From Malus domestica (Eukaryota; Streptophyta; Magnoliopsida; Rosales; Rosaceae): 64,000 nucleotides of DNA. The stretch covers positions 18,697,001 to 18,761,000 of the forward strand of contig NC_091664.1 in the NCBI RefSeq assembly GCF_042453785.1, written 5' to 3'. Position 1 is the first letter of the stretch; each line of letters opens with the position of its first letter. Shown here one piece after another: positions 1 through 64,000 of the stretch. A model generated the notes under the pieces. The model saw only the letters and a program-made list of their open reading frames with translations. It was not told where the DNA came from and made no database searches. Position numbers and translations under genes: made by a program.

Positions 1-381
1 CCAAAAGACTATCTTGACTGAAGACTTGGGGGACTACTATTTATACCATATTTAGGGCCTCGTATTTAGATCTTGTACAAATACTCAGGGACTTAAATGT
101 AATTATGTAATAAAGGAAGGGGCAAATATGTAATTGGGGGATGAGCCCTTATTCTATAAAAGAGCCTCATCATCCTCACAAGCCCTAAGCCTCTCACCCC
201 CTCTCAAAGCTCTCACATTACAGAGCTCATTCTCTCTCTCTCCCTCAGATAAATACATATTCAGTGTGCACGTAACCCAAACCTTGGAGTGAACCACGAT
301 ACATCTTGTGTTATTTACATTACATGCAGATTCAGGGTCGGATTTACATTGTTCCAAGACCTCCGGTTTTGTGCATTAACA
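1..381 (+). mobile_element. 3' end of a non-autonomous LTR retroelement (internal tail plus LTR)
   Basis: Positions 1-37 match the internal sequence that precedes the 3' LTR of the element at 2747-6558 (GAAGACTTGGGGGACTAC, a probable polypurine-tract region). Positions 38-381 are an LTR of the same family: it starts TATTTATACC, contains TATAAAA and a CT-rich stretch, and ends GTGCATTAACA. The first dinucleotide is TA instead of TG, a sign of age. The rest of the element lies outside the window, so a target duplication cannot be checked; GAAAG follows the LTR. It lies about 260 bp upstream of the dead importin gene. Confidence 0.8.
155..161 (+). promoter_or_regulatory. TATA box of the LTR
   Basis: TATAAAA follows a conserved CCCTTATTC context that recurs in the two LTRs at 2747 and 6198. 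By position it is the RNA polymerase II promoter of the LTR. Confidence 0.5.
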
Positions 382-2746
382 GAAAGTAACGGTATGTGGT
401 AGATTCCAACAACTAATAAAATTCATGTGGTAAAAATACAAAATTAAAAGTTAAGATAGTATTTGCATACCTGCTTTTAAGTTCAGGTGGTACTTGTGCA
501 AAATTCTCTATTTCTTTTACATCCAAACAATGACGTTTTGACCACATCATCATCACCTTCTAAATACAATTCAAAATCCTCCTTTCGTACATTTCTCTGC
601 TCTTAGGCTTTAAGCTAGTTTCGAAGCTCTCTTCTGCATCTCTAATGGCAGATGATACTATGGCTTCTCATAGAAGAGACCCTATCAAGTCCTCAGATAA
701 GTTCCTCTACGCTATTAGGTTGCTTATAAAATTCGGGAAATGGATGGGAAAATCAAAATTTCAATGGAATTTATGTTGAATTCTGGATTAGGTCTCTGTG
801 ATTTGTGGGTTCAGTTCAATTCAGAGTTTGATTATGTAATTTTTCCACCTTTTTTTCTCGTTATCCAAACGGAAAATCAAGCAATTAGATGTTAAGTAAG
901 AACAAAGAGGGGATTACTTGAATTGGGTTCTATTCTTTGGGGGTCCTAAACCACTTAACAATTAATTAGATACAAAAGTTTTCAACTTTTTATCATTTGC
1001 CTTGCGAGCGGACTACATGTAATTTTTGTTAATTTTGTTGGAGCTGTATTGAGTTGTTATGTGTACAATTCTAATTGTGTGGAAAATTTAGTTGCCAATG
1101 TTGCCGGACAGCGAAGGCGGTAACAAGCAGTTTCTGTAGGAAAGGAAAGAAGAGAATCGCTGGTGCGTGCGAAGCGTTTGTGCAGAGTAGGGATTAGCGG
1201 GGATAGTGATGATACGGTTGACGGTGAAATGATCATTGATGAAGAGCAATCCATCTTGGATGCTCAAACTTCTTCAGCAGTGGAAGGGTTGAAGTCTGCG
1301 GTTGCATATCAGTATGTGAATCTAGTTCGTCTACACAAATATTGTGAGAATTTTAAAAGAACATCAGGCTCTATTTTGTGAAAACATAAGATATGAAAAC
1401 ATGGAAATCTTCATCGAAAGATACGAAACATAGAGTCGTTCAATGGTTTCTGTAAATCCATTCAACACCATTTGTGTACTTTATAGGGGAAAAGGTGCAT
1501 TGCAAAAAAAGGTGAGGCCCTTCGTGAACTCAGACGCTTACTATCAAGATCAGAATTCCCTCCTGTTGAAGTTGTCCTTCAAGCTGGAGCAATACCTTTA
1601 TTAGTGCAATGTTTTTCATTTGGCTCTCCAGATGACCAGGTCCAGCCAATTTTTTGCATAATATGGTTTCTTTTGGTTTTATAAATTCTAATTTGTATAT
1701 TCAGCATAGACTATTGATAAGTAGTGCTTTTATGGAACTTTTTTTCAAGAAAAAAAAGGAAAGAAGGAACTTTGATGTTATTTTCTGTTAGCTTCCATTG
1801 AGTAATTAGCAGCTTTCAGAATTTCGGGTTTCTAAAAACCCATCAAACACACCTATGGAGTTTGGGCACGAAAGTATCACACGCCAGAGAATGTTTTCAG
1901 AAATGATTTGGAATTAATAAACTTCTTGAGAAATACTTGAGGATATATTCTGTCTCTTCACCTTTTTTTTAAATTTTAATTTTTATATAATGCAGTTGCT
2001 TGAGGCGGCTTGGTGCCTCACGAACATAGCAGCAGGGAAACCTGAGGAAACAAAAGCTTTGTTGCCTGCTTTACCGTTGCTTATTGCTTATCTTGGAGGT
2101 TGGTAATGTCTTATGTGCTCCTTTTAGATCCCAGTAACAATTTCTTTCTCCTGTTTAAGTTTCTTTATCTCTGTGCATATGTTATACCAAAATTTTTGGC
2201 TCTACACTTTGCATTTGTAATGTGATATTGGCGTAGGTGGTGGTTGTAAGGACCTAAGATTTGAAGTACCACTTCAAAGCTGAGATCATGGCATGCGATA
2301 CTTAGTGCAGAAGTTTAAGCTATCTGATCAGATGGCTGCTTTTGATATTTCATCTATAATTGCAAGTCTTTTGTAGAAAATAGTTCCTTGCCTGTTGTTG
2401 AGCAATGTGCATGGGCATTGGGAAACATTGCTGGTGAAGGGAAAGAGCTCAGAAATATTTTGCTATCTCAAGGTGCATTGTTACCTCTTGCAAGAATGAT
2501 GCTTCCAAACACGGGTTCAACCGTGAGAATAGCTGCTTGGGCCTATCAAACCTAATCAAGGTGCTAGATTACTTGCCTCGTGAATAATTTTATAACAACA
2601 TGCACATTTTCTTCATAAGTCAAACTTGTTTGGATTTTGGTGGCCTTTTTGCCCCACTTACCACCATTCTTACCTGGAAATTAGTGTGACATTCAAGGTT
2701 CCTTTCTTTTGCACCATTAGTGTGTTTTTCATTTTATATTTCACTG

Positions 2747-3089
2747 TGTTTATACCATATTTAAGGCCTCGTATTTAGATCTCGTACAAATACTTGGGGA
2801 CTTAAATGTAATTATGTAATAAAGGAAGGGGCAAATATGCAATTAGGGGAGAAGCCCTTATTCTATAAAAGGGCCTCCTCACCCTCACAAACCCTAAGCC
2901 TCTCACCCCCTCTCAAAGCTCTCATATTACAGAGCTCCTTCTTTCTCTCTCTCCCTCAGATAAATACATATTCAGTGTGGACGCCCAAACCTTGGGATGA
3001 ACCACGATACATCTTGTGTTATTTACATTACATGCAGATTCACGGTCGGATTTACGTTGTTCCAAGACCTCCGGTTTTGTGCATCAACA
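2747..3089 (+). repeat. 5' LTR
   Basis: 343 bp. It matches the LTR at 6198-6558 and the LTR at 38-381 along nearly the whole length. It contains TATAAAA at 2864-2870 and a TCTCTCTC tract about 80 bp downstream, the probable leader. It ends directly before the primer-binding-site-like motif. Confidence 0.9.
2864..2870 (+). promoter_or_regulatory. TATA box in the 5' LTR
   Basis: TATAAAA in the same context as in the sister LTRs. Transcription from here would run through the captured gene fragments. Confidence 0.5.
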
Positions 3090-3110
3090 TTTGGCGCCGT
3101 CTGTGGGAAT
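3090..3110 (+). other. Primer binding site of the LTR element
   Basis: TTTGGCGCCGTCTGTGGGAA begins directly after the LTR end. TGGCGCCG-type motifs at this place are typical of plant Ty3/gypsy-related elements and their non-autonomous derivatives. Confidence 0.7.
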
Positions 3111-3149
3111 CAATACGAAAAATTGTGTCGATTCTCTTTCATTTTTTCA

Positions 3150-3905
3150 CCTCCACCGTGAATCTGCAAAATCTACAAAAAAACTCTAATAACCCGAAAA
3201 CTTTCTCACCACCGACACACAATCCACCCCAACTCAGCCTCCAACAGGCCTTCACCAACCTCCAAAACCATTGCTCCGGTTTCCTCCACCACCTCTCCTG
3301 CCTTCCCCTCTTCAACCCCAACCTTTCTTCCCTCCAAACCCACCTTCAATCCACCTTCTCCAACCTCCAGAATCAAGCAAAACATGCATTTGATTCCGGG
3401 TTTTCGAGCTTCAATCTGGTGCATTCTTCTAGCAAGAACCCAGTTTGGGGTCGAATTGGGGTGAGTAACAAAGCCTAGGTCGCCAATTCCTCTGGTGATG
3501 AGGCTAAAGCCGCCATGTCCACCGAGTACATCGAAGATCGGCTTGCCGGGGTGCCGATTTATGCTCTCAGCAATGCCTCGGAGGAATTCGTGCTGTTTTC
3601 TATTGCTTCCACTAGGAAGTCTCTTGAGCATAATAGGATCATGGACCCCAGAATGCGAAGCGGGTCGAAAGTGGTGGCTGTGGCTTTAAATAAAGTTTTT
3701 TTTTCTTTTCAGCTTAAGGTCAATTGGGTAGCCTTTAGTTTGATTCCTGAGTATTCTCAAGTCAAGAATGCGCTTAAGGAGAGGGAAAATGATGGAACTT
3801 CTGATGATGATGGCTTTTCTGGTGTGCTAGTTTTCCAGTCAATGAGCTTGGTTCTGAAAAACCAAAGCAAGAGCTACCGTCCAGTATTTTTCAGGAAGAG
3901 AGAGA
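3150..3905 (+). pseudogene. TIC22: Captured TIC22-like gene fragment (chloroplast import translocon)
   Basis: TIC22 is an intermembrane-space protein of the chloroplast import machinery. A nearly full-length copy without recognisable introns is present. The N-terminal part has the LQTHLQSTFSNLQNQAKHA type segment (3340-3390), then a stop at 3475-3477. The core from 3515 reads MSTEYIEDRLAGVPIYALSN, then KVVAVALNK, QLKVNWVAF, SQVKNALKERE and finally [10 protein letters not shown]. About 15 residues of the family core are missing after TRKSLEH. A pyrimidine run ending CAG at 3695-3711 sits in the middle of ALNKV..QLKV and could be leftover intron sequence. The copy ends abruptly where the MADS fragment begins (about 3905). 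It is not a functional gene. Confidence 0.85.
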
Positions 3906-3906
3906 G

Positions 3907-4341
3907 ATGGGCAGAGGTAAAGTTAAGCTGAAAAGGATAGAGAATAAAAGTAACAGGCAAGTGACTTTTTCCAAAAGAAGAAATGGGCTGCTCAAGGAAG
4001 CTTTTGAGCTATCAGTTCTCTGTGATGCTGAGGCTGTCCTCATTATTTTCCTTGGTCGTGGCAAGCTCTATGATTTCTCTAACAGTTTAAGGCTGAGCGC
4101 TTCGCCGCCGAGGTCGCCCTTAACTACCTCTCCAATCGTGGCCCATCTCACTCTCTTGCCGTTAGGATTCTGGATGAGACGGGGGTTTACAAGAACCTCT
4201 TGTAAGAAATTGCTCAAAGGGCAGGAGCTTTGTTGCCGCGGTACACGACCTGCTGGAGGCTCATTTGATTTGGATTTAGTACAAACTTGCTGTGATCTAG
4301 GTTTAGTACAAACTTGCCTTCCTAGCAGGAGCTTCGTTTGA
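3907..4341 (+). pseudogene. Captured MADS-box exon 1 with an open reading frame
   Basis: The ORF starts [20 protein letters not shown] and covers the whole MADS domain to GKLYDFSN (residues 1-59). That is about what exon 1 encodes in plant MIKC-type MADS genes. Odd residues against the family are EAF for KAY and FLGRGK for FSSRGK. The frame stays open for 144 codons because it runs, in a wrong frame, through the DRB2-like fragment. There is no I, K or C domain. If transcribed from the LTR it could give a MADS-domain peptide; that is inference. The MIKC subfamily (SEP/AGL6/FUL side) cannot be settled from exon 1 alone. Confidence 0.9.
4086..4252 (+). pseudogene. Captured dsRNA-binding protein fragment (DRB2-like)
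   Basis: In a frame different from the MADS ORF the sequence reads [20 protein letters not shown], then [17 protein letters not shown], a stop (4203-4205, in place of Gln), and [15 protein letters not shown]. This is the end of the first and the start of the second dsRNA-binding motif of plant DRB2/3/5-type proteins, which work with RNase III enzymes in small RNA pathways. The junction to the MADS fragment is a few bases wide. Only about 55 codons are present. Confidence 0.85.
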
Positions 4342-4550
4342 TCTAGATTTTCGAATGCCTAGCTGTGATTCTTCTTTACAGCAAGTATAGGAAGGACCGT
4401 GAACAATGCTCTTACTTCAAACCTGTAGCGCGTGGCCTGCTAGGACTTCCTGCTGGATGCTCAGCTGCGGCTTCGTGCTTTGAGGCCATGACGATGTCTA
4501 CCATCTGCCAAGAAAAGAAAAAGAAAAATGAGGAAGCATATATACCAAAG
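4253..4550 (+). other. Unidentified interior of the LTR element
   Basis: It contains two near copies of TTTAGTACAAACTTGC (about 4276-4317) and a segment ending TTCTTTACAG at 4380 that looks like the 3' end of an intron, followed by sequence I could not assign to a protein. It may be a further captured fragment. CATCTGCCAA occurs here (4502) and again at 4680, on both sides of the H+-PPase fragment. Confidence 0.4.
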
Positions 4551-4641
4551 TTGCTTATGTCGGTGCAGATCTTATCGGCAAGGTTGAAAGAAATATTCTC
4601 GAGGATGGCCCAAGAAACCCAGCTGTGATAGCTGATAATTG
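4551..4641 (+). pseudogene. Captured vacuolar H+-pyrophosphatase fragment
   Basis: About 30 codons read [16 protein letters not shown], then [14 protein letters not shown]. This matches a highly conserved cytosolic loop of the vacuolar proton-pumping pyrophosphatase (AVP1 family), where the family has [20 protein letters not shown]. Pro to Leu and Asp to Gly changes fit drift. The segment stops where the family continues GDNVGD. Confidence 0.85.
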
Positions 4642-4898
4642 CCTGCGCACTTCCTCAACCAATACGGAAGCGTTGTCTGCCATCTGCCAAAAGGGAAAAG
4701 AGAAAGCAAAAGCAAAGAATAAACACCCCACCAGAATGATGTGATCTACTTTTCTTGGTAGATGTATGATGTGATTTATTTTTCTTATCTTTCGGAGACA
4801 TCTGTATAAACCCCATCAGAGGGTAAAAAAAAAAAAAGCCCAAAATAATGGGCTGGCATGTTGTGGAGAGCAAAGGCCCATAAGCCCAAAATAGCACA

Positions 4899-5190
4899 AA
4901 CCAGGTCATCAAAAGTACGCCCGATACTCCCCAATTATTCGGCAACTCGCCGCTATTACCACCAACCAGGTGATCAAAAGTACGCCCAGTACTCCACAAT
5001 TATTCGGTAACCCCCCACTATTACCACTAACTAGGTGACCAAAAGTACGCCCAGTACTCCAAAATTATTCGACAACCCGCCGCTATTGCCACCAACCAGG
5101 TGATGAGATATACAACCCGTACTCTAATTTGGCAACTAGCCATTCATGCCACCAACCAAGTGATCAAAAGTATACCCAGTACTCCAAATT
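4899..5190 (+). repeat. Tandem repeat, 65-bp unit, about 4.5 copies
   Basis: Units begin ACCAGGTGATCAAAAGTACG and contain CAGTACTCC and CTATTACCACCA. They start near 4900, 4965, 5030, 5095 and 5155. Later units are shorter and more diverged. This is internal sequence of the LTR element; no coding potential is seen. Confidence 0.8.
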
Positions 5191-5192
5191 AT

Positions 5193-5425
5193 ACATGAGC
5201 ATTACTCATGTCATTCATACATAAACATTCATGAGCATCACTCATGACAATCATACATAAACATTCATGACCATCATTCATGTCAACATTCATAAGCATC
5301 ACTCATGACAACATTCATGAGCATCACTCATGAAAACATCCATGAGCATCACTCATGACAACATCCATGAGCATCACTCATGTCAATCAACATAAACATT
5401 CATGAGCATCACTCATGTCAATCAG
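5193..5425 (+). repeat. Tandem array of CATGAGCATCACTCATG units
   Basis: About eight units, 30-35 bp each early and shorter later. Each core CATGAG..CTCATG is a small imperfect palindrome. Spacers vary (ACAATCATACATAAACATT and shorter). Internal to the LTR element. Confidence 0.8.
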
Positions 5426-5562
5426 CTTCAAAAGCTTCATTTACAGAGCTCTAGCTTCAAAAGCTTCATTTACAAAAGCTCCAGCTTCGAAAGCTTCATT
5501 TACAGAACTCTAGCTTTAAAGCTTCACTTGCAAAGCTTCACCTACAAAGCTTCAATGCAGGG
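5426..5562 (+). repeat. Tandem array of AGCTTCAAAAGCTTCATTTAC units
   Basis: About five units of 25-30 bp rich in AGCTT. It follows directly on the CATGAG array in the same LTR element. Confidence 0.75.
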
Positions 5563-5639
5563 TATACAAATACCGTCTCCGAACAACCGCCACTTCGGCC
5601 CATACATGGATTCAATTTGAAGTCTCCAGCCAACATACT

Positions 5640-5995
5640 CTATTGACCGAAGACTTGGGGGACTACATTATGTACCATATATTGGGCCTCAACTGGGCCT
5701 CATGAAAAATACTTGGGGAACTCTAGCCCATCATTTATGTATTGAGGAGCAAGCCCTTATTCTATAAAATGGACTCCCTCACCACCATTAGAGAGCATCG
5801 CCGCCTACTGAGCAACCGCCTCGCCGCAAGCATCAACTCTAGCCCATCATTTATGTATTGAGGAACGAGCCCTTATTCTATAAAATGGACTCCCTCACCA
5901 TCATTAGAGAGCATCAACTCTAGCCCATCATTCATGTATTGAGGAGCGAACCCTTATTATATAAAAGGGACTCTCTCACCTTCAAACGTCACAAA
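5640..5995 (+). repeat. Nested LTR-like segment with a triplicated promoter module
   Basis: After GAAGACTTGGGGGACTAC (5648-5665) an LTR-like sequence begins (ATTATGTACCATATATTGGGCC). A module starting ACTCTAGCCCATCATT and containing GAGCCCTTATTCTATAAAAT occurs three times, starting near 5720, 5836 and 5917. TATAAAA lies at 5763-5769, 5879-5885 and 5960-5966. It looks like a remnant of a related LTR inside the element, expanded in tandem. Confidence 0.7.
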
Positions 5996-6197
5996 CCGAG
6001 CCAACCAAGGCAACATAAGCCACGAGCCAAGCAGCCTCGCAGTGTATGCTACTTCTAGTTAAGAACCATTTCAGATTGAGCACTGCCTCATATCGAGTAT
6101 CAGTTCAAGACAACATCTAGTTACTTCGGCCCACACATGGACTGAATTTTAAGTCTCCAGCCAAAAGACTCTCTTGACTGAAGACTTGAGGGACTAC

Positions 6198-6558
6198 TGT
6201 TTATACCATATTTAGGGCCACGTATTTAGACCTCGTATAAATACTCGGGGGACTTAAATGTAATTATGTGATAAAGGAAAGGGCAAATATGTAATAAGTG
6301 AGGAGTCCTTATTCTATAAAATGACCCATCACCCTCACAATTAGAAGGGGCCAATTCCTAAGGCTCCTCACCCTCTCAACCCTCTCACTCTCAGAGCTCT
6401 CTCTCTCTCCCTCACTTCTCAGAGAAATATAATACAATCAGTGTGGACGTAACCCAAACCTTGGGGTGAACCACGATACATCTTGTGTCATTTACATTAC
6501 TTGCAGATTCACGGTCGGATTCACGTTGTACCAAGACCTCCGGTTTTGTGCATCAACA
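6198..6558 (+). repeat. 3' LTR
   Basis: 361 bp, same ends as the 5' LTR, preceded by GAAGACTTGAGGGACTAC. It differs from the 5' LTR by several substitutions and small indels around the CT tract. TATAAAA lies at 6315-6321. Confidence 0.9.
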
Positions 6559-7507
6559 CACTGTGTTTTATTTTGGTTCTTAATAACGTATCACCATCAA
6601 TGTGGACTTACACATCATCTTTGAGAAGAACTTGCAACATAACATTGGTTGTTAAATATGCAGGGACCTAATCCAAAGGCTGCAACGGAGCTCATTAGGG
6701 TTGATGGGTTATTGGATGCACTTGTTCGACACTTGAGAAAAGCGTAAGTTGTGTTTCATAAATCTAAATAGATTGCACTAAAGTTTTTTCATCATGATTT
6801 CTTGCCATTAAACTTTTGGATTGCCTTTCCTTATGATGATAGTGTACCATAAACTCGTTTCTTAAATTCAGAGATGATGAGTTAGCAACTGAAGTAGCAT
6901 GGGTGGTTGTGTATCTCTCAGCTTTTTAAAATCTTGCCACCAGTATGCTAGTGGAGAGTGATGTCCTTCAATTGCTTGTGCAAAGATTGGCTATGTCCAA
7001 TAGTTTGCAGTTGCTTATTCTGGTAAGGTGGAATCTAACTGTATATATAAGCTCTTTATTGACCTTCTCTTTCTTTAGATAATGCCTCGTGGAGCAACTT
7101 TTTGTATATGTATTTAATTGAAGGTTAAAATGGTTTACTGTTTTTAATGCTTCATTTACAGAGTGGTTGTACTAGTTCAAGTTTTCATTCCGTACATCTT
7201 ATGTTTTATCTTATCTATATGGTTGTACATGTTCCCATTGCAGAAGCCTCCCCCTGGCCATATTTCTTTGGAAATTTTGTACCGTATGTGAGTTGTGTGT
7301 CGGGTCCTAATATCCACTTCTGTGCCTTAATAAAAAAGAAAATAAGTTTCTAAGTATTTCTTGACCTATAAGATGTTGCTGGATTTTATCCTGATGATAA
7401 AATCTAGGCGAACATTTAAATTCTAAATTTTACATATTTTTATAGGAAAACTAAATTGACAAGGCAATTTAGAGAAGTATGACATGGTTCCATTGTTGAG
7501 CCCAGAT

Positions 7508-10500
7508 AAAGGAGGAGGGGGAGGGCGTCAGGTAGTCGACAGCCGGCACTCCACAGTTACGTCGAATCCTTATTACAATGAATCCAGAACGAAATTGCGC
7601 TAAAGCTAGGACGTCACCCGTAAGTGGCGCGCTGTGTGGCTCGAGCACAATGATAAGTGAGCAAGGGTCGCTGTATCTCCATCGGCACCCGGATGCAGTG
7701 TTAAATGAGCAAGGGGGCCATAGAAACTTCTTTTCGAACGACTCCACTCAAAGTTGTTTGGGAGCATATGCTCCTATCAACTTTACATAGGACACACAAA
7801 AGAAGTACTTTGATCCTATTAGACGGGGGATGGTGAAGAAGCTAGGACAGAAGGGTAGAGTTCAAGAGAGTAGAATGCGTTTAGGAACGTGGAATATATG
7901 AACCTTAATGGGAAAATCTATGGAAGTAGTGGAAGTTATGGTGAGGAGAAGGATAAATATTATGTGCCTACAAGAAACTAAGTGGGTTGGTCTTAAGGCA
8001 AAGGATCTAGAAAACTCAAGGTTTAAGCTTTGGTATTCGGGCACAAATAGAATGAGAAACGGTGTTGGCATCATTGTGGACAAGACCTTGACACAAGATG
8101 TTGTAGATGTCAAGAGGGTAGGAGATAGAATCATGGCAATCAAAATTGTAATAGGACAAGAACTAATCAATGTGATTAGTGCGTACGCACCTCAAGTAGG
8201 GTTGGATACGAGTTCGAAGGAGAAATTTTGGGAAGACCTTGGAGACTTGGTGCAAGGAATTGCTCAGACGGAGAAGTTATTTATAGGAGGAGATTTAAAT
8301 GGACACGTGGGCAGGGAGACAGGCAACTATGGAGGTTTTCATGGTGGCCATGGTTTTGGGGAGAGAAACGAGGATGAGGAAGCTATCTTGGATTTTGTAA
8401 TGGCATATGATCTCTTCTTAGCCAACACCTTCTTTAAGAAGAGAGAAGAACATGTGATCACCTACAAGAGTGGGTCGTCAAAAACACAAATAGATTTTCT
8501 TCTAATGAGGAAAGGGGATCATATAACTTGTAAGGATTGCAAAGTTATACCGGGGGAGAGTTTGGCTAATCAACATCGCTTGTTGGTGATGGATGTACAT
8601 ATCAAAAGAATGAGAAAAAAGAACAAGACTTGGAAGTGCCCAATGACTAGATGGTGGAATCTAAAAGGAGAAAAACAAGTCATTTTCAAAGAGAAAGTAA
8701 TTACCCAGTGTGTGTGGGATAGAGAGGGGGGAGCTAGCCAAAGGTGGGATTCCATGGCTAGCTGTATCCGAAAAGTAGCAAAAGAGGTATTAGGAGAGTC
8801 CAAGGGCTTTGCTCCACACCAAAAGGAATCTTGGTGGTGGAATGAGGAGGTACAAACAAAGGTGAAGGCTAAGAAGGAATGTTGTAAAGCCTTATACAAG
8901 GATAAGACCGATGAAAATGGTGAAAGGTATAGAAGAGCGAAGCAAGAGGCGAAGAAAGCTGTGAGAGAAGCTAAGTTAGCGGCTTATGACAATATGTATA
9001 AGCGACTAGATACCAAAGAAGGAGAGTTGGATATCTATAAACTAGCTAGAGCAAGGGAAAAGAAGACAAGGGACCTAAACCAAGTGAGGTGCATCAAGGA
9101 TGAGGATGGAAAACTTCTTGCTACAGAGAACGCGGTCAAAGACAGATTGAGAGGCTATTTTCATAATCTTTTCAATGAAGGACATGAAATGAGTACTTCT
9201 TTAGGGGAGCTGAGTAACTCAGAAGAAACTACTCATTTTATCGTCGAATCAGGAAGGAAGAAGTGGTTGTAGCTTTGAAGAAGATGAAACATAGAAAAGT
9301 CGTGGGCCCAGACGATATACCGATTGAAGTGTGGAAAGCCTTGGGAGAGACAGGTATAGCATGGCTCACTGACCTTTTCAATAGGATTTTGAAAACGAAG
9401 AAAATGCCAAATGAGTGGTGAAAGAGCACCTTGGTGCCTATTTACAAGAATAAGGGCGACGTACAAAATTGCATGAACTATAAGGGTATTAAGCTAATGA
9501 ATCATACAATGGAGCTCTGGGAGAGAGTCATTGAGCATAGATTGAGGCAAGAGACACGGGTTTCGGACAACCAATTTGGGTTCATGCCAGGGCGTTCAAC
9601 CATGGAGGCAATCTATCTCTTACGAAGATTGATGGAAAGATATAGAGATGGGAAAAAGGATTTACACATGGTCTTTATAGATTTGGAAAAAGCATATGAT
9701 AGGGTCCCAAGAGACATTCTTTGGAAGATTTTAGAGAAGAAAGGAGTACGAGTAGCATATATCCAAGCTATAAAGGATATGTATGAAGGAGCAAAGACTG
9801 CCGTAAGAACTCATGAAGGACAAACCGAAAGCTTCCCCATAACTGTAGGATTACATCAAGGCTCATCCTTAAGTCCTTACCTTTTTGCGTTGGTAATGGA
9901 TGAGTTAACATGACATATTCAAGATGATATTCCTTGGTGTATGCTTTTCGCAGACGATATAGTGTTGATAGATGAAACTCAGGAAGGGGTAAATGCGAAG
10001 CTTAACCTTTGGAGAGAAGTGTTGAAATCTAAAGGTCTTCGCCTAAGCCGATCAAAGACAGAATATATGGAGTGCAAGTTCAGTGCAAATGGAGGCCAAA
10101 ATGAGTTAGGGGTGAGGATCGGAGATCAGGAAATACCAAAGAGCGACCGTTTTCGCTACCTAGGATCTATCTTGCAAAAGAACGGAGAATTAGATGGAGA
10201 TCTCAACCATAGAATACAAGTTGGATGGATGAAGTGGAAAAGTACATCCGGCGTGTTGTGTGATCGTCGTATGCCACTGAAGCTTAAGGGAAAATTCTAT
10301 AGGACGACAATAAGGCCGGCGATGCTGTATGGCACAGAATGTTGGGCGGTGAAGCATCAACACGTACACAAAATGGGTGTAGCAGAGATGAGGATGCTTC
10401 GTTGGATGTGTGGGCACACGAGAAAGGATAAGATTAGGAATGAGGATATCCGAGGTAAAGTAGGAGTAGCCGAAATTGAAGGAAAGCTGAGAGAAAATTG

Positions 10501-10720
10501 GTTACGGTGGTTTGGACATGTGCAAAGAAGGCCTACTGACGCTCCGGCTAGAAGATGCGACTACGAGACAGAGGTTCAGGGCCGAAGGGGTAGAGGAAGA
10601 CCTAGGAAAACTTTGGAAGAGACTCTAAGAAAAGACTTAGAGTACTTAGATCTAACGGAGGACATGACACAGGATCGAGCACAATGACGTTCTAAGATTC
10701 ATATAGCCGACCCCACTCAG
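7508..10720 (+). mobile_element. RTE-type LINE, near full length, inactive, 3' end lost
   Basis: Plant RTE LINEs encode one polyprotein of AP-type endonuclease and reverse transcriptase. The 5' leader is 7508-7878. The coding frame begins MRLGTWNI near 7876, with a stop at 7900-7902 in place of Arg. Endonuclease motifs follow: LQETKWVG, INVISAYAPQ, FIGGDLNGHVG and SSKTQIDFLL (open 7908-9272). After a frameshift near 9235 come reverse transcriptase motifs: [47 protein letters not shown] and LFADDIVLI (9431-9913 and 9941-10687). The C-terminus has MLRWMCGHTRKD. Stops at about 9419-9421 and 9912-9914 also stand where Arg is expected. The copy stops at GACCCCACTCAGTG and lacks the tail seen in the copy at 15090. 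Confidence 0.92.
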
Positions 10721-10986
10721 TGACTTGGATTTTTTTCAAGTCTCCAATCGAGAAGTTTTCCCCACTCGGGAAATTAAGGGAACACTACCTCAACCTACAT
10801 GCTCCACTCACAAAGCTTCAAGATACAAGCTTCAACAAAAGAAAAATTCAAAGAACTTAGCGAAGAAGGCTTTGGTGTATTTAACACAATACGTTGAAAT
10901 GAAACAAAGCTTATTTATTGATATTTCCAATAAGTTACAAATATGTACATATACATGAGTCAAAATAAACAAACAAGAGGGAGCCT

Positions 10987-11667
10987 TCACAAAGGTTGCT
11001 TAGGATAAGCCTCAGCAGTCGGTAGAGCCCCAGAAAGAGAAGGCACCGGAGGGGGATCATTCGGAGCCTCAGTACTGGACAGCACCTTAGAAGGAGGAGA
11101 CATCGGAGGTTGATCATTTGGAGCTTCATTACGCGGTACAGCCCTAGAAAACGAAGGCAATAAATGCCTTTGGAACAAACCCACAAACCTCTGATGATCA
11201 TGTAAAATCTGACCATCAGATTCCTTCATCTGGTCAAGCTTCCTCTTCATGTTTGTAGCATAGTTATGTGCGAGCCGGTGCAACTGTTTATTCTCATGCT
11301 TGAGCCCTCTAATCTCCTGTTTGAGACTCATCACTTCAGCCGCCAATGATTCAACTTGGCGGGTTCGAGCAAATAGGCGTTGGGCCATATTAGACACAGA
11401 ACCTGCACACTGAACACTGAGAGCCATAGAATCCTTAACAGCCAACTCATCAGACTGTTTGGAAAGTAGTCTGTTATCTTTGGGAGTGAGAAGGTTCCTG
11501 GCCACCACCGCAGCGGTCATATCATTCTTCATCACCGAATCCCCAACGGTAAGAGGACCAATAGGGGATAAGAAGGATGGGCGCCATATGTTGTCTGGAG
11601 AAGGCGTGGCTGCCTCTTCAACAAGGTTCAAGTCAAAACGACGGTCGAAGGGGCCAGACATTTTCAA
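10987..11667 (-). CDS. Antisense coiled-coil ORF of the LTR element
   Basis: 226 codons, intact, starting MKMSGPFDRRFDLNLVEEA. Residues about 95-150 have heptad-like patterning (VESLAAEVMSLKQEIRGLKH, then ENKQLHRLAHNYATN), so a coiled coil is likely. The last 60 residues are rich in Pro and contain two copies of an EAPNDPPP-type motif. I recognise it only as a protein carried by Rosaceae repeats; no enzyme motif is seen. It runs opposite to the assumed direction of the host element, as the antisense ORFs of Tat/Ogre-type elements do. It is the only long undamaged frame in this block, whereas the neighbouring RTE frames are broken. Confidence 0.55.
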   Translation of the reverse strand: MKMSGPFDRRFDLNLVEEAATPSPDNIWRPSFLSPIGPLTVGDSVMKNDMTAAVVARNLLTPKDNRLLSKQSDELAVKDSMALSVQCAGSVSNMAQRLFARTRQVESLAAEVMSLKQEIRGLKHENKQLHRLAHNYATNMKRKLDQMKESDGQILHDHQRFVGLFQRHLLPSFSRAVPRNEAPNDQPPMSPPSKVLSSTEAPNDPPPVPSLSGALPTAEAYPKQPL

Positions 11668-11799
11668 AGGTGTTGAAGAAATAAGAGGTCGGATAAATCA
11701 AGATCTTAGAAATGCAAGAAGGGAGCTTCTACTGGTGGAGATTCAAGTGTGCTTTGGAACTTAATACCAGCCTCTATAAAAATCTGCACTCAATGGAGC

Positions 11800-12055
11800 T
11801 TCAGAAATCGAAGAGGCGCCTGCTCAGAAATCGAAAAGACGTTTGCTTTCTCAAAAGCTGGGCTGCTCAGAGACCACGAGGGCCGATCTCAGGAAACGAA
11901 GAGACGTTTGCTTTCTCAAAAGCTGGGCTGCTCAAAGACCACGAAGGTCGATCGCAGAAATCGAAGAGGCGCTTGCTTTCTCAAAAGCTGGGCTGCTCAG
12001 AGACTACGAGGGCCGATCTCAGAAATCGAAGAGGCACCTGCTTTTTCAGCCTTGT
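11800..12055 (+). repeat. Tandem repeat, 65-bp unit, four copies
   Basis: Units contain GAAATCGAAGAGGCG and GCTTTCTCAAAAGCTGGGCT; the latter starts at 11845, 11910 and 11975. Differences between units are few. Because the unit is not a multiple of three, the same motif appears in all frames, which explains the overlapping ORFs here. Confidence 0.85.
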
Positions 12056-12484
12056 CAGCACCTGTCACATGCACACTCAACTTTGTAGAAATTACGGGCA
12101 TTCTGTCGAAGATTTCTGGTGAAGTAGAAAGCACGTGAATGTTATTGTTCAATCATCCACTTTTCACACGCAACATCAGCTCACGGGTACCACAGATAAC
12201 TTTGCCAAAAATCTCTGACAAAGTTTAGACACGTGAAGCTTGCAGCTCCCATTACATCGCTATGACCAAGAAGGGTAAAAGAATAGCAAAGAAACAACAC
12301 TAACAAAGTTTAGACACATAAATTTTGAAGGTCTAGCTACCATATTATTACCTACAAGGGTAAAGGAACAGGACCACTGCTGGATAATTGGAAAGTCCCT
12401 GTGTGTCAACCTCTATGCTCCGTGGCAAGGTAGACTAGCAAACAGGCCTAACCTTTACTCACATTCGAGAAAACACTCCCAGTA

Positions 12485-12720
12485 AGATTGCTTGCTTCAA
12501 GATCGAAGAGGCACCGTCCTCTGAATCTCGAGAGCCAGACTCCCAACATGATTACTTTCTCAAAAAACGACGAGACACCGTTCTCCTAATCTCAAGAGCC
12601 AGACTCCTAGCAGGATTGCTTTCTCAAACATTGAAGAGGCACCGTTCTCCGAATCTCGAGAGACAGATCCCCGATTGGATTGCTTGTTCGAAAACCGAAG
12701 AGGCATCGCTTTCTCAACTT
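12485..12720 (+). repeat. Tandem repeat, about 64-bp unit, four copies
   Basis: Units contain GAAGAGGCACCGTTCTC and TCGAGAGCCAGACTCC, spaced about 64 bp. The consensus shares GAAGAGGC and GCTTTCTCAA with the array at 11800, so both may descend from one unit. Confidence 0.75.
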
Positions 12721-14275
12721 CGAGAGCCCCTTAGATAAAGCTTGTCTGTAATCCTCACACCGCTTTCTCAACTTCGAAAGCCAGATCTTCTTGGATAAAG
12801 CTTGTCTGTAATCTTCACACGTAACATCAGCTTTCCAGATACCACAGACCACTTTTTCAAAGTGCTCTGACAGAGTTAAAACACGTGAAGCTGGCAGCTC
12901 CCACTACCGTGCTATGACCAAGCAGGGTAAAAGAATAGCATTACTCCTTGTTGTTAGGGAGACTCCTATATATGTCGACCTCAATCATCAACAGACAGGC
13001 AGACCTGCAAAAATGCTCAACCCTTCCTCATATCTGACATGGCACTCCCAACGAAACCTCTCGAAATACTTAGCTTTCTTTCCCCCCGAGAATACCTCTG
13101 CAAACAAGCTACACCAGAGCAAGAATATCTCATATCATCAGGGTTAAAAGCAAGAGTATCCCATATCATGCTTTTTCCCTATCTTTTCCTTTGGCCTTGT
13201 TCTTACTTGCAAGACAAGGAGAAAGAGAGCAATCAGTCAGTACTTGGAATCAAGCTTCCAGTCCGGAACTGACTGCCTGGAACCCCTTACCTAATTACTT
13301 ACCTGGCATTGCTCTCGAGTACTCATCTTCAACATCTTATGCTTCCCGAGAAGATACCACATCTGCCTGAGGAACAAATAGGGCAAGTGAGAAGGATACA
13401 AGGAAGCATGTGGAGACAAGCGCAACAGAACACGTGCCGATACATCCACTACTTTGTCAACAGCAAAAGTATCCCATATCAGCAGGGTCGAACGTACTCT
13501 AGATTTGATGGACTTGTTTTGACCCTCAAATTCTTCAGTCGGCCTTATACTCTGGCGGAAACCAGAAAACCCTCCAGCCCAGTTCAAGAATAAGCCTGTG
13601 GAAAGTTACTTCTTCAAAAGAAAAAGTATCTCATATCACCTTTTCTCCTTTTCTTCTCTTTATCCTTCATGCTGCCTGCAAGATAAGGAGAAGGATAACA
13701 ATCAGCCAGAACTCGAAATCAAACTTCTGATCTGAGACTGATTGCTTGGAGCTCTGATTGCTTACCTTGTCTATCACCTCTTTCAGCAGATTCCCTAGCT
13801 CGGCGACTTGGGAGACTCCTACTACATGGTTTGTATCGCACTTGACCAAGCCTAAAACTACAAGTAAGCATCAAGTGAAATTGATACATTACCTTTTGCA
13901 TCTCCACTAGTTAAAGATACCACCCATAGAGGGAGGAAGAGTACTTCCAAAGAAGATGCCACATCTACCTATGAGACAGATAAGGCAAGTGAAGACGATA
14001 CCACACTTCGGTACTTAAAAGTTTCGTGATTACGAGATCATTCTCCCATAATATTTCCTAATGTCATTTGTACTAAATCATTCACTTGTACTCACTAAAT
14101 GAGAGCTTGAACCTATGTACTGTGTAAACCCTTCACAATTAATGAGAACTCCTTTACTCCGTGGACATAGCCAATCTGGGTGAACAACGTACATCTTATG
14201 TTTGCTTCCTGTCTCTATCCATTAACATACTTATCCACACTAATGACCAGAGCAATCTAGCGAAGATCACAAATT

Positions 14276-15090
14276 TAATATTTAAGATGATATTCTTTGG
14301 TGTATGTTTTTCGCAAACGATATAGTGTTGATAGATGAAACGCAGGAAGGGGTAAATGCGAAGCTTAACCTTTGGAGATAAGTGTTGGAATCTAAAGGTC
14401 TTCGCCTAAGCCGATCAAAGACAGAATATACGGAGTGCAAGTTCAGTGCAAACGGAGACCAAAATGAGTTAGGGGTGAGGATCGGAGATTAGGAAGAGTG
14501 ACCGTTTTCGCTACCTAGGATCTATCTTGCAAAAGAACGGAGAATTTGATGGAGATCTCACCCATAGAATACAAGCTGGATGGATGAAGTGGAAGAGTGC
14601 ATCCGGCGTGTTGTGTGACCGTCGTAGGCCACTGAAGCTCAAGGGAAAATTTTATAGGACGGCAATAAGGCCGGCGATGCTGTATGGCACATAATGTTGG
14701 GCGGTGAAGCATTAACACGTAGGTGTAGTGGAGATGAAGATGCTTCGTTGGATGTGTGGGCACACGAGAAAGGATAAGATTAGGAATGAGGATATCCGAG
14801 GTAAAGTAGGAGTAGCCGAAATTGAAGGAAAGAGAAGAGAAAATCGGTTACGGTGGTTTGGACATGTGCAAAGAAGGCCTACTAACGCTCCGGTTCGAAG
14901 ATGTGACTACGGGACAGAGGTTCAGGGCCGAAGGGGTAGAGGAAGACCTGGGAAAACTTTGGAAGAGACTCTAAGAAAAGACTTAGAGTACTTGGATCTA
15001 ACGGAGGACATGACACAAAACTGAGCGCAATGGCATTCTAGGATTCATATAGCCGACCCCACTTAGTGGGAAAAGGCTTTGTTGTTGTTG
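14276..15090 (+). mobile_element. 5'-truncated RTE LINE copy with TTG tail
   Basis: It matches 9918-10720 of the first copy: FADD region at 14310, WMCGHTRKDKIR at 14745, GRRGRGRPGKTLEE at 14930. It has more stops and a small deletion where the first copy reads QEIPKSD. It continues past the point where the first copy is cut, through CCCACTTAGTGGGAAAAGGC, and ends in TTGTTGTTGTTGTTG (15077-15094), the simple 3' tail of this RTE family. Confidence 0.9.
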
Positions 15091-16310
15091 TTGTAGTTAT
15101 CATGTATCATAACTCAGAGTTCATGTGATGTTTGATGTACTATCGTAAGTTGATCCTTTCATAAGTAGATGACACTGTAATTGCTTTCGGAGTAGATAGA
15201 TTTTAGATGTTTTTAATATTTTAATGTATATGGATCATACTGACAAATGGGCTCCATCAAGGTGCTAAGAAGTTTAGGCAATCTTATAGCTGGTGATTCA
15301 TAGACAACCCAAGCTGTTATTGTTCCTGGACATGAAATCACAGGCTAGTGCATTACTCCTTTGATGGGAAACTGTAATTGTGATCACATATATATACAAG
15401 ACCATTTTCGTTGCCTTTTTTGTTTTTCGTTTAGAAATATAAGACAATTTCATTGATTTATGATGATGAAATTTTCAGGAAACATAATCGAAGTCCTGGT
15501 AAAATGTTTGAATAGTGAGCACCGGGTTTTGAATAAGGTATATAAGCTTGTTGTTAATGTTATGAGGTGGATCTTTTACTCACCCATGCTTATTCAAAGT
15601 TCAACCATTTATGTAGGAAGCAGCTTGGGTGCTATCTAATGTTGCGGCTGGTTCTGTAGAGCACAAGCAGTTGATATATTCAAGTGAGGCGGTGCCGGTG
15701 CTATTACGCCTCCTTTCTACAGCACCATTTGATATAAGAAGGGAAGTAGCGTATGTACTAGGCAACCTCTGTGTGTCTCCTATTTCACCTACAGAAGGTG
15801 ATGGAAAACCAAGCTTGATTCTGGAGCACTTGGTTTAACTTGTTGGTAGAGGATGCCTCGCTGGTTTCATTGATTTGGTTAACTCGGCTGATACTGAAGC
15901 TGCAAGACTAGGACTACAATTCACGGAACTGGTAAGCAAACATCTGTGAAACATTGGGTATAGAATACGGTTCATAGAAAAATTGATTATGTGACTACCG
16001 AATGGTTCATTAGGTACATTTGTTGTTGTCATAAATGTTATGAAGTGGTGCACCGTAAATTAAAGTTTGCCACTCCCGAATGAATAATGGAACTCCTTGA
16101 CAACTAAACCACAGTATAAATCCTCTATATTGCTTGTTCATGCAGGTTTTGAGAGGGATGCCGAACGGTGAGGGCCTAAAGCTTGTTGAGAAAGAAAATG
16201 GGATCGATGCAATGGAAAGGTTTCAGTTTCACAAAAACGAGGAGTTGAGAAACATGGCGAACAGTCTGGTGGATAAGTACTTTGGAGATGACCATGGGCT
16301 TGATGAATAG

Positions 16311-16739
16311 GCAGACTGATGTAGGAGTTTCCAGTGGCTTTTATCTTGCATCTTTCCATGCTTGTATGCCATGGATGATGTATTGTTGTAAGAGATGTAC
16401 AATTTTGATGATCAAGTGGCTTCTCGTTAAATGTGAGGAATGGAATACAATTTATGATTTGTCCTTTGGTTATAGAGATTTCAAATTCTCGTACATGATT
16501 GAAGAGATTCTTACAATTTTGTCCACAACAATTCTTATTGTTCCCAAAGAAAATATTAATTGTGCACATTTTTCTCTTCTTATTCCCGCTCAACAATGAT
16601 ATTGAGTTGGCCGTAGTTGAGGTGCGAAACCAATTAAAATTGGACCGAATGTTCCACCAACATTTGAAATTTGGTTAGTGTATCTAATGCCAATGCCCTC
16701 GGCCACACTCTGATACGTATCAAATATCCACTGCTGGAG
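16311..16739. other. Downstream of the dead importin gene; no gene seen
   Basis: The first 250 bp probably are the old 3' UTR. No protein, repeat or RNA signal was recognised. Confidence 0.5.
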
Positions 16740-16936
16740 TGATTAATGGCAGATTACGAGGTTTTCTTCAAATTTAAAACTAGAGGTTTTGGGTTCGAAA
16801 CCCGCTATTTGTGTGGAAGCTAGACTTGTGATCAGGAGAAGGTTAAAATGCATCTGTGAGTCTTCCTAGCCCCTGAAAAAGATGAATAACAGTGATTTGC
16901 CACCAATTGTCCCCCTTTTCAAAAAAAAAAAAAAAA
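16740..16936 (+). mobile_element. tRNA-derived SINE
   Basis: A box-B-like GGGTTCGAAACCC at 16792-16804, a body ending CACCAATTGTCCCCC and a terminal A tract (16921-16936) fit a plant SINE. Box A is weak (ATGGCAGATTACGAGG). The 5' limit is approximate. Confidence 0.55.
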
Positions 16937-18430
16937 TCCATAATAGGGTATCGTAACCATCGTCAACTTTTTTTTTTTGGTTCTATTGACTATTTTTGTT
17001 CTGTTGACTTCTTTTTTTGGCCCTCGAAACTTTTGGGGGTATATTTGAAAATTAAGAATTTGGATTGTAATTTCTAAATTCAAGGTTTTCTATTTTGTTT
17101 CACGATGAAAGCATGAACTTATAATGGAATGGGCATGCTTTAGGCTTTGTTTGGGAGGGGGACTTCCAAGTCCAAAGGGATTGATGTCTTCAAATTGTAA
17201 GAAATAAACTACAAAATGTAACTATGTTAGATATAGAAGACTAAAAGGCACGTCATAAGCATTGCAAAGACATGCGAGATATATTTGCAAATAATAAGTT
17301 TTGGACGAAGTCATTTACAAAACCCTAATGCATGTTTTTGCAATAAGTATGTGGTGCATTTTAATGCCACTTTGTAATGTATTTCTTCGTCACTTATCTA
17401 AATTCTTTATGACTTGGAAATCACTCCTCCAAACATAACATCTTATTTCAATTTCCATTTGATGATATGAAAGAATATATATATAGTTTATATATTATTT
17501 TAGTTGTCGTATCCTTGTCGTCCCATGTCCATGCAACATACCAGTTCATACCAAAAAAATGAGAAATTTGATTTAAGTCAATAAATATTTTTATATTTCA
17601 GTATAAGTGAATGATCATTTTATTTTAGGAAAATTAACAAAAAAGTTTTAAAAAACTATAGTTTTAATGAAAAATGATAAATAAAGGTGTAGTGAATAGT
17701 ATCAGAGAAAGGTAAAAATGAGGTTTTTCATTAAAAGTGGACTGTACCGAGAGTGTTTCGTTAAAACTCTCTTTTATTTTCTAGTATAGGCTAATAAAAA
17801 CAATTATCCTCTACAACTAAGGTTAATAAAAACAATTATCCTATACAACTAAGGTTAATAAAAACAATTTCCTCTCCAACTAAGGAGTGACAAATCTAGG
17901 ATTCCACCTTTGGGAGGCCTAATGTTAAAGTTCAAATTTTTTAGATAGAAATAGAGCACAAAGCTCGCAAAAAATTCAGTTTATTAATTTAGGTATTTCA
18001 TCGAATGCTTGGTGGTCTTGTTGTTGTAAGTCGAACCATGTTATGCATATGTCAACAAATATTGACATTACCGAAGCAATATGATAAGTGTTATCAAGAG
18101 CTTTTTATGGAGTGATGTCGAAATATGCTTAATGAACATTATATAAATCACTTAGTGAACACAAAAGGAATCCATACCAAATATTCGGAGTGTCCTACAA
18201 AAACTTTACATGTGTGTTTCCCGGCCTCTGGGTGGTTTTGGGATCACCTTGATCTCAGTGTACATTTGCCCTTGCAACTAAGGTGAATTCCCCCTTCTTT
18301 ATATTTCTCTTTAGACCCTAATAAAAAAGCGCGAATATTGACTGACTCAATTCTAATATTCATAATATTTTGTGACCTATAATAAAATCCCCCAAAATAA
18401 AATTACGTTAATGCAATTTAAAGTAACTAT
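16937..18430. other. AT-rich intergenic stretch with short repeats
   Basis: No gene is seen. It contains the MITE-like copy at 17627-17777 and, at about 17790-17885, three tandem copies of a 33-bp unit with AATAAAAACAATTATCCTCTACAACTAAGG. The right part is the upstream region of the RH57 gene. Confidence 0.6.
17627..17777 (-). repeat. Short dispersed repeat (MITE-like), copy 1
   Basis: It is related, in reverse orientation, to 25880-26031: it carries the reverse of TAACGAAAAAC and GTTAAAACT ends and a central GTGAATAGTA(C)C motif. More diverged than the other copies. Confidence 0.5.
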
Positions 18431-18543
18431 ATGGGCAGAGATATCATTTTTAAAACGTTAAAGGATGTCCATGTAATTTACCTAAAACAGCGGTTAAGGA
18501 AGCACTCGCGGGGAAGAGCAAAAGCCAAAGGGTTTAACGAGCG

Positions 18544-18609
18544 ACTCATAAACCCGCAAATTGTAACAGAGCTTCCACTCATAAACCCGCAAATTGTAAC
18601 AGAGCTTCC
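18544..18609 (+). repeat. Direct duplication of 33 bp in the RH57 5' region
   Basis: ACTCATAAACCCGCAAATTG with 13 further bases occurs at 18544-18576 and again, identical, at 18577-18609. It ends 57 bp before the RH57 start codon, so it probably lies in the 5' UTR. A second small duplication (CGCCTGTCACCCGTCGCCTGTCACCCG) follows at 18630. Confidence 0.9.
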
Positions 18610-18666
18610 ACTTCACCGCTGCCAATTCGCCGCCTGTCACCCGTCGCCTGTCACCCGCCGCCAGTC

Positions 18667-21600
18667 ATGGAAGAAGGCACTTCATTTTTGTTCTCCGGCG
18701 TCAACTTCAACCGGAAAAAGTTTGCCACGGACTTCTCCAGATTCCAGGTCCGAATCTTCTCTTCTCAGAAAAGCGTATCACGTTATTTATTTTTCGGTTA
18801 TTTGTCAAATTAAAATTTTGAAATTTGATTAAGAAGAACAAAGAGAGCGAGAAAGTGGTAGAAGATTCGAGCTTGTTGGAAATTCCAAAATCTGAGGCGG
18901 AGGTGGAGGCAGAGAAGGAGGAGCCAGTAGTGCCGGTTAAGAAGAGGAAGCGGAAGGGGGAGGTTTCCGGTAATTTCATTGTTTTTGGTGTTGAATTTGT
19001 ATGCTTTGAAACCTAAAAAGATTTATTTTTTTTCTTATGATTTGTTTGACTTTGTGATGGCATAGAGGGTGTGGAGGGGATTAGTGTCTTTAAGACCTCA
19101 AAATCGGCGAAGGCAGCGAAAGCGGGGAAAGAGAAGCCTGGCAATGAAATCACGGAGCAGAAGAAGAAGTTGAATCGGCAACTCGAGGTTCTGCTTCTTG
19201 TTCCTTCATCTTTTTCGTGTTTGTCAGTTTCCTTGTGCTTAAATTAAAGTTGATTTTATATGATTCAGCGGGATTCGCTGACGCGAAAGAAGTATAACAT
19301 TCATGTGTCCGGGAATAACATCCCTTCACCACTTGATAATTTTGCAGACTTATCCTCAAGGTATTCCTTATTTTCTTTTTATTTTAGTGTTTCTTAGGTA
19401 GGATATGTATAAGTATTGCCTTTGATCTCGAACACCGAGGATTCATATGTGGATATTGTTGGTTTTGTGAATGCCTGGATGGATTTTTTTTATAAGTTCT
19501 CATTTACGAGCTTGATATTTTCCTTAGGAGCATGATAAAAATGAGAGTTTTTAATCTTTGATTATTTCCAGATATGGATGCGAGCCATATTTACTTCAGA
19601 ATTTGGCAGAACTTGGATTTAAAGAACCAACGCCAATCCAAAGGCAGGCTATTCCAGTCCTCTTATCTGTATGGTCTCTTACTTATGCTATCTGCTAAAT
19701 TTTACATTGTTTTGTAAGAGATCACCGGGTTATATAAGGCTTCAGTTTCAACAGTACTTCAGCACGGGTTGACTTTTGGTTTTGAAAGATGTCCTCATCG
19801 CCTTTGTCATCGTTTTTTATTAGGGTCGAGAATGCTTTGCTTGTGCTCCAACTGGATCTGGAAAAACTCTTGCTTTTGTTTGTCCCATGCTAATGAAACT
19901 TAAGGTATTGCTCATGCATTCAACTGTTTCTTTCTCCAAATGTTGATGGCTGAGATTTTCTGATGAAATTTTTTCATATAACTAGCATACATCTAAGGAT
20001 GGTATCCGAGCTGTTATTCTTTGTCCAACACGTGAGTTAGCTGCTCAGACAACCAGAGAGTGCAAAAAGATGGCAAAAGGAAATAAATTCTACATCAAGT
20101 TAATGACCAAAGAGCTTGCAAGAAATGCCGATTTTTCAAAAATACGCTGTGATATACTCATTTCTACTCCACTTCGGTTACGGTTGGCTATCCGGAAAAA
20201 GAAGGTTGATTTAAGCAGGTGCGTATGATGCATATATTCATCTTTTGTTCATAGAAAGTTTGAAACTAAAAGATGCTGGTAGAAACAAGAAATCATTGTG
20301 TACAAATGAAGATTTTTGCAGTAAAAACGATCATTCTTATAGTGGCTCATTGGTATTTTCTCCTCATAATTTTTTTGTGTTGTACAGGGTTGAGTATCTG
20401 GTATTGGATGAGTCTGATAAGCTTTTTGAGCTTGGCTTGTTAAAGCAGATTGATTCTGTGGTCAAAGCATGTTCGAACCCTTCAATTATTCGCTCCTTAT
20501 TTAGTGCTACTTTACCTGATTTCGTTGAGGAGCTTGCCCGCACCATAATGCATGATGCTGTTCGAGTTATCATTGGCAGGAAGTGAGTTTGACTTTATCT
20601 TGTTGAAAATCACGAAGTGGTTCCCTTTAATTGCATCAGTGGTTCCATTGACTTGCATCTTTTCTTTGTATGTTTCCATACAGAAATACTGCTTCTGACA
20701 CTATCAAGCAAAAACTGGTCTTTGCTGGAAGTGAAGAAGGGAAGCTATTAGCACTTCGTCAAAGCTTTAAGGAGGTATGCTTTGTTGGTGATAGAGGCAA
20801 CATTTTGCTTTTAAGAAAGATTGGTTATATTTACAACCTCTTCTAAATAACTGCTTCAGGATCGAGTTCAAAGATGATATGGAATACAAGTCCTCGTGTA
20901 TCAAATAGTATTCCAAGGGCACTTCATACAGTTTCTGACCTTGTGTTAATTGAATAAGGCCATTATCTACTGTAGGTCCTGTCCTGGAAATACACAATTG
21001 ATAGTAAAGCACAGGAGAGGCAATTTTGAAAATGCTACAAGATCTATCTAGATAACGGCGAAACAAGGAATTATGTGAAGTTAACCAAATGTTATTTAAT
21101 ATCCACCAATTATCTAAGTTCTTAGAAAATTTAATCTTTGTAATTGGCATTTATGTTTTGTTAGTTAAACATTTCCAGACTTTCAGCTGGATCGGTTTGA
21201 TGTGTTGACCAATTTCTTGTTATGCTTTTATCTTGTTAGTAGAGTCTGAATCCACCAGTGCTGATATTTTTACAAAGCAAGGAGCGAGCTAAGGAACTCT
21301 ACGGAGAACTGTTGTTTGAGAATGTAAGAGTTGGTGCCATACATTCTGATCTGTCACAAACACAGGTAATTTGTTCCCAATTGTTATCAGATGATCAACC
21401 TTAAGCCTTATATAGTCTACTTATGTCGGCACTCTACCATTCCACTCGACATAAAGGAAACCTTTAACTGATGTTAAAACTTGATTATGCACTTGTTTTC
21501 ATGGTATCATGAAAAAGGCCGGGTCTGGATATCTGTGTGTTCTGAGGAGGTTTGCATGGAAATAAGAACGAACTTGAATTTTGACATTTTCTTGCTATTT

Positions 21601-22648
21601 TACAGTGGATTGGAATTCCATAATTAATACTTGGGCGCACTTCATTTAACATTAGATTCCACTACTACTATCATGCTTGATTCCCTATGTTATATGCGTT
21701 ATTATTTCTATGTACTTGAACAGTAATTTCAATCTCCTTTATACTAATTATAAATTGGAGTGCAGCGAGAAAATGCTGTAGATGACTTCAGAGCTGGAAA
21801 AACATGGGTTTTAATTGCCACTGATGTTATTGCTCGGGGTATGGATTTCAAAGGTGTCAACTGTGTAATTAATTATGATTTTCCAGATTCTGCGGCTGCG
21901 TACATTCACAGGATTGGTATGCCTCTCCTTGTCCCTATGATTGTAACCTATGTACATGAAATATGGGATATGTTAAACAAAAGATATAATGGTCAGTAGT
22001 TTCTTTCAAAAAAGAATTCTATACAAGAAATATCGTATATGGTTTAAGGGAATGTATTAATAGAAACTTCAATCCGTGATTAATTTGGAAGACTATCGAA
22101 CAAATATGACGTTGGTTTTTGGGTTTGTTTCATAAGACTTATTTTTGTCAAATTGAAGTACTTTTGTTGTTAACCAGATCTTGAACTCTGCAAATTTATG
22201 CATGAATATTTGTTGTGCATCTTTTGCAACTGTCTTTTATCGTTCCTAATGATTATGTTTAGGGCTTTCAATTGCTCGTTTGATGCCTATGGAAAATTGT
22301 ATTACGGTGTATGTGATTTACGTAGTCATTGATTGTATCAGACAAGTTTCTTCACGTTATTGCTATAACCATTTGAATTGGTTTTCGGGGAATGATTTCA
22401 CGAGCTCACTGAATCTATGTTTGTAATTTTTCTGTGAAGGTCGGTGTGGACGAGCAGGGAGGAGCGGAGAAGCTATTACTTTCTACACAGAGGCAGATAT
22501 TCCATATCTACGGAATATAGCTAATGTGATGTCAACATCAGGTTGTGAAGTTCCGTCTTGGATCATGGCCTTGCGCAAACAGAAGTGGAAAAAACACCGA
22601 CCCGGAAGAGAATCGATATCAACCCAACCGAAAGATGAGAAGGAGTAA
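18667..22648 (+). CDS. RH57: DEAD-box ATP-dependent RNA helicase 57 (ROK1 homologue)
   Basis: Twelve exons, all in phase: 18667-18747, 18834-18969, 19066-19187, 19269-19360, 19572-19668, 19824-19904, 19986-20218, 20388-20582, 20684-20774, 21243-21365, 21766-21916 and 22440-22648, giving 536 aa. Rok1/DDX52 helicases act in the nucleolus in 18S rRNA and 40S subunit maturation. Visible motifs in order: Q motif [11 protein letters not shown], motif I APTGSGKT, Ia PTRELAAQ, Ib TPLRL, motif II DESD (the form usual in this subfamily, not DEAD), [25 protein letters not shown] and [13 protein letters not shown], which is split by the last intron. The N-terminus ([19 protein letters not shown]) and a Lys/Glu-rich stretch precede the core. 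The start is the first ATG of this frame and matches the family. Exon 2 could start at 18834 or 18837. No lesion was found. Confidence 0.95.
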
Positions 22649-23603
22649 AGCAATTGTCATATCGGCAACCAGATTTTGCAATTTTGATTTGGAAGTCCTC
22701 AAAGCAATCATTTGTTATCGATGAGTTATATTTACAAACTGAAGAGTTTGGGATGGTGTACGGATCGAATGTACAAGAATTATATTTACAAATTGAAGTC
22801 GAAAACAGAGTAACATCTATTTTATTCAAGTTATGAAACAACCCAAAGCTCCTTTATCTTTTTAGCCATCAATAAGCTGTTCGTAATTTAGAAACCCAGT
22901 TTGAATGTTGTGGATGTGAAGGAAAATGTCGTTTCGTCGTCATAATGTTTTCTTTTTTCTTACTAGCATCCATCTGAACGGTCCAAGTTAGTTTCAGAAG
23001 TCCATAACTGCGTCCCAAGTCCATGCTAGTTTGAGTTTTTGCAGTCAAATGTATGCCGGCAGGTCTAGAATTCAACAACGAAACATCCTCCACTAAAGGT
23101 AGCGTGTCCTTTGGTCGCTAGTAGCCTAGTACACCCATTACACAGTTGTAGAAGAACTAACACAAGTGAGATGGTCGATACAACAGGGCAAAAAAATTGA
23201 AGCCTTAAGCGGACTTCTCGCTCCAATGATAACTTTACCTGCCGGAGTTCGATGCCCGTCCTGTCATCACGTATCTTTTTATAGTTCATAGTTTTAAGCC
23301 TCAAAACTTTGGAACGTGAAAGAGTGCCGCTGTGTACTACCTGGTGCTGCAGGTCTGACTGCTACCTTGTTCTCCAGCTGCTCCAATCATTGTTAAGGGT
23401 CTAAGGATTTCCTCAGGTTCTGAGGACACACTGGACACAACCACTCCCTTAGCTGGGGACTGTGCCTCCCTACCTTCTGATCGAAATGGGGGCTTAGATC
23501 ATAACTTACTGATGCAATCTTGTTTAGAATAGAACTTTTAGATGATCCTGGTATCGCTTTCCTCTTGTTCCGGAAACTATAATTCAACATTGCTAATAGA
23601 AGC
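22649..23603. other. Space between RH57 and the PPR pseudogene; no gene seen
   Basis: 3' flank of RH57 (about 22649-22870) and 3' flank of the PPR pseudogene on the other strand. A minus-strand frame at 23065-23304 shows no recognisable protein. Confidence 0.5.
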
Positions 23604-25763
23604 CTATGCCTGAAGTGGTTCATAACTATCATCCAGCATCTGCAACCACAACTCCTCTAGCATTGCATATATTTTACCTTTCTCAGGATGCAGGCAATCT
23701 TCAACAAAAAAATACATGGGTCCTATTCTTAACCTCAATCCAACTCTGCCCCGGAACTTTCCTGACATCCCTTTCTCTCATCAAGTTCCTTAACCTTGCA
23801 ACATCATCCCAACTGCCAGAAGAAGCATGGATGTTGCAAAGCAACACAAGAGCAGCAGAATGGGTAGGATCTAATTTTAGTATATTCTCTGCTGCCCGTT
23901 TTCCAATCTCAACGTTCCCACGGGTTCTGCAGGCAGCGAGTAGAGTCATACATACCACAACGTCCGGTTCAAATGCCATTTGCTTGATGAATGCCTCTGC
24001 TTCATGTAAGCATCCGGAACGTGCAAGTAAGTCAACCATGCAAGAACAATGCTCTATTGTCGGTACAATCCCATGCTCGGATTCCATGGTTTTATATACT
24101 TTCCACGCTTCCTCTACCAGTTCGATATGACTGCAAGCAGTAAGGCACCTACCAGTGTAACTTCATTGGGTTTTATGCCCAATTCCTTCATTCTTTTGAA
24201 AATGTCAAGAGCTTCCTCTCCATATCCAAACTAAGCGTAACCCACGCTAAACTACTCCACGAGACAACATCTGGATCCTCCATCCAGCCGAAGAGCTTTT
24301 GCACACTTCCAATTGATCCACATTTTGTATACATGTCAATTAATCCATTGCTGACAGTAACATCAAGCACAATCCCACTTTTTACAGTAAGGCAACGAAT
24401 CTGATTCCCAACCTCTAGAGATGCTATATTTGCACAAGCTCCAATTACATTACCCAAAGTAATATGATCAGGCTTAGTTTCAGAAATACGCATTAAATTT
24501 CGTAAATGGAAAACCTTCCCCGACCTGGTTGTGCTGCATGCATGCGGTAATAATAGCATTCCAAGAAACTGAATCAGCGTGACTTCTTATATCTTCAAAC
24601 ACAAGAAATGCATCATAGAGATTTGAACACTTTGCATACATTGTTAGTAAAGCGTTGGACACAATAACGATAGAATCAAAGGCCCCCTTGATAATGTAGG
24701 AGTGGATCTGCATACCCTGATAGAGCGTTGAAGGGCTTGTGCAAGCAGTAAGTATTGGGAGAACACTAACTTCATCGGGGATCAGTCCCTTATGCCGCAT
24801 CTGAGAAAAGAATGATAATGCTTCATCAGAATCTCCAGCATTCGAGAATCCTGAAATAATTGCATTCCATGACACTAAATCGAGCCTGTCTATCCAATAA
24901 AACACTGTTCTTGCAGATTCTAAATGCCCACATTTTGCCTACATGTCACAGAGTGAGCATCCGGCAAATATGTCTCTCCCTAAACCAAATTTTGTGCACA
25001 TCCCATGTATTTGCTTTCCAAATTCTGGTTTAAGAAGGCGGCCACACGCACTGAAAGCACTCCCAAATATAAACTCATTCGGCTGGTAAGCTCCCTGACG
25101 GAGCATTTCTTTGAAATGATCCAAAGCTTCTTTGTCAAAACCAAGCTGAGAAAACCCTGCAATCATCGAACCCCAAGAAATCAAGTCCTTAGTCGGAACA
25201 CGAGAAAATACATCAAAGGCGTCCGCAATTAGACCAAACTTTGTGTACATTGAAGTAAGGGCATTTTGTGCAATAGGGTGAGAACCAGTCTCTGATTTTA
25301 TAACATGGGCAGGCAGCTGTCTCCCCAACAGTTCATTCCCCAGACCTGAACAAGCTTTTACGACGCTTCCAAAGGTGAAATGATCAGGCATACAACCCGA
25401 CCTCAGCATTTGGAAGTAATATTCAATGGCTTTATCCTCTTGACTATTCTGAGAGTACCCAGAAATCAGTGAAGTCCAAGAAACCACATTTCTCTCATAC
25501 ATTGCATCGAAAACCTTACGTGCATCCGCGAACGACCCACATTTTCCATACATGTTAAGAATGTGGATCTGGAAAATAATGTCCGGGTGGTAATTGGAAG
25601 CCAAAATATGGCCGTGGATTTTCCTGCCGTGTTCGAGAGACCTGAGAGACGAGCAAGCAGAAACCAAATTTGTGTAGGTGGTGGGAAATATTGGGAGGTT
25701 CGTGTTCGTTTGCAAAAACTTAAACGCTTCAATGGCATCTCTGTAAAGCTTTTGCTTGCACAA
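23604..25763 (-). pseudogene. PPR protein, PLS subclass with E-type end (At3g53360-like), broken
   Basis: PLS-type PPR proteins bind organellar RNA, often for editing. An intronless frame carries many PPR motifs (for example LGRQLPAHVIKSETGSHPIA and NGLIDMYTKCGSIGS) and ends with an E-type region (VPGQSWIEVKNRTHVFF, then EDCLHPEKGKIYAMLEELWL, stop at 23604). Lesions on the minus strand: TAG at 24939-24941 (SLCDM* instead of SLCDMYAKCG), a frameshift near 24510, TAG at 24231-24233 (GYA*FGYGEEA), a missing base near 24150, and one extra T in a run at about 23705-23711. The N-terminus is also gone: no ATG is found before the LCKQKLYRDAIEA segment and a stop lies just upstream. With five lesions it cannot make a full protein. 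The match to At3g53360 is from memory of that family. Confidence 0.9.
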
Positions 25764-25879
25764 GGAGATTATGTAGTCGTTGCTGAACTTTTTGTTTTAG
25801 AGGTTTGGTGAAAGAGATGGTGGAGGTTGAGTTGGTTGACTTTCATAGAAGGTCAACGGCAGTGGGGGTTTTAATCTTG

Positions 25880-26031
25880 GGAACTTTATCGAAAAACTCC
25901 TGGTACTGTTCATTCTAACGAAAAACCATATTTTTACACTAAAGTCAATCCTGGTACTATTCACTTTACCCTTTATTTTGTCTTTATCGTTAAAACTCAA
26001 AGTTTTCAAGCCCTTTTCATTAGTTTTCTTT
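25880..26031 (+). repeat. Short dispersed repeat (MITE-like), copy 2
   Basis: About 150 bp, starting GGAACTTTATCGAAAAACTCC and ending TTTTCATTAGTTTTCTTT, with CTGGTACTATTCACTTTACC in the middle. The same unit occurs reversed at 36994-37149 and, more diverged, at 17627-17777. It lies just upstream of the PPR pseudogene. Confidence 0.75.
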
Positions 26032-26377
26032 AAATCTTTTACCAAACCAGTTCCAGAAGCTTGAGAATGAGCCATATTCACATTTCCAAACAGTAAAGGC
26101 CTCAACGAATGGCCTTCCGGTGATGAAGTGTCGATGCAAGTCACATTTGAAATACAAAAACTACAAAAATTATAATGGATTTCAAGGAATTCGAATTGCT
26201 AACGATGTTCAGATGAAATTTGATTCAGGTAGTCATACAAAAAACTTGTTCTTCTTTACAAAATAGCAAAACGTAATTTATCCTCCACCAAGAAGGGGCT
26301 TCAGAACCAGGTGTTATTTATACTCGGACCTGTTTGCGTTACTGTCACCTGTTAATTTCCTATACCAAAAGATATTC

Positions 26378-29300
26378 TTACACCCTCACCTTCTCCGCAG
26401 CTTCCTTAATTTGTGCAATGGTAAAAATGCCGAAGAAATCATCATCTCTGATTCCATTGATTGCGGCAAGTGCAACATCATCGACACTAACAGGTGGAGC
26501 CAAGAGCAGATCAGATGCTGGAAGAGAACTCAACGGTTTGGTAAAGTTTTCGGTAGCATTAATAAATCTTTCCAATGGTTCACCTATCAAATCCAAAGGA
26601 ATCTCAAAACCATCCACCCTCCGTTTCCCGTATATGAAACCAGGTCTAAGCACGATACCTGCGGAAGTTGGAATTACAAAGAAACGTTGGGAGAGAAATA
26701 CAGGAAACAAATAAATATGAGGGGACGTGACAAAGTTGGAATTATATATCTTGCTTCAGCCAATAAAATGGGAGTCAATGAAATAGAAGTGATCAAATCC
26801 AGAAAAAGTATGTTTAATTAGGTTTGCCAGAAAATTAGTGAGTATTAAATTAAAAAAACTACTACCTCGTTTTGCTAGTTGATCCAATATAGCTGAGAAT
26901 TCCTTATCATCCTAAATGAATGGGCCGAATGGCTTCAAAATAATAATATATTCCAATTATTTAAATCACTCATCTCCCTCGCTTCTTTAGTAAAGATAAT
27001 AAATAGCCAATTCTAGACAGTCCTCACATATAGTCTCCTAAAATTTCTGAAAAATGAAAAGGAAAGACAAGAGTTAGGTATTACCAGAATTGGGATATTT
27101 GGAGAGAACCTCTGATTCAGCTTTTCTCTTTCCTGTGAAGTACCCAGATGAAAGCAAAAATGGAGGTAGATTGTAATCATGCACTGAGATCAAGATAAAC
27201 TTGGGAACTCCTGCCAAAGGAAAAGAACAAGAAAATGAAAGCCATATATCTCAGCCGTCCTCTGCAAACAATTGTAGAAAGAGTAGCATAAAGCGACCAT
27301 GGTATACATAATGAGAAATTAACATCATTGTTCTAGTCAGGAATATACTGATACATTTACATCTAACGAGAATTTTTCAAACGCACCAATATGTAACTTG
27401 TAGAAAAACTACTCTTTTGGGTCCACCAGACAATATGATGGTTCATTTAAGTGTTCATTTAAGTTTTCATTCAAATAGTCCATGCAAAAATCAACAAAAT
27501 CGAAGATCGATTAGCCATTTGATTATCATCATGATCACTTCAGTGTTTTTACCAAAAAAATATAGTTTCATCTGATTATTTGAATAGTGTTACATGGCTA
27601 ATTGAATTTTTTTTATTTTTTCGATCTTTAGCATGCATAACCTTGGGGGACCTAAACCGTTCATATTATGGAGCCTGGAACCCAATATGGGGTTAACACA
27701 AATGATTTGATTTATTCAGTATGTATTAGGTCATAGTACTGTGCATTTGAGAATTTCCCAACATATACTTTGACCTACGGCTTGACCAAAGTCAGACCTC
27801 AAATTTGACAGTCTCCCTGATTCAAATAATCTGCTTTCACAGAAATTGATAAGAAGAATTTCTAAGCTTCCTTTAGACATTCCTATTGGAGTGCTAGCTC
27901 TCATGGGAATACAAGGGCCGTAGGCAAGGTATCTTACAAATTTTTCTTCAATTTTTGATAGCCCTATGTCATCCTCTCTATTTTGACTTACAAACAAAGA
28001 CTCAAAGTCCTCAATTCTAACAAAAACTGAAGAAATATTACTGCAACTGATAGATCCAGTGCCTTGTCACGGAGAAGTGATACCAAAGGGTACTAATGAG
28101 ATGGAATGAACAAAAGAGAAAAGGAAGGGAGGGGTGAGATAGAAGCTTCATTACAAAGACGAGTGAATCAAATAATAAAAATATGAAAAGAAAGCAAAGG
28201 GCTAATTTACTGCAATGTGATAATTGACATTGCTACCGTAATCCTTCGCAGCATTAACAGCAACAACATTTGCCTCCCCATTAATCCTTTGCATCTGTTC
28301 CTCGCTGCCAAAACCACCAATGGTTGAAACCACAGTGGTGGCCCCGATAAGTACTTCATCCCAGTTTACATAGAAAACATCTCCTGCATAACAAAACTTA
28401 CTTCAATATATGCATCCATTGAAACTGCAGATATATGTACCAATACTACCAGCCAGTCCAAGATTTTCATCAGCTTGAAGCAACACAAATGTGACATGCA
28501 GATAAACGACGCTCAAAAACTCTAAAACAGAACCAATGGCTTCTTCAAAAAGAATAAGGCCACATCCTTCTCAAGTCTCATATCATATTCACTTCAAGCA
28601 CATTTTAAATTTCCAGACCGACAGTTTTACATGCATCAGTTCTTTTCTCCATTTATCTTTATCATTAACATCAATAAGTTTCTTTTTTCTTATCAATGGC
28701 AATTAAAAATGGAATTTTCACATTTTTTGTTTAATTGCAGTTTCTAATAATAACTTTCAAATCACAGCTGATAGAATCTTAGTCACTGAATGCAAAATCA
28801 GTAAAAGCAATGTCGTAGGAACACAACGGTTTTAAGCTCAAAATTTAACGAAAGACCATAGAACAAAACAAAAACCCCGATATTGCAATACTTCCAATCA
28901 TATAATTGTTTTTCCCTTTCGGAAATCCTAATCGCAAAAGGCAGACCTGATTTTTGCATTTCTACAGCAGCAAAATGAAGTTTGAAAGCAGAAAACTTGA
29001 TTACAGCATTACATGGCAAGCAAGCAATAGAAAAATGAAGGTTATAGAACGTGACATACCTGGCACCCAGTTAACCTGATCTATCCACGCACCGGAGTAA
29101 GTAGGACGCCCTGACCTGTTAAACCAAGCAAACATTTCAGACACAAAAAATCAACCAGAAATGAATAGATGCAGGCCAAGTGACAAAAAAAAAAAAAAAA
29201 AAAAGAATCAATTTTCAGCACCTGCTCACGCCAACAACCTCTATTCCTCTGGATACCGCAGCCTTGCATATAGCAGAACCAACAAAACCGGTGCCTCCTA

Positions 29301-29817
29301 ACACAACAACCTACTAAGACAAGAATATATCACAACATGTACTTTCTTTGTTTCTAAATAATTGCAACCTACTTTACTTTTATTTAAGATTATTCTACTT
29401 TAAACTAATCTAAACCGCTGGAGGGGAATTTGAACTCGAGTGCATAGCGGGAGCATATCCGCTCTAACCAATGTGGCTACGCCCGCAAATACATATCACA
29501 ACATGAAATTACAGCTGAGGAATTGAAAATTAAAAAGCAATGTCTTAGGCTTACCCGTTCAGGTTTAACATCGGCCACAACGTCTATTGTGGCGGAATTG
29601 AAATCCGTCTTTACATTCACCTCTCCATATCTGCATTTAACACTGAAGATAAAGCAAATATTAATCACAGTTTATACAACCGAATTCTAGAGAGAGAGGG
29701 AGGGAGAGAGGACCGGTGGTGGAAAAGCGAGGTGGGTTTGGGCCGGGCGGGGAAGAAAGCTCCGGGAAAAGAAGAGGGGAGCGTAGAAACGGCAGGGAAG
29801 TGCAAAAACGACGACAT
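26378..29817 (-). CDS. Chloroplast NAD(P)-binding Rossmann-fold protein (At1g32220-like)
   Basis: Seven exons on the minus strand, all in phase: 29817-29714, 29642-29555, 29310-29222, 29115-29060, 28383-28237, 27210-27085 and 26658-26378, 296 aa. It is an atypical short-chain dehydrogenase-like protein; the Arabidopsis relative is annotated as chloroplastic, and its substrate is not known to me. Residues 1-40 (MSSFLHFPAVSTLPSSF...) look like a transit peptide, rich in Ser, Pro and Arg and poor in acids. The nucleotide-binding loop is GGTGFVG (69-75). STIGGFGSEEQMQRINGEA follows, and Y185-FTG-K189 fits the YxxxK motif. The end is FFGIFTIAQIKEAAEKVRV. The first intron of only 71 bp was chosen because it joins the transit peptide to VKCRYGEV in frame; exon 1 is the least certain part. 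A SINE sits in intron 2. Confidence 0.92.
29345..29486 (-). mobile_element. tRNA-derived SINE in intron 2 of the At1g32220-like gene
   Basis: On the minus strand the sequence reads GCGGGCGTAGCCACATTGG, TTAGAGCGGATATGC and GAGTTCAAATTCCCC, that is, a box A-like TGGTTAGAGCGG and a box B-like GAGTTCAAATTCC. An A-rich body follows. It lacks the pairing of a real tRNA beyond the promoter boxes. The 3' limit is approximate. Confidence 0.65.
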
Positions 29818-29931
29818 TTGACTAGAACCAGATGACGGTCACTCAGCTCTGAGCTGGGATTGTTGTCTGCTTTGACTTTTCAGGATTTCCGAATTTGGGG
29901 AAGAAGTAGCGGTAGCCGGCAAACGACTGCA

Positions 29932-29956
29932 GAGAGAGAGAGAGAGAGAGAAGAAA
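29932..29956 (+). repeat. GA microsatellite upstream of the At1g32220-like gene
   Basis: An uninterrupted (GA)n run after CTGCA, which is (CT)n on the coding strand, about 115 bp upstream of the start codon. CT tracts are common in plant 5' UTRs. Confidence 0.8.
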
Positions 29957-31544
29957 GATGGTGCAAAAACGTGAAGTGAAAATGTAGAGGGGGGAGACTG
30001 AAATGGTTAGGCCCAGAAAATCATGTGGCCCAACTGGGTTAGGCTCTATTTTTGGACGGATGATATCATTGACGTGATTTATTTGTAATTATTTAAATAA
30101 AAAAAAAATGATGATTTAATTGTAATTGTTTAAATAAAAAAGAAGAAAAAAAAAAAGAGATTAACAACGAAGATAATCCTACTTTTTTTTGTTGAGGCCG
30201 ATATAGTTCCAGTCCATTTGATTTTTTATTTTTTTGGGGTGTTGGAAGCTCCACTTATTTACCCAAAAAGGAAAGTAGTCAAGGAGGTCGTACTTGGGCT
30301 GGACTGTTGGGTATGTACGATCTAATTCAATTCGGTTCGGTTTGCTGGTAAATAAAACCGATAGTGAGCTGAATGGAATGACCGGTTTGGCTTGGTTTTA
30401 GTTCGGCTTGACGAGTTGTACTCGACTTAGGCTTTAACCCATTTGATTTTTTTTTGTTGGGTTTGTTCTAATCACTTGAAGCCTAAACTTAAAAATCAAC
30501 TATCCTACACGAATTTACAAGTAATGCTAGGTAAATTAATTTTTTAGACCACATTTACAAATCATGGAATGTGTCGTCAATAGGTAATAATCACGTTAAT
30601 TTACAATTAAATAATAATCTAATCATCAATAACCACATTATATGATTTACAAAATACGATTTAAATATGCCTCAAAATTCATATTTAGGCCATCTCTAAA
30701 CAAGGGTTGGCCAAAGGGCTCGTTTTAGTCCTCTGGTCCTCCAAGATATTAATATTTTAATGAACAGTACAAGGCTATATTTGCCTCCGTCTCCAACTGA
30801 GGGTCAAAGGGCCAGATGACTAGTTTTAGCCCTATCACAAAAAACCATGTCCAACCGAGGGTCAAAGGGTCATAGGGCCAAACATAATTTATTATTTAAA
30901 AACTACAACTTAAATGTTGTTTAAGTTTCATGTTGTTAAATGTTTTTTTTATGTTGTATAATTTTTATGTTGGTTAATGTTATTTAATGTTATTTCATGT
31001 TACTTAATTTAATTTAATGTTATATAATGGCTTAGGAAGTTATAGGGAAAAAAATAGAATTAAAAAAATATATTATAGGAAAAAATGGAATTTTAAAAAA
31101 AATATATGAAACAAATTTTGTAAAATAAAAGTTATAGGAAAAAAATAGAATTTAAAAAAAAATATGAAAAATAGAAGTTATAGGAAAAATTCTGTAAATA
31201 AAAAATAATAATAAAACTTTTAAGTAATACATTTATATTAAGTAATATGAACGTATTCCTATCGGTTAGAACCGACAGGATTTCCATTTTTTCTGGCCAG
31301 CCCCGGGCTGGCTGGCTAGCTGCATGCAACTAGCCCTCCAGCCATTTCCAATTTCGTGGGGCCCTCTTAGATTTCACAGCCTTGTGGCCTAGCACTTGGT
31401 TGGAGACGGTTTTCAAGCTATTTTCGGCCCTCTGGACCCTTCGGTTGTATATGGCCTTAATGACTGGCTTAAATCTAGCATCCACAAGTTTAGCCACAGA
31501 GAGTTTTTTTCTTTTCTTTTCTTTTTTGTTTTTTGACTGTGCTT
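29957..31544. other. Gene-free AT-rich stretch with a decayed MITE-like segment
   Basis: 30690-30890 has two copies of TCCAACNGAGGGTCAAAGGG, close to the GGCCATCTC..GGGTTGGCC ends of MITEs found elsewhere in the window, but no clear right end. 30890-31250 is a run of TTAATGTTATT-like and GGAAAAAATAGAATT-like short repeats. No gene. Confidence 0.45.
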
Positions 31545-31873
31545 GATGTGAAGCACAAAATAATCCCAAAAATCTAGAAGATGACACGTGAGTTTTTTCT
31601 CAAGAAAGACAAAAATGGGCAGAGCTCTCAAATACTCTCACGCACGACTCAGCATTTCTGCAGCTGACTATGATTGATCAAGGCTTCCCTCCTCGTGGTG
31701 TGGAAAAGTCAAATGCATTAAAGATAGGATTAATTACTAAATCCTATCTTTAATACTTTCTCAAATGAAGATTAACTCTATCAAGTAGGAAATCCCTACA
31801 CAATCAATCATGAATACTTTCATCATCATCCCACGTATTATCTCCTAATTAATATCTTGCAATTTTTTTATCA
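31545..31873 (+). mobile_element. Truncated LTR of the family at 41132-41750
   Basis: It starts near TGAAGCACAAAATAATCCC and keeps CTAGAAGATGACACGTG, TTAAAGATAGGATTAATTAC and TTAATATCTTGCAATT, in the same order as in the solo LTR at 41132. The last 40 percent is missing. Confidence 0.7.
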
Positions 31874-33480
31874 CTAGTCATCCAACGGATGACACACTTG
31901 GGACAATAGGATGCTGCCATGAATGGCGCTTGGAGTCAAATTGGTTTAGTTGGTTTTAAATGGATTTTCTCTATTTGAATGAAGGATGAGATTCGGTTAA
32001 TTTAAGATGAAATTTGATTTGTTTGTAAAGGTTGGCAAATAACTAACTATCTAACTCACTAACACTATCGCTCTACTCAATCTTGCTGCCCATAAAAGAC
32101 CTTGTTTACGACCAGCAACTTCTGGTTGCAAAACTGAAGAATAGCCTATAAGTGTGACCATACATAAAAAAAAAATTAGTCATAAACTAGACAACGTTGT
32201 TTTTATATAACAAAATTGAGAACTGAACTGGTTAAAGCTAAAATGAACTTTTTCAATTTATTTATTCGGTTTGATTCAGTCTAGTTCACTAATTCAAACT
32301 CCAACTCCTACTAAACCAAGTATAACTAGTACTCATTCATTTTTAGCTTAATGACATCTATGCCCCTTAAAACTCAAATCGAGTCTTGCGTATTAAAAGA
32401 TTAAACTCTTCAAATTAAGAATAAATGTACTAACTAAAAAAGAAAAAAAGGTCTTCCATGAGTTTGAAGTCTTTTGTATGGTATTCAATGTGTGGTGGCA
32501 TCAATGTTTGTTGCTTTCAATCAAAACGTATATAAGGATTGAGATGATGTTTTAGTTTAACGGTTCCTTCAAATATGAGGAATGGGTACGTGGTAGGTTT
32601 AGCTTAACAAGAGTATGAAAAATGAGTGAGTTGTTAAGTTTTAGCTTTCAGCTAAATCTACATCAACAATCAATCAATAGGTTTAAGGGGGTGTGCTAGC
32701 AAATATTCCTGAACTTTAGCTCATATTTAGTTTTTGTCTGTGAATTCTTATATTAGTTTCTTTCATCCTTCAACTTACCTCTCCGTTACATGAATGGTCC
32801 TTTCGTCGAATCTACTCTCTTTTCCATCAAATTTGAGGGCATAGTATTCTTTTCATATGAAAAAAAAAAAACTAATTTATTTGAAAAAAGAAGAAGAAGA
32901 AGATGAGCTCCCTAAGGTTAAGGAGGAGTTCTTCCTCAAAATACTTTGTGGCCTATTCAAAGAATTTTTATTTTAGCACCGTTCTTATTATAAATCACTA
33001 TGTAAAGATCATCTCTGTAAAAAATCAATTAAAACTAAGATATCGTATAGTCAATCTTTAAAGAGTTCCGATCATAAGCACGAAGTTCTATGAATAAGTC
33101 ACAAAGTGTTTTAAGGAGGGGTTCCTCCTCAATCCTTGAAGAGCCAAGTTTTTCTCTTTAAAATTTATTTTCTTATTTTTTGGATGAATTAGTATGTTAT
33201 CCCTCAACTTAACAGTAAAGTTGACGGAGTTAATGAAAATGACTACTAGTGCAACAAATGCCATAATTCAAGGACGAGAGAAACAATTAGTAGAGTTCAA
33301 TGACAAAAACTAAGCTCGTGGTATAGATGAGAGCTTTGCTACAACTTAGACTAATTTAAATATGAGACTATCTACAATACATATTTAATAACATATGATG
33401 TTTGAAGTGAAATTCCAAATTCTATACCCTAGCTAGCATCGGTTGAATTTTTTAATGTTTTAATAGGACAATGTTGTCAC
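31874..33480. other. Gene-free intergenic stretch
   Basis: No coding, RNA or terminal-repeat signal was recognised. A local GAAGAAGAAGAAGA run lies at about 32888. Confidence 0.4.
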
Positions 33481-33484
33481 TTAA

Positions 33485-33638
33485 AACTATGGTCTAGTGA
33501 TATTTTTCTTTATTTGTAAGTAAGAGGATTTATGTTTGATTCTCACCAAAGACGAATTTAAATCACATTATTGCTAGCTCATTGTGAAACTAAGTCTACC
33601 TCTCACCTTTAGGGTAGATAATTTTATTTATAAAAAAA
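33485..33638 (+). mobile_element. SINE, family shared with 56158-56296
   Basis: ATGGTCTAGTGATATTTTTC, TGTAAGTAAGAGGATTTATG, a box-B-like GTTTGATTCTCACC, GACGAATTTAAATCACATTA and an A tail. The copy at 56158 has the same order of motifs. Confidence 0.65.
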
Positions 33639-35150
33639 AATTGAAAAAAAGATAATCTTATTCACACATCCATTTTGATCTCTCACACCCTCTTACTAAT
33701 TTTTTTGTCATTGATATTTTTCCGTTCATTTAATATGACGATTAAAAGTTAAGTAAAATGTGTGAGAAGTAAAAACAAGTGTGTAAATAGCACTATCTTT
33801 GCAAGACACACGTGTTACTTTGGATATTATGTTAGTCCAAAATGTTCTTATCAACCTTATGATTTGTGACTCGTGAATCATGATGATGGCAACCAAATTA
33901 ATATTATTTTCTTTCTAAAATTTTCTCTGACATCCCAAACTAGTAGAATAAAGATAACTAAATTAAGTTTACAGAAGTTTACACGAATGAAACTGATCAG
34001 AGTCTTTTAATAAATAATAGCGATAATTCTTATTTTTTGAAAAAAAAAGATTAGTTGTGAGATCCATACCATATCGAATTTCAACGATTCGACCTATTTA
34101 TTTTTCAAGTTGCACCTCATAGATCATTTTTGCAAAATATTAGTCAAATCGGAAATATTTGAAGCTTATAATTTAGTTCAAAGAAATTGACGAACATTAT
34201 ATTCTAAGAAACATTGAACTTTCATTGTGACAATTAAATAAGCAAATGATTTCGGATTGAATTAAATTTTTGCAAGGATGATCTATGAATCAACACTTAC
34301 AAAATAGACAGTTCGAATCATTAAAGTTCGATATTGTTTATATTAAAATTGAAGTAAAAAAATTTACAATGATTTCTGACCGCACGATGAACGGACGTGA
34401 TTGGAGGATCCCTGGGATCCTCACAAAGAGGATCAGGAGATGATCCTCATTCTTTTTTTTTAACATCTCTTGTCAACCCCTTAAGACTCTTTTTTTTTTT
34501 TTTTTTTTTTGGCAAATCTTAAGACTTTTTTTCTTTTTCTTTTTTGAGAAAGAACCCCTTTCAAGAATTAAACATCTCTAAATCAAACATAACTTACACT
34601 CCCTCCTAATTCCATTTTTATGTGTAAAAAGCCATAAGAACATTGCTTGGTAACTCTAAAATTAATGCAGACTCTCCCAGTAATTTGAACGAGTTTTATA
34701 TACTCTATCCTTCTTTTCCTTTCTTTCTATATGTAAAGTTTGGTTGACTCCATATCACAAAACAAACACTATCTAGCAATCGGTTGAATTTTGATGCCAT
34801 TAGTTGATGGGTTTCTATCCCAACAACTATTGGGTGCGGAGACAGCAACTCAAGTCCTTCCCATTTCTCTCCAACTTCCTTTTACTTGAAGCAACAACTA
34901 CCAAAAAGAAAAACTACTCACCAGAAGAAGCACCTCATAACAAAAACAAATGTTCTTTGAGTTTGCCAGTACCAATCATAACCATGTTAGCTAGCTCCAC
35001 CTTTTTTTTAATAAATTAACACCTTTAAGCATAAACCAATCTGACATAAAATTTCTCATACAAATTCCTACATTATATATATTATACTGGCCAAAACCCA
35101 CCAAAAAACCCTGTTACCCTAATTCCAAATTTAATAGATTTTTCAAAGAA
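33639..35150. other. IRX9 upstream region; no gene seen
   Basis: AT-rich. A long T run lies at about 34491-34510. The last 300 bp should hold the IRX9 promoter; TATATATATTATAC at 35074 is a possible TATA region but somewhat close to the ATG. Confidence 0.4.
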
Positions 35151-37712
35151 ATGGGTACAACGGAAAGAACAAAGAAGAGGGTCCAATTATGGAAGAAAGC
35201 TGCCGTCCATTTTGCTTTGTGTTTTGTTATGGGGTTCTTCTCAGGTTTTGCCCCAACGGATAAGGCTTCGCTTTTCGCTAGAACCGATGCCGTGGTTTCC
35301 TCCAATAAATCACTGGACTTTCCGCCGCAGTCAGTAGAACCGCCGCAAGAAATAGCACCGGATGTTATTAATAGAAGTTTGATAGCTGCAGAGACACCAA
35401 ATGTGTCAATAGCAGCAGCAGCAGAACCTGCAAGGCATAAAGAGAGCTCCGAAAACTCGAGGTTCACACAAGAAGAAGAAGCAGAGGAAAAGAAAGAACC
35501 CGAGGTGACTCCGAGAAGGTTCATAATCATAGTCACTGCAACAGCAACGAGCACGAAAGACATTAAGTTTAAAAGTGTGTTTTTGAGAAGACTAGCCAAT
35601 ACTATAAGGTTGGTTCCTCAGCCGTTGCTTTGGATCGTGGTGGCGCCGAAAACGGAGTCGAATGAAGTGTCTGAAGTGCTGAGGGGAACGGGGATTATGT
35701 ACAGGCATTTGGTTTCGAGAATGAATTTCACAGACGCAGAAGCTGAAAGGGATCGCCAGAGGAACATTGCTCTTAAGCACATTGAGAAGCACAGGATTAG
35801 TGGGATTGTCCACTTTGCAGGGCTTTCTAATGTTTACGATCTTGGCTTCTTCGACCGACTCAGAGAAATTGAGTACGTAAATATTCCTTAATTCCTTATT
35901 TTTTTTCATTCGATTGAAATTTTAACTTTGAATATTATGTTGTAAAATTAATTTTACCTAGTATTATGCTGTTAGAAATAGATCATGATATCTTGAAAAT
36001 TTCCTTTTTTTTTTATTTCTTTGAACGTAAGAACCTATGGTAATTTAGCTGGAGGGATGGAGGTTTCAAAGTTCGAGTAGTTTTTAAGAAAGGTGTGATT
36101 GCTGGAAGGGGAAAAAAAGAAGTGTCCCTTATTGCTTATTTGGACTAAAAAGGTTGTGAGTAGTGAATTTTGTTGGACTTTGCCAATATTCTAAAGTGCA
36201 TATGCCAATATTCTAAAGTGCATATGTAAGTCTGAATTTTTGAAACAATTGTAAGTCTTGCAGTGGGATATACACACATCAATAGCAAACATTTGTTTAG
36301 GTGCGTGCATTTGACTATTATATATGTATAATTTTTCATTCAAAATTTATGAATAAAAACAACTACGTATAATTTAACTTTGATTTATTTATCACTATAT
36401 ACAAATGGATACATTGTAATATCTAAACGGAAATTTGTTGAAGGAAAGAATCTTTTGTCAAGTGCTTCATTTGTCTATTAATTTGCAGGGTTTTTGGGAC
36501 ATGGCCAATGGCTATACTTGCAGCAAACAGAAAGAAGGTGATCATTGAAGGACCTGTATGTGATTCTTCACAAGTCATAGGATGGCATTTGAAGCAAATG
36601 AACAATGAAACAGAGACTAGGCCTCCCATTCATATCTCAAGTTTTGCTTTCAATAGTTCAATTCTTTGGGATCCCGAGAGATGGGGTCGCACTTCATCTC
36701 TTCAAAGCTCCTATCAGGTACATGAATTGTCTGCTATCATGTTTCAAAACTACGACTGCTAAATATGTAGAATCATATTTTTTAGGATAACGTCTCAATT
36801 CATAATTTGATACTATAACATGCATCTCACATATTTGTCATTCTTTCCTCTTATATGCCTCATGAAAGTGGAGCTGTGTGAAATTTAATATGCACCCATC
36901 GATGATAGACATGCTTCCATGCAAAACGCATATTTCATAACTTTTCTGAAAAAAATTTAAATTACAATAAAAGGGAAAGTATCATTAAGAAAAAAGGAAA
37001 ACTAATGAAAAGAATTTGAAAATTTGAGTTTTAACAATAAGGACAAAATAAAGGATAAAGTAAATAGTACCATGATTGATTTTTTTAGTGTAAAAATATA
37101 ATTTTTCGTTAAAGTGAACAATATTGAAAACTTTTTGTTAAAATTCCCTAAGAAAAAAGATATATGGAAGAAAATAAAATTATTTAAGTTGGTGTAGGTG
37201 TCGCTGGGGTCCTGTCGCACCAACCTGTTAGAGTATTTTATGCTTTTAAATATTATAAGTAAAATGTTTTAGTAGAGGTTGGCATGCTCCAACCATTTTA
37301 AAATCATTCAACTAACAACGCCTTTGAAAAAAACATAAATATAAAAACTATTGCAAAGATAAAAAGATGGAATTGACAAAAAAAAAATTATAAAAGTAAA
37401 TACCATATCAGAACTAATTGTATTTATATATAATTAGGTTACTCTCTTTCAATTATTATTTGAATTATATAAGCATGTGGATGCTTGTTTTGCTTTTGAA
37501 TATATGTTTATATATTTTTTAAGTTTAACAGCATGGTTTTTTAATTGCTGTTTTGGCAACAGAATTCAATCAAATTTGTAAAGGAAGTGGTTCTTGAAGA
37601 CGAAACAAAACTAAAGGGAATCCCACCAGAAGAATGCTCCAAGATCATGCTTTGGTGTCTTCGTCTTCATGCTGCAGGAGGAGCCACTGCACCACACCAA
37701 ATCAATCAATGA
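35151..37712 (+). CDS. IRX9: IRX9, GT43 family xylan synthesis protein
   Basis: Three exons in phase: 35151-35872, 36489-36717 and 37563-37712, 366 aa. IRX9 acts in the Golgi with IRX10 and IRX14 to extend the xylan backbone of secondary walls. It is a type II membrane protein: MGTTERTKKRVQLWKKAAVH, then a hydrophobic span at about 18-35 (FALCFVMGFFSGFA). A variable Pro/Glu-rich stem runs to about residue 120, then the GT43 domain starts at TPRRFIIIVTATAT. VFGTWPMAILAANRKK, GPVCDSSQVIGWH and AFNSSILWDPERWGR are family hallmarks. Where active GT43 members have DDDN, this protein has AGLSN (223-227), so the DxD metal site is missing. Arabidopsis IRX9 also lacks it and is thought to have a structural role. 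No lesion was found. Confidence 0.95.
36994..37149 (-). repeat. Short dispersed repeat (MITE-like), copy 3, in IRX9 intron 2
   Basis: Reverse complement of the unit at 25880-26031: GGAAAACTAATGAAAAG at the left, AAAGTAAATAGTACCATG in the middle, TTTTCGTTAAAGTGAACA and GTTAAAATTCCC at the right. Confidence 0.75.
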
Positions 37713-38575
37713 AAAATGGAAAATTAATTCGTTGCCAAAATAATTACGTACCAAATAGAGATATTACTCGATCATTTTGTTTTATTTTCTTTTATCATGC
37801 ATGTAATTCTTTATAATTTTATTTGTTCTCTCTTTATTGTTTTTTCCCTAAATTTTTGTAGTAGATTTTACTCCCCCAGTATACTTAATTCAATAGCTTA
37901 AATCTTTGAAGGATCCCTATCACACGAATTACAACTTTGCCTACTTACAATAAAATAGGATAATTACTCTTTTGTTAGGTGTTTATATTTGTATATAATA
38001 CCAAAAACTTATTATGAGTTTGATATATAAAGCACATTTATAATTGCGCTAAGGCCTTTTAACGAAGAATCTTAATTACAATCAAGTAGACAGAGACGCG
38101 AGTAGGCCCAAGTATATTGTTTATTGGTTAAAAAATATAGTAGTGGACTCACGTATATTGTCTATAAACAAGTCGAGCCAAATCATATATCAATGTTCAA
38201 ATTTGGCTTGTTAAATATTTTCAAGCTCAAATTAAGCTTGACTTACTTTTTATACAAGTTAATCTTCGTTGAGCTTAAAAGATTCAAGCTCAATACCGAA
38301 CCCAAGATATTTACTATAATAACAAAATTTCGAACTTGGCAGCACATTTTCACACAATAAAGCGTATTTTAAGATAATCATATAAAACACCATTTTCATT
38401 TCATTTTTATTATTTGAACTTGGTTGGAAGATCACGGTTGCAGTTTATGTACAAACAAAATAAGAATGGGTGACATAATATCTATCACGTCTTAAAAAGG
38501 GGTGAATTTGAAGGTGTTTATGTTTTTTTTTTTTACAAGTGATATTCTACACTAATTTATGCTAAGGGGAGTGTT
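37713..38575. other. IRX9 3' flank and intergenic DNA; no gene seen
   Basis: 3' UTR sequence probably to about 37900. The rest is AT-rich with no feature recognised. Confidence 0.4.
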
Positions 38576-39161
38576 TGTCACATCCCCAGTCTCTGCTCTG
38601 CCGTAGCACGATATTGTCCGTTTTGGGCAACGCCCTCACGGTTTTGTTTTTGGGAACTCACGAGCAACTTCCCAATGAGTTACCCATCCTAGGATTGCTC
38701 TTGCCCAAACTTGCTTAATTTCGGAGTTCCGATGGAATCCGAAACCAGTGAGTTCCCAAAAGGTCTCATGCTATATGGAGGTGGGCATGTACCCTCTCCG
38801 TTGGTCGATGTGGGATATTACAATTCACCTCCCTCAGAGGCTCAACGTCCTCATCGGCACACTTGCACCACACGACAGAGTGACTCTGATACCAAATTGT
38901 CACATCCCAGTCTCGGCTTCGTCGTAACACGATATTGTCTGCTTTGGGCCACGCTCTCATGGTTTTGTTTTTTGGAACTCACGAGCAACTTCCCAGTGGG
39001 TCACTCATCCTAGGATTGCTCTTGCCCAAACTCGCTTAACTTCAGAGTTTCGATGGAATCCGAAACCAGTGAGTTCCCAAAAAGCCTCGTGCTATATGGC
39101 AGTGGGGATGTACATATAAGGCGTATCATCCCCTATCTGTTGGTCGATGTGAGATGTTACA
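38576..39161 (-). mobile_element. Cassandra TRIM element with 5S rRNA sequence in both LTRs
   Basis: 586 bp. LTRs are 38576-38822 and 38898-39161. On the minus strand the LTR begins TGTAACATCTCACATCGACC and ends GGGATGTGACA, followed by ATTTGGTATCAGAGTCACTC, a primer binding site for initiator tRNA-Met. Each LTR contains a 5S rRNA-like stretch (minus strand: GAAGTTAAGCGAGTTTGGGC, AATCCTAGGATGAGTGACCC, CTGGGAAGTTGCTCGTG). Carrying 5S sequence in short LTRs is the hallmark of Cassandra. Flanks GTGTT and ATGTT are a near-perfect 5-bp duplication. It encodes no protein. Confidence 0.93.
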
Positions 39162-39568
39162 ATGTTTAGAGGCGAAAGTAGATTGAAGAGGAAGACCGAA
39201 CCACCAGAGTAATTCATCACTTTTGAGTCAATTTGATGATAACCAATGTAAACTTACAAGAAAAAAAAACGTAAACACAATTCTTCAAAAGCAAAATTTA
39301 AAAACATGATAATATAGGAAGCATCACCCACCAAAAATAAAGTAGAATCTTCAATGCTTTACGTGTACTCTAACCCAATGAAAAATGTAAATTATAACTT
39401 TGGCCATAAAATATAGAGATAATTTTTTTGAACAAAAATATAGAGATAATTAGATTTAGGATCATTTTCACACTTAATTATTAGATTTAATATTGAAGAT
39501 TTTGTTTATAGATTGCCGTTGACCAGCTATTGATTTAAACAACCTTCCTTTTGGCAAGTTGGCTTTTA

Positions 39569-39960
39569 CTACAAGACCATCTCCAATCCTGGGCTAAAAG
39601 TCAAATTACCCCCCCCCAAACACTCTCCAACCCATGCTAAAATTTTAGGCTAAATGCCAAATGCTATTTCTGGGCCAAATACCCCCTAGCTTTCCCCCTA
39701 GGCTAAATGCGAAATGTTTATCGGAATTTAAATTTTTTTAGATTAAAATGTTCATAAAATTAATTTACAATAATCTACATATTTATTTTTAAAAAAAATT
39801 GATTTAAGAAAAAAATTTAGTCTAATTTCATTCTTTAATAATTCCGGGCTAAAATTTTAGAGTAGAAGGGTTGGAGCAGAAAAGATGTTTCTGGGCTAAA
39901 AGCTAAATTTTCCGGGCTAAAAAATTTGGCTTTTAGCCCAAGGGTTGGAGATGGTCTAAT
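39569..39960. mobile_element. MITE with about 34-bp terminal inverted repeats
   Basis: Left end AGACCATCTCCAATCCTGGG then CTAAAAGTCAAATT. The right end, reversed, reads AGACCATCTCCAACCCTTGG then GCTAAAAGCCAAATT. The interior is AT-rich with repeated GGGCTAAA motifs. No ORF. The target duplication is not clear. Confidence 0.85.
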
Positions 39961-40078
39961 GGTGGAAAGGTGTTGAGCCTTTACATGACGGCGTGGGTTT
40001 GAATCCCGTCGATGATTAGTCTAACATTTAATCTAAACAAAATCTATTATTTGTAAAAAAATAAAAATAAAAAAACCT
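39961..40078 (+). mobile_element. tRNA-derived SINE abutting the MITE
   Basis: TCTAATGGTGGAAAGGTG (box A-like), GTGGGTTTGAATCCCGTCG (box B-like) and an A-rich tail at 40055-40075. Its first bases follow directly on the MITE right end. Confidence 0.55.
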
Positions 40079-40159
40079 TCCTTTTGTGTAATGACGAGTC
40101 ACATACCTTTAAAGCTTGCGATTTGCTTTTTTTTTATTTTTTTATTGCGGTTTATATCC

Positions 40160-40398
40160 TTGGACTATTTTTGAGCATTTTTGCTCACCACCATAAACTA
40201 TGGTGTATGCTCACCATACATCTAATCAATTGACACGTGTCATTTCACTTAATCTTGGTTATTTTTTTTCAAAATTGAAAAACTAACATTTAATGTGAAA
40301 GTTAACTAGAGTTAAGTGAAATGACATGTGTCAATTGATTAAGTGTATGGTGAGCATACACCATAATTATGGTGGTGAGCAAAAATGCTCCCGTCCAA
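40160..40398. mobile_element. Foldback MITE with about 85-bp inverted arms
   Basis: The left arm from GAGCATTTTTGCTCACCACC (40173) through TGGTGTATGCTCACCATACA and AATTGACACGTGTCATTTCA is mirrored on the right arm, ending GGTGAGCAAAAATGCTC (40390). A weaker TTGGAC pairing extends the arms outward to 40160/40398. The loop is about 55 bp of AT-rich sequence. Confidence 0.88.
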
Positions 40399-41131
40399 AT
40401 CAATGTATTCATGGGGATGAATGTCAAAGATTTTAATTTTCCAGATTTTTAGTTATTGATATCACTCAGTTACGTTACAATACATTTTGACTTGTCACTG
40501 TTTCTTAATTAGTTTTCTAGTCATTATGAACAAATAGTCAATCATGCGGCATACTTTCTTCTTATTTCTTTAATACGTTTTGAGTCATTATTTGTTGTGC
40601 TTCAAAATTCAATTGTGCTTCATTTCCTTACACTACATGTTGTTTACGAAATATTCTACTTAAACTTAGGTTTATTATTTCTAATGATCCCTACATCATG
40701 TTGGAATTAAATTCGTGCACAACTGCAAATGGTGACAATACTCGTCGGAATCATCCATTAACGTTGGACATGGGGAGAGATAATGAGATTGATTGGGGTG
40801 TATGACTGAATTTGTGTTGGATTCCCTACATATCTCTTGGCGTGGAGAATCAAATCACGAGAGTAGTTATAAGGAATGATGTGTGATGCACATTGAACAA
40901 TTCTTGATGAAGGAATCTTTGTTTAGGCATATATGAGAGATGAGTCTCCATGAATATGTCTACGCGTAGACGACGGTGGGACAAATTATTTCCATACACT
41001 CCCCAAAACATAAACACCAGTTCTCCTAAAAAAAGAAAAAAAAAAACACACACACACGAATGAGATGGGACTTGAAACAATGTTTCGAGTATTCCTCAAA
41101 CACCACTCACCTTCCTCACACCAATGGTCAC
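40399..41131. other. Intergenic stretch; no gene seen
   Basis: No coding or repeat signal recognised, apart from a short A tract and CA repeat at 41030-41056. Confidence 0.4.
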
Positions 41132-41750
41132 TGTGGAGCCTAAAATAATCCCCAAAATTCTAGAAGCGACACGTGGACTTTTGCTCAAGAGAGACAAGAT
41201 TGCCCTCAATAAATGGTCAGGCTCCTCAGATACTCCCACACACAACTCACACCCCTGAAGGTCTCATCAGCTGAATATGACTACCCACAACTCACATGCC
41301 ATTGGCAAAGAAAAGTCAGAGCATTAAAGATAATGATTAATTACCCAAATCCTATTTTTAATACATTCCCAATTGAAGATTGACTCTAATTCAGTAAGTA
41401 ATCCCAATTTAAATCAATTAGGGATAATTACTCCATTATCTCAAGATATTATTTCTTATTTAATATCTTGGGAATATTTCTCCATAAGGTAAAACCCTAA
41501 CACTATGGCTGACCCTTTTCCCTATATATACCCCATATTCTACCAAATTTGAGAAGCTTTTGCTATCCTGAAAAGCCCTAAACACTTTACTCTTTTCAAA
41601 AAAACTAATTTAGGCATCAGAGATCCATTGGCCTAACCCCCCCCCCCCCACCTCGTGAGTGCGTGAGGCTTAGGTCATTGATCAAATGTGTTAATTGTTT
41701 TGCAGATGCATTTTTGTCAAGAATGAAGACAGCGGAAATTTGCATCGACA
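41132..41750 (+). mobile_element. Solo LTR (gypsy-type family)
   Basis: 619 bp from TGTGGAGCCTAAAATAATCC to TTGCATCGACA, flanked by a perfect 5-bp duplication GTCAC (41127-41131 and 41751-41755). A TATATATA box lies at 41523-41530. CGTGAGTGCGTGAGGCTTAG and GAAGACAGCGGAAATTTGCA match the ends of the LTRs at 42965 and 54146. A solo LTR arises by recombination between the two LTRs of an element. Confidence 0.92.
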
Positions 41751-42640
41751 GTCACTGTCCATGACCAATTCTGGAGAGAATATATTCATTTTATAAATTT
41801 CATCACAGTCGAAGACATGTCTGTGTATGACATTGTTTGCTATCATGAGGAATGCAATTGAAGATAATGGTCAAATTTTGGACAAATCTATAGAGGGTTT
41901 TGGCTCATATTGCAAGGAAATGTGGAGAAGGATATTGTTATCTTGGCCTATGGAGAGGTGAAAGAGGATGACAGTGGGGGGTTTCAAACTTTCGACCTCT
42001 GCACAAGGCTTTTTGTGAGAGACAAGTGTGAGAGATCAGTGAGAGACATGGGCAAAAAAGGAAAAGCAGAATAAATTTAAAGGGTCATTTCGTCATGTTA
42101 CTCTGTTTATAAATTGTGGATGGTTGGATACTGAGTTAGTATCTAGAGTGAGAAGATCTAGTTTGGAGAGAGAATGTTAGAACCTTACTAACTAAACAGA
42201 ATACCAACAATATTTCATTCACTTCCTTTCTTCTCTTACAAGCTTTTATTTGTAGTAATCCACTAACTCTAACAACTTGTAACTAACTTATAGCATCCAT
42301 TGTACATTAGTCCCTAAAGGATGATGCCATATGGCAGCATCATAACAGAGAAGGGGATAGATGAAAATGAGAGACTAGGGTTTCCTTCTCCATAAAAATA
42401 ATATATATAGGTTTGTCTAATTTATGAAAATGTCATTAATGAGTGCTCAAATTTACACAATAGACATTAGAACCAATGGTAGCCAAACTAAGTCAAAAAG
42501 ACATGGGCAAAAAAGGAAAAGCAAAAAAAAAATTACAAGGTCATTTTTGTCATTATACTGTGCCAGTGGAAAGTGAGGAACAGTAAAATAAGGCATTCAT
42601 TCCGATGTGCTTATAAACAGTGGTTGATAGAATTAAATTT
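41751..42640. other. Intergenic stretch with an internal duplication
   Basis: AGACATGGGCAAAAAAGGAA and the following 50-70 bp at about 42045-42125 recur at 42500-42620, including GTCATTTCGTCAT/GTCATTTTTGTCAT and a CTTATAAACAGTGG-like end. No gene recognised. Confidence 0.45.
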
Positions 42641-42957
42641 TAAGGTCATCTCCAATCGAGAGGGTTAAAGGTTCAAAAGTCAAAATGATCTGATTTGCCT
42701 AAAGCCTTATCTCTAACCAATGTCTAGGCTATAATTCTATAAAGTCAATCAGGCCTTATTTGGCCAAATGGTCATTAGGCTGGCCAAATGCAGCCCACTC
42801 TTAGTACCTTTTTTGGGACTCAACTCCTTAGTTGCAATAATTGATTCCAATTCAACGACTACATTTGAAAACATCCAACTGTAGGTTAACAAAATTAACC
42901 AATAAATTTAAAACTATTAAATTATTGAGAGGGTTACTTCGGTTGGAGATGACATAT
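42641..42957. mobile_element. MITE, GGTCATCTCCAA-type ends
   Basis: Left end AGGTCATCTCCAATCGAGAG. The right end reversed reads ATGTCATCTCCAACCGAAGT. It shares its terminal motif with the MITE at 39569-39960. The gypsy element begins a few bases further right. Confidence 0.65.
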
Positions 42958-42964
42958 AAGTATT

Positions 42965-43539
42965 TGTGGAGCAAAAAATAATCAAGAAAATTATGGAGGT
43001 GACACGTGGACTTTTGGGTAAAAAGACAAAATTACCCTCGAGACATACCAGAATTCCCATGCACATGCAATGGACAATAATGGCTTAATCAAGGAAGAGT
43101 CAAAGGTGATCAAAATGATATTTATTCAAATACCTCTCATCACTCCTCATCAAATCCTTATTCAAAAGGTAACTTCCAATTTTCATATTTAATTTAGGAT
43201 TAATTGCCATGTTAATTGCAAGATATTATTTCACATAATATCTTGCAATTATTCACACAATTTCACCATATATGGCTTGCCACTATTCTCCAAATAAGGA
43301 TGGCCACTCCCCTATAAATAGTCATATTATCCCACCAAAAAGATAAGGCATTTGCTACCCACAAACTCCTAAACACATTATTGTTAGAATTCTAACTTTA
43401 GCATCAAGATTGTTCGGCCAAAGTCCCCCACCCCCAAATTCATTGTGGGTGCGTGAGGCTTTTGGCCTTAATCTTAGGTGTTAGTATTTTGCAGGTGCAT
43501 TTTCGTCAAAGGAGAAGACGACGGAAATTTGCATCCACA
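42965..43539 (+). repeat. 5' LTR of the Tat element
   Basis: 575 bp, TGTGGAGC to GCATCCACA. TATAAATA at 43313-43320 is the likely promoter. Directly downstream, ATTAGTGCTTTCATCGAGAG resembles the primer-binding region of this family. Confidence 0.88.
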
Positions 43540-43814
43540 AATTAGTGCTTTCATCGAGAGTTTGATTCACATGCTCGAAGAAGACTCTCACATTCAAAGT
43601 TTCTCATTTATCATTCGTTCATAAATTTTTCATATGCTCTTATTCCTAGAATTTTTGATCCACCCAGCGCACGACCCAAGCTGTCCAAGACCAGCGTTCG
43701 TGGGGCCCAAGGCCAGCGCAAACCCAGTGTGCTCCAAAGCCGAGCCTAAGCCCAGTGCCCACACACATGGCCCACCTAGCAATCCAACCGCCCTAGCTTT
43801 ATATTTCTGAACTG

Positions 43815-45600
43815 ATGATTGAACCAAGGGTATTTTTACCCTATTTCTCCATAGATTTGACATATCCCAACTCAAATCTCGCGCCTGGAGTTTATTACAC
43901 TTCCACTACTCAAGAAGACGTATACCGTCCAAGCTTTTCCAACCTAAATGGTGAACAACACTTGTCCCAAGAAGTCATACAGTTGAGAATCGCCCTCGCG
44001 CAGTATACGCCCTTGGTAAATCAACTCTTGCAGCGTATCGAGATGCAACGTGCCCTAGACGAAGTGTCTAGAAGTAGAATAAGGGTAGACGACGAACCTC
44101 TTCAACAGCATCCTGGTAAATAGCCACTCAACCAGCCACGAACCGAGTGTTCGAGTAGTGTACATTCTCGACTGGGCCCATGAGATAGCTTAAACTCTCA
44201 TCTTAGTGCACGGAGAAGTGTGCACTCTCGATTAGGCCTATGGATAAGCATACACTCACGGTTAGGGCCACACTTCAATAATCAACATGAGCAACCTTCT
44301 AGGCAAAATGTTCATTCGTAGTTAGGCTTGCAAGGAGTATCCTCCACCTCACATCGAATTAGGCAGCACGAGGATGGATAGAAGCAATCATACAATTCGG
44401 CTCAAGTTCAACCAGTATCTTTCGAGTAACTCACTTGTTTACTAGGAATATGCATTGCATCCGCGACATAAACGAGCTGAGCATATGGAAGATCAGCCTA
44501 GACCAGCATGTCATAATTTGGGGCAACCGAAAGCTCTGCTACCCCCAACAAAGGTAAATTCAGGAAGAAGTAGAGAGGTTCCTGACCGAGCGATTGCATG
44601 ATTTCCAATGCAACGAGGTCATTGACGAGGCTCTACGATGGGACATGACCATCATAAGTAGGTCACCCTTCACGAACAAAATCCAACAGGCAAAGCCTCC
44701 ACGCAAATTCAGCATGCCACAGTTCACATTCTTCAAATGAGATGGAGACCCAGAGAGGCACCTAAAGCAGTACTAAGGCCTAATGATCCTCTATCGGAAC
44801 AACGACGCTATCATGTGCAAGATATTTGCCACCACTTTACAAGGCGAGGCACGAGATGTTCCACACCCTGCCGCCATAATCCAGCCGTAGTTTTGATGAG
44901 TTTTCTTTGGTTTTCACCAAAGATTATTCCTCCTATCGCTCAATTAAGAAGAAGTCTGACCACCTATTCAACGTCAAAAAGAACCCAAAGGAGTCGCTCT
45001 ATAACTATGTGAAGAGGTTCAAAGTAGAGAAGACAAAGGAAATAGGATGCAACGACTCAATAACTAGTGCATCATTCGAAAATGACTCCTAGCAAACCAT
45101 CCGCTGTTTGGAGAATTGATCATGAAAGAAGATCTAACTCTGGCAGACTCTTGAGCTTTGGCAGAGAAACATGCAGTTTAAGAATAGGCTAGACACGCAA
45201 ACAAGACACTTGAGCAACCTAAAAAAGAATCGACAGTAGCTCAAAAGAAGGAGGATGGGAAACAATATAACAACAAAAGCAGGCAGAAAGCCAAGTGCAG
45301 AGACTGATCTCGAACTAAAGGAGGCTCGACGCCTAAAAACTACTCAAAGTTCTCGATCATAATATATCAAATCCTCTGTGACATCAAGAGCGAAGCATGG
45401 TTTAAGTTGCTGAAGGAATCGAAGGGAGATACCTCCAAGTTGGACCATACCAAGTACTACGCATTCCATCGAGGTCCTGGACATACAACCGATGACTGCT
45501 ACATTTAGAGGATTTACCTATAGAAGCTGGTGAAAGAAGGCAAGGTCGACATATATTTAGACAAGTCAGCTACGTAGCTTAGAAGGAACACAAACGCCAA
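43815..45600 (+). pseudogene. gag remnant of the Tat element
   Basis: Open pieces at 43815-44123 and 44907-45092 are linked by broken sequence. KFSMPQFTFFK*DGDPERHL (about 44708-44765) and LFNVKKNPKESLYNYVKRF (44960-45020) are gag motifs. FHRGPGHTTDDCY (about 45467-45506) is the zinc-knuckle-like end. TGG or CAG codons often read as stops. Confidence 0.8.
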
Positions 45601-46199
45601 TGAAGAGTCGCCAACCAAGATAATTCGGATCAATGACATTTTTACCGAGTCCGAGCAATTGAGGGCCACCAACAACTCCAAGAAAATGAAGATCCAACAG
45701 GCTCTATTAGTTTCCCAAGTTTAGGCAGTTGACACCTTCCCTGGACCCATCGTTGGCTTCACCGAGCAGGATGGCGAATGCGTCGATTTCCCACACGACA
45801 ACGCACTAGTGATATTTGTCCAACTAGCCCATGCTATAGTCGATAAAATGATAGATGGCAATAGTAAGCGACCCATCTCCCTACAATGGGATTCTAAGGT
45901 GGCTTTGGCTGATAAAGATGGATGGCGTAATCTCCATCAAGTATAAAAAAATTTGATTCCGCATCCTGGGAGAAATAGTCGGAGAAATCAAGTTTGACTA
46001 GTCCACATCACGACGATGCACTATACAAGTACTGAATGAAACAAAGAAGAATATCTTTACCCTAATAGAGGCTACTAAGGTCCAAAAAGGCGATGAATCT
46101 ACCAAATTGCAATCACAACAGACAGATTAAGAAGATGGTGTCCAAATTAACGCGCCAGCATACAACACGAGATGGAAACCCGAAGAGGATGCCGAACAC

Positions 46200-48120
46200 A
46201 TAATTCTTGAACCTCTGCCGGGGAAGACTACTAGAATAGGCTTAAGTCTGAGCCCAAAAGAAAATGAGGAACTCACAGCCTTCCTTAGGGAAAATCATAA
46301 CATCTTCGCATGGTCACCTTTCAACATGCCTGACATCGACCCTAAGATAGCTTGCCACAACCGATGATCCAAAAGAGAAGATATTTCACACCCGAACGAG
46401 TGACAATCATTGAAGCGCAAATCGACAAGATATTAGAGGCCAAATTCACATAAAAAGTAGCGCACTCAGCATGGCTTGCTAACGTCGTGCTAGTAATGAA
46501 GAAAGAGAATGGCAAATAGAAGGTTTACGTAGACTATACCGACCTCAACAAAGCATGCTCGAAAAATCCTTACCCATTTCCCTGAATCGATCTACTTGTT
46601 GATTCAACTTCCAGGAACTAGCTGCTCAGTTTCTTGTATGCATACTCTTGCTACAACCAAATAGCCATGCACGAGCCCGACATGGAGAAAATCACGTTCG
46701 TGATCAAATGAAACACATACTGCTACAAAGTCATGGATTTTGGCATCAAGAATACGATAACTACTTACCAACGATTGGTAAACATGATGTTCAAAAAGCA
46801 AATCAGAGTAATCATGGAGGTCTACATCGATGACATCATGGTGAAGGGCATGTAGCGATCAGACCACATTTGCAACTTGGCGAAGACTTTCGACATCCTT
46901 AAAAAGTACAAGATGAATCTCAATTCCGCTAAATGCACATTTGGAGTATTTTCAGGCAGATTCTTAAGATACCTAGCAACCCAACGAGGAATCAAAGCAC
47001 ATCCCAAGAAAATCTGAGCAATCATAGAGATGAAATCTCTAACTACCTTGACGGAGATCCAAGGCTTAACCGGACGAGTAGCCACGCTCAACCGCTTCAT
47101 CTCGTGGTCTACTGATCGATGCAAGCCTTTTTTCAAAGCAATCAATAGGGCATAACAAGATAAATGGGATGATGAGTGCTAAAGAGCTTTCCAAGACTTG
47201 AAGAAATATTTCACATCACCTCCCTTATTATCCAAGCCGAAAGTAATGGATGACTTATACATCTATTTGGCAATCTCAGAAGTAGCAGTGAGCTTTGCCC
47301 TCATATGAGAAGAGATGATGGCCCAACTACCTGTATTTTACACTTCTAAAGCTCTTCTCGATGCATAAACCAAGTATCCGAAGATCGAGAAATTGATTTT
47401 AGCGCTAGTTGTTACTGCTCGAAAGCTTAGACCATATTTTCAAGCTCATATAGTCATCGTCATGACCCAGTATCGTTTACGATCAATCCTACATAGTCTA
47501 GATGCTTCTCAACGAGTAATGAATGAGTGTTGAAACTTGGCCAATATGGCTTAGTTTACCGACCTCGCATGGCGATAAAGGCCCAAGCCTTAGCAGACTT
47601 CATAGTAGAATTCACGCTTAGCCTAGGTAACATAACAGCGCGGCCTAACGAAAACCTGAAGGCAACCAAGCACACCCTAACCAAACTTGCCTCACCCAAT
47701 GGAGACTTCTGGCATTTGCATGTCGACAACGCATCCAACTACAAAGGCTTGAGAGCAGGCCTGGTCCTTATCACCCCAGACGATTCGATGCTTGAACAGG
47801 AGATTACTCTAGGCTTCAAATCATCCAACTACAAAGCAGAGTACAAAGCTCTACTAGCAGGCCTCTGAATGGCAAAAGACATGGCGATGAAAAAGCTTAC
47901 AATTCATTTTGATTCTCAGATAATCACCAGCTAAACTAACGGGGAGTACATGGACAAACATCCAAAGATGACACAATACCTAAAGAAGGTATGAAAGCAG
48001 CTTGAGACGTTTCAGACTTACACTCTCACTCAAGTTTCAAGGGCAGACAACGCCCATGTAAACGCTCTAGCATGCCTAGACTCTGCCCTTGACCACCAAC
48101 TAAACGCTCTATTCTAATGA
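46200..48120 (+). pseudogene. Reverse transcriptase and RNase H remnant
   Basis: Motifs in order: EPLPGKTTRIGLSLS (46208), FAWSPFNMPDIDPK (46312), VYVDYTDLNKACSKNPYPFP (46527), CYKVMDFGIKNT (46723), VIMEVYIDDIMVKGM (46811, the YIDD form of the catalytic YxDD), PLLSKPKVMDDLYIYLAIS (47223), then RNase H LHVDNASNYKGLRAGLVL (47716) and HFDSQIITS (47907). At least ten stops interrupt the frame. Confidence 0.88.
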
Positions 48121-48507
48121 AGTATCTGGAAAAACCAAGCATAGAGGCGGAGTTAGCAGCCAAGGTGTCACAAGTTAGTACAACTCCAAATTTTCAAGAT
48201 TCCATTATAGACTACTTAGTTAATGGCACCCCTTACAGAAAGATTAGAGTCTAGAAAACTCCAAAAGAAGGCATCACACTACTACATGTAGAATGACATT
48301 CTTATCCGAAGATCCTACACTGGACCACATCTCTGATGCCAAGCGCATTCCAATAACCTAAAAGTTCTAAGTTCAATCCAGGAAAGCGTTTGTGGAAATC
48401 ACTTTGGAGGCCGATCCTTAACACAGAAAGCTCTTAACGCAAGCTATTATTAGCCTACTATGCATCAAGACGCTAAGGAGTTAGTATAAAAGTGTGACAG
48501 CTGCCAA

Positions 48508-49700
48508 CGCTACAAGTCGGTACCAGCACTACTTGCCAACAAACTACATCTGCAGACAAATCATTGGCCGTTCATGCAGTGGGCAATCGACTTGGTTATT
48601 CCAATGTTGCCTGCTATTAAGGGCATGGGCATGATGATCGTGGCGATTGACTACTTCACCAAGTGGGTGGAAGTAGAGCCTATGACAACTACTACTCAAG
48701 CGGACATATAACACTTCATATGGAGCAACGTCATCTGTCAATTTGGCATCCCTCAATCCATCGTCACAAACAACGACCTGTAATTTGTAGGCAAAGATTT
48801 GGCAAAGTTCTTTAAAAAATATGGCATCAGGCAACACATGTCCAAGCCCAAGAATCCTTAAGGCAATAGGTAGGCTGAAGCATCCAACAATACGATTCTC
48901 GACTACCTCAAGAAATCCCTCTTCGACAACAATTGAAAATGGCCAGACGAACTTCCCGGATGTCTACAAGCTAGTACCAACACTGTCTACCAGCGAACTA
49001 CACCTGCAAACGAGTTATTGGCCGTTTATGCAGTAGGCAATCGGCCTAATTGGGCAAATGATACCCGCTACTGGGGGTAAGAACATGATGATCATGGCAA
49101 CTGACTACTTCACCAAGTGGGTAGAAGCAGAGCCCATGACAACCACTACTCAAGCGGACATAGAGTGTTTCATATGGAGGAGCATCATATGTCGATTTGG
49201 CATTCCTTAATCCATCGTCATAGACAACAGCTCGCAGTTCGTAGGCAAATATTTGGAAAAGTTTTTCAAAAAATATGGCATCAAGCAGCGCATGTCCACG
49301 CCAAGGTATCTTCAAGGCAATGGGTAGGCCGAAACATCCAACAAGATGATTCTCGAATGCCTTAAGAAATCCCTCTCCAACAAGAAGGGAAAATGGCTAA
49401 ACGAACTTCCTGGATGTCTATGGGCGTATCGCACAACCAAAAGACGAGCAACCGGGGAGACTCATTTCTCTTTGGCATTTGGTTAAGAAGTAATCATTTC
49501 TCTCAATGTTATCATACCAAGTATCAGCACTCTACTGCCAAGCATCGAGCATAATAGAAAAAAGATGGCCACAAACTTAGATCTGGTAGAGAAGGAATGC
49601 GAGAAGGTCATCACCTACATCGCAGCCTACCAGCAACAACTTCTCTCCAACTACAACAAAAAGGACAAGATTCGACAGTTTTAGCCCGGCTGCCCGCAGA
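48508..49700 (+). pseudogene. Integrase remnant with a tandem duplication of the core
   Basis: The core AIDYFTKWVEVEPMTTTTQA (48642) with FGIPQSIVTNN and KKYGIRQHMS is repeated at 49098 (ATDYFTKWVEAEPMTTTTQA, FGIP*SIVIDN, KKYGIKQRMS). The unit of about 455-460 bp begins near CTACAAG(C/T) at 48508 and again near 48966. The catalytic Asp contexts are seen in both copies. After the second copy the frame goes on to [20 protein letters not shown] and LVEKECEKVITYIAAYQQQL. Confidence 0.85.
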
Positions 49701-49860
49701 GAAGGCTCCAAAGAGATGGATCCCATCTGAGAAAGTCCGTACAGATTAGCAGAGTAGGCGACAAGAGTAGCTACACCCTCACATCATGAATGACAAAGAG
49801 ATCGAAAAGTAGTGGAACGCCTACAATTTGAGAAAGTACCATGCATGACCTCTCGCTATA

Positions 49861-51004
49861 TTAAAGCTCGAAAACTTAAGTAGCTCGATGGGCACCACCT
49901 CGCAATCTGATGATTATCCAGTTGTTATGCAATTCCTACCTTACAGTGAAGCTTTCATTCGTTTCACTCGTTTTTCACTAAGGAATTTAGAAGTAATTTA
50001 CAATTTGGCTCAGCTGCATGCTTACAACAACTGATCACTCATGCACTTCAAAAGAAAATTATGCCCTTCTTAGAGACTTATCGCTGGAATTGCACCCCCT
50101 AGGGACCAACCATACTCTCCAGTGAAAAAGGGTAAACAATTTCTCTAACACCCATATGGGTTTGCTCTCAAATGCGAGAGGATAAACTATACACTCCGAA
50201 TTTCCAAATGTGGATGAGTCGAGCTGCCCTAGTGTAACTAGGTGCACGATGGCTTGCGCTGGGATTCCTAGAAGTAGCCATAATGGTCTTTTTCAAGGCT
50301 TAGCTAACTGAAGGATTTTTTGCTTCTTGGCCTAGTCTGCGAGGAACCGGACCTTAGAGATGGATGAGGCACATTATATAGTATGTTTTATGGATGACTG
50401 CCCTGCTACCGAGTGCACTAAGGTAGCCTACGGTTTCCAGAAGACTGCCTATAACTATCTTTTCGAGCACTAAGCAGAGCTAAATTTATACAACCATACA
50501 TTTTTGTGAAAGGTTAAACAGTTAACATGCATGTATGAAGCTATATCCATTGTCGACATGCTACGTAGTCGATAAGCTTCACATTTGCCAAGCGTGAAAT
50601 GATCGTTCAAATCTACACTAATTCCTAAAGTGTTGTGATATTTGCTATGCAGCCCACAAAATTGGATACATAAAGAGTAAAAAGTTCTCTCAGACCTTTG
50701 CCTACCAAATTCTATACAATCGTATACTTTTGGTACAAAAGGTTGGCGAATTTCATGACCCAGAAATCTTTAGTATGTTGTGATGCAGGCTACATAGCTC
50801 AAAGGATTGAAGAAAGCCAAACTTAACAGCCAAGGTCACGTAGACTCGTCTACTTCTGTAAGTAAAGCGTTCGGCAGCCGGCCCTATAGCTAAGAACTTT
50901 GCAAAAGTTCTACACCGACACCTACGGCTGCATAGGCTACATAAGTATGTCTACTTATAGAAAAACAGCATGCATACCGCTGGTCTAAAAGACAAAGGTT
51001 GGGC
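49861..51004 (+). other. Spacer of the Tat element between pol and the antisense ORF
   Basis: Repeated short motifs (for example CTACGTAG, CTAAGNNNCTAC) and no recognisable protein on either strand. Confidence 0.45.
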
Positions 51005-53374
51005 TTAAACAAAAGAAACGAAGATGAAGAAAGGTGAAGGAAAAAAGTTTATTAAATTTTCTAGCAAAATTGATAAACAAATAGCAAACTCAAAAGTAAA
51101 GGCAAGCAAGTCTTTTGGAGAAATAGATAATGTCTCGAAGTCTTTCCCAGCAAACTCAAAGTCAAACGGCCTACCAAAGAGATGATCTACGTAACCCAGC
51201 TTGTAGAAATCGGCCTGACTCTGAAGAAGTGAAGCCTCAAGTCCATCTTTCTCATCCTTCAACTGCTCATTCTCCTCGAGCAGATCAATACCGACGTGCT
51301 GCAGCTCATCCATTTGCTTCTTCAATTTTTTTTTGATCTACAGTGCACCTTGGAGTTCCAACACTTGGGGTTTAAACCTATTAATGACTTCCTTGAAGTG
51401 GGTTATTGGATTACTTGATTATAAACAACAATAAACTCATCATCCTTTGCATAAGCAGCAGAACGAAGCTCAGAAACGACACGCTTAAGATCTTGAATCT
51501 GAGGTATGTAATAGCTAATCTTTTTCTCTGCACTTTCATCCTTAACTTGGATTGCGTCAAACCTAGTCTTTAAGTTAATGATCTCTTAGCGAGCGGTCTC
51601 AAGCTGCAGAGAAGTGGGGGCAGAGCTATTGGACCCCTTCAAAGCAATGAGCTCAGACTCCAACCTCTTGATCTTCTAGCCAGAAGAATAAGCATCAGCT
51701 GCCATAGTCATTGTCATCTCCTGGGCAACCTTGGTATCCTCTTGGTTAATAAGCATAGACTCGGCTGCCAGAATCGTCGTTTTCTGCATCATGGCAAGCA
51801 GAGCAGTCCTCTTATATTGGGTCGTATGCTTCACAAAGGAACTTGGGCAAACAACCCATCTAACGCAATTAACAAGCTTGGCACACGTGTCCATGTCTTC
51901 AAGCAGATCTAGATTAAAAAACGTACAGATCTCAGCAGCCTCTCCAGAAACAGGCTTGGTGGATTTCTCACAACTGCCCACATGAGCAGTCTTCTCTTTC
52001 TCAGCAGGTAAACCAGTCTTAGTAGCAAGAGGAATAGGCCTTGACGCCAATTTAGCAGCAGAGTCCACCTTATCACTCTTCATAGTAGTAAGCATCTCCA
52101 AAGGTGAACTGGACTTAGCTCCCAACAGATGTCTTGGCACAGTCTTTGGCATTGTGGGCACGATGAAACCTCTATGCAAAACAATCCTATCAGCAATCGT
52201 ACTAGTTGTCTTCAGCATGGCAAGTGTCACCGGCTCAGATCTAGTAGCTTCATATTTCTTTCCTTTGGAAGAAGTTAAGTCAATCACAAGCCTCTTGGCA
52301 GCAGGCGGACCCTCACGAGCAGCGGAGAAAGTCTTTGGTTTTTACTCAACCGGCATCTCTTGAGTGGGGAGAGGGGAAGATCTCTTCTTTCCACCCTTAT
52401 TCACAGTAGGCAGCATGATAGTGATCAGACAAGCCAATGTCTCTGCCTTGATTAGCTTTATCTCCTCTTTTAAGGGCACCCACATTTCTCCTAGCGAAGA
52501 TGACTAAGCAGCCAACGCCATTCATGATACTTAACAGAGATACTTAGAGCAACGTGCACCTTCTTCATATCTGAAAAAGTCTTACGAATTGAGCCAAATT
52601 ATGAATCTACATAGATAGAGAAGGATAGTTAACAAATCATAAAGCAGCTTAGCAAAAGCACAAAGCAGCCTAGAGACTAAGCAGTCTACTTACTAGTGAT
52701 GAAAATCGTTGGAACATGTAGCTCAGGGGAAAAATCATACTCTCATTCTCCACTTATCTCCAAAGTCTCATTGGTTCAGTCATGATCTCTCTTGCTCGAA
52801 TGATCGAAGAGCCTATGGTGTGATTGCAGTTGCCCAACTCTATCAATATGGCATATGTAAAAAAAGTACAAAAATTCATTGACGGTCAGATCCAAGTCAA
52901 AGAATTGGCTTAGATTGAGGAATCCTACCATCACACGAACTGCATTTAGAGAACATTGAGCGGGGGCGCAGTTCATGGAGCAAAACACTTTTTGGAAGAA
53001 ACGCGGCATGGGAAAAGTAAATCCCAACATGAAGTAGTAGGGGTGAAACTTGATAACTCTCCGAGCCTCACTATATGGCTCACGGCTGCTACCCTCATTG
53101 ACACGCTTCACACGCATCCCAGACGGAATGACATGCTTATATGCTTCAAGGAAATCTTGAACGAGTCATCAAAATTAATTTTGAAGTGAGCAGCCTTGAA
53201 GTAGCCCACTTTACTCAAAAACCCATGTTGACGATACAACAGCGGCACACCATCATCACTCTTGTGGCTTAAAGAAGACATGCTCGAAGAAATTCTACAA
53301 AGACGCAAGGAAGAATTGTTAGACGGCTGCACTAAAAAATAATTGCAGTAGGCCCCACGGCCTAAAGGCAGCAA
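51005..53374 (-). pseudogene. Antisense ORF of the Tat element (gypsy-type transposon domain), broken
   Basis: On the minus strand, open pieces at 53108-53374, 52776-53117, 51676-52287 and 51005-51325 form one broken protein. FPMPRFFQKVFCSMNCAPAQ (about 53010-52950) followed by RVMVGFLNLSQFFD fits the N-terminal domain known as putative gypsy-type transposon. The middle is Lys/Ser-rich. The C-terminal part (RLESELIALKGS, EENEQLKDEKDGLEASL) is a coiled coil. Antisense ORFs between pol and the 3' LTR are known from the Tat/Ogre lineage. Their function is not known to me. Confidence 0.8.
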
Positions 53375-54145
53375 CCAAGAGAGCCCCAGCCTGTGTTAGT
53401 TACCGATTCTCTTTCTCGGTCCAGCAGGCCTCACGGCCCAACCCAATTGAAAAGGGCTGGCACCCCGCGCCTCCCTCTATCATTTCTCATGTGAGCCAGC
53501 CTAATGGAGTATGGCCCAATTGCATGGGCCAGAGCCCAACAACCCACACCTCGTGCACTAGCGCCCACCAGCCTTGGCCCAAGCCAAGTGGCCCTTGGCC
53601 TATACTAGCCGAGCCCCAGCTCGTCTCCACAGTCTACGCTGCTGCACCCAAACCTCGGCCCACGTCGAGCCGCCATCGCACCAAGCCGATAATAGCCACC
53701 CACGGCAGCAGCCATGCCGTGGCCTCCCCAACCATTTTTTCACACATCCTCGACCCTCGTCAAGGCTCCTAAAAATTTAGAAGACAAGGAAAATTAATTT
53801 TTTCTTACCTTGGTGCGGCGTGAAGACGAATAAAGTAAAGAAAGACAGTCATTTACATGGGCAAGTGTAGAAGATTGCTAGGGGAGGGGGAACAAATATG
53901 CTCTAGCTTTCTCTCTCTTGTAAGGTAGAATAAATTGCTCTCTGAAGTTGATTTAATCATCTACTTAAGGTAGACTTAAATAGACTTTGGAAGTAATTTA
54001 TTTCCCTTGCCTAGAAGGATATAATTTCCAATTAATTTGGGAATCTACATCAAAATAAGAAACAATCTTATGTTTCCTAAAGCAAGGGAAGATCTCTACA
54101 TCTACTGCCATTTCCTACAAGCGGCCCAACATGTGTGGGGGCATT

Positions 54146-54709
54146 TATGGAGCAAAATCAAGAAAATTATAGAGGTGACACATGGACTTTGTGTGAAAAT
54201 GACAAAATTACCCTCAAGACACACCAGGATTTCCACACGCATACAACAGACAATAACGACTTAATCAAGGAAGAGTCAAAGGTGATCAAAATGGTATTTA
54301 TTCAAATCTCTCTCATCACTCCTCATCAAATCCTTATTCAAAAGGTAACTCCCAATTTTCCTATTTAATTTAGGATTAATTGTCATGTTAATTGCAAGAT
54401 GTTATTTCACATAATATCTTGCAATTATTCACACAATTTCACCATATGTGGCCGGCCACTATTCTCCAAATAGGGACGACCACTCCCTTATGAATAGCCT
54501 TATTATCCCACCAAAAAGCTAAGTCATTTGCTAACGACAAACTCCTAAACACATTCTTTTCAAAATTCTAACTTTGGCATATGAGATTCTTAGGCCAAAG
54601 CCCTTCCATTCATCGTGGGTGCATGAGGCTTTTGGCCTTAATCTTAAAAGTTATTATTTTGCAGGTGCATTTTAGTCAAAGGAGAATACGACGGAAATTT
54701 ACATCCACA
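54146..54709 (+). repeat. 3' LTR of the Tat element
   Basis: About 564 bp, TATGGAGC to ACATCCACA, parallel to 42965-43539 throughout. Preceded by the purine-rich GTGTGGGGGCATT (54131-54145), the probable polypurine tract. Confidence 0.88.
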
Positions 54710-54760
54710 GTATGACCTAACACTTTTCATTTAATAATAACTTTTTTGCAAAACTATACT

Positions 54761-55315
54761 CAGTGGCGAAGCCACACGAGAGCCTGGATAGGCCCAGGGC
54801 TCTTCTGCAGCTCTCACCATAGCATTAGTATGTTGGTTTACAAGACTTTTATAAGCCACCGTTTTAATGCATGAAGGTGCTGAAATTTTTTAATATTATA
54901 AAATAAGGTCTACTATAGTGTGTTGTTGCCATGGTAGTTTTAACTTAAGCCACAATGTTTTCAACAATTGGTTCTGCATTTATGCTACATTTTTGTAATA
55001 CCACTATGAAATCTCTAAATCTTCATAATTTCTCTTTAGTTTATAATTATTCATGACAATGTCACTAGCACTGCATGTGTTCTTCTCTACTTATAAGTAG
55101 GTGATTTTAAGTTCAATTATGATGAGTGCGATGCTAAATTGTTGTGGCTTAGCTCAATCTTCCATTCTTAATGTAAAATATCTTTGTATCAAAATAATTA
55201 TCCATGCCAATACAACCCCCAAAGTTTCTCACATTATACTCATATTGTGCTTAATTCCTTTAATATGACCTAACTTAAAGGTCCCTCCTAACCTCGATTT
55301 CTAGCTCCGCCACTG
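54761..55315. mobile_element. hAT-like non-autonomous DNA transposon
   Basis: Left end CAGTGGCGAAGCCAC; the right end reversed reads CAGTGGCGGAGCTAG. The flanks ACTATACT (54753-54760) and ACTTTACT (55316-55323) form an 8-bp duplication with one change, as expected for hAT elements. 555 bp, no ORF. Confidence 0.8.
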
Positions 55316-56157
55316 ACTTTACTTCTGATCGAGGCTATTTTTAACGTTTTTGGTTGGAGATGACCTGATATGTATACAATTTAACCTATTCAAGCCATAT
55401 TTTGGCAGGCCAACCTTGATTGAATGTCGACGTGGTTGATTTGAGGGAGAATTTGTGTTTGAGTTTGGACACTAGTCCACCATCTGAGTCGAATCAACAA
55501 TCTTTACTGGTACACTAAACGCCAACTATAATATTTGATATACAATAATGTCTTACATAAAATGCTGGTTTTGTAATAAGCAATATAATAAGTCAACGCA
55601 AAAAATTGATATTAAACTCGTCGTTCACGAAAAGCAAACTTCAAATCTCACACCTAAAAATAAAAGGAAATAATATTGTAACGCACAAGTCGTCAACTAA
55701 AACATTAGTTGAAGTTCAGCTTAATTGAAATAGTCATGTTTTTAAAACGAGTCCTGAGAGTTAATGCTTAAATACGTCTTACGTTTGAAAGTAGACATGG
55801 AAGGCATTAATTTGGATGCACTTCCTAAACGCGTTATAGAGCATGATGAGCATGATGAGCATGTTGGGTTGCTAACGAACAGGTCACTTTCTAAGTCAAA
55901 TTAATTAAATCAAAAGAAATGGATTGGGGGTCCAATCTTGAACCTGCCTCAATAATACGTTAGTTATGAGTTTTAAACACGTAAACTACTCGGGGTAACG
56001 TTTTAAACGCATCTGACATTCACCGTGCAACCACAATTTGGTATATGTACGTTCATCTTAATTCCTATTTTTCCTTATGTGACAACAAATGTGAAAGGTT
56101 AGCAATCAAAATTGATGAATCGTAACTCGATTAAATTAAACTCATCCATCACTTAAT
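55316..56157. other. Intergenic stretch with a MITE end
   Basis: TTGGTTGGAGATGACC at 55349-55364 is the right end of a MITE of the GGTCATCTCCAA type, but its left half was not found nearby. No gene. Confidence 0.45.
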
Positions 56158-56296
56158 GCTATGGTCTAGTGATTTTTTATTATTTATAAATGAAAAGTTT
56201 TAGGTTCGATTTTCATCAAAGACAAATTTGACCCACATTAACCCATTCTCTTACTCCTTAGTGTAAATAATATCGTTTGTTCAAAAAAAAAAAAAC
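56158..56296 (+). mobile_element. SINE, family shared with 33485-33638
   Basis: GCTATGGTCTAGTGATTTTT, box-B-like TAGGTTCGATTTTC, CAAAGACAAATTTGACCCAC and GTGTAAATAATATCG, then an A tract at 56283-56296. Confidence 0.7.
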
Positions 56297-57847
56297 ATTC
56301 AATTGCATATGACATGTTTAATTAAATCCAAGTTCAGCTAACTTTACTAATTACATACAACATTCTCCTTGCATTGTATCCGTATTATCTTATTGATCAT
56401 ATCAAGAGAAATAGTTTTCGTTTTAGTCTATTATCGCATGTGATAATAATTTACATTTACACTACAAAATCGGTTTGCATATTAACATATTAGGATTTTA
56501 ATGTGCAAAACGTTAGAGAAAAAATATTTTCTCTACGCTTACAGTTCGCCTAAGATCCCATCATACACATATCTTTGTTCATTTGAAGTCAAAGTAAGTA
56601 TGCAATTTATGTTTAATGTATTTTTAGCTTATTTTATTTCACGAACTTTACAATATTGGATTATGAACGATCTTTTTACTGTACTCAACATTACGCTTAC
56701 ATTTATATACACAACGAAGCTTCGATAATTTGAATCCAACATTCTCTAATGTTTGACAATGATCGTGATTTTATCCAAAGCTATACAAAAATCCGACCAC
56801 TACGCAGTAAAGTATTGTGTGTGAGAGAAGCGAGAGAAATAAGCTAACGGTGAAAGACGGACAAATTGACCTCCGGTAGGGTCCTTAGTTGTTACCGTGA
56901 CGGTAACGATGGCATCTGGTCCATTCTTAAATAATTGGGGCCCACTTTGCCCGAACCAAAACGTAGGACCCACACGAGCAGAACCCAGCTGGTCTTCTTC
57001 ATATCATATTCTGCTTCTCAATCCCTGAAATTTTCCTTGTCAAGATCTGACTTTATTTTGCCTTTAAGTGAAAGACAGGAGGGCCGGTGGAGGGCTATTG
57101 GCTGTTGCTCATTGCTTTCAAGTTTCTTGCAATACTTTCTTTGGTTGGTGGGGAAATAGTGAGAGGAGAAAGAGGAGGGCCGGTCTCTTCCCATTTGAGA
57201 TCTGCCACTTTGCTTACAGGGTAATGCTTTTGACTTGCTCTTTAATTTGGACCCAATTGTAGATTTTGTTTTATGAATTCACTATGTGATGTGATGCTGT
57301 TTGAATGCTGTTTTTTTCGTTGTATTTCTTGGATTGTTGGCGTTTGGGTTGCTATTTTTGGATAAAAGAAGCAATTTTTAATATCTCGGTGTTGTTTAAT
57401 TTTGATTTGGAAGATAACCCAGTTGCTAGTTGGACTTGATAATTGTTGTGAATTTTCCTTTTTGGAAAAAAATAGGCAATTTTGGCATCTGGGTTTTCTT
57501 CGTTTTTTTATTTCGAAGTTACCCAGTTGCTTGTTGAACTGGATAATTTTTATAAATTTTCATCTTTGATTGCTTAAATTTTACTGACATTTCGCAGAAA
57601 ACTTCTATTCTGCCATGGAAAGTCATTGTCTAGCTTAATTAATTGATTTTCTTCCCTTTTTTGCTCCCCTTGGATTTATTCGATAATCGATTTGATCATT
57701 AAAATTGCTGATTTTGTTATGGATGTGCCTCCTTGTACAATTTCTGATAATATGTACTAGATGCAGTCATAATTTTTATGCCATTGAAATTTGGAAGTTA
57801 ACTTTGATTTGTTTCTCACAGGGATTAGTTCGAGGAATGTTAAGGAG
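56297..57847 (+). promoter_or_regulatory. Upstream region and probable 5' UTR intron of the IQD gene
   Basis: 56297-56900 shows nothing recognisable. From about 56990 the sequence is richer in CT and GA, as in a leader. A donor-like AGGGTAATG near 57219 and an acceptor TTTCTCACAG ending at 57821 would remove a 600-bp intron in the 5' UTR, with U-rich sequence between. This is inference from splice signals only. Confidence 0.45.
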
Positions 57848-60637
57848 ATGGGGAAGAAAGGTTGGTTTTCTTCAGTAAAGAAAGCTCTGAGCCCTGATTC
57901 TAAGAAGAAAGAGCAGGTTTGAAGATGTTCGAATTCAGCTAACGTTGTGTTTAGTTGTATAGTTGTATATTCCGATACGAGTCTTTGATGTTTTTTGTCA
58001 CTTCTTTTTTCCAGAGATCAGATCAATCAAAAAAGAAATGGTTTGGGAAACAAAAGTACCCAGAGTTTGAGTCTACTTCTTATCAACCGTCCATTATATT
58101 GCCACCTCTTCCACCACGAGAAGAGGTGAAATTAACCAATGTGGAGAATGAGCACAACAATGATGCTTACTCTGTTCCAGTCACCACCACAGTCACCCCT
58201 ACCGCAGTGGCTGAGGCTGCAGTTTCTGTGGCTCCTCCAACTCAAGCTGTTGTGGAGGTTGTCAGACTCCCTACAACTACTCAGTATGCTGGAAAATCAA
58301 GGGAGGAAGTGGCAGCAATCAAGATTCAAACGGCATTTCGAGGATACCTGGTATGATTTTAGAAATTTATATTTTGGCCTTTGACATCCTTGATGGCAGT
58401 GTTCATAAGTTTATAAATGGATGCTAAAATATAACCTTTTATTTTTGGAATTAACCTGAGTTGTTTTCCAAACTTTCCAGGCAAGAAGGGCGTTGAGGGC
58501 GTTAAGAGGGCTTGTTAGGCTGAAATCATTGATAGAGGGATCTGTTGTGAAACGGCAAGCCACAAATACCCTCCGATGCATGCAGACTCTATCTCGTGTG
58601 CAGTCTCAGATACGTTCCAGGAGGATTAGGATGTTAGAAGAGAATCAGGCTCTGCAAAGGCAACTCCTACTAAAACATGCAAAAGAGCTTGAGACATTGC
58701 GGGTCTGTTTTATCACTCTTAGTTTGTTATAATCCTTTAGATTGCAAAGTCTAAGTTCTCCTTTGGATTTAACATTTCATTTTCGTAGTAATTAAACATA
58801 TGAACTGTTTGGGAGACAAGTTATACTGGCTAGGTTTTCATTTGAACCTAATTTCTAAACGCTTCTTTGTGAATAAACTAAAAAGTACGGGTTTAAAGTT
58901 TTTTCTCATGCTGGTGTGAGAAATGCAAGTTAGAATTATTGCATTGTTGACTCAGCCAAGTCAAATGGGACAATTACAAAGGTTGAAATCAAAGCAAAGA
59001 TTCCCAAACAGATATATATTTGGAGTTTTATTGAGATAACTTTTCATCCAGATGAACCTCAGCGGTTAACTCATTTTGAAAATTGATACAGCTTGGGGAT
59101 GAATGGGATGATAGCATACAGTCAAAGGAGCAAGTTGAAGCAAACCTATTAAGCAAACACGAGGCAGCAATGAGAAGGGAAAGAGCACTCGCTTATGCAT
59201 TCTCTCATCAGGTATTCTAATCTATTATATTACATAACATAAATGAATTGAAAGGATTAGGAATAGTTTATGCAGTCTCCTCTCCTGTGCCAAATTATGA
59301 TGTAATGATGAAAGCCATGGGAACATTCAACTAGTTACCACTATGCTATTTGATTAGTTATAGTGAGTTTTGTTAGCCTGTAGGTTTTATTTTCCAAGCC
59401 TGAAACCAAATATTTTAGTATGCAACAAACCCTTGTTTACAATTCAGCAATATTCTCCAGCCTTGATTCCTTTGGGATTCTTTCTTCATTTCATTACTAT
59501 TAACTAGGTTGAGATCACATCATTTCCATACTTGGAGTGAGAAAGGTGTAATCTTGGTCATTATTGGTCTTGTCGAATGATATGGTACATGCATGATCAG
59601 GTGACGTAAAGAGCTCACAATTGCAATTAAATCAGCTAAGTTAAGATTTATAGAGTCGAAGGTTAGGAAAATCATTTTGAAGAAAAAATAACTTGGTTTC
59701 CTTTAGTATAGTTTGCTTATCTGTGCTCTTAGTTGATTGGTCATTTCCTTGTGCATGTCATTGTGTGTGCGTGTGTGTCTGTGTCTATGTTTACGAATTA
59801 CATATGGTGAATATAAACTGCTTGGTCCGTGGTTACCATTTATGAAACCAAAAGAATTTCAGCCGCTTATTTAATTTTAAGTTTTCGTGAATCTTGAATT
59901 CACCTCATTCTGGGTCTAACCCCTGTATCACTCCACAGAAAAATGGGAAGAATACTACAAAATCTGTAAACCCAATGTTCATGGATCCAAGCAATCCCAC
60001 ATGGGGTTGGAGCTGGTTGGAAAGGTGGATGGCTGCCCGGCCTTGGGAGAGTCGTGGCATGACAGATAAAGACATGCAGGATGACCATGCATCTGTAAAG
60101 AGTGCAAGTCGCGGCATTTCTGCTGGAGAAATTAACAAGTCCTATGCTCGCTACCTCCTCAATTCCGACAAGCAATCCCCAACAGCCAGTGAAAAGCCAA
60201 GCCATCCTGGATTTCGGTCCCCTTCAAGTCCTTCTAGGCCAGCTTCGAAAGTAGCTCGAAAATTAAAGCCAGCAGCAAGCCCAAGGGGTAGTAGGGTCCC
60301 AGATTCTGACACGAAAAGCATGGTCAGTGTGCAATCAACTCAGTTAAGGAGGCACAGCATTGCTGGCTCCTCTGTGAGGGATGACGAAAGCCTAGATAGT
60401 TCTCCAGCAGTTCCAAGTTACATGGTACCAACAAAATCCGCAAGAGCTAAGTCCAGGCTGCAGAGCCCAGCAGAGAAGAATGGGATCACCGAGAAGGACT
60501 TGATGCCTGAGTCAGCTAAGAAACGGCTGTCATTCCCAGCCTCCCCCGCGCGACCAAGGCGGCATTCTGGTCCACCAAGGGTTGACAGCAGTATAATTAC
60601 AGCAAACAAAGTGAGTGATATTGGAGTCGAAAGCTAA
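57848..60637 (+). CDS. IQD2: IQ67-domain protein, IQD2-like
   Basis: Five exons, every intron in phase 0: 57848-57916, 58015-58350, 58481-58702, 59092-59211 and 59939-60637, 481 aa. IQD proteins are plant scaffolds that bind calmodulin and associate with microtubules, membranes or the nucleus. MGKKGWFSSVKKALSPDSKK is the typical basic start. Residues about 24-115 are variable. The IQ67 domain begins near 119 with an IQ motif (IQTAFRGYLARRA, 127-139) cut by the intron between Leu135 and Ala136, as is usual in the family, followed by RGLVRLKSLIEGSVVKRQA and RVQSQIRSRRIRM. NPTWGWSWLERWMAARPWES and, near the end, RRHSIAGSSVRDDESL and SYMVPTKSARAKSRLQSP are conserved in the IQD1-4 group. The tail is basic and rich in Ser and Pro. 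No lesion. IQD3 or IQD4 orthology cannot be excluded. Confidence 0.94.
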
Positions 60638-61777
60638 TTATTTCCAGCACAGAAAGAAGAGTGGAAGAAAAGCTGTTTCATGGACCCAAAGGGAAAGAAA
60701 TAAAGGTTTATTCCATCCGTGAATTGTTTGATTTCTTTAATTAATTGTTCCTCGAAAGTCGGTGGTGTGGGGTAAAATTAATCCCAGGAGTTTGCTTATG
60801 CTGCAAGCTATGGGCATTTGTTGTTATTTTTTCATATTTGTTTACTTGTATCTGATATAATTACATCTCTTATCTGGGTCCTTGCCATTGTCAGAACCCA
60901 ATTCCTAGAAGACCAAGACTGTTCTGTTGAATTTCTTGTTTCCTCGGGTTGGTGATTATAAAATATATGTATATGTATTTAATTTATGGATTATTGTTTC
61001 ATTATTTGGTGTAGACAGTTCCCTTTTGTATTATTTTCAATTGCCTAAATTGAATACTGAAAATCCTCTTGGTTATTACTTCTAGTTTTCAAAAACAAAA
61101 AATTGAAAACTACTCTAAACTGAAAATGAAATAGTTATCGAACAACATTATAGCTAATGCGATGCCACCGTAGAATTCGCCCTGCGGTACCAATTCAAGA
61201 CACTTTAAGCAATATTCTGCAGATTTGGAAAGGAACCATCCCAAATCCAAGCATTCAATATCTTCCACAATCTGTTCCTCAGCTAGTTAACAACCATTCT
61301 TTTAAGGATGGCTCCTACACAAGACACACCCCTCAACCTAAATGGAGATGCAATACCAAGTCAGGTACAATGAACTCGGCATAATGACGTAGTTTAACTT
61401 TACATTTGGCGAGAATCGAATCTAAAATATTTCACTTACAAATAAGTGAAAAAAAATATCACTAGACCGTAATACTAAGTCACTATTTTCGTTTTTATTT
61501 TTCTGAATCATTTTGTATGGGGTAACACAGAGATTGCAAAATAAAAAATTTATAAGTTGGATTTCAAAATAAAATAAAAAACAAGTGTGTTTCCTTTGGC
61601 TTCTTCTACAAGTAGTCGGTTGTGGTTGTCGGCGGTCTTCTCGTTTGCAATTACGTTTATTTAACCACCAAACATTATTTTTGTTGCAAGAAATCAATTC
61701 CTAAACGAAAACACCATAAACCCTAGTTTGGCTGAGGCAGACGGAACTGTTTCTCCGACCTCCAAAGAGTTACAGAA
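60638..61777. other. IQD 3' flank and TIM14 promoter region
   Basis: Probably IQD 3' UTR to about 61000. No gene is seen in the rest. Minus-strand frames there have no recognisable content. Confidence 0.4.
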
Positions 61778-61820
61778 ATGGTGAGACCTATTTCCAACAC
61801 GCTCAATCTTTCTCCTACAT

Positions 61821-61867
<47 letters not shown>

Positions 61868-63924
61868 TCTTGATATCCAACAGGGTAGTAATTTTATAGA
61901 TTGGGATTATGCGGAAGATTCTAAATTTAGGGTTTATCGTCAGCGTCTGTTCTAAATTCAGATCAAAAGATATAGGACCCGAAAAATTTAGAATCTTTTG
62001 TCTAAGTTAGAACAATAAGTTAATTTCTATAGATTATTTGCTTTGTTATTGCCTAATGAACGACGATTTCTAAGAATTTTAATTTTGGTGTATCCTGGGC
62101 ATCTATCATCCAACACTTTCTGTCGTTTTTCGTTTTGATTCGTTAGAATTTACGCGTCTACTGTCCGTATTTGAGTAGGGAATTTTGTGCTTTTCGTGAT
62201 TCTGACTGCAACAATGAAAGATTGTATCCGATTGAGCCTTTATGTTTGAATTCACAACTATGTACTTTGATTAGTGTTCGGCGAAGAGTTAACCGCTCGT
62301 AGTTGCAAAATATATTTTTTATTGCTTGTAACAATGTTGCACATGCTACCGGTGATGCTTATGTAATATTTGCAACAGGTCACGGCGTTGATAGGAGGAG
62401 TTGCTGTGGCTGCTGCTGCTTATGCTGGCAGATATGGCATTCAGGCTTGGCAAGCGTTTAAAGCAAGACCACCTACTGCTAGACTGCGGAAATTCTACGA
62501 GGGTGGTTTTCAGTCTACCATGACCAAAAGGGAAGCCGCTCTCATACTTGGAGTGAGGTACCACCTGGCCTCTTTTTGAAATATGTATAAAGCTGTCTTC
62601 TGTTTGAGTCATGAAATCTATATTGTGACATATTATATGCTAGAAACGGTGTTTGATGTTCTTTATGGCGATGATGACAAAAATTTCTTTGAAATGTTTC
62701 CGTTGCTAATGTTTCCCCAACTATGGGTCTGTTATTGGGGTGTGGAGTTTTTCAAGCAATTGCAGCTCTACTTCCTTACATATCTAGAATGGAATAGATG
62801 GATGAGGTTAGGATTATTTGATCATTGGACTGGTTAAGCCGTAAGCAAGTCTGAAGGTGCTTATTTTCTTTTAGAACCCACTATGTAACTAGCAGTTCGT
62901 CCCCTAGTTGTAGTTGTGGAAACCGGGTCTTTCTATTTTGTATTGTACCTATTGATATTCCTCGCTTCTTTCAGAACCTTGGGCCTTGCCTCTTTTCATA
63001 GTTCAGTTATTTAGAATTGTGAAATTTATTACTTTTTCTTCTTTTCTATAGGCATATATGTGTCAAAATGTTCGTCCTGTTACTGATCCTTTAACCTTTG
63101 TGGTGATGGTATACTTGAGCCTTGAGATTAGCTTATTAGCATCCAATGGATTTTAGGTTCTGCTCAAATAGAATTTTGGAAAGCTTGTGGGTGCCTAGCA
63201 CAAAATTGGTTGTCTGTTCTAGGTCCTTTGATTCTTCACAAGAAATTTCTTTATTGGCGTAAATGACAGGAAGCTTAACTTGTGCCATGTTTCTGACATC
63301 CCTCAGAACGTTATCTCTATAATATTATCATGTTTCCTATTATCGTCTTCAATAGCTTAAAGCTATTAGCTATGTTAGTTTTTAGTGAATTTTTCATGTC
63401 TTGATATTGAGCTCGGAAGTTCATTGCTCACTTATCACTGTGCTCAGGCCACACAGCGCGCCACTTACGGGTGACGCCCTAGCTTTAGCGCGATTTTGTT
63501 CTGGATTCATTTTCATAAGGATTCGACGTGATCATGGAGTGCCGGCTGTCGACTACCTGACGCCCTCCCCCTCCTCCTTTCATCAAATTTCGAACTTGCG
63601 TATCTTTAAGCCTGACATGGGCTGAACCAGTTCACACTCGGTCCTGGTCAATTGGAACAAGTCTCGAGCTGTAAAACTGAGACAGTGCAAGCTCTGGGGT
63701 GCTGTTTTATGTCTTTTTGCATATATCCGCTAGACCTGATGTACATATATATTCTTTATTTTCTCAGGGAGACTACTCCTACAGACAAGGTCCGGGAAGC
63801 TCATCGGAGGGTGATGGTTGCTAACCATCCAGATGCAGGGGGTAGCCACTACCTTGCATCCAAAATTAACGAAGCTAAAGAAATGATGCTTGGAAGAACC
63901 AAGGGTACCGGCTCTGCTTTTTGA
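61778..63924 (+). CDS. TIM14: TIM14/PAM18, J-protein of the mitochondrial import motor
   Basis: Three exons: 61778-61780 (only the ATG), 62379-62557 and 63768-63924, 112 aa, the usual length. TIM14 sits in the inner mitochondrial membrane, and its J domain stimulates mtHsp70 in the import motor (PAM) of the TIM23 complex. MVTALIGGVAVAAAAYAGRY holds the membrane span (about 4-20). Then comes the conserved GIQAWQAFKARPP linker, and the J domain from MTKREAALILGVR to the end with HPD at 81-83 in ANHPDAGGSHYLASKINEAK. The start was chosen because ATG followed by GTGAGA gives a normal donor and the joined frame gives the family's N-terminus. A fragment of an RTE leader lies in intron 2. Confidence 0.95.
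61828..61862 (+). repeat. CT microsatellite in TIM14 intron 1
   Basis: About 17 uninterrupted CT units, starting roughly 47 bp after the start-codon exon. Confidence 0.9.
63426..63583 (-). mobile_element. Fragment of an RTE LINE 5' leader in TIM14 intron 2
   Basis: It is the reverse complement of about 7508-7666 (shared AAAGGAGGAGGGGGAGGGCG, CAGGTAGTCGACAGCCGGCA, GCGCTAAAGCTAGG, AAGTGGCGCGCTGTGTGGC). Only the leader is present, with no coding part. Confidence 0.85.
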
Positions 63925-64000
63925 TTGTATTGACTTGTCTCCATTCTTGGCGAAGGTTTCGCATAGTGAGTTTTAGGAGGGTCATCCCTGTTTTGGATCA

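Follow-up and report, generated by a model that had tools for sequence, protein, structure and literature searches.

A multi-copy LTR element family of apple with a variable slot for host-gene fragments

The element at the locus

The window, the whole stretch of 64,000 nt of Malus domestica DNA that was analysed (NC_091664.1, positions 18,697,001 to 18,761,000), contains a non-autonomous LTR element of 3,812 nt at 2747-6558, with an internal region of 3.1 kb (Table 1). This copy is called WIN here, and other copies of its family carry L-numbers (L009, L010, etc.). WIN has the features of an LTR retrotransposon: two LTRs, a 5-bp target-site duplication (TSD), a primer-binding site (PBS) after the 5' LTR and a polypurine tract (PPT) before the 3' LTR. 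Copy comparison found stretches matching the PBS and PPT in most of the copies compared. The LTR ends with a perfect CACTG duplication, noted in a sequence-only reading of this DNA, were confirmed.

Table 1. Features of WIN and its borders, in window coordinates
Feature	Position	Strand	Evidence
5' target-site duplication CACTG	2742..2746	.	sequence; TSD comparison
5' LTR, 343 nt, TGTTTA...ATCAACA	2747..3089	+	LTR alignments, repeat search
Putative primer-binding site TGGCGCCGTCTGTGGGAA, 2 nt past LTR, similar in other copies	3092..3109	+	sequence
Leader (left border of variable slot)	3090..3180	+	in 24/25 other copies; absent from L029
TIC22 fragment	3181..3898	+	Pfam, protein search, gene at C4:2.36 Mb
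MADS-box fragment, ATG at 3907	3897..4091	+	Pfam, parents on C6 and C14
DRB2 fragment, aa about 55-108	4092..4251	+	protein search, gene at C3:10.52 Mb
Module common to copies L009 and L019	4337..4528	+	copy comparison
Vacuolar H+-PPase fragment, 36 codons	4532..4639	+	Pfam, PDB, copy comparison
Tandem repeats, unit 60-65 nt	4892..5186	+	repeat search
Tandem repeats, unit 25-36 nt	5183..5424	+	repeat search
Second PPT-like/LTR-start-like segment, then three 81-nt repeats with TATA-like motifs	5592..5996	+	repeat and copy comparison
Polypurine-like tract ahead of 3' LTR	6185..6197	+	sequence, copy comparison
3' LTR, 361 nt	6198..6558	+	LTR alignments, repeat search
3' target-site duplication CACTG	6559..6563	.	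sequence; TSD comparison

To which class of element does WIN belong? A six-frame Pfam search of 2747-6558 found no gag or pol domains; its matches above the cut-off were Tic22, H_PPase and SRF-TF, with one further hit below it. The absence of gag and pol rules out an autonomous Ty3/gypsy or Ty1/copia element. TRIMs are described as very small elements with a very short internal region, and LARDs as having a large conserved non-coding internal region, usually >4 kb (PMC4668562). WIN is too large for a TRIM, as is its family (3,322-4,451 nt across 19 compared copies), and its internal region and non-conserved slot do not fit a LARD. A search for Rosaceae families with TGTT/AACA ends led only to families whose terminal dinucleotides differ (PMC5659011). 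The tandem repeats upstream of the 3' LTR are similar to those described for Ty3/gypsy Tat/Retand elements, a lead only, as WIN is without reverse transcriptase (PMC11963269). A search of viral contigs with one LTR motif gave no matches.

Host-gene fragments and their parent genes

All four host-gene fragments of WIN (TIC22, MADS, DRB2 and H+-PPase) are in the sense orientation. The TIC22 piece (Pfam E 1e-36; in the protein search, a Malus baccata protein at E 1.1e-114 and 81% identity) corresponds to exons 1-4 of its parent gene in the host genome, and three introns of about 119, 607 and 2,395 nt are precisely absent. Its left end lies within an exon and its right end exactly at the exon-4 splice donor (AAG/gtcag). 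The piece had been described as a near full TIC22; the copy is real, but it holds exons 1-4, with a 42-nt deletion and one stop (TAG). A T-rich stretch near 3697-3716 was considered as a retained intron; it shows no match to the end of the gene's first intron, and so is read as a putative T-tract expansion.

The MADS piece (Pfam E 1.2e-22) comprises about 10 nt of 5' UTR and exon 1, and its right end is exactly at the exon-1 splice donor (AAG/gtatat). The DRB2 piece (63 aa) has no Pfam hit, and its best PDB match (E 0.014) is not significant. It matches Prunus DRB2 (E 1.6e-22, 85% identity over 86% of its length), the top-scoring match being a long Vanilla protein (5.5e-36, 69%), and a matching parent gene was found on C3. 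The end of exon 1 runs directly into the beginning of exon 2, with the 979-nt intron absent; the left end lies directly after an acceptor-like CTCTCCGCCAG/G within exon 1, and the right end lies within exon 2. These borders rule out the reading, hinted at by a predicted Prunus protein (P0244), that the DRB piece is a single complete internal exon spliced to MADS exon 1. The H+-PPase piece is recognised by Pfam (E 1.4e-15) and PDB (E 4.6e-12).

The four pieces had been read as joined with almost no spacer. This holds for TIC22, MADS and DRB, which adjoin, but about 280 nt separate DRB from H+-PPase, including the module at 4337-4528. The check for intron removal proposed with that reading was made against the parent genes of three fragments (TIC22, MADS and DRB2): three TIC22 introns and one DRB2 intron are gone, a four-intron loss that rests on WIN and supports host-gene capture by an LTR element.

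Could the fragments be chance similarities or low-complexity matches? This is scarcely conceivable. The short DRB piece, with neither a Pfam hit nor a significant PDB hit, is the point in its favour. The other searches gave E-values of 1e-12 to 1e-114 (Pfam, PDB and protein searches), and antisense frames of the family gave no Pfam matches. Above all, the three parent loci, with their matching splice sites, refute it, and the four similarities stand as real.

The family, its variable slot and the probable mosaic origin of WIN

WIN is a member of a multi-copy family with common LTR ends, leader and 3' module, the last mostly with an H+-PPase piece. The sample consisted of 25 other copies and WIN, giving 26 cassettes. 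The 3' module with the H+-PPase piece, which begins at about 4516 in WIN, is present in 23 of those 25 copies, and TTTTACAG stands ahead of the module in 17 of the 25 (counted by eye). Between the common ends, the other copies carry cassettes of 1,063-2,041 nt, and this slot is hypervariable: only three near-whole matching pairs exist among the 26 cassettes.

Host genes are matched in 18 of the 25 other copies, 17 by Pfam and one by PDB (an eIF4A piece in L037, E 3.9e-19). Pfam searches (E up to 0.01) gave 25 matches in 75 sense frames, to 21 different families, and none in 75 antisense frames, and two Pfam families lie within one cassette in L022, L023, L026 and L036. No host gene was recognised in seven cassettes (L018, L019, L020, L029, L033, L038 and L039), of which L039 was scanned singly in one frame and the other six in all three sense frames; one ORF each of L018 and L038 had no PDB match.

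The sequence-only reading had pictured one element collecting four genes. This is too narrow, since the H+-PPase piece belongs to the module found in most other copies, L009 has both MADS and DRB, L010 has TIC22, and other copies mostly have different cassettes. Full copies with all four fragments were sought as well; none was found among the 43 matches listed (scoring covered the best 40 of 1841 first-look candidates), and a full copy would be expected near the top of this ranking.

L010 shares the leader and TIC22 with WIN, including 23 TIC22 differences from the gene, while L009 shares MADS, DRB and H+-PPase. Judged by the MADS piece alone, WIN and L009 may have made separate captures. That piece is not decisive, because WIN is no closer to L009 (91.3% identity) than to the gene (92.8%), and the two copies have only six differences from both C6 parents in common. 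Most likely, WIN is a recombinant of two lineages, one carrying TIC22 and represented by L010, the other carrying MADS-DRB and represented by L009. The earlier suggestion of several rounds of template switching or recombination is upheld as regards multi-round assembly with recombination, because the two parts of the mosaic are found separately in L009 and L010; template switching would be a presumed part of it.

Alternatively, WIN might not be one insertion, neighbouring or different insertions having been joined by ectopic recombination or misassembly. Among 19 LTR pairs, that of WIN shows the greatest divergence (91.6% identity in that comparison, 85.9% in a three-way alignment and 81.9% by BLAST). 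Other copies have LTRs nearer to each of the two (93.5% for the 5' LTR and 94.1% for the 3' LTR), and the 5' LTR is 93.8% identical to an LTR at window 40-381 in the three-way alignment. Searches matched importin-alpha only on the 5' side; a 27-aa piece on the 3' flank had no PDB match, and the importin argument for a single insertion was therefore withdrawn, although by eye the 3' flank carries on the importin reading. Against joined insertions, CACTG is perfect on both sides, with a chance of about 2% in the mismatched-pair test: perfect 5-bp TSDs were found in 15 of 19 two-LTR copies, versus 7 of 342 mismatched pairs. Moreover, the leader-TIC22 arrangement recurs in L010 and MADS-DRB-H+-PPase in L009. 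The LTR divergence could reflect greater age, or partial gene conversion of one LTR, a possibility whose case from the three-way alignment is weakened by the other alignment (91.6%). Joined insertions are thus disfavoured and very unlikely.

Routes of capture and comparison with known systems

How did the host sequences enter the slot? It is quite likely that spliced host RNA repeatedly entered one slot of the LTR family through template switching of reverse transcriptase, and that copies exchanged modules. The fixed ends are the LTR and PBS leader on one side and the 3' module (in most copies including an old H+-PPase piece), tandem repeats, PPT and LTR on the other; the slot enclosed by them, about 1-2 kb long, would have repeatedly received pieces of spliced host mRNA. 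An autonomous relative would provide the reverse transcriptase in trans, and this enzyme would copy the element RNA, jump to a co-packaged host mRNA and then return to the element RNA. In later rounds, slot modules may have been exchanged between co-packaged family RNAs, with the order of events presumed. The L010-type and L009-type halves of WIN would have been joined within a short GA-rich stretch, and WIN would then have inserted into an intron of an apparently decayed importin-alpha gene.

That two of the three testable right-hand ends in WIN lie exactly on splice donors is not expected from simple switching on mature mRNA. A rather unlikely explanation is that genomic DNA or unspliced pre-mRNA was captured, with host donors joined to whichever acceptor came next and introns lost by splicing of the chimeric element RNA before the next round. 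The donor-exact ends of TIC22 and MADS, and the DRB start just past an acceptor-like motif, are consistent with this. However, the DRB right end and TIC22 left end fall within exons, no truncated intron is recognised in WIN, although 4252-4336 is an unassigned stretch, and a short AG or AGG microhomology could equally place the MADS/DRB join. In a related, tentative proposal of exon-trapping, 5' ends of host pre-mRNAs would enter the fixed slot between leader and 3' module; we consider it improbable as a joint claim, which also covers borders set by splicing of host donors to acceptor-like sites, such as the TTTTACAG ahead of the 3' module, and a new multi-gene transposable chimera in each round.

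Capture of several genes by LTR elements, here favoured as uptake of spliced RNA, is already known from Bs1 and GmaRetroS15. Maize Bs1 is described as an LTR element with pieces of ATPase, xylan endohydrolase and beta-1,3-glucanase genes acquired by transduction (PMC13317346). Like Bs1, WIN has pieces of several host genes between LTRs, in its case four, with four introns absent; Bs1 is presented as one chimera, whereas the apple family has a fixed slot with different cassettes in most sampled copies. GmaRetroS15, a soybean TRIM, is reported with LTR ends, a 5-bp TSD and exons of three host genes without introns, and the same source gives 30 gene-bearing TRIMs of 1,172-1,449 bp in seven of 289 subfamilies (PMC4717578). 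By contrast, the apple copies are 3.3-4.5 kb, and 18 of the 25 copies sampled from a single family contain recognised host genes.

In maize B73, 425 gene-bearing LTR elements and at least 189 captures were reported; as in the apple family, host gene fragments lie within intact LTR elements, and under the authors' conditions none was given as having more than one standard nuclear gene (PMC2774510). Retroduplicated NLR genes of pepper are described as having lost introns, with about 72% inside LTR elements without gag/pol and two or three genes within one LTR element noted (PMC5664825); these are mainly one gene class, whereas the apple family carries mixed short fragments. Pack-MULEs are described as numerous copies that differ in the host gene pieces they carry, with chimeric transcripts expressed from some of them (PMC13317346), and as DNA transposons in which exons and introns are kept (PMC4717578). 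WIN differs from them in its direct LTRs, 5-bp TSD, absent introns and lack of inverted repeats at its ends (repeat search, BLAST). Searches of the open-access literature listed no LTR family with per-copy cassettes, and among the papers listed for TIC22 with a retrotransposon none dealt with this combination, judging by the titles.

Repeated shuffling of host exons seems to have occurred in the apple family: the 26 copies of this one family contain 23 cassettes without a near-whole match to one another, several with at least two genes. Apple gene models and transposable element libraries may mistake such chimeras for genes. If the pattern is genome-wide, exon shuffling by LTR elements would centre on a single family whose capture slot can be recognised; many junctions could then be compared with parent genes for signs of mature mRNA, pre-mRNA or DNA capture, and the route of host RNA into LTR elements would become testable.

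Structure and setting of the window copy

All four host-gene fragments that the sequence-only reading had assigned to one LTR element (TIC22, MADS-box, DRB2 and vacuolar H+-PPase) were recovered by similarity searches, every one in sense orientation. Six-frame Pfam searches of the element placed Tic22, H_PPase and SRF-TF above the cut-off, with one sub-threshold match, and found no gag or pol. The DRB2 piece was recognised by protein search, having no significant match in Pfam or PDB; the closest protein to the TIC22 piece is from Malus baccata which, with the DRB2 identity given below, points to apple or a very close relative as host.

The element lies in a gene that resembles importin-alpha. 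On the 5' side of the element, the encoded piece is identified by Arm repeats and by matches to importin-alpha in the PDB; the 27-aa piece in the 3' flank has no PDB match, and the importin reading continues there by eye. The gene looks decayed: by-eye reading shows a stop codon at about 1120 and the loss of one base at about 2548.

Features of the window copy and its surroundings (window coordinates)
Feature	Position	Remarks
LTR element (window copy)	2747-6558	
5' LTR		343 nt
3' LTR		361 nt
Target-site duplication (TSD)	flanking the element	CACTG, perfect
Primer-binding site (PBS)	2 bases past 5' LTR	
Polypurine tract (PPT)-like tract	ahead of 3' LTR	
Second PPT-like tract, LTR-start-like segment, then repeats containing TATA-like motifs	5592-5996	counterparts in other copies; perhaps a trace of earlier recombination or a duplicated promoter
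Importin-alpha-like gene	642-2575 and 6664-6744	element in its intron; 5' side by search
PPT and LTR, 3' end of another family copy	1-381	just upstream of importin-like gene; remainder beyond the window
Endonuclease/exonuclease-type ORF and reverse-transcriptase match under Pfam's cut-off	7908-10684	one strand, LINE-like arrangement
PPR repeats (gene-like ORF)	24939-25763	
Glycosyltransferase family 43 (gene-like ORF)	35151-35888	
DUF4005 (gene-like ORF)	59894-60634	

Parent genes and fragment borders

Intron removal, a check set beforehand, was borne out for the TIC22 and DRB2 pieces by comparison with their parent genes. The TIC22 parent lies at C4:2.36 Mb (loci L011 and L041). The piece consists of exons 1-4 of this gene fused directly, the three introns between them (about 119, 607 and 2,395 nt) being gone; its right end is exactly the exon-4 donor, TTTTTCAGGAAG|gtcag. 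The DRB2 parent, at C3:10.52 Mb, matches a Malus domestica protein at 91-100% identity, piece by piece; the captured piece starts within exon 1, ends within exon 2 and lacks the 979-nt intron. The MADS piece matches the first exon of three genes, two on C6 (92.9%) and another on C14 (89.8%); its right end is exactly the splice donor, which is TTTAAG|gtatat in the C6 genes. At the MADS/DRB join the DRB2 gene reads CTCTCCGCCAG|GCC, which is acceptor-like, yet microhomology (AG or AGG) could equally account for it. Two of the three testable ends sit exactly on donors, which hints at a role in capture for RNA that was still unspliced, or for splicing after the chimeric RNA had formed.

A family with variable cassettes

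Is the four-gene combination itself a repeated family? A search of the host assembly (651,096,769 bases, 19 contigs) with window 3090-4700 gave 43 matches, the best 40 of 1841 first-look candidates having been scored; among those listed, none except the window itself covers the whole query, so the amplified four-fragment copies envisaged earlier did not appear. The H+-PPase module matched at 32 places among those listed, not counting the window and L002/L009. Copies were retrieved from 26 of these, in 25 loci (two in one locus), together with L009, L010 and L019, a sample that represents the top-scoring part of the family and is not random. Of these 28 loci, 25 were kept. L024, with the module twice in inverted orientation, was removed as an inverted pair whose left side could not be settled, L032 because an LTR adjoins the module without a cassette, and L034 after no LTR was found.

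A leader just after the 5' LTR is present in 24 of the 25 copies (absent from L029), its match reaching to between window 3147 and 3187, and the H+-PPase module in 23 (not L010 and L019); 18 have two pairable LTRs. Between leader and module, cassettes span 1,063-2,041 nt, the last 50-150 nt being common backbone in most copies. By eye, TTTTACAG precedes CTGGAGTACACC at the 3' border of the slot in 17/25 copies, with a different sequence in the window copy, L009, L010 and L019; TTTTACAG looks like a 3' splice site. Three LTRs occur at L015 3250-7756 (tandem copies), and PBS-like sequence follows the 3' LTR at L021 7007-7400.

All-against-all comparison of 26 cassettes found only three near-whole pairs (L035/L040, L033/L039 and L021/L027), leaving 23. 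L031/L036 share 679 nt, L016/L025 also share in part, and smaller pieces recur elsewhere. The L040 cassette includes about 300 nt within sequence that is otherwise common to L035, so modules are gained or lost.

Across all 75 sense frames, Pfam (E up to 0.01) gave 25 matches to 21 distinct families: cupin, Tic22, Rho-GDI, peptidase M16, GH9, Mog1, MAP70, MADS, PRA1, syntaxin, Myb, hexosaminidase-like, GH17, RlmN-like, RAM2-type acyltransferase, squalene/phytoene synthase, zinc ribbon, GDA1/CD39, DUF716, inositol kinase and PARG (Myb, zinc ribbon and PARG not tied to individual copies). The 75 antisense frames gave none. With 50 of the 75 sense frames scanned singly, 17/25 cassettes carry a match, L015 and L021 counting on a sub-cut-off match alone; the L021 cassette nearly equals that of L027, whose match passes. 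Assigned matches under Pfam's own cut-off are L015 hexosaminidase-like, L021 RlmN and L023 GH17. An eIF4A piece in L037 (PDB E 3.9e-19), which lacks a Pfam match, brings host-gene matches to 18/25; ORFs of L018 and L038 have none in PDB. Two families share a cassette in L022, L023, L026 and L036.

Judged by eye from the profile ranges, many pieces start near the domain start and end early (GH9 1-117/444, MAP70 1-57/554, SQS 1-83/263, Mog1 1-102/139, PRA1 2-71/143), which suggests a bias towards 5' parts of mRNAs. The GDA1, Rho-GDI, DUF716 and hexosaminidase pieces start away from the domain start, and the eIF4A piece is internal.

Insertion history and assembly

With a tolerance of at most 2 or 3 bases at the LTR border, a perfect 5-bp TSD flanks 15 of the 19 two-LTR copies (window copy counted); among mismatched flank pairs, 7/342 agree. 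LTR pairs in these copies diverge by K 0.011-0.089, giving insertion ages of about 0.4-3.4 million years at r = 1.3e-8, a rate taken from PMC5664825 and not calibrated for apple. By this estimate the oldest is the window copy, whose LTR pair is the most diverged (91.6%, 85.9% or 81.9% identity by alignment used). Each of its LTRs is closer to those of other copies than to its partner, and partial gene conversion is possible. Because of the TSD and the arrangements that it has in common with L009 and L010, the window copy is taken as a single insertion.

How was it assembled? L010 has the leader and TIC22 exons 1-4, with the same right end, then a different ORF, while L009 has other sequence, then MADS, DRB, module and H+-PPase; the window copy shares 755 nt of L010 and 620 nt with L009. 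Over 708 TIC22 sites, 23 differences from the gene are common to the window copy and L010 (28 private to the former, 23 to the latter), which fits one capture. The MADS piece alone does not prove common descent with L009 (91.3% identity, against 92.8% with the C6 genes). Since L010-type and L009-type halves meet in a GA-rich stretch at 3897-3905, the window copy is best read as a recombinant of the two.

Host-gene capture has precedents. Bs1 holds three host genes in an LTR element (PMC13317346), and in pepper many NLR copies are LTR-borne, some elements having two or three genes (PMC5664825); a maize survey found no multi-gene case under its authors' conditions (PMC2774510). A pear survey catalogued TRIM and LARD families (PMC4668562), and gene fragment, captur and chimer are absent from its main text. 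Among matches listed from the open-access literature (subscription papers and preprints lying outside), no paper described an LTR family with per-copy cassettes.

The sequence-only reading had invoked several rounds of template switching or recombination. Template switching fits the family: introns are gone from the window copy's pieces, cargo is sense-only, flanks are fixed and modules are exchanged. Reverse transcriptase would switch from RNA of the element to RNA of the host and back, and proteins would be provided in trans.
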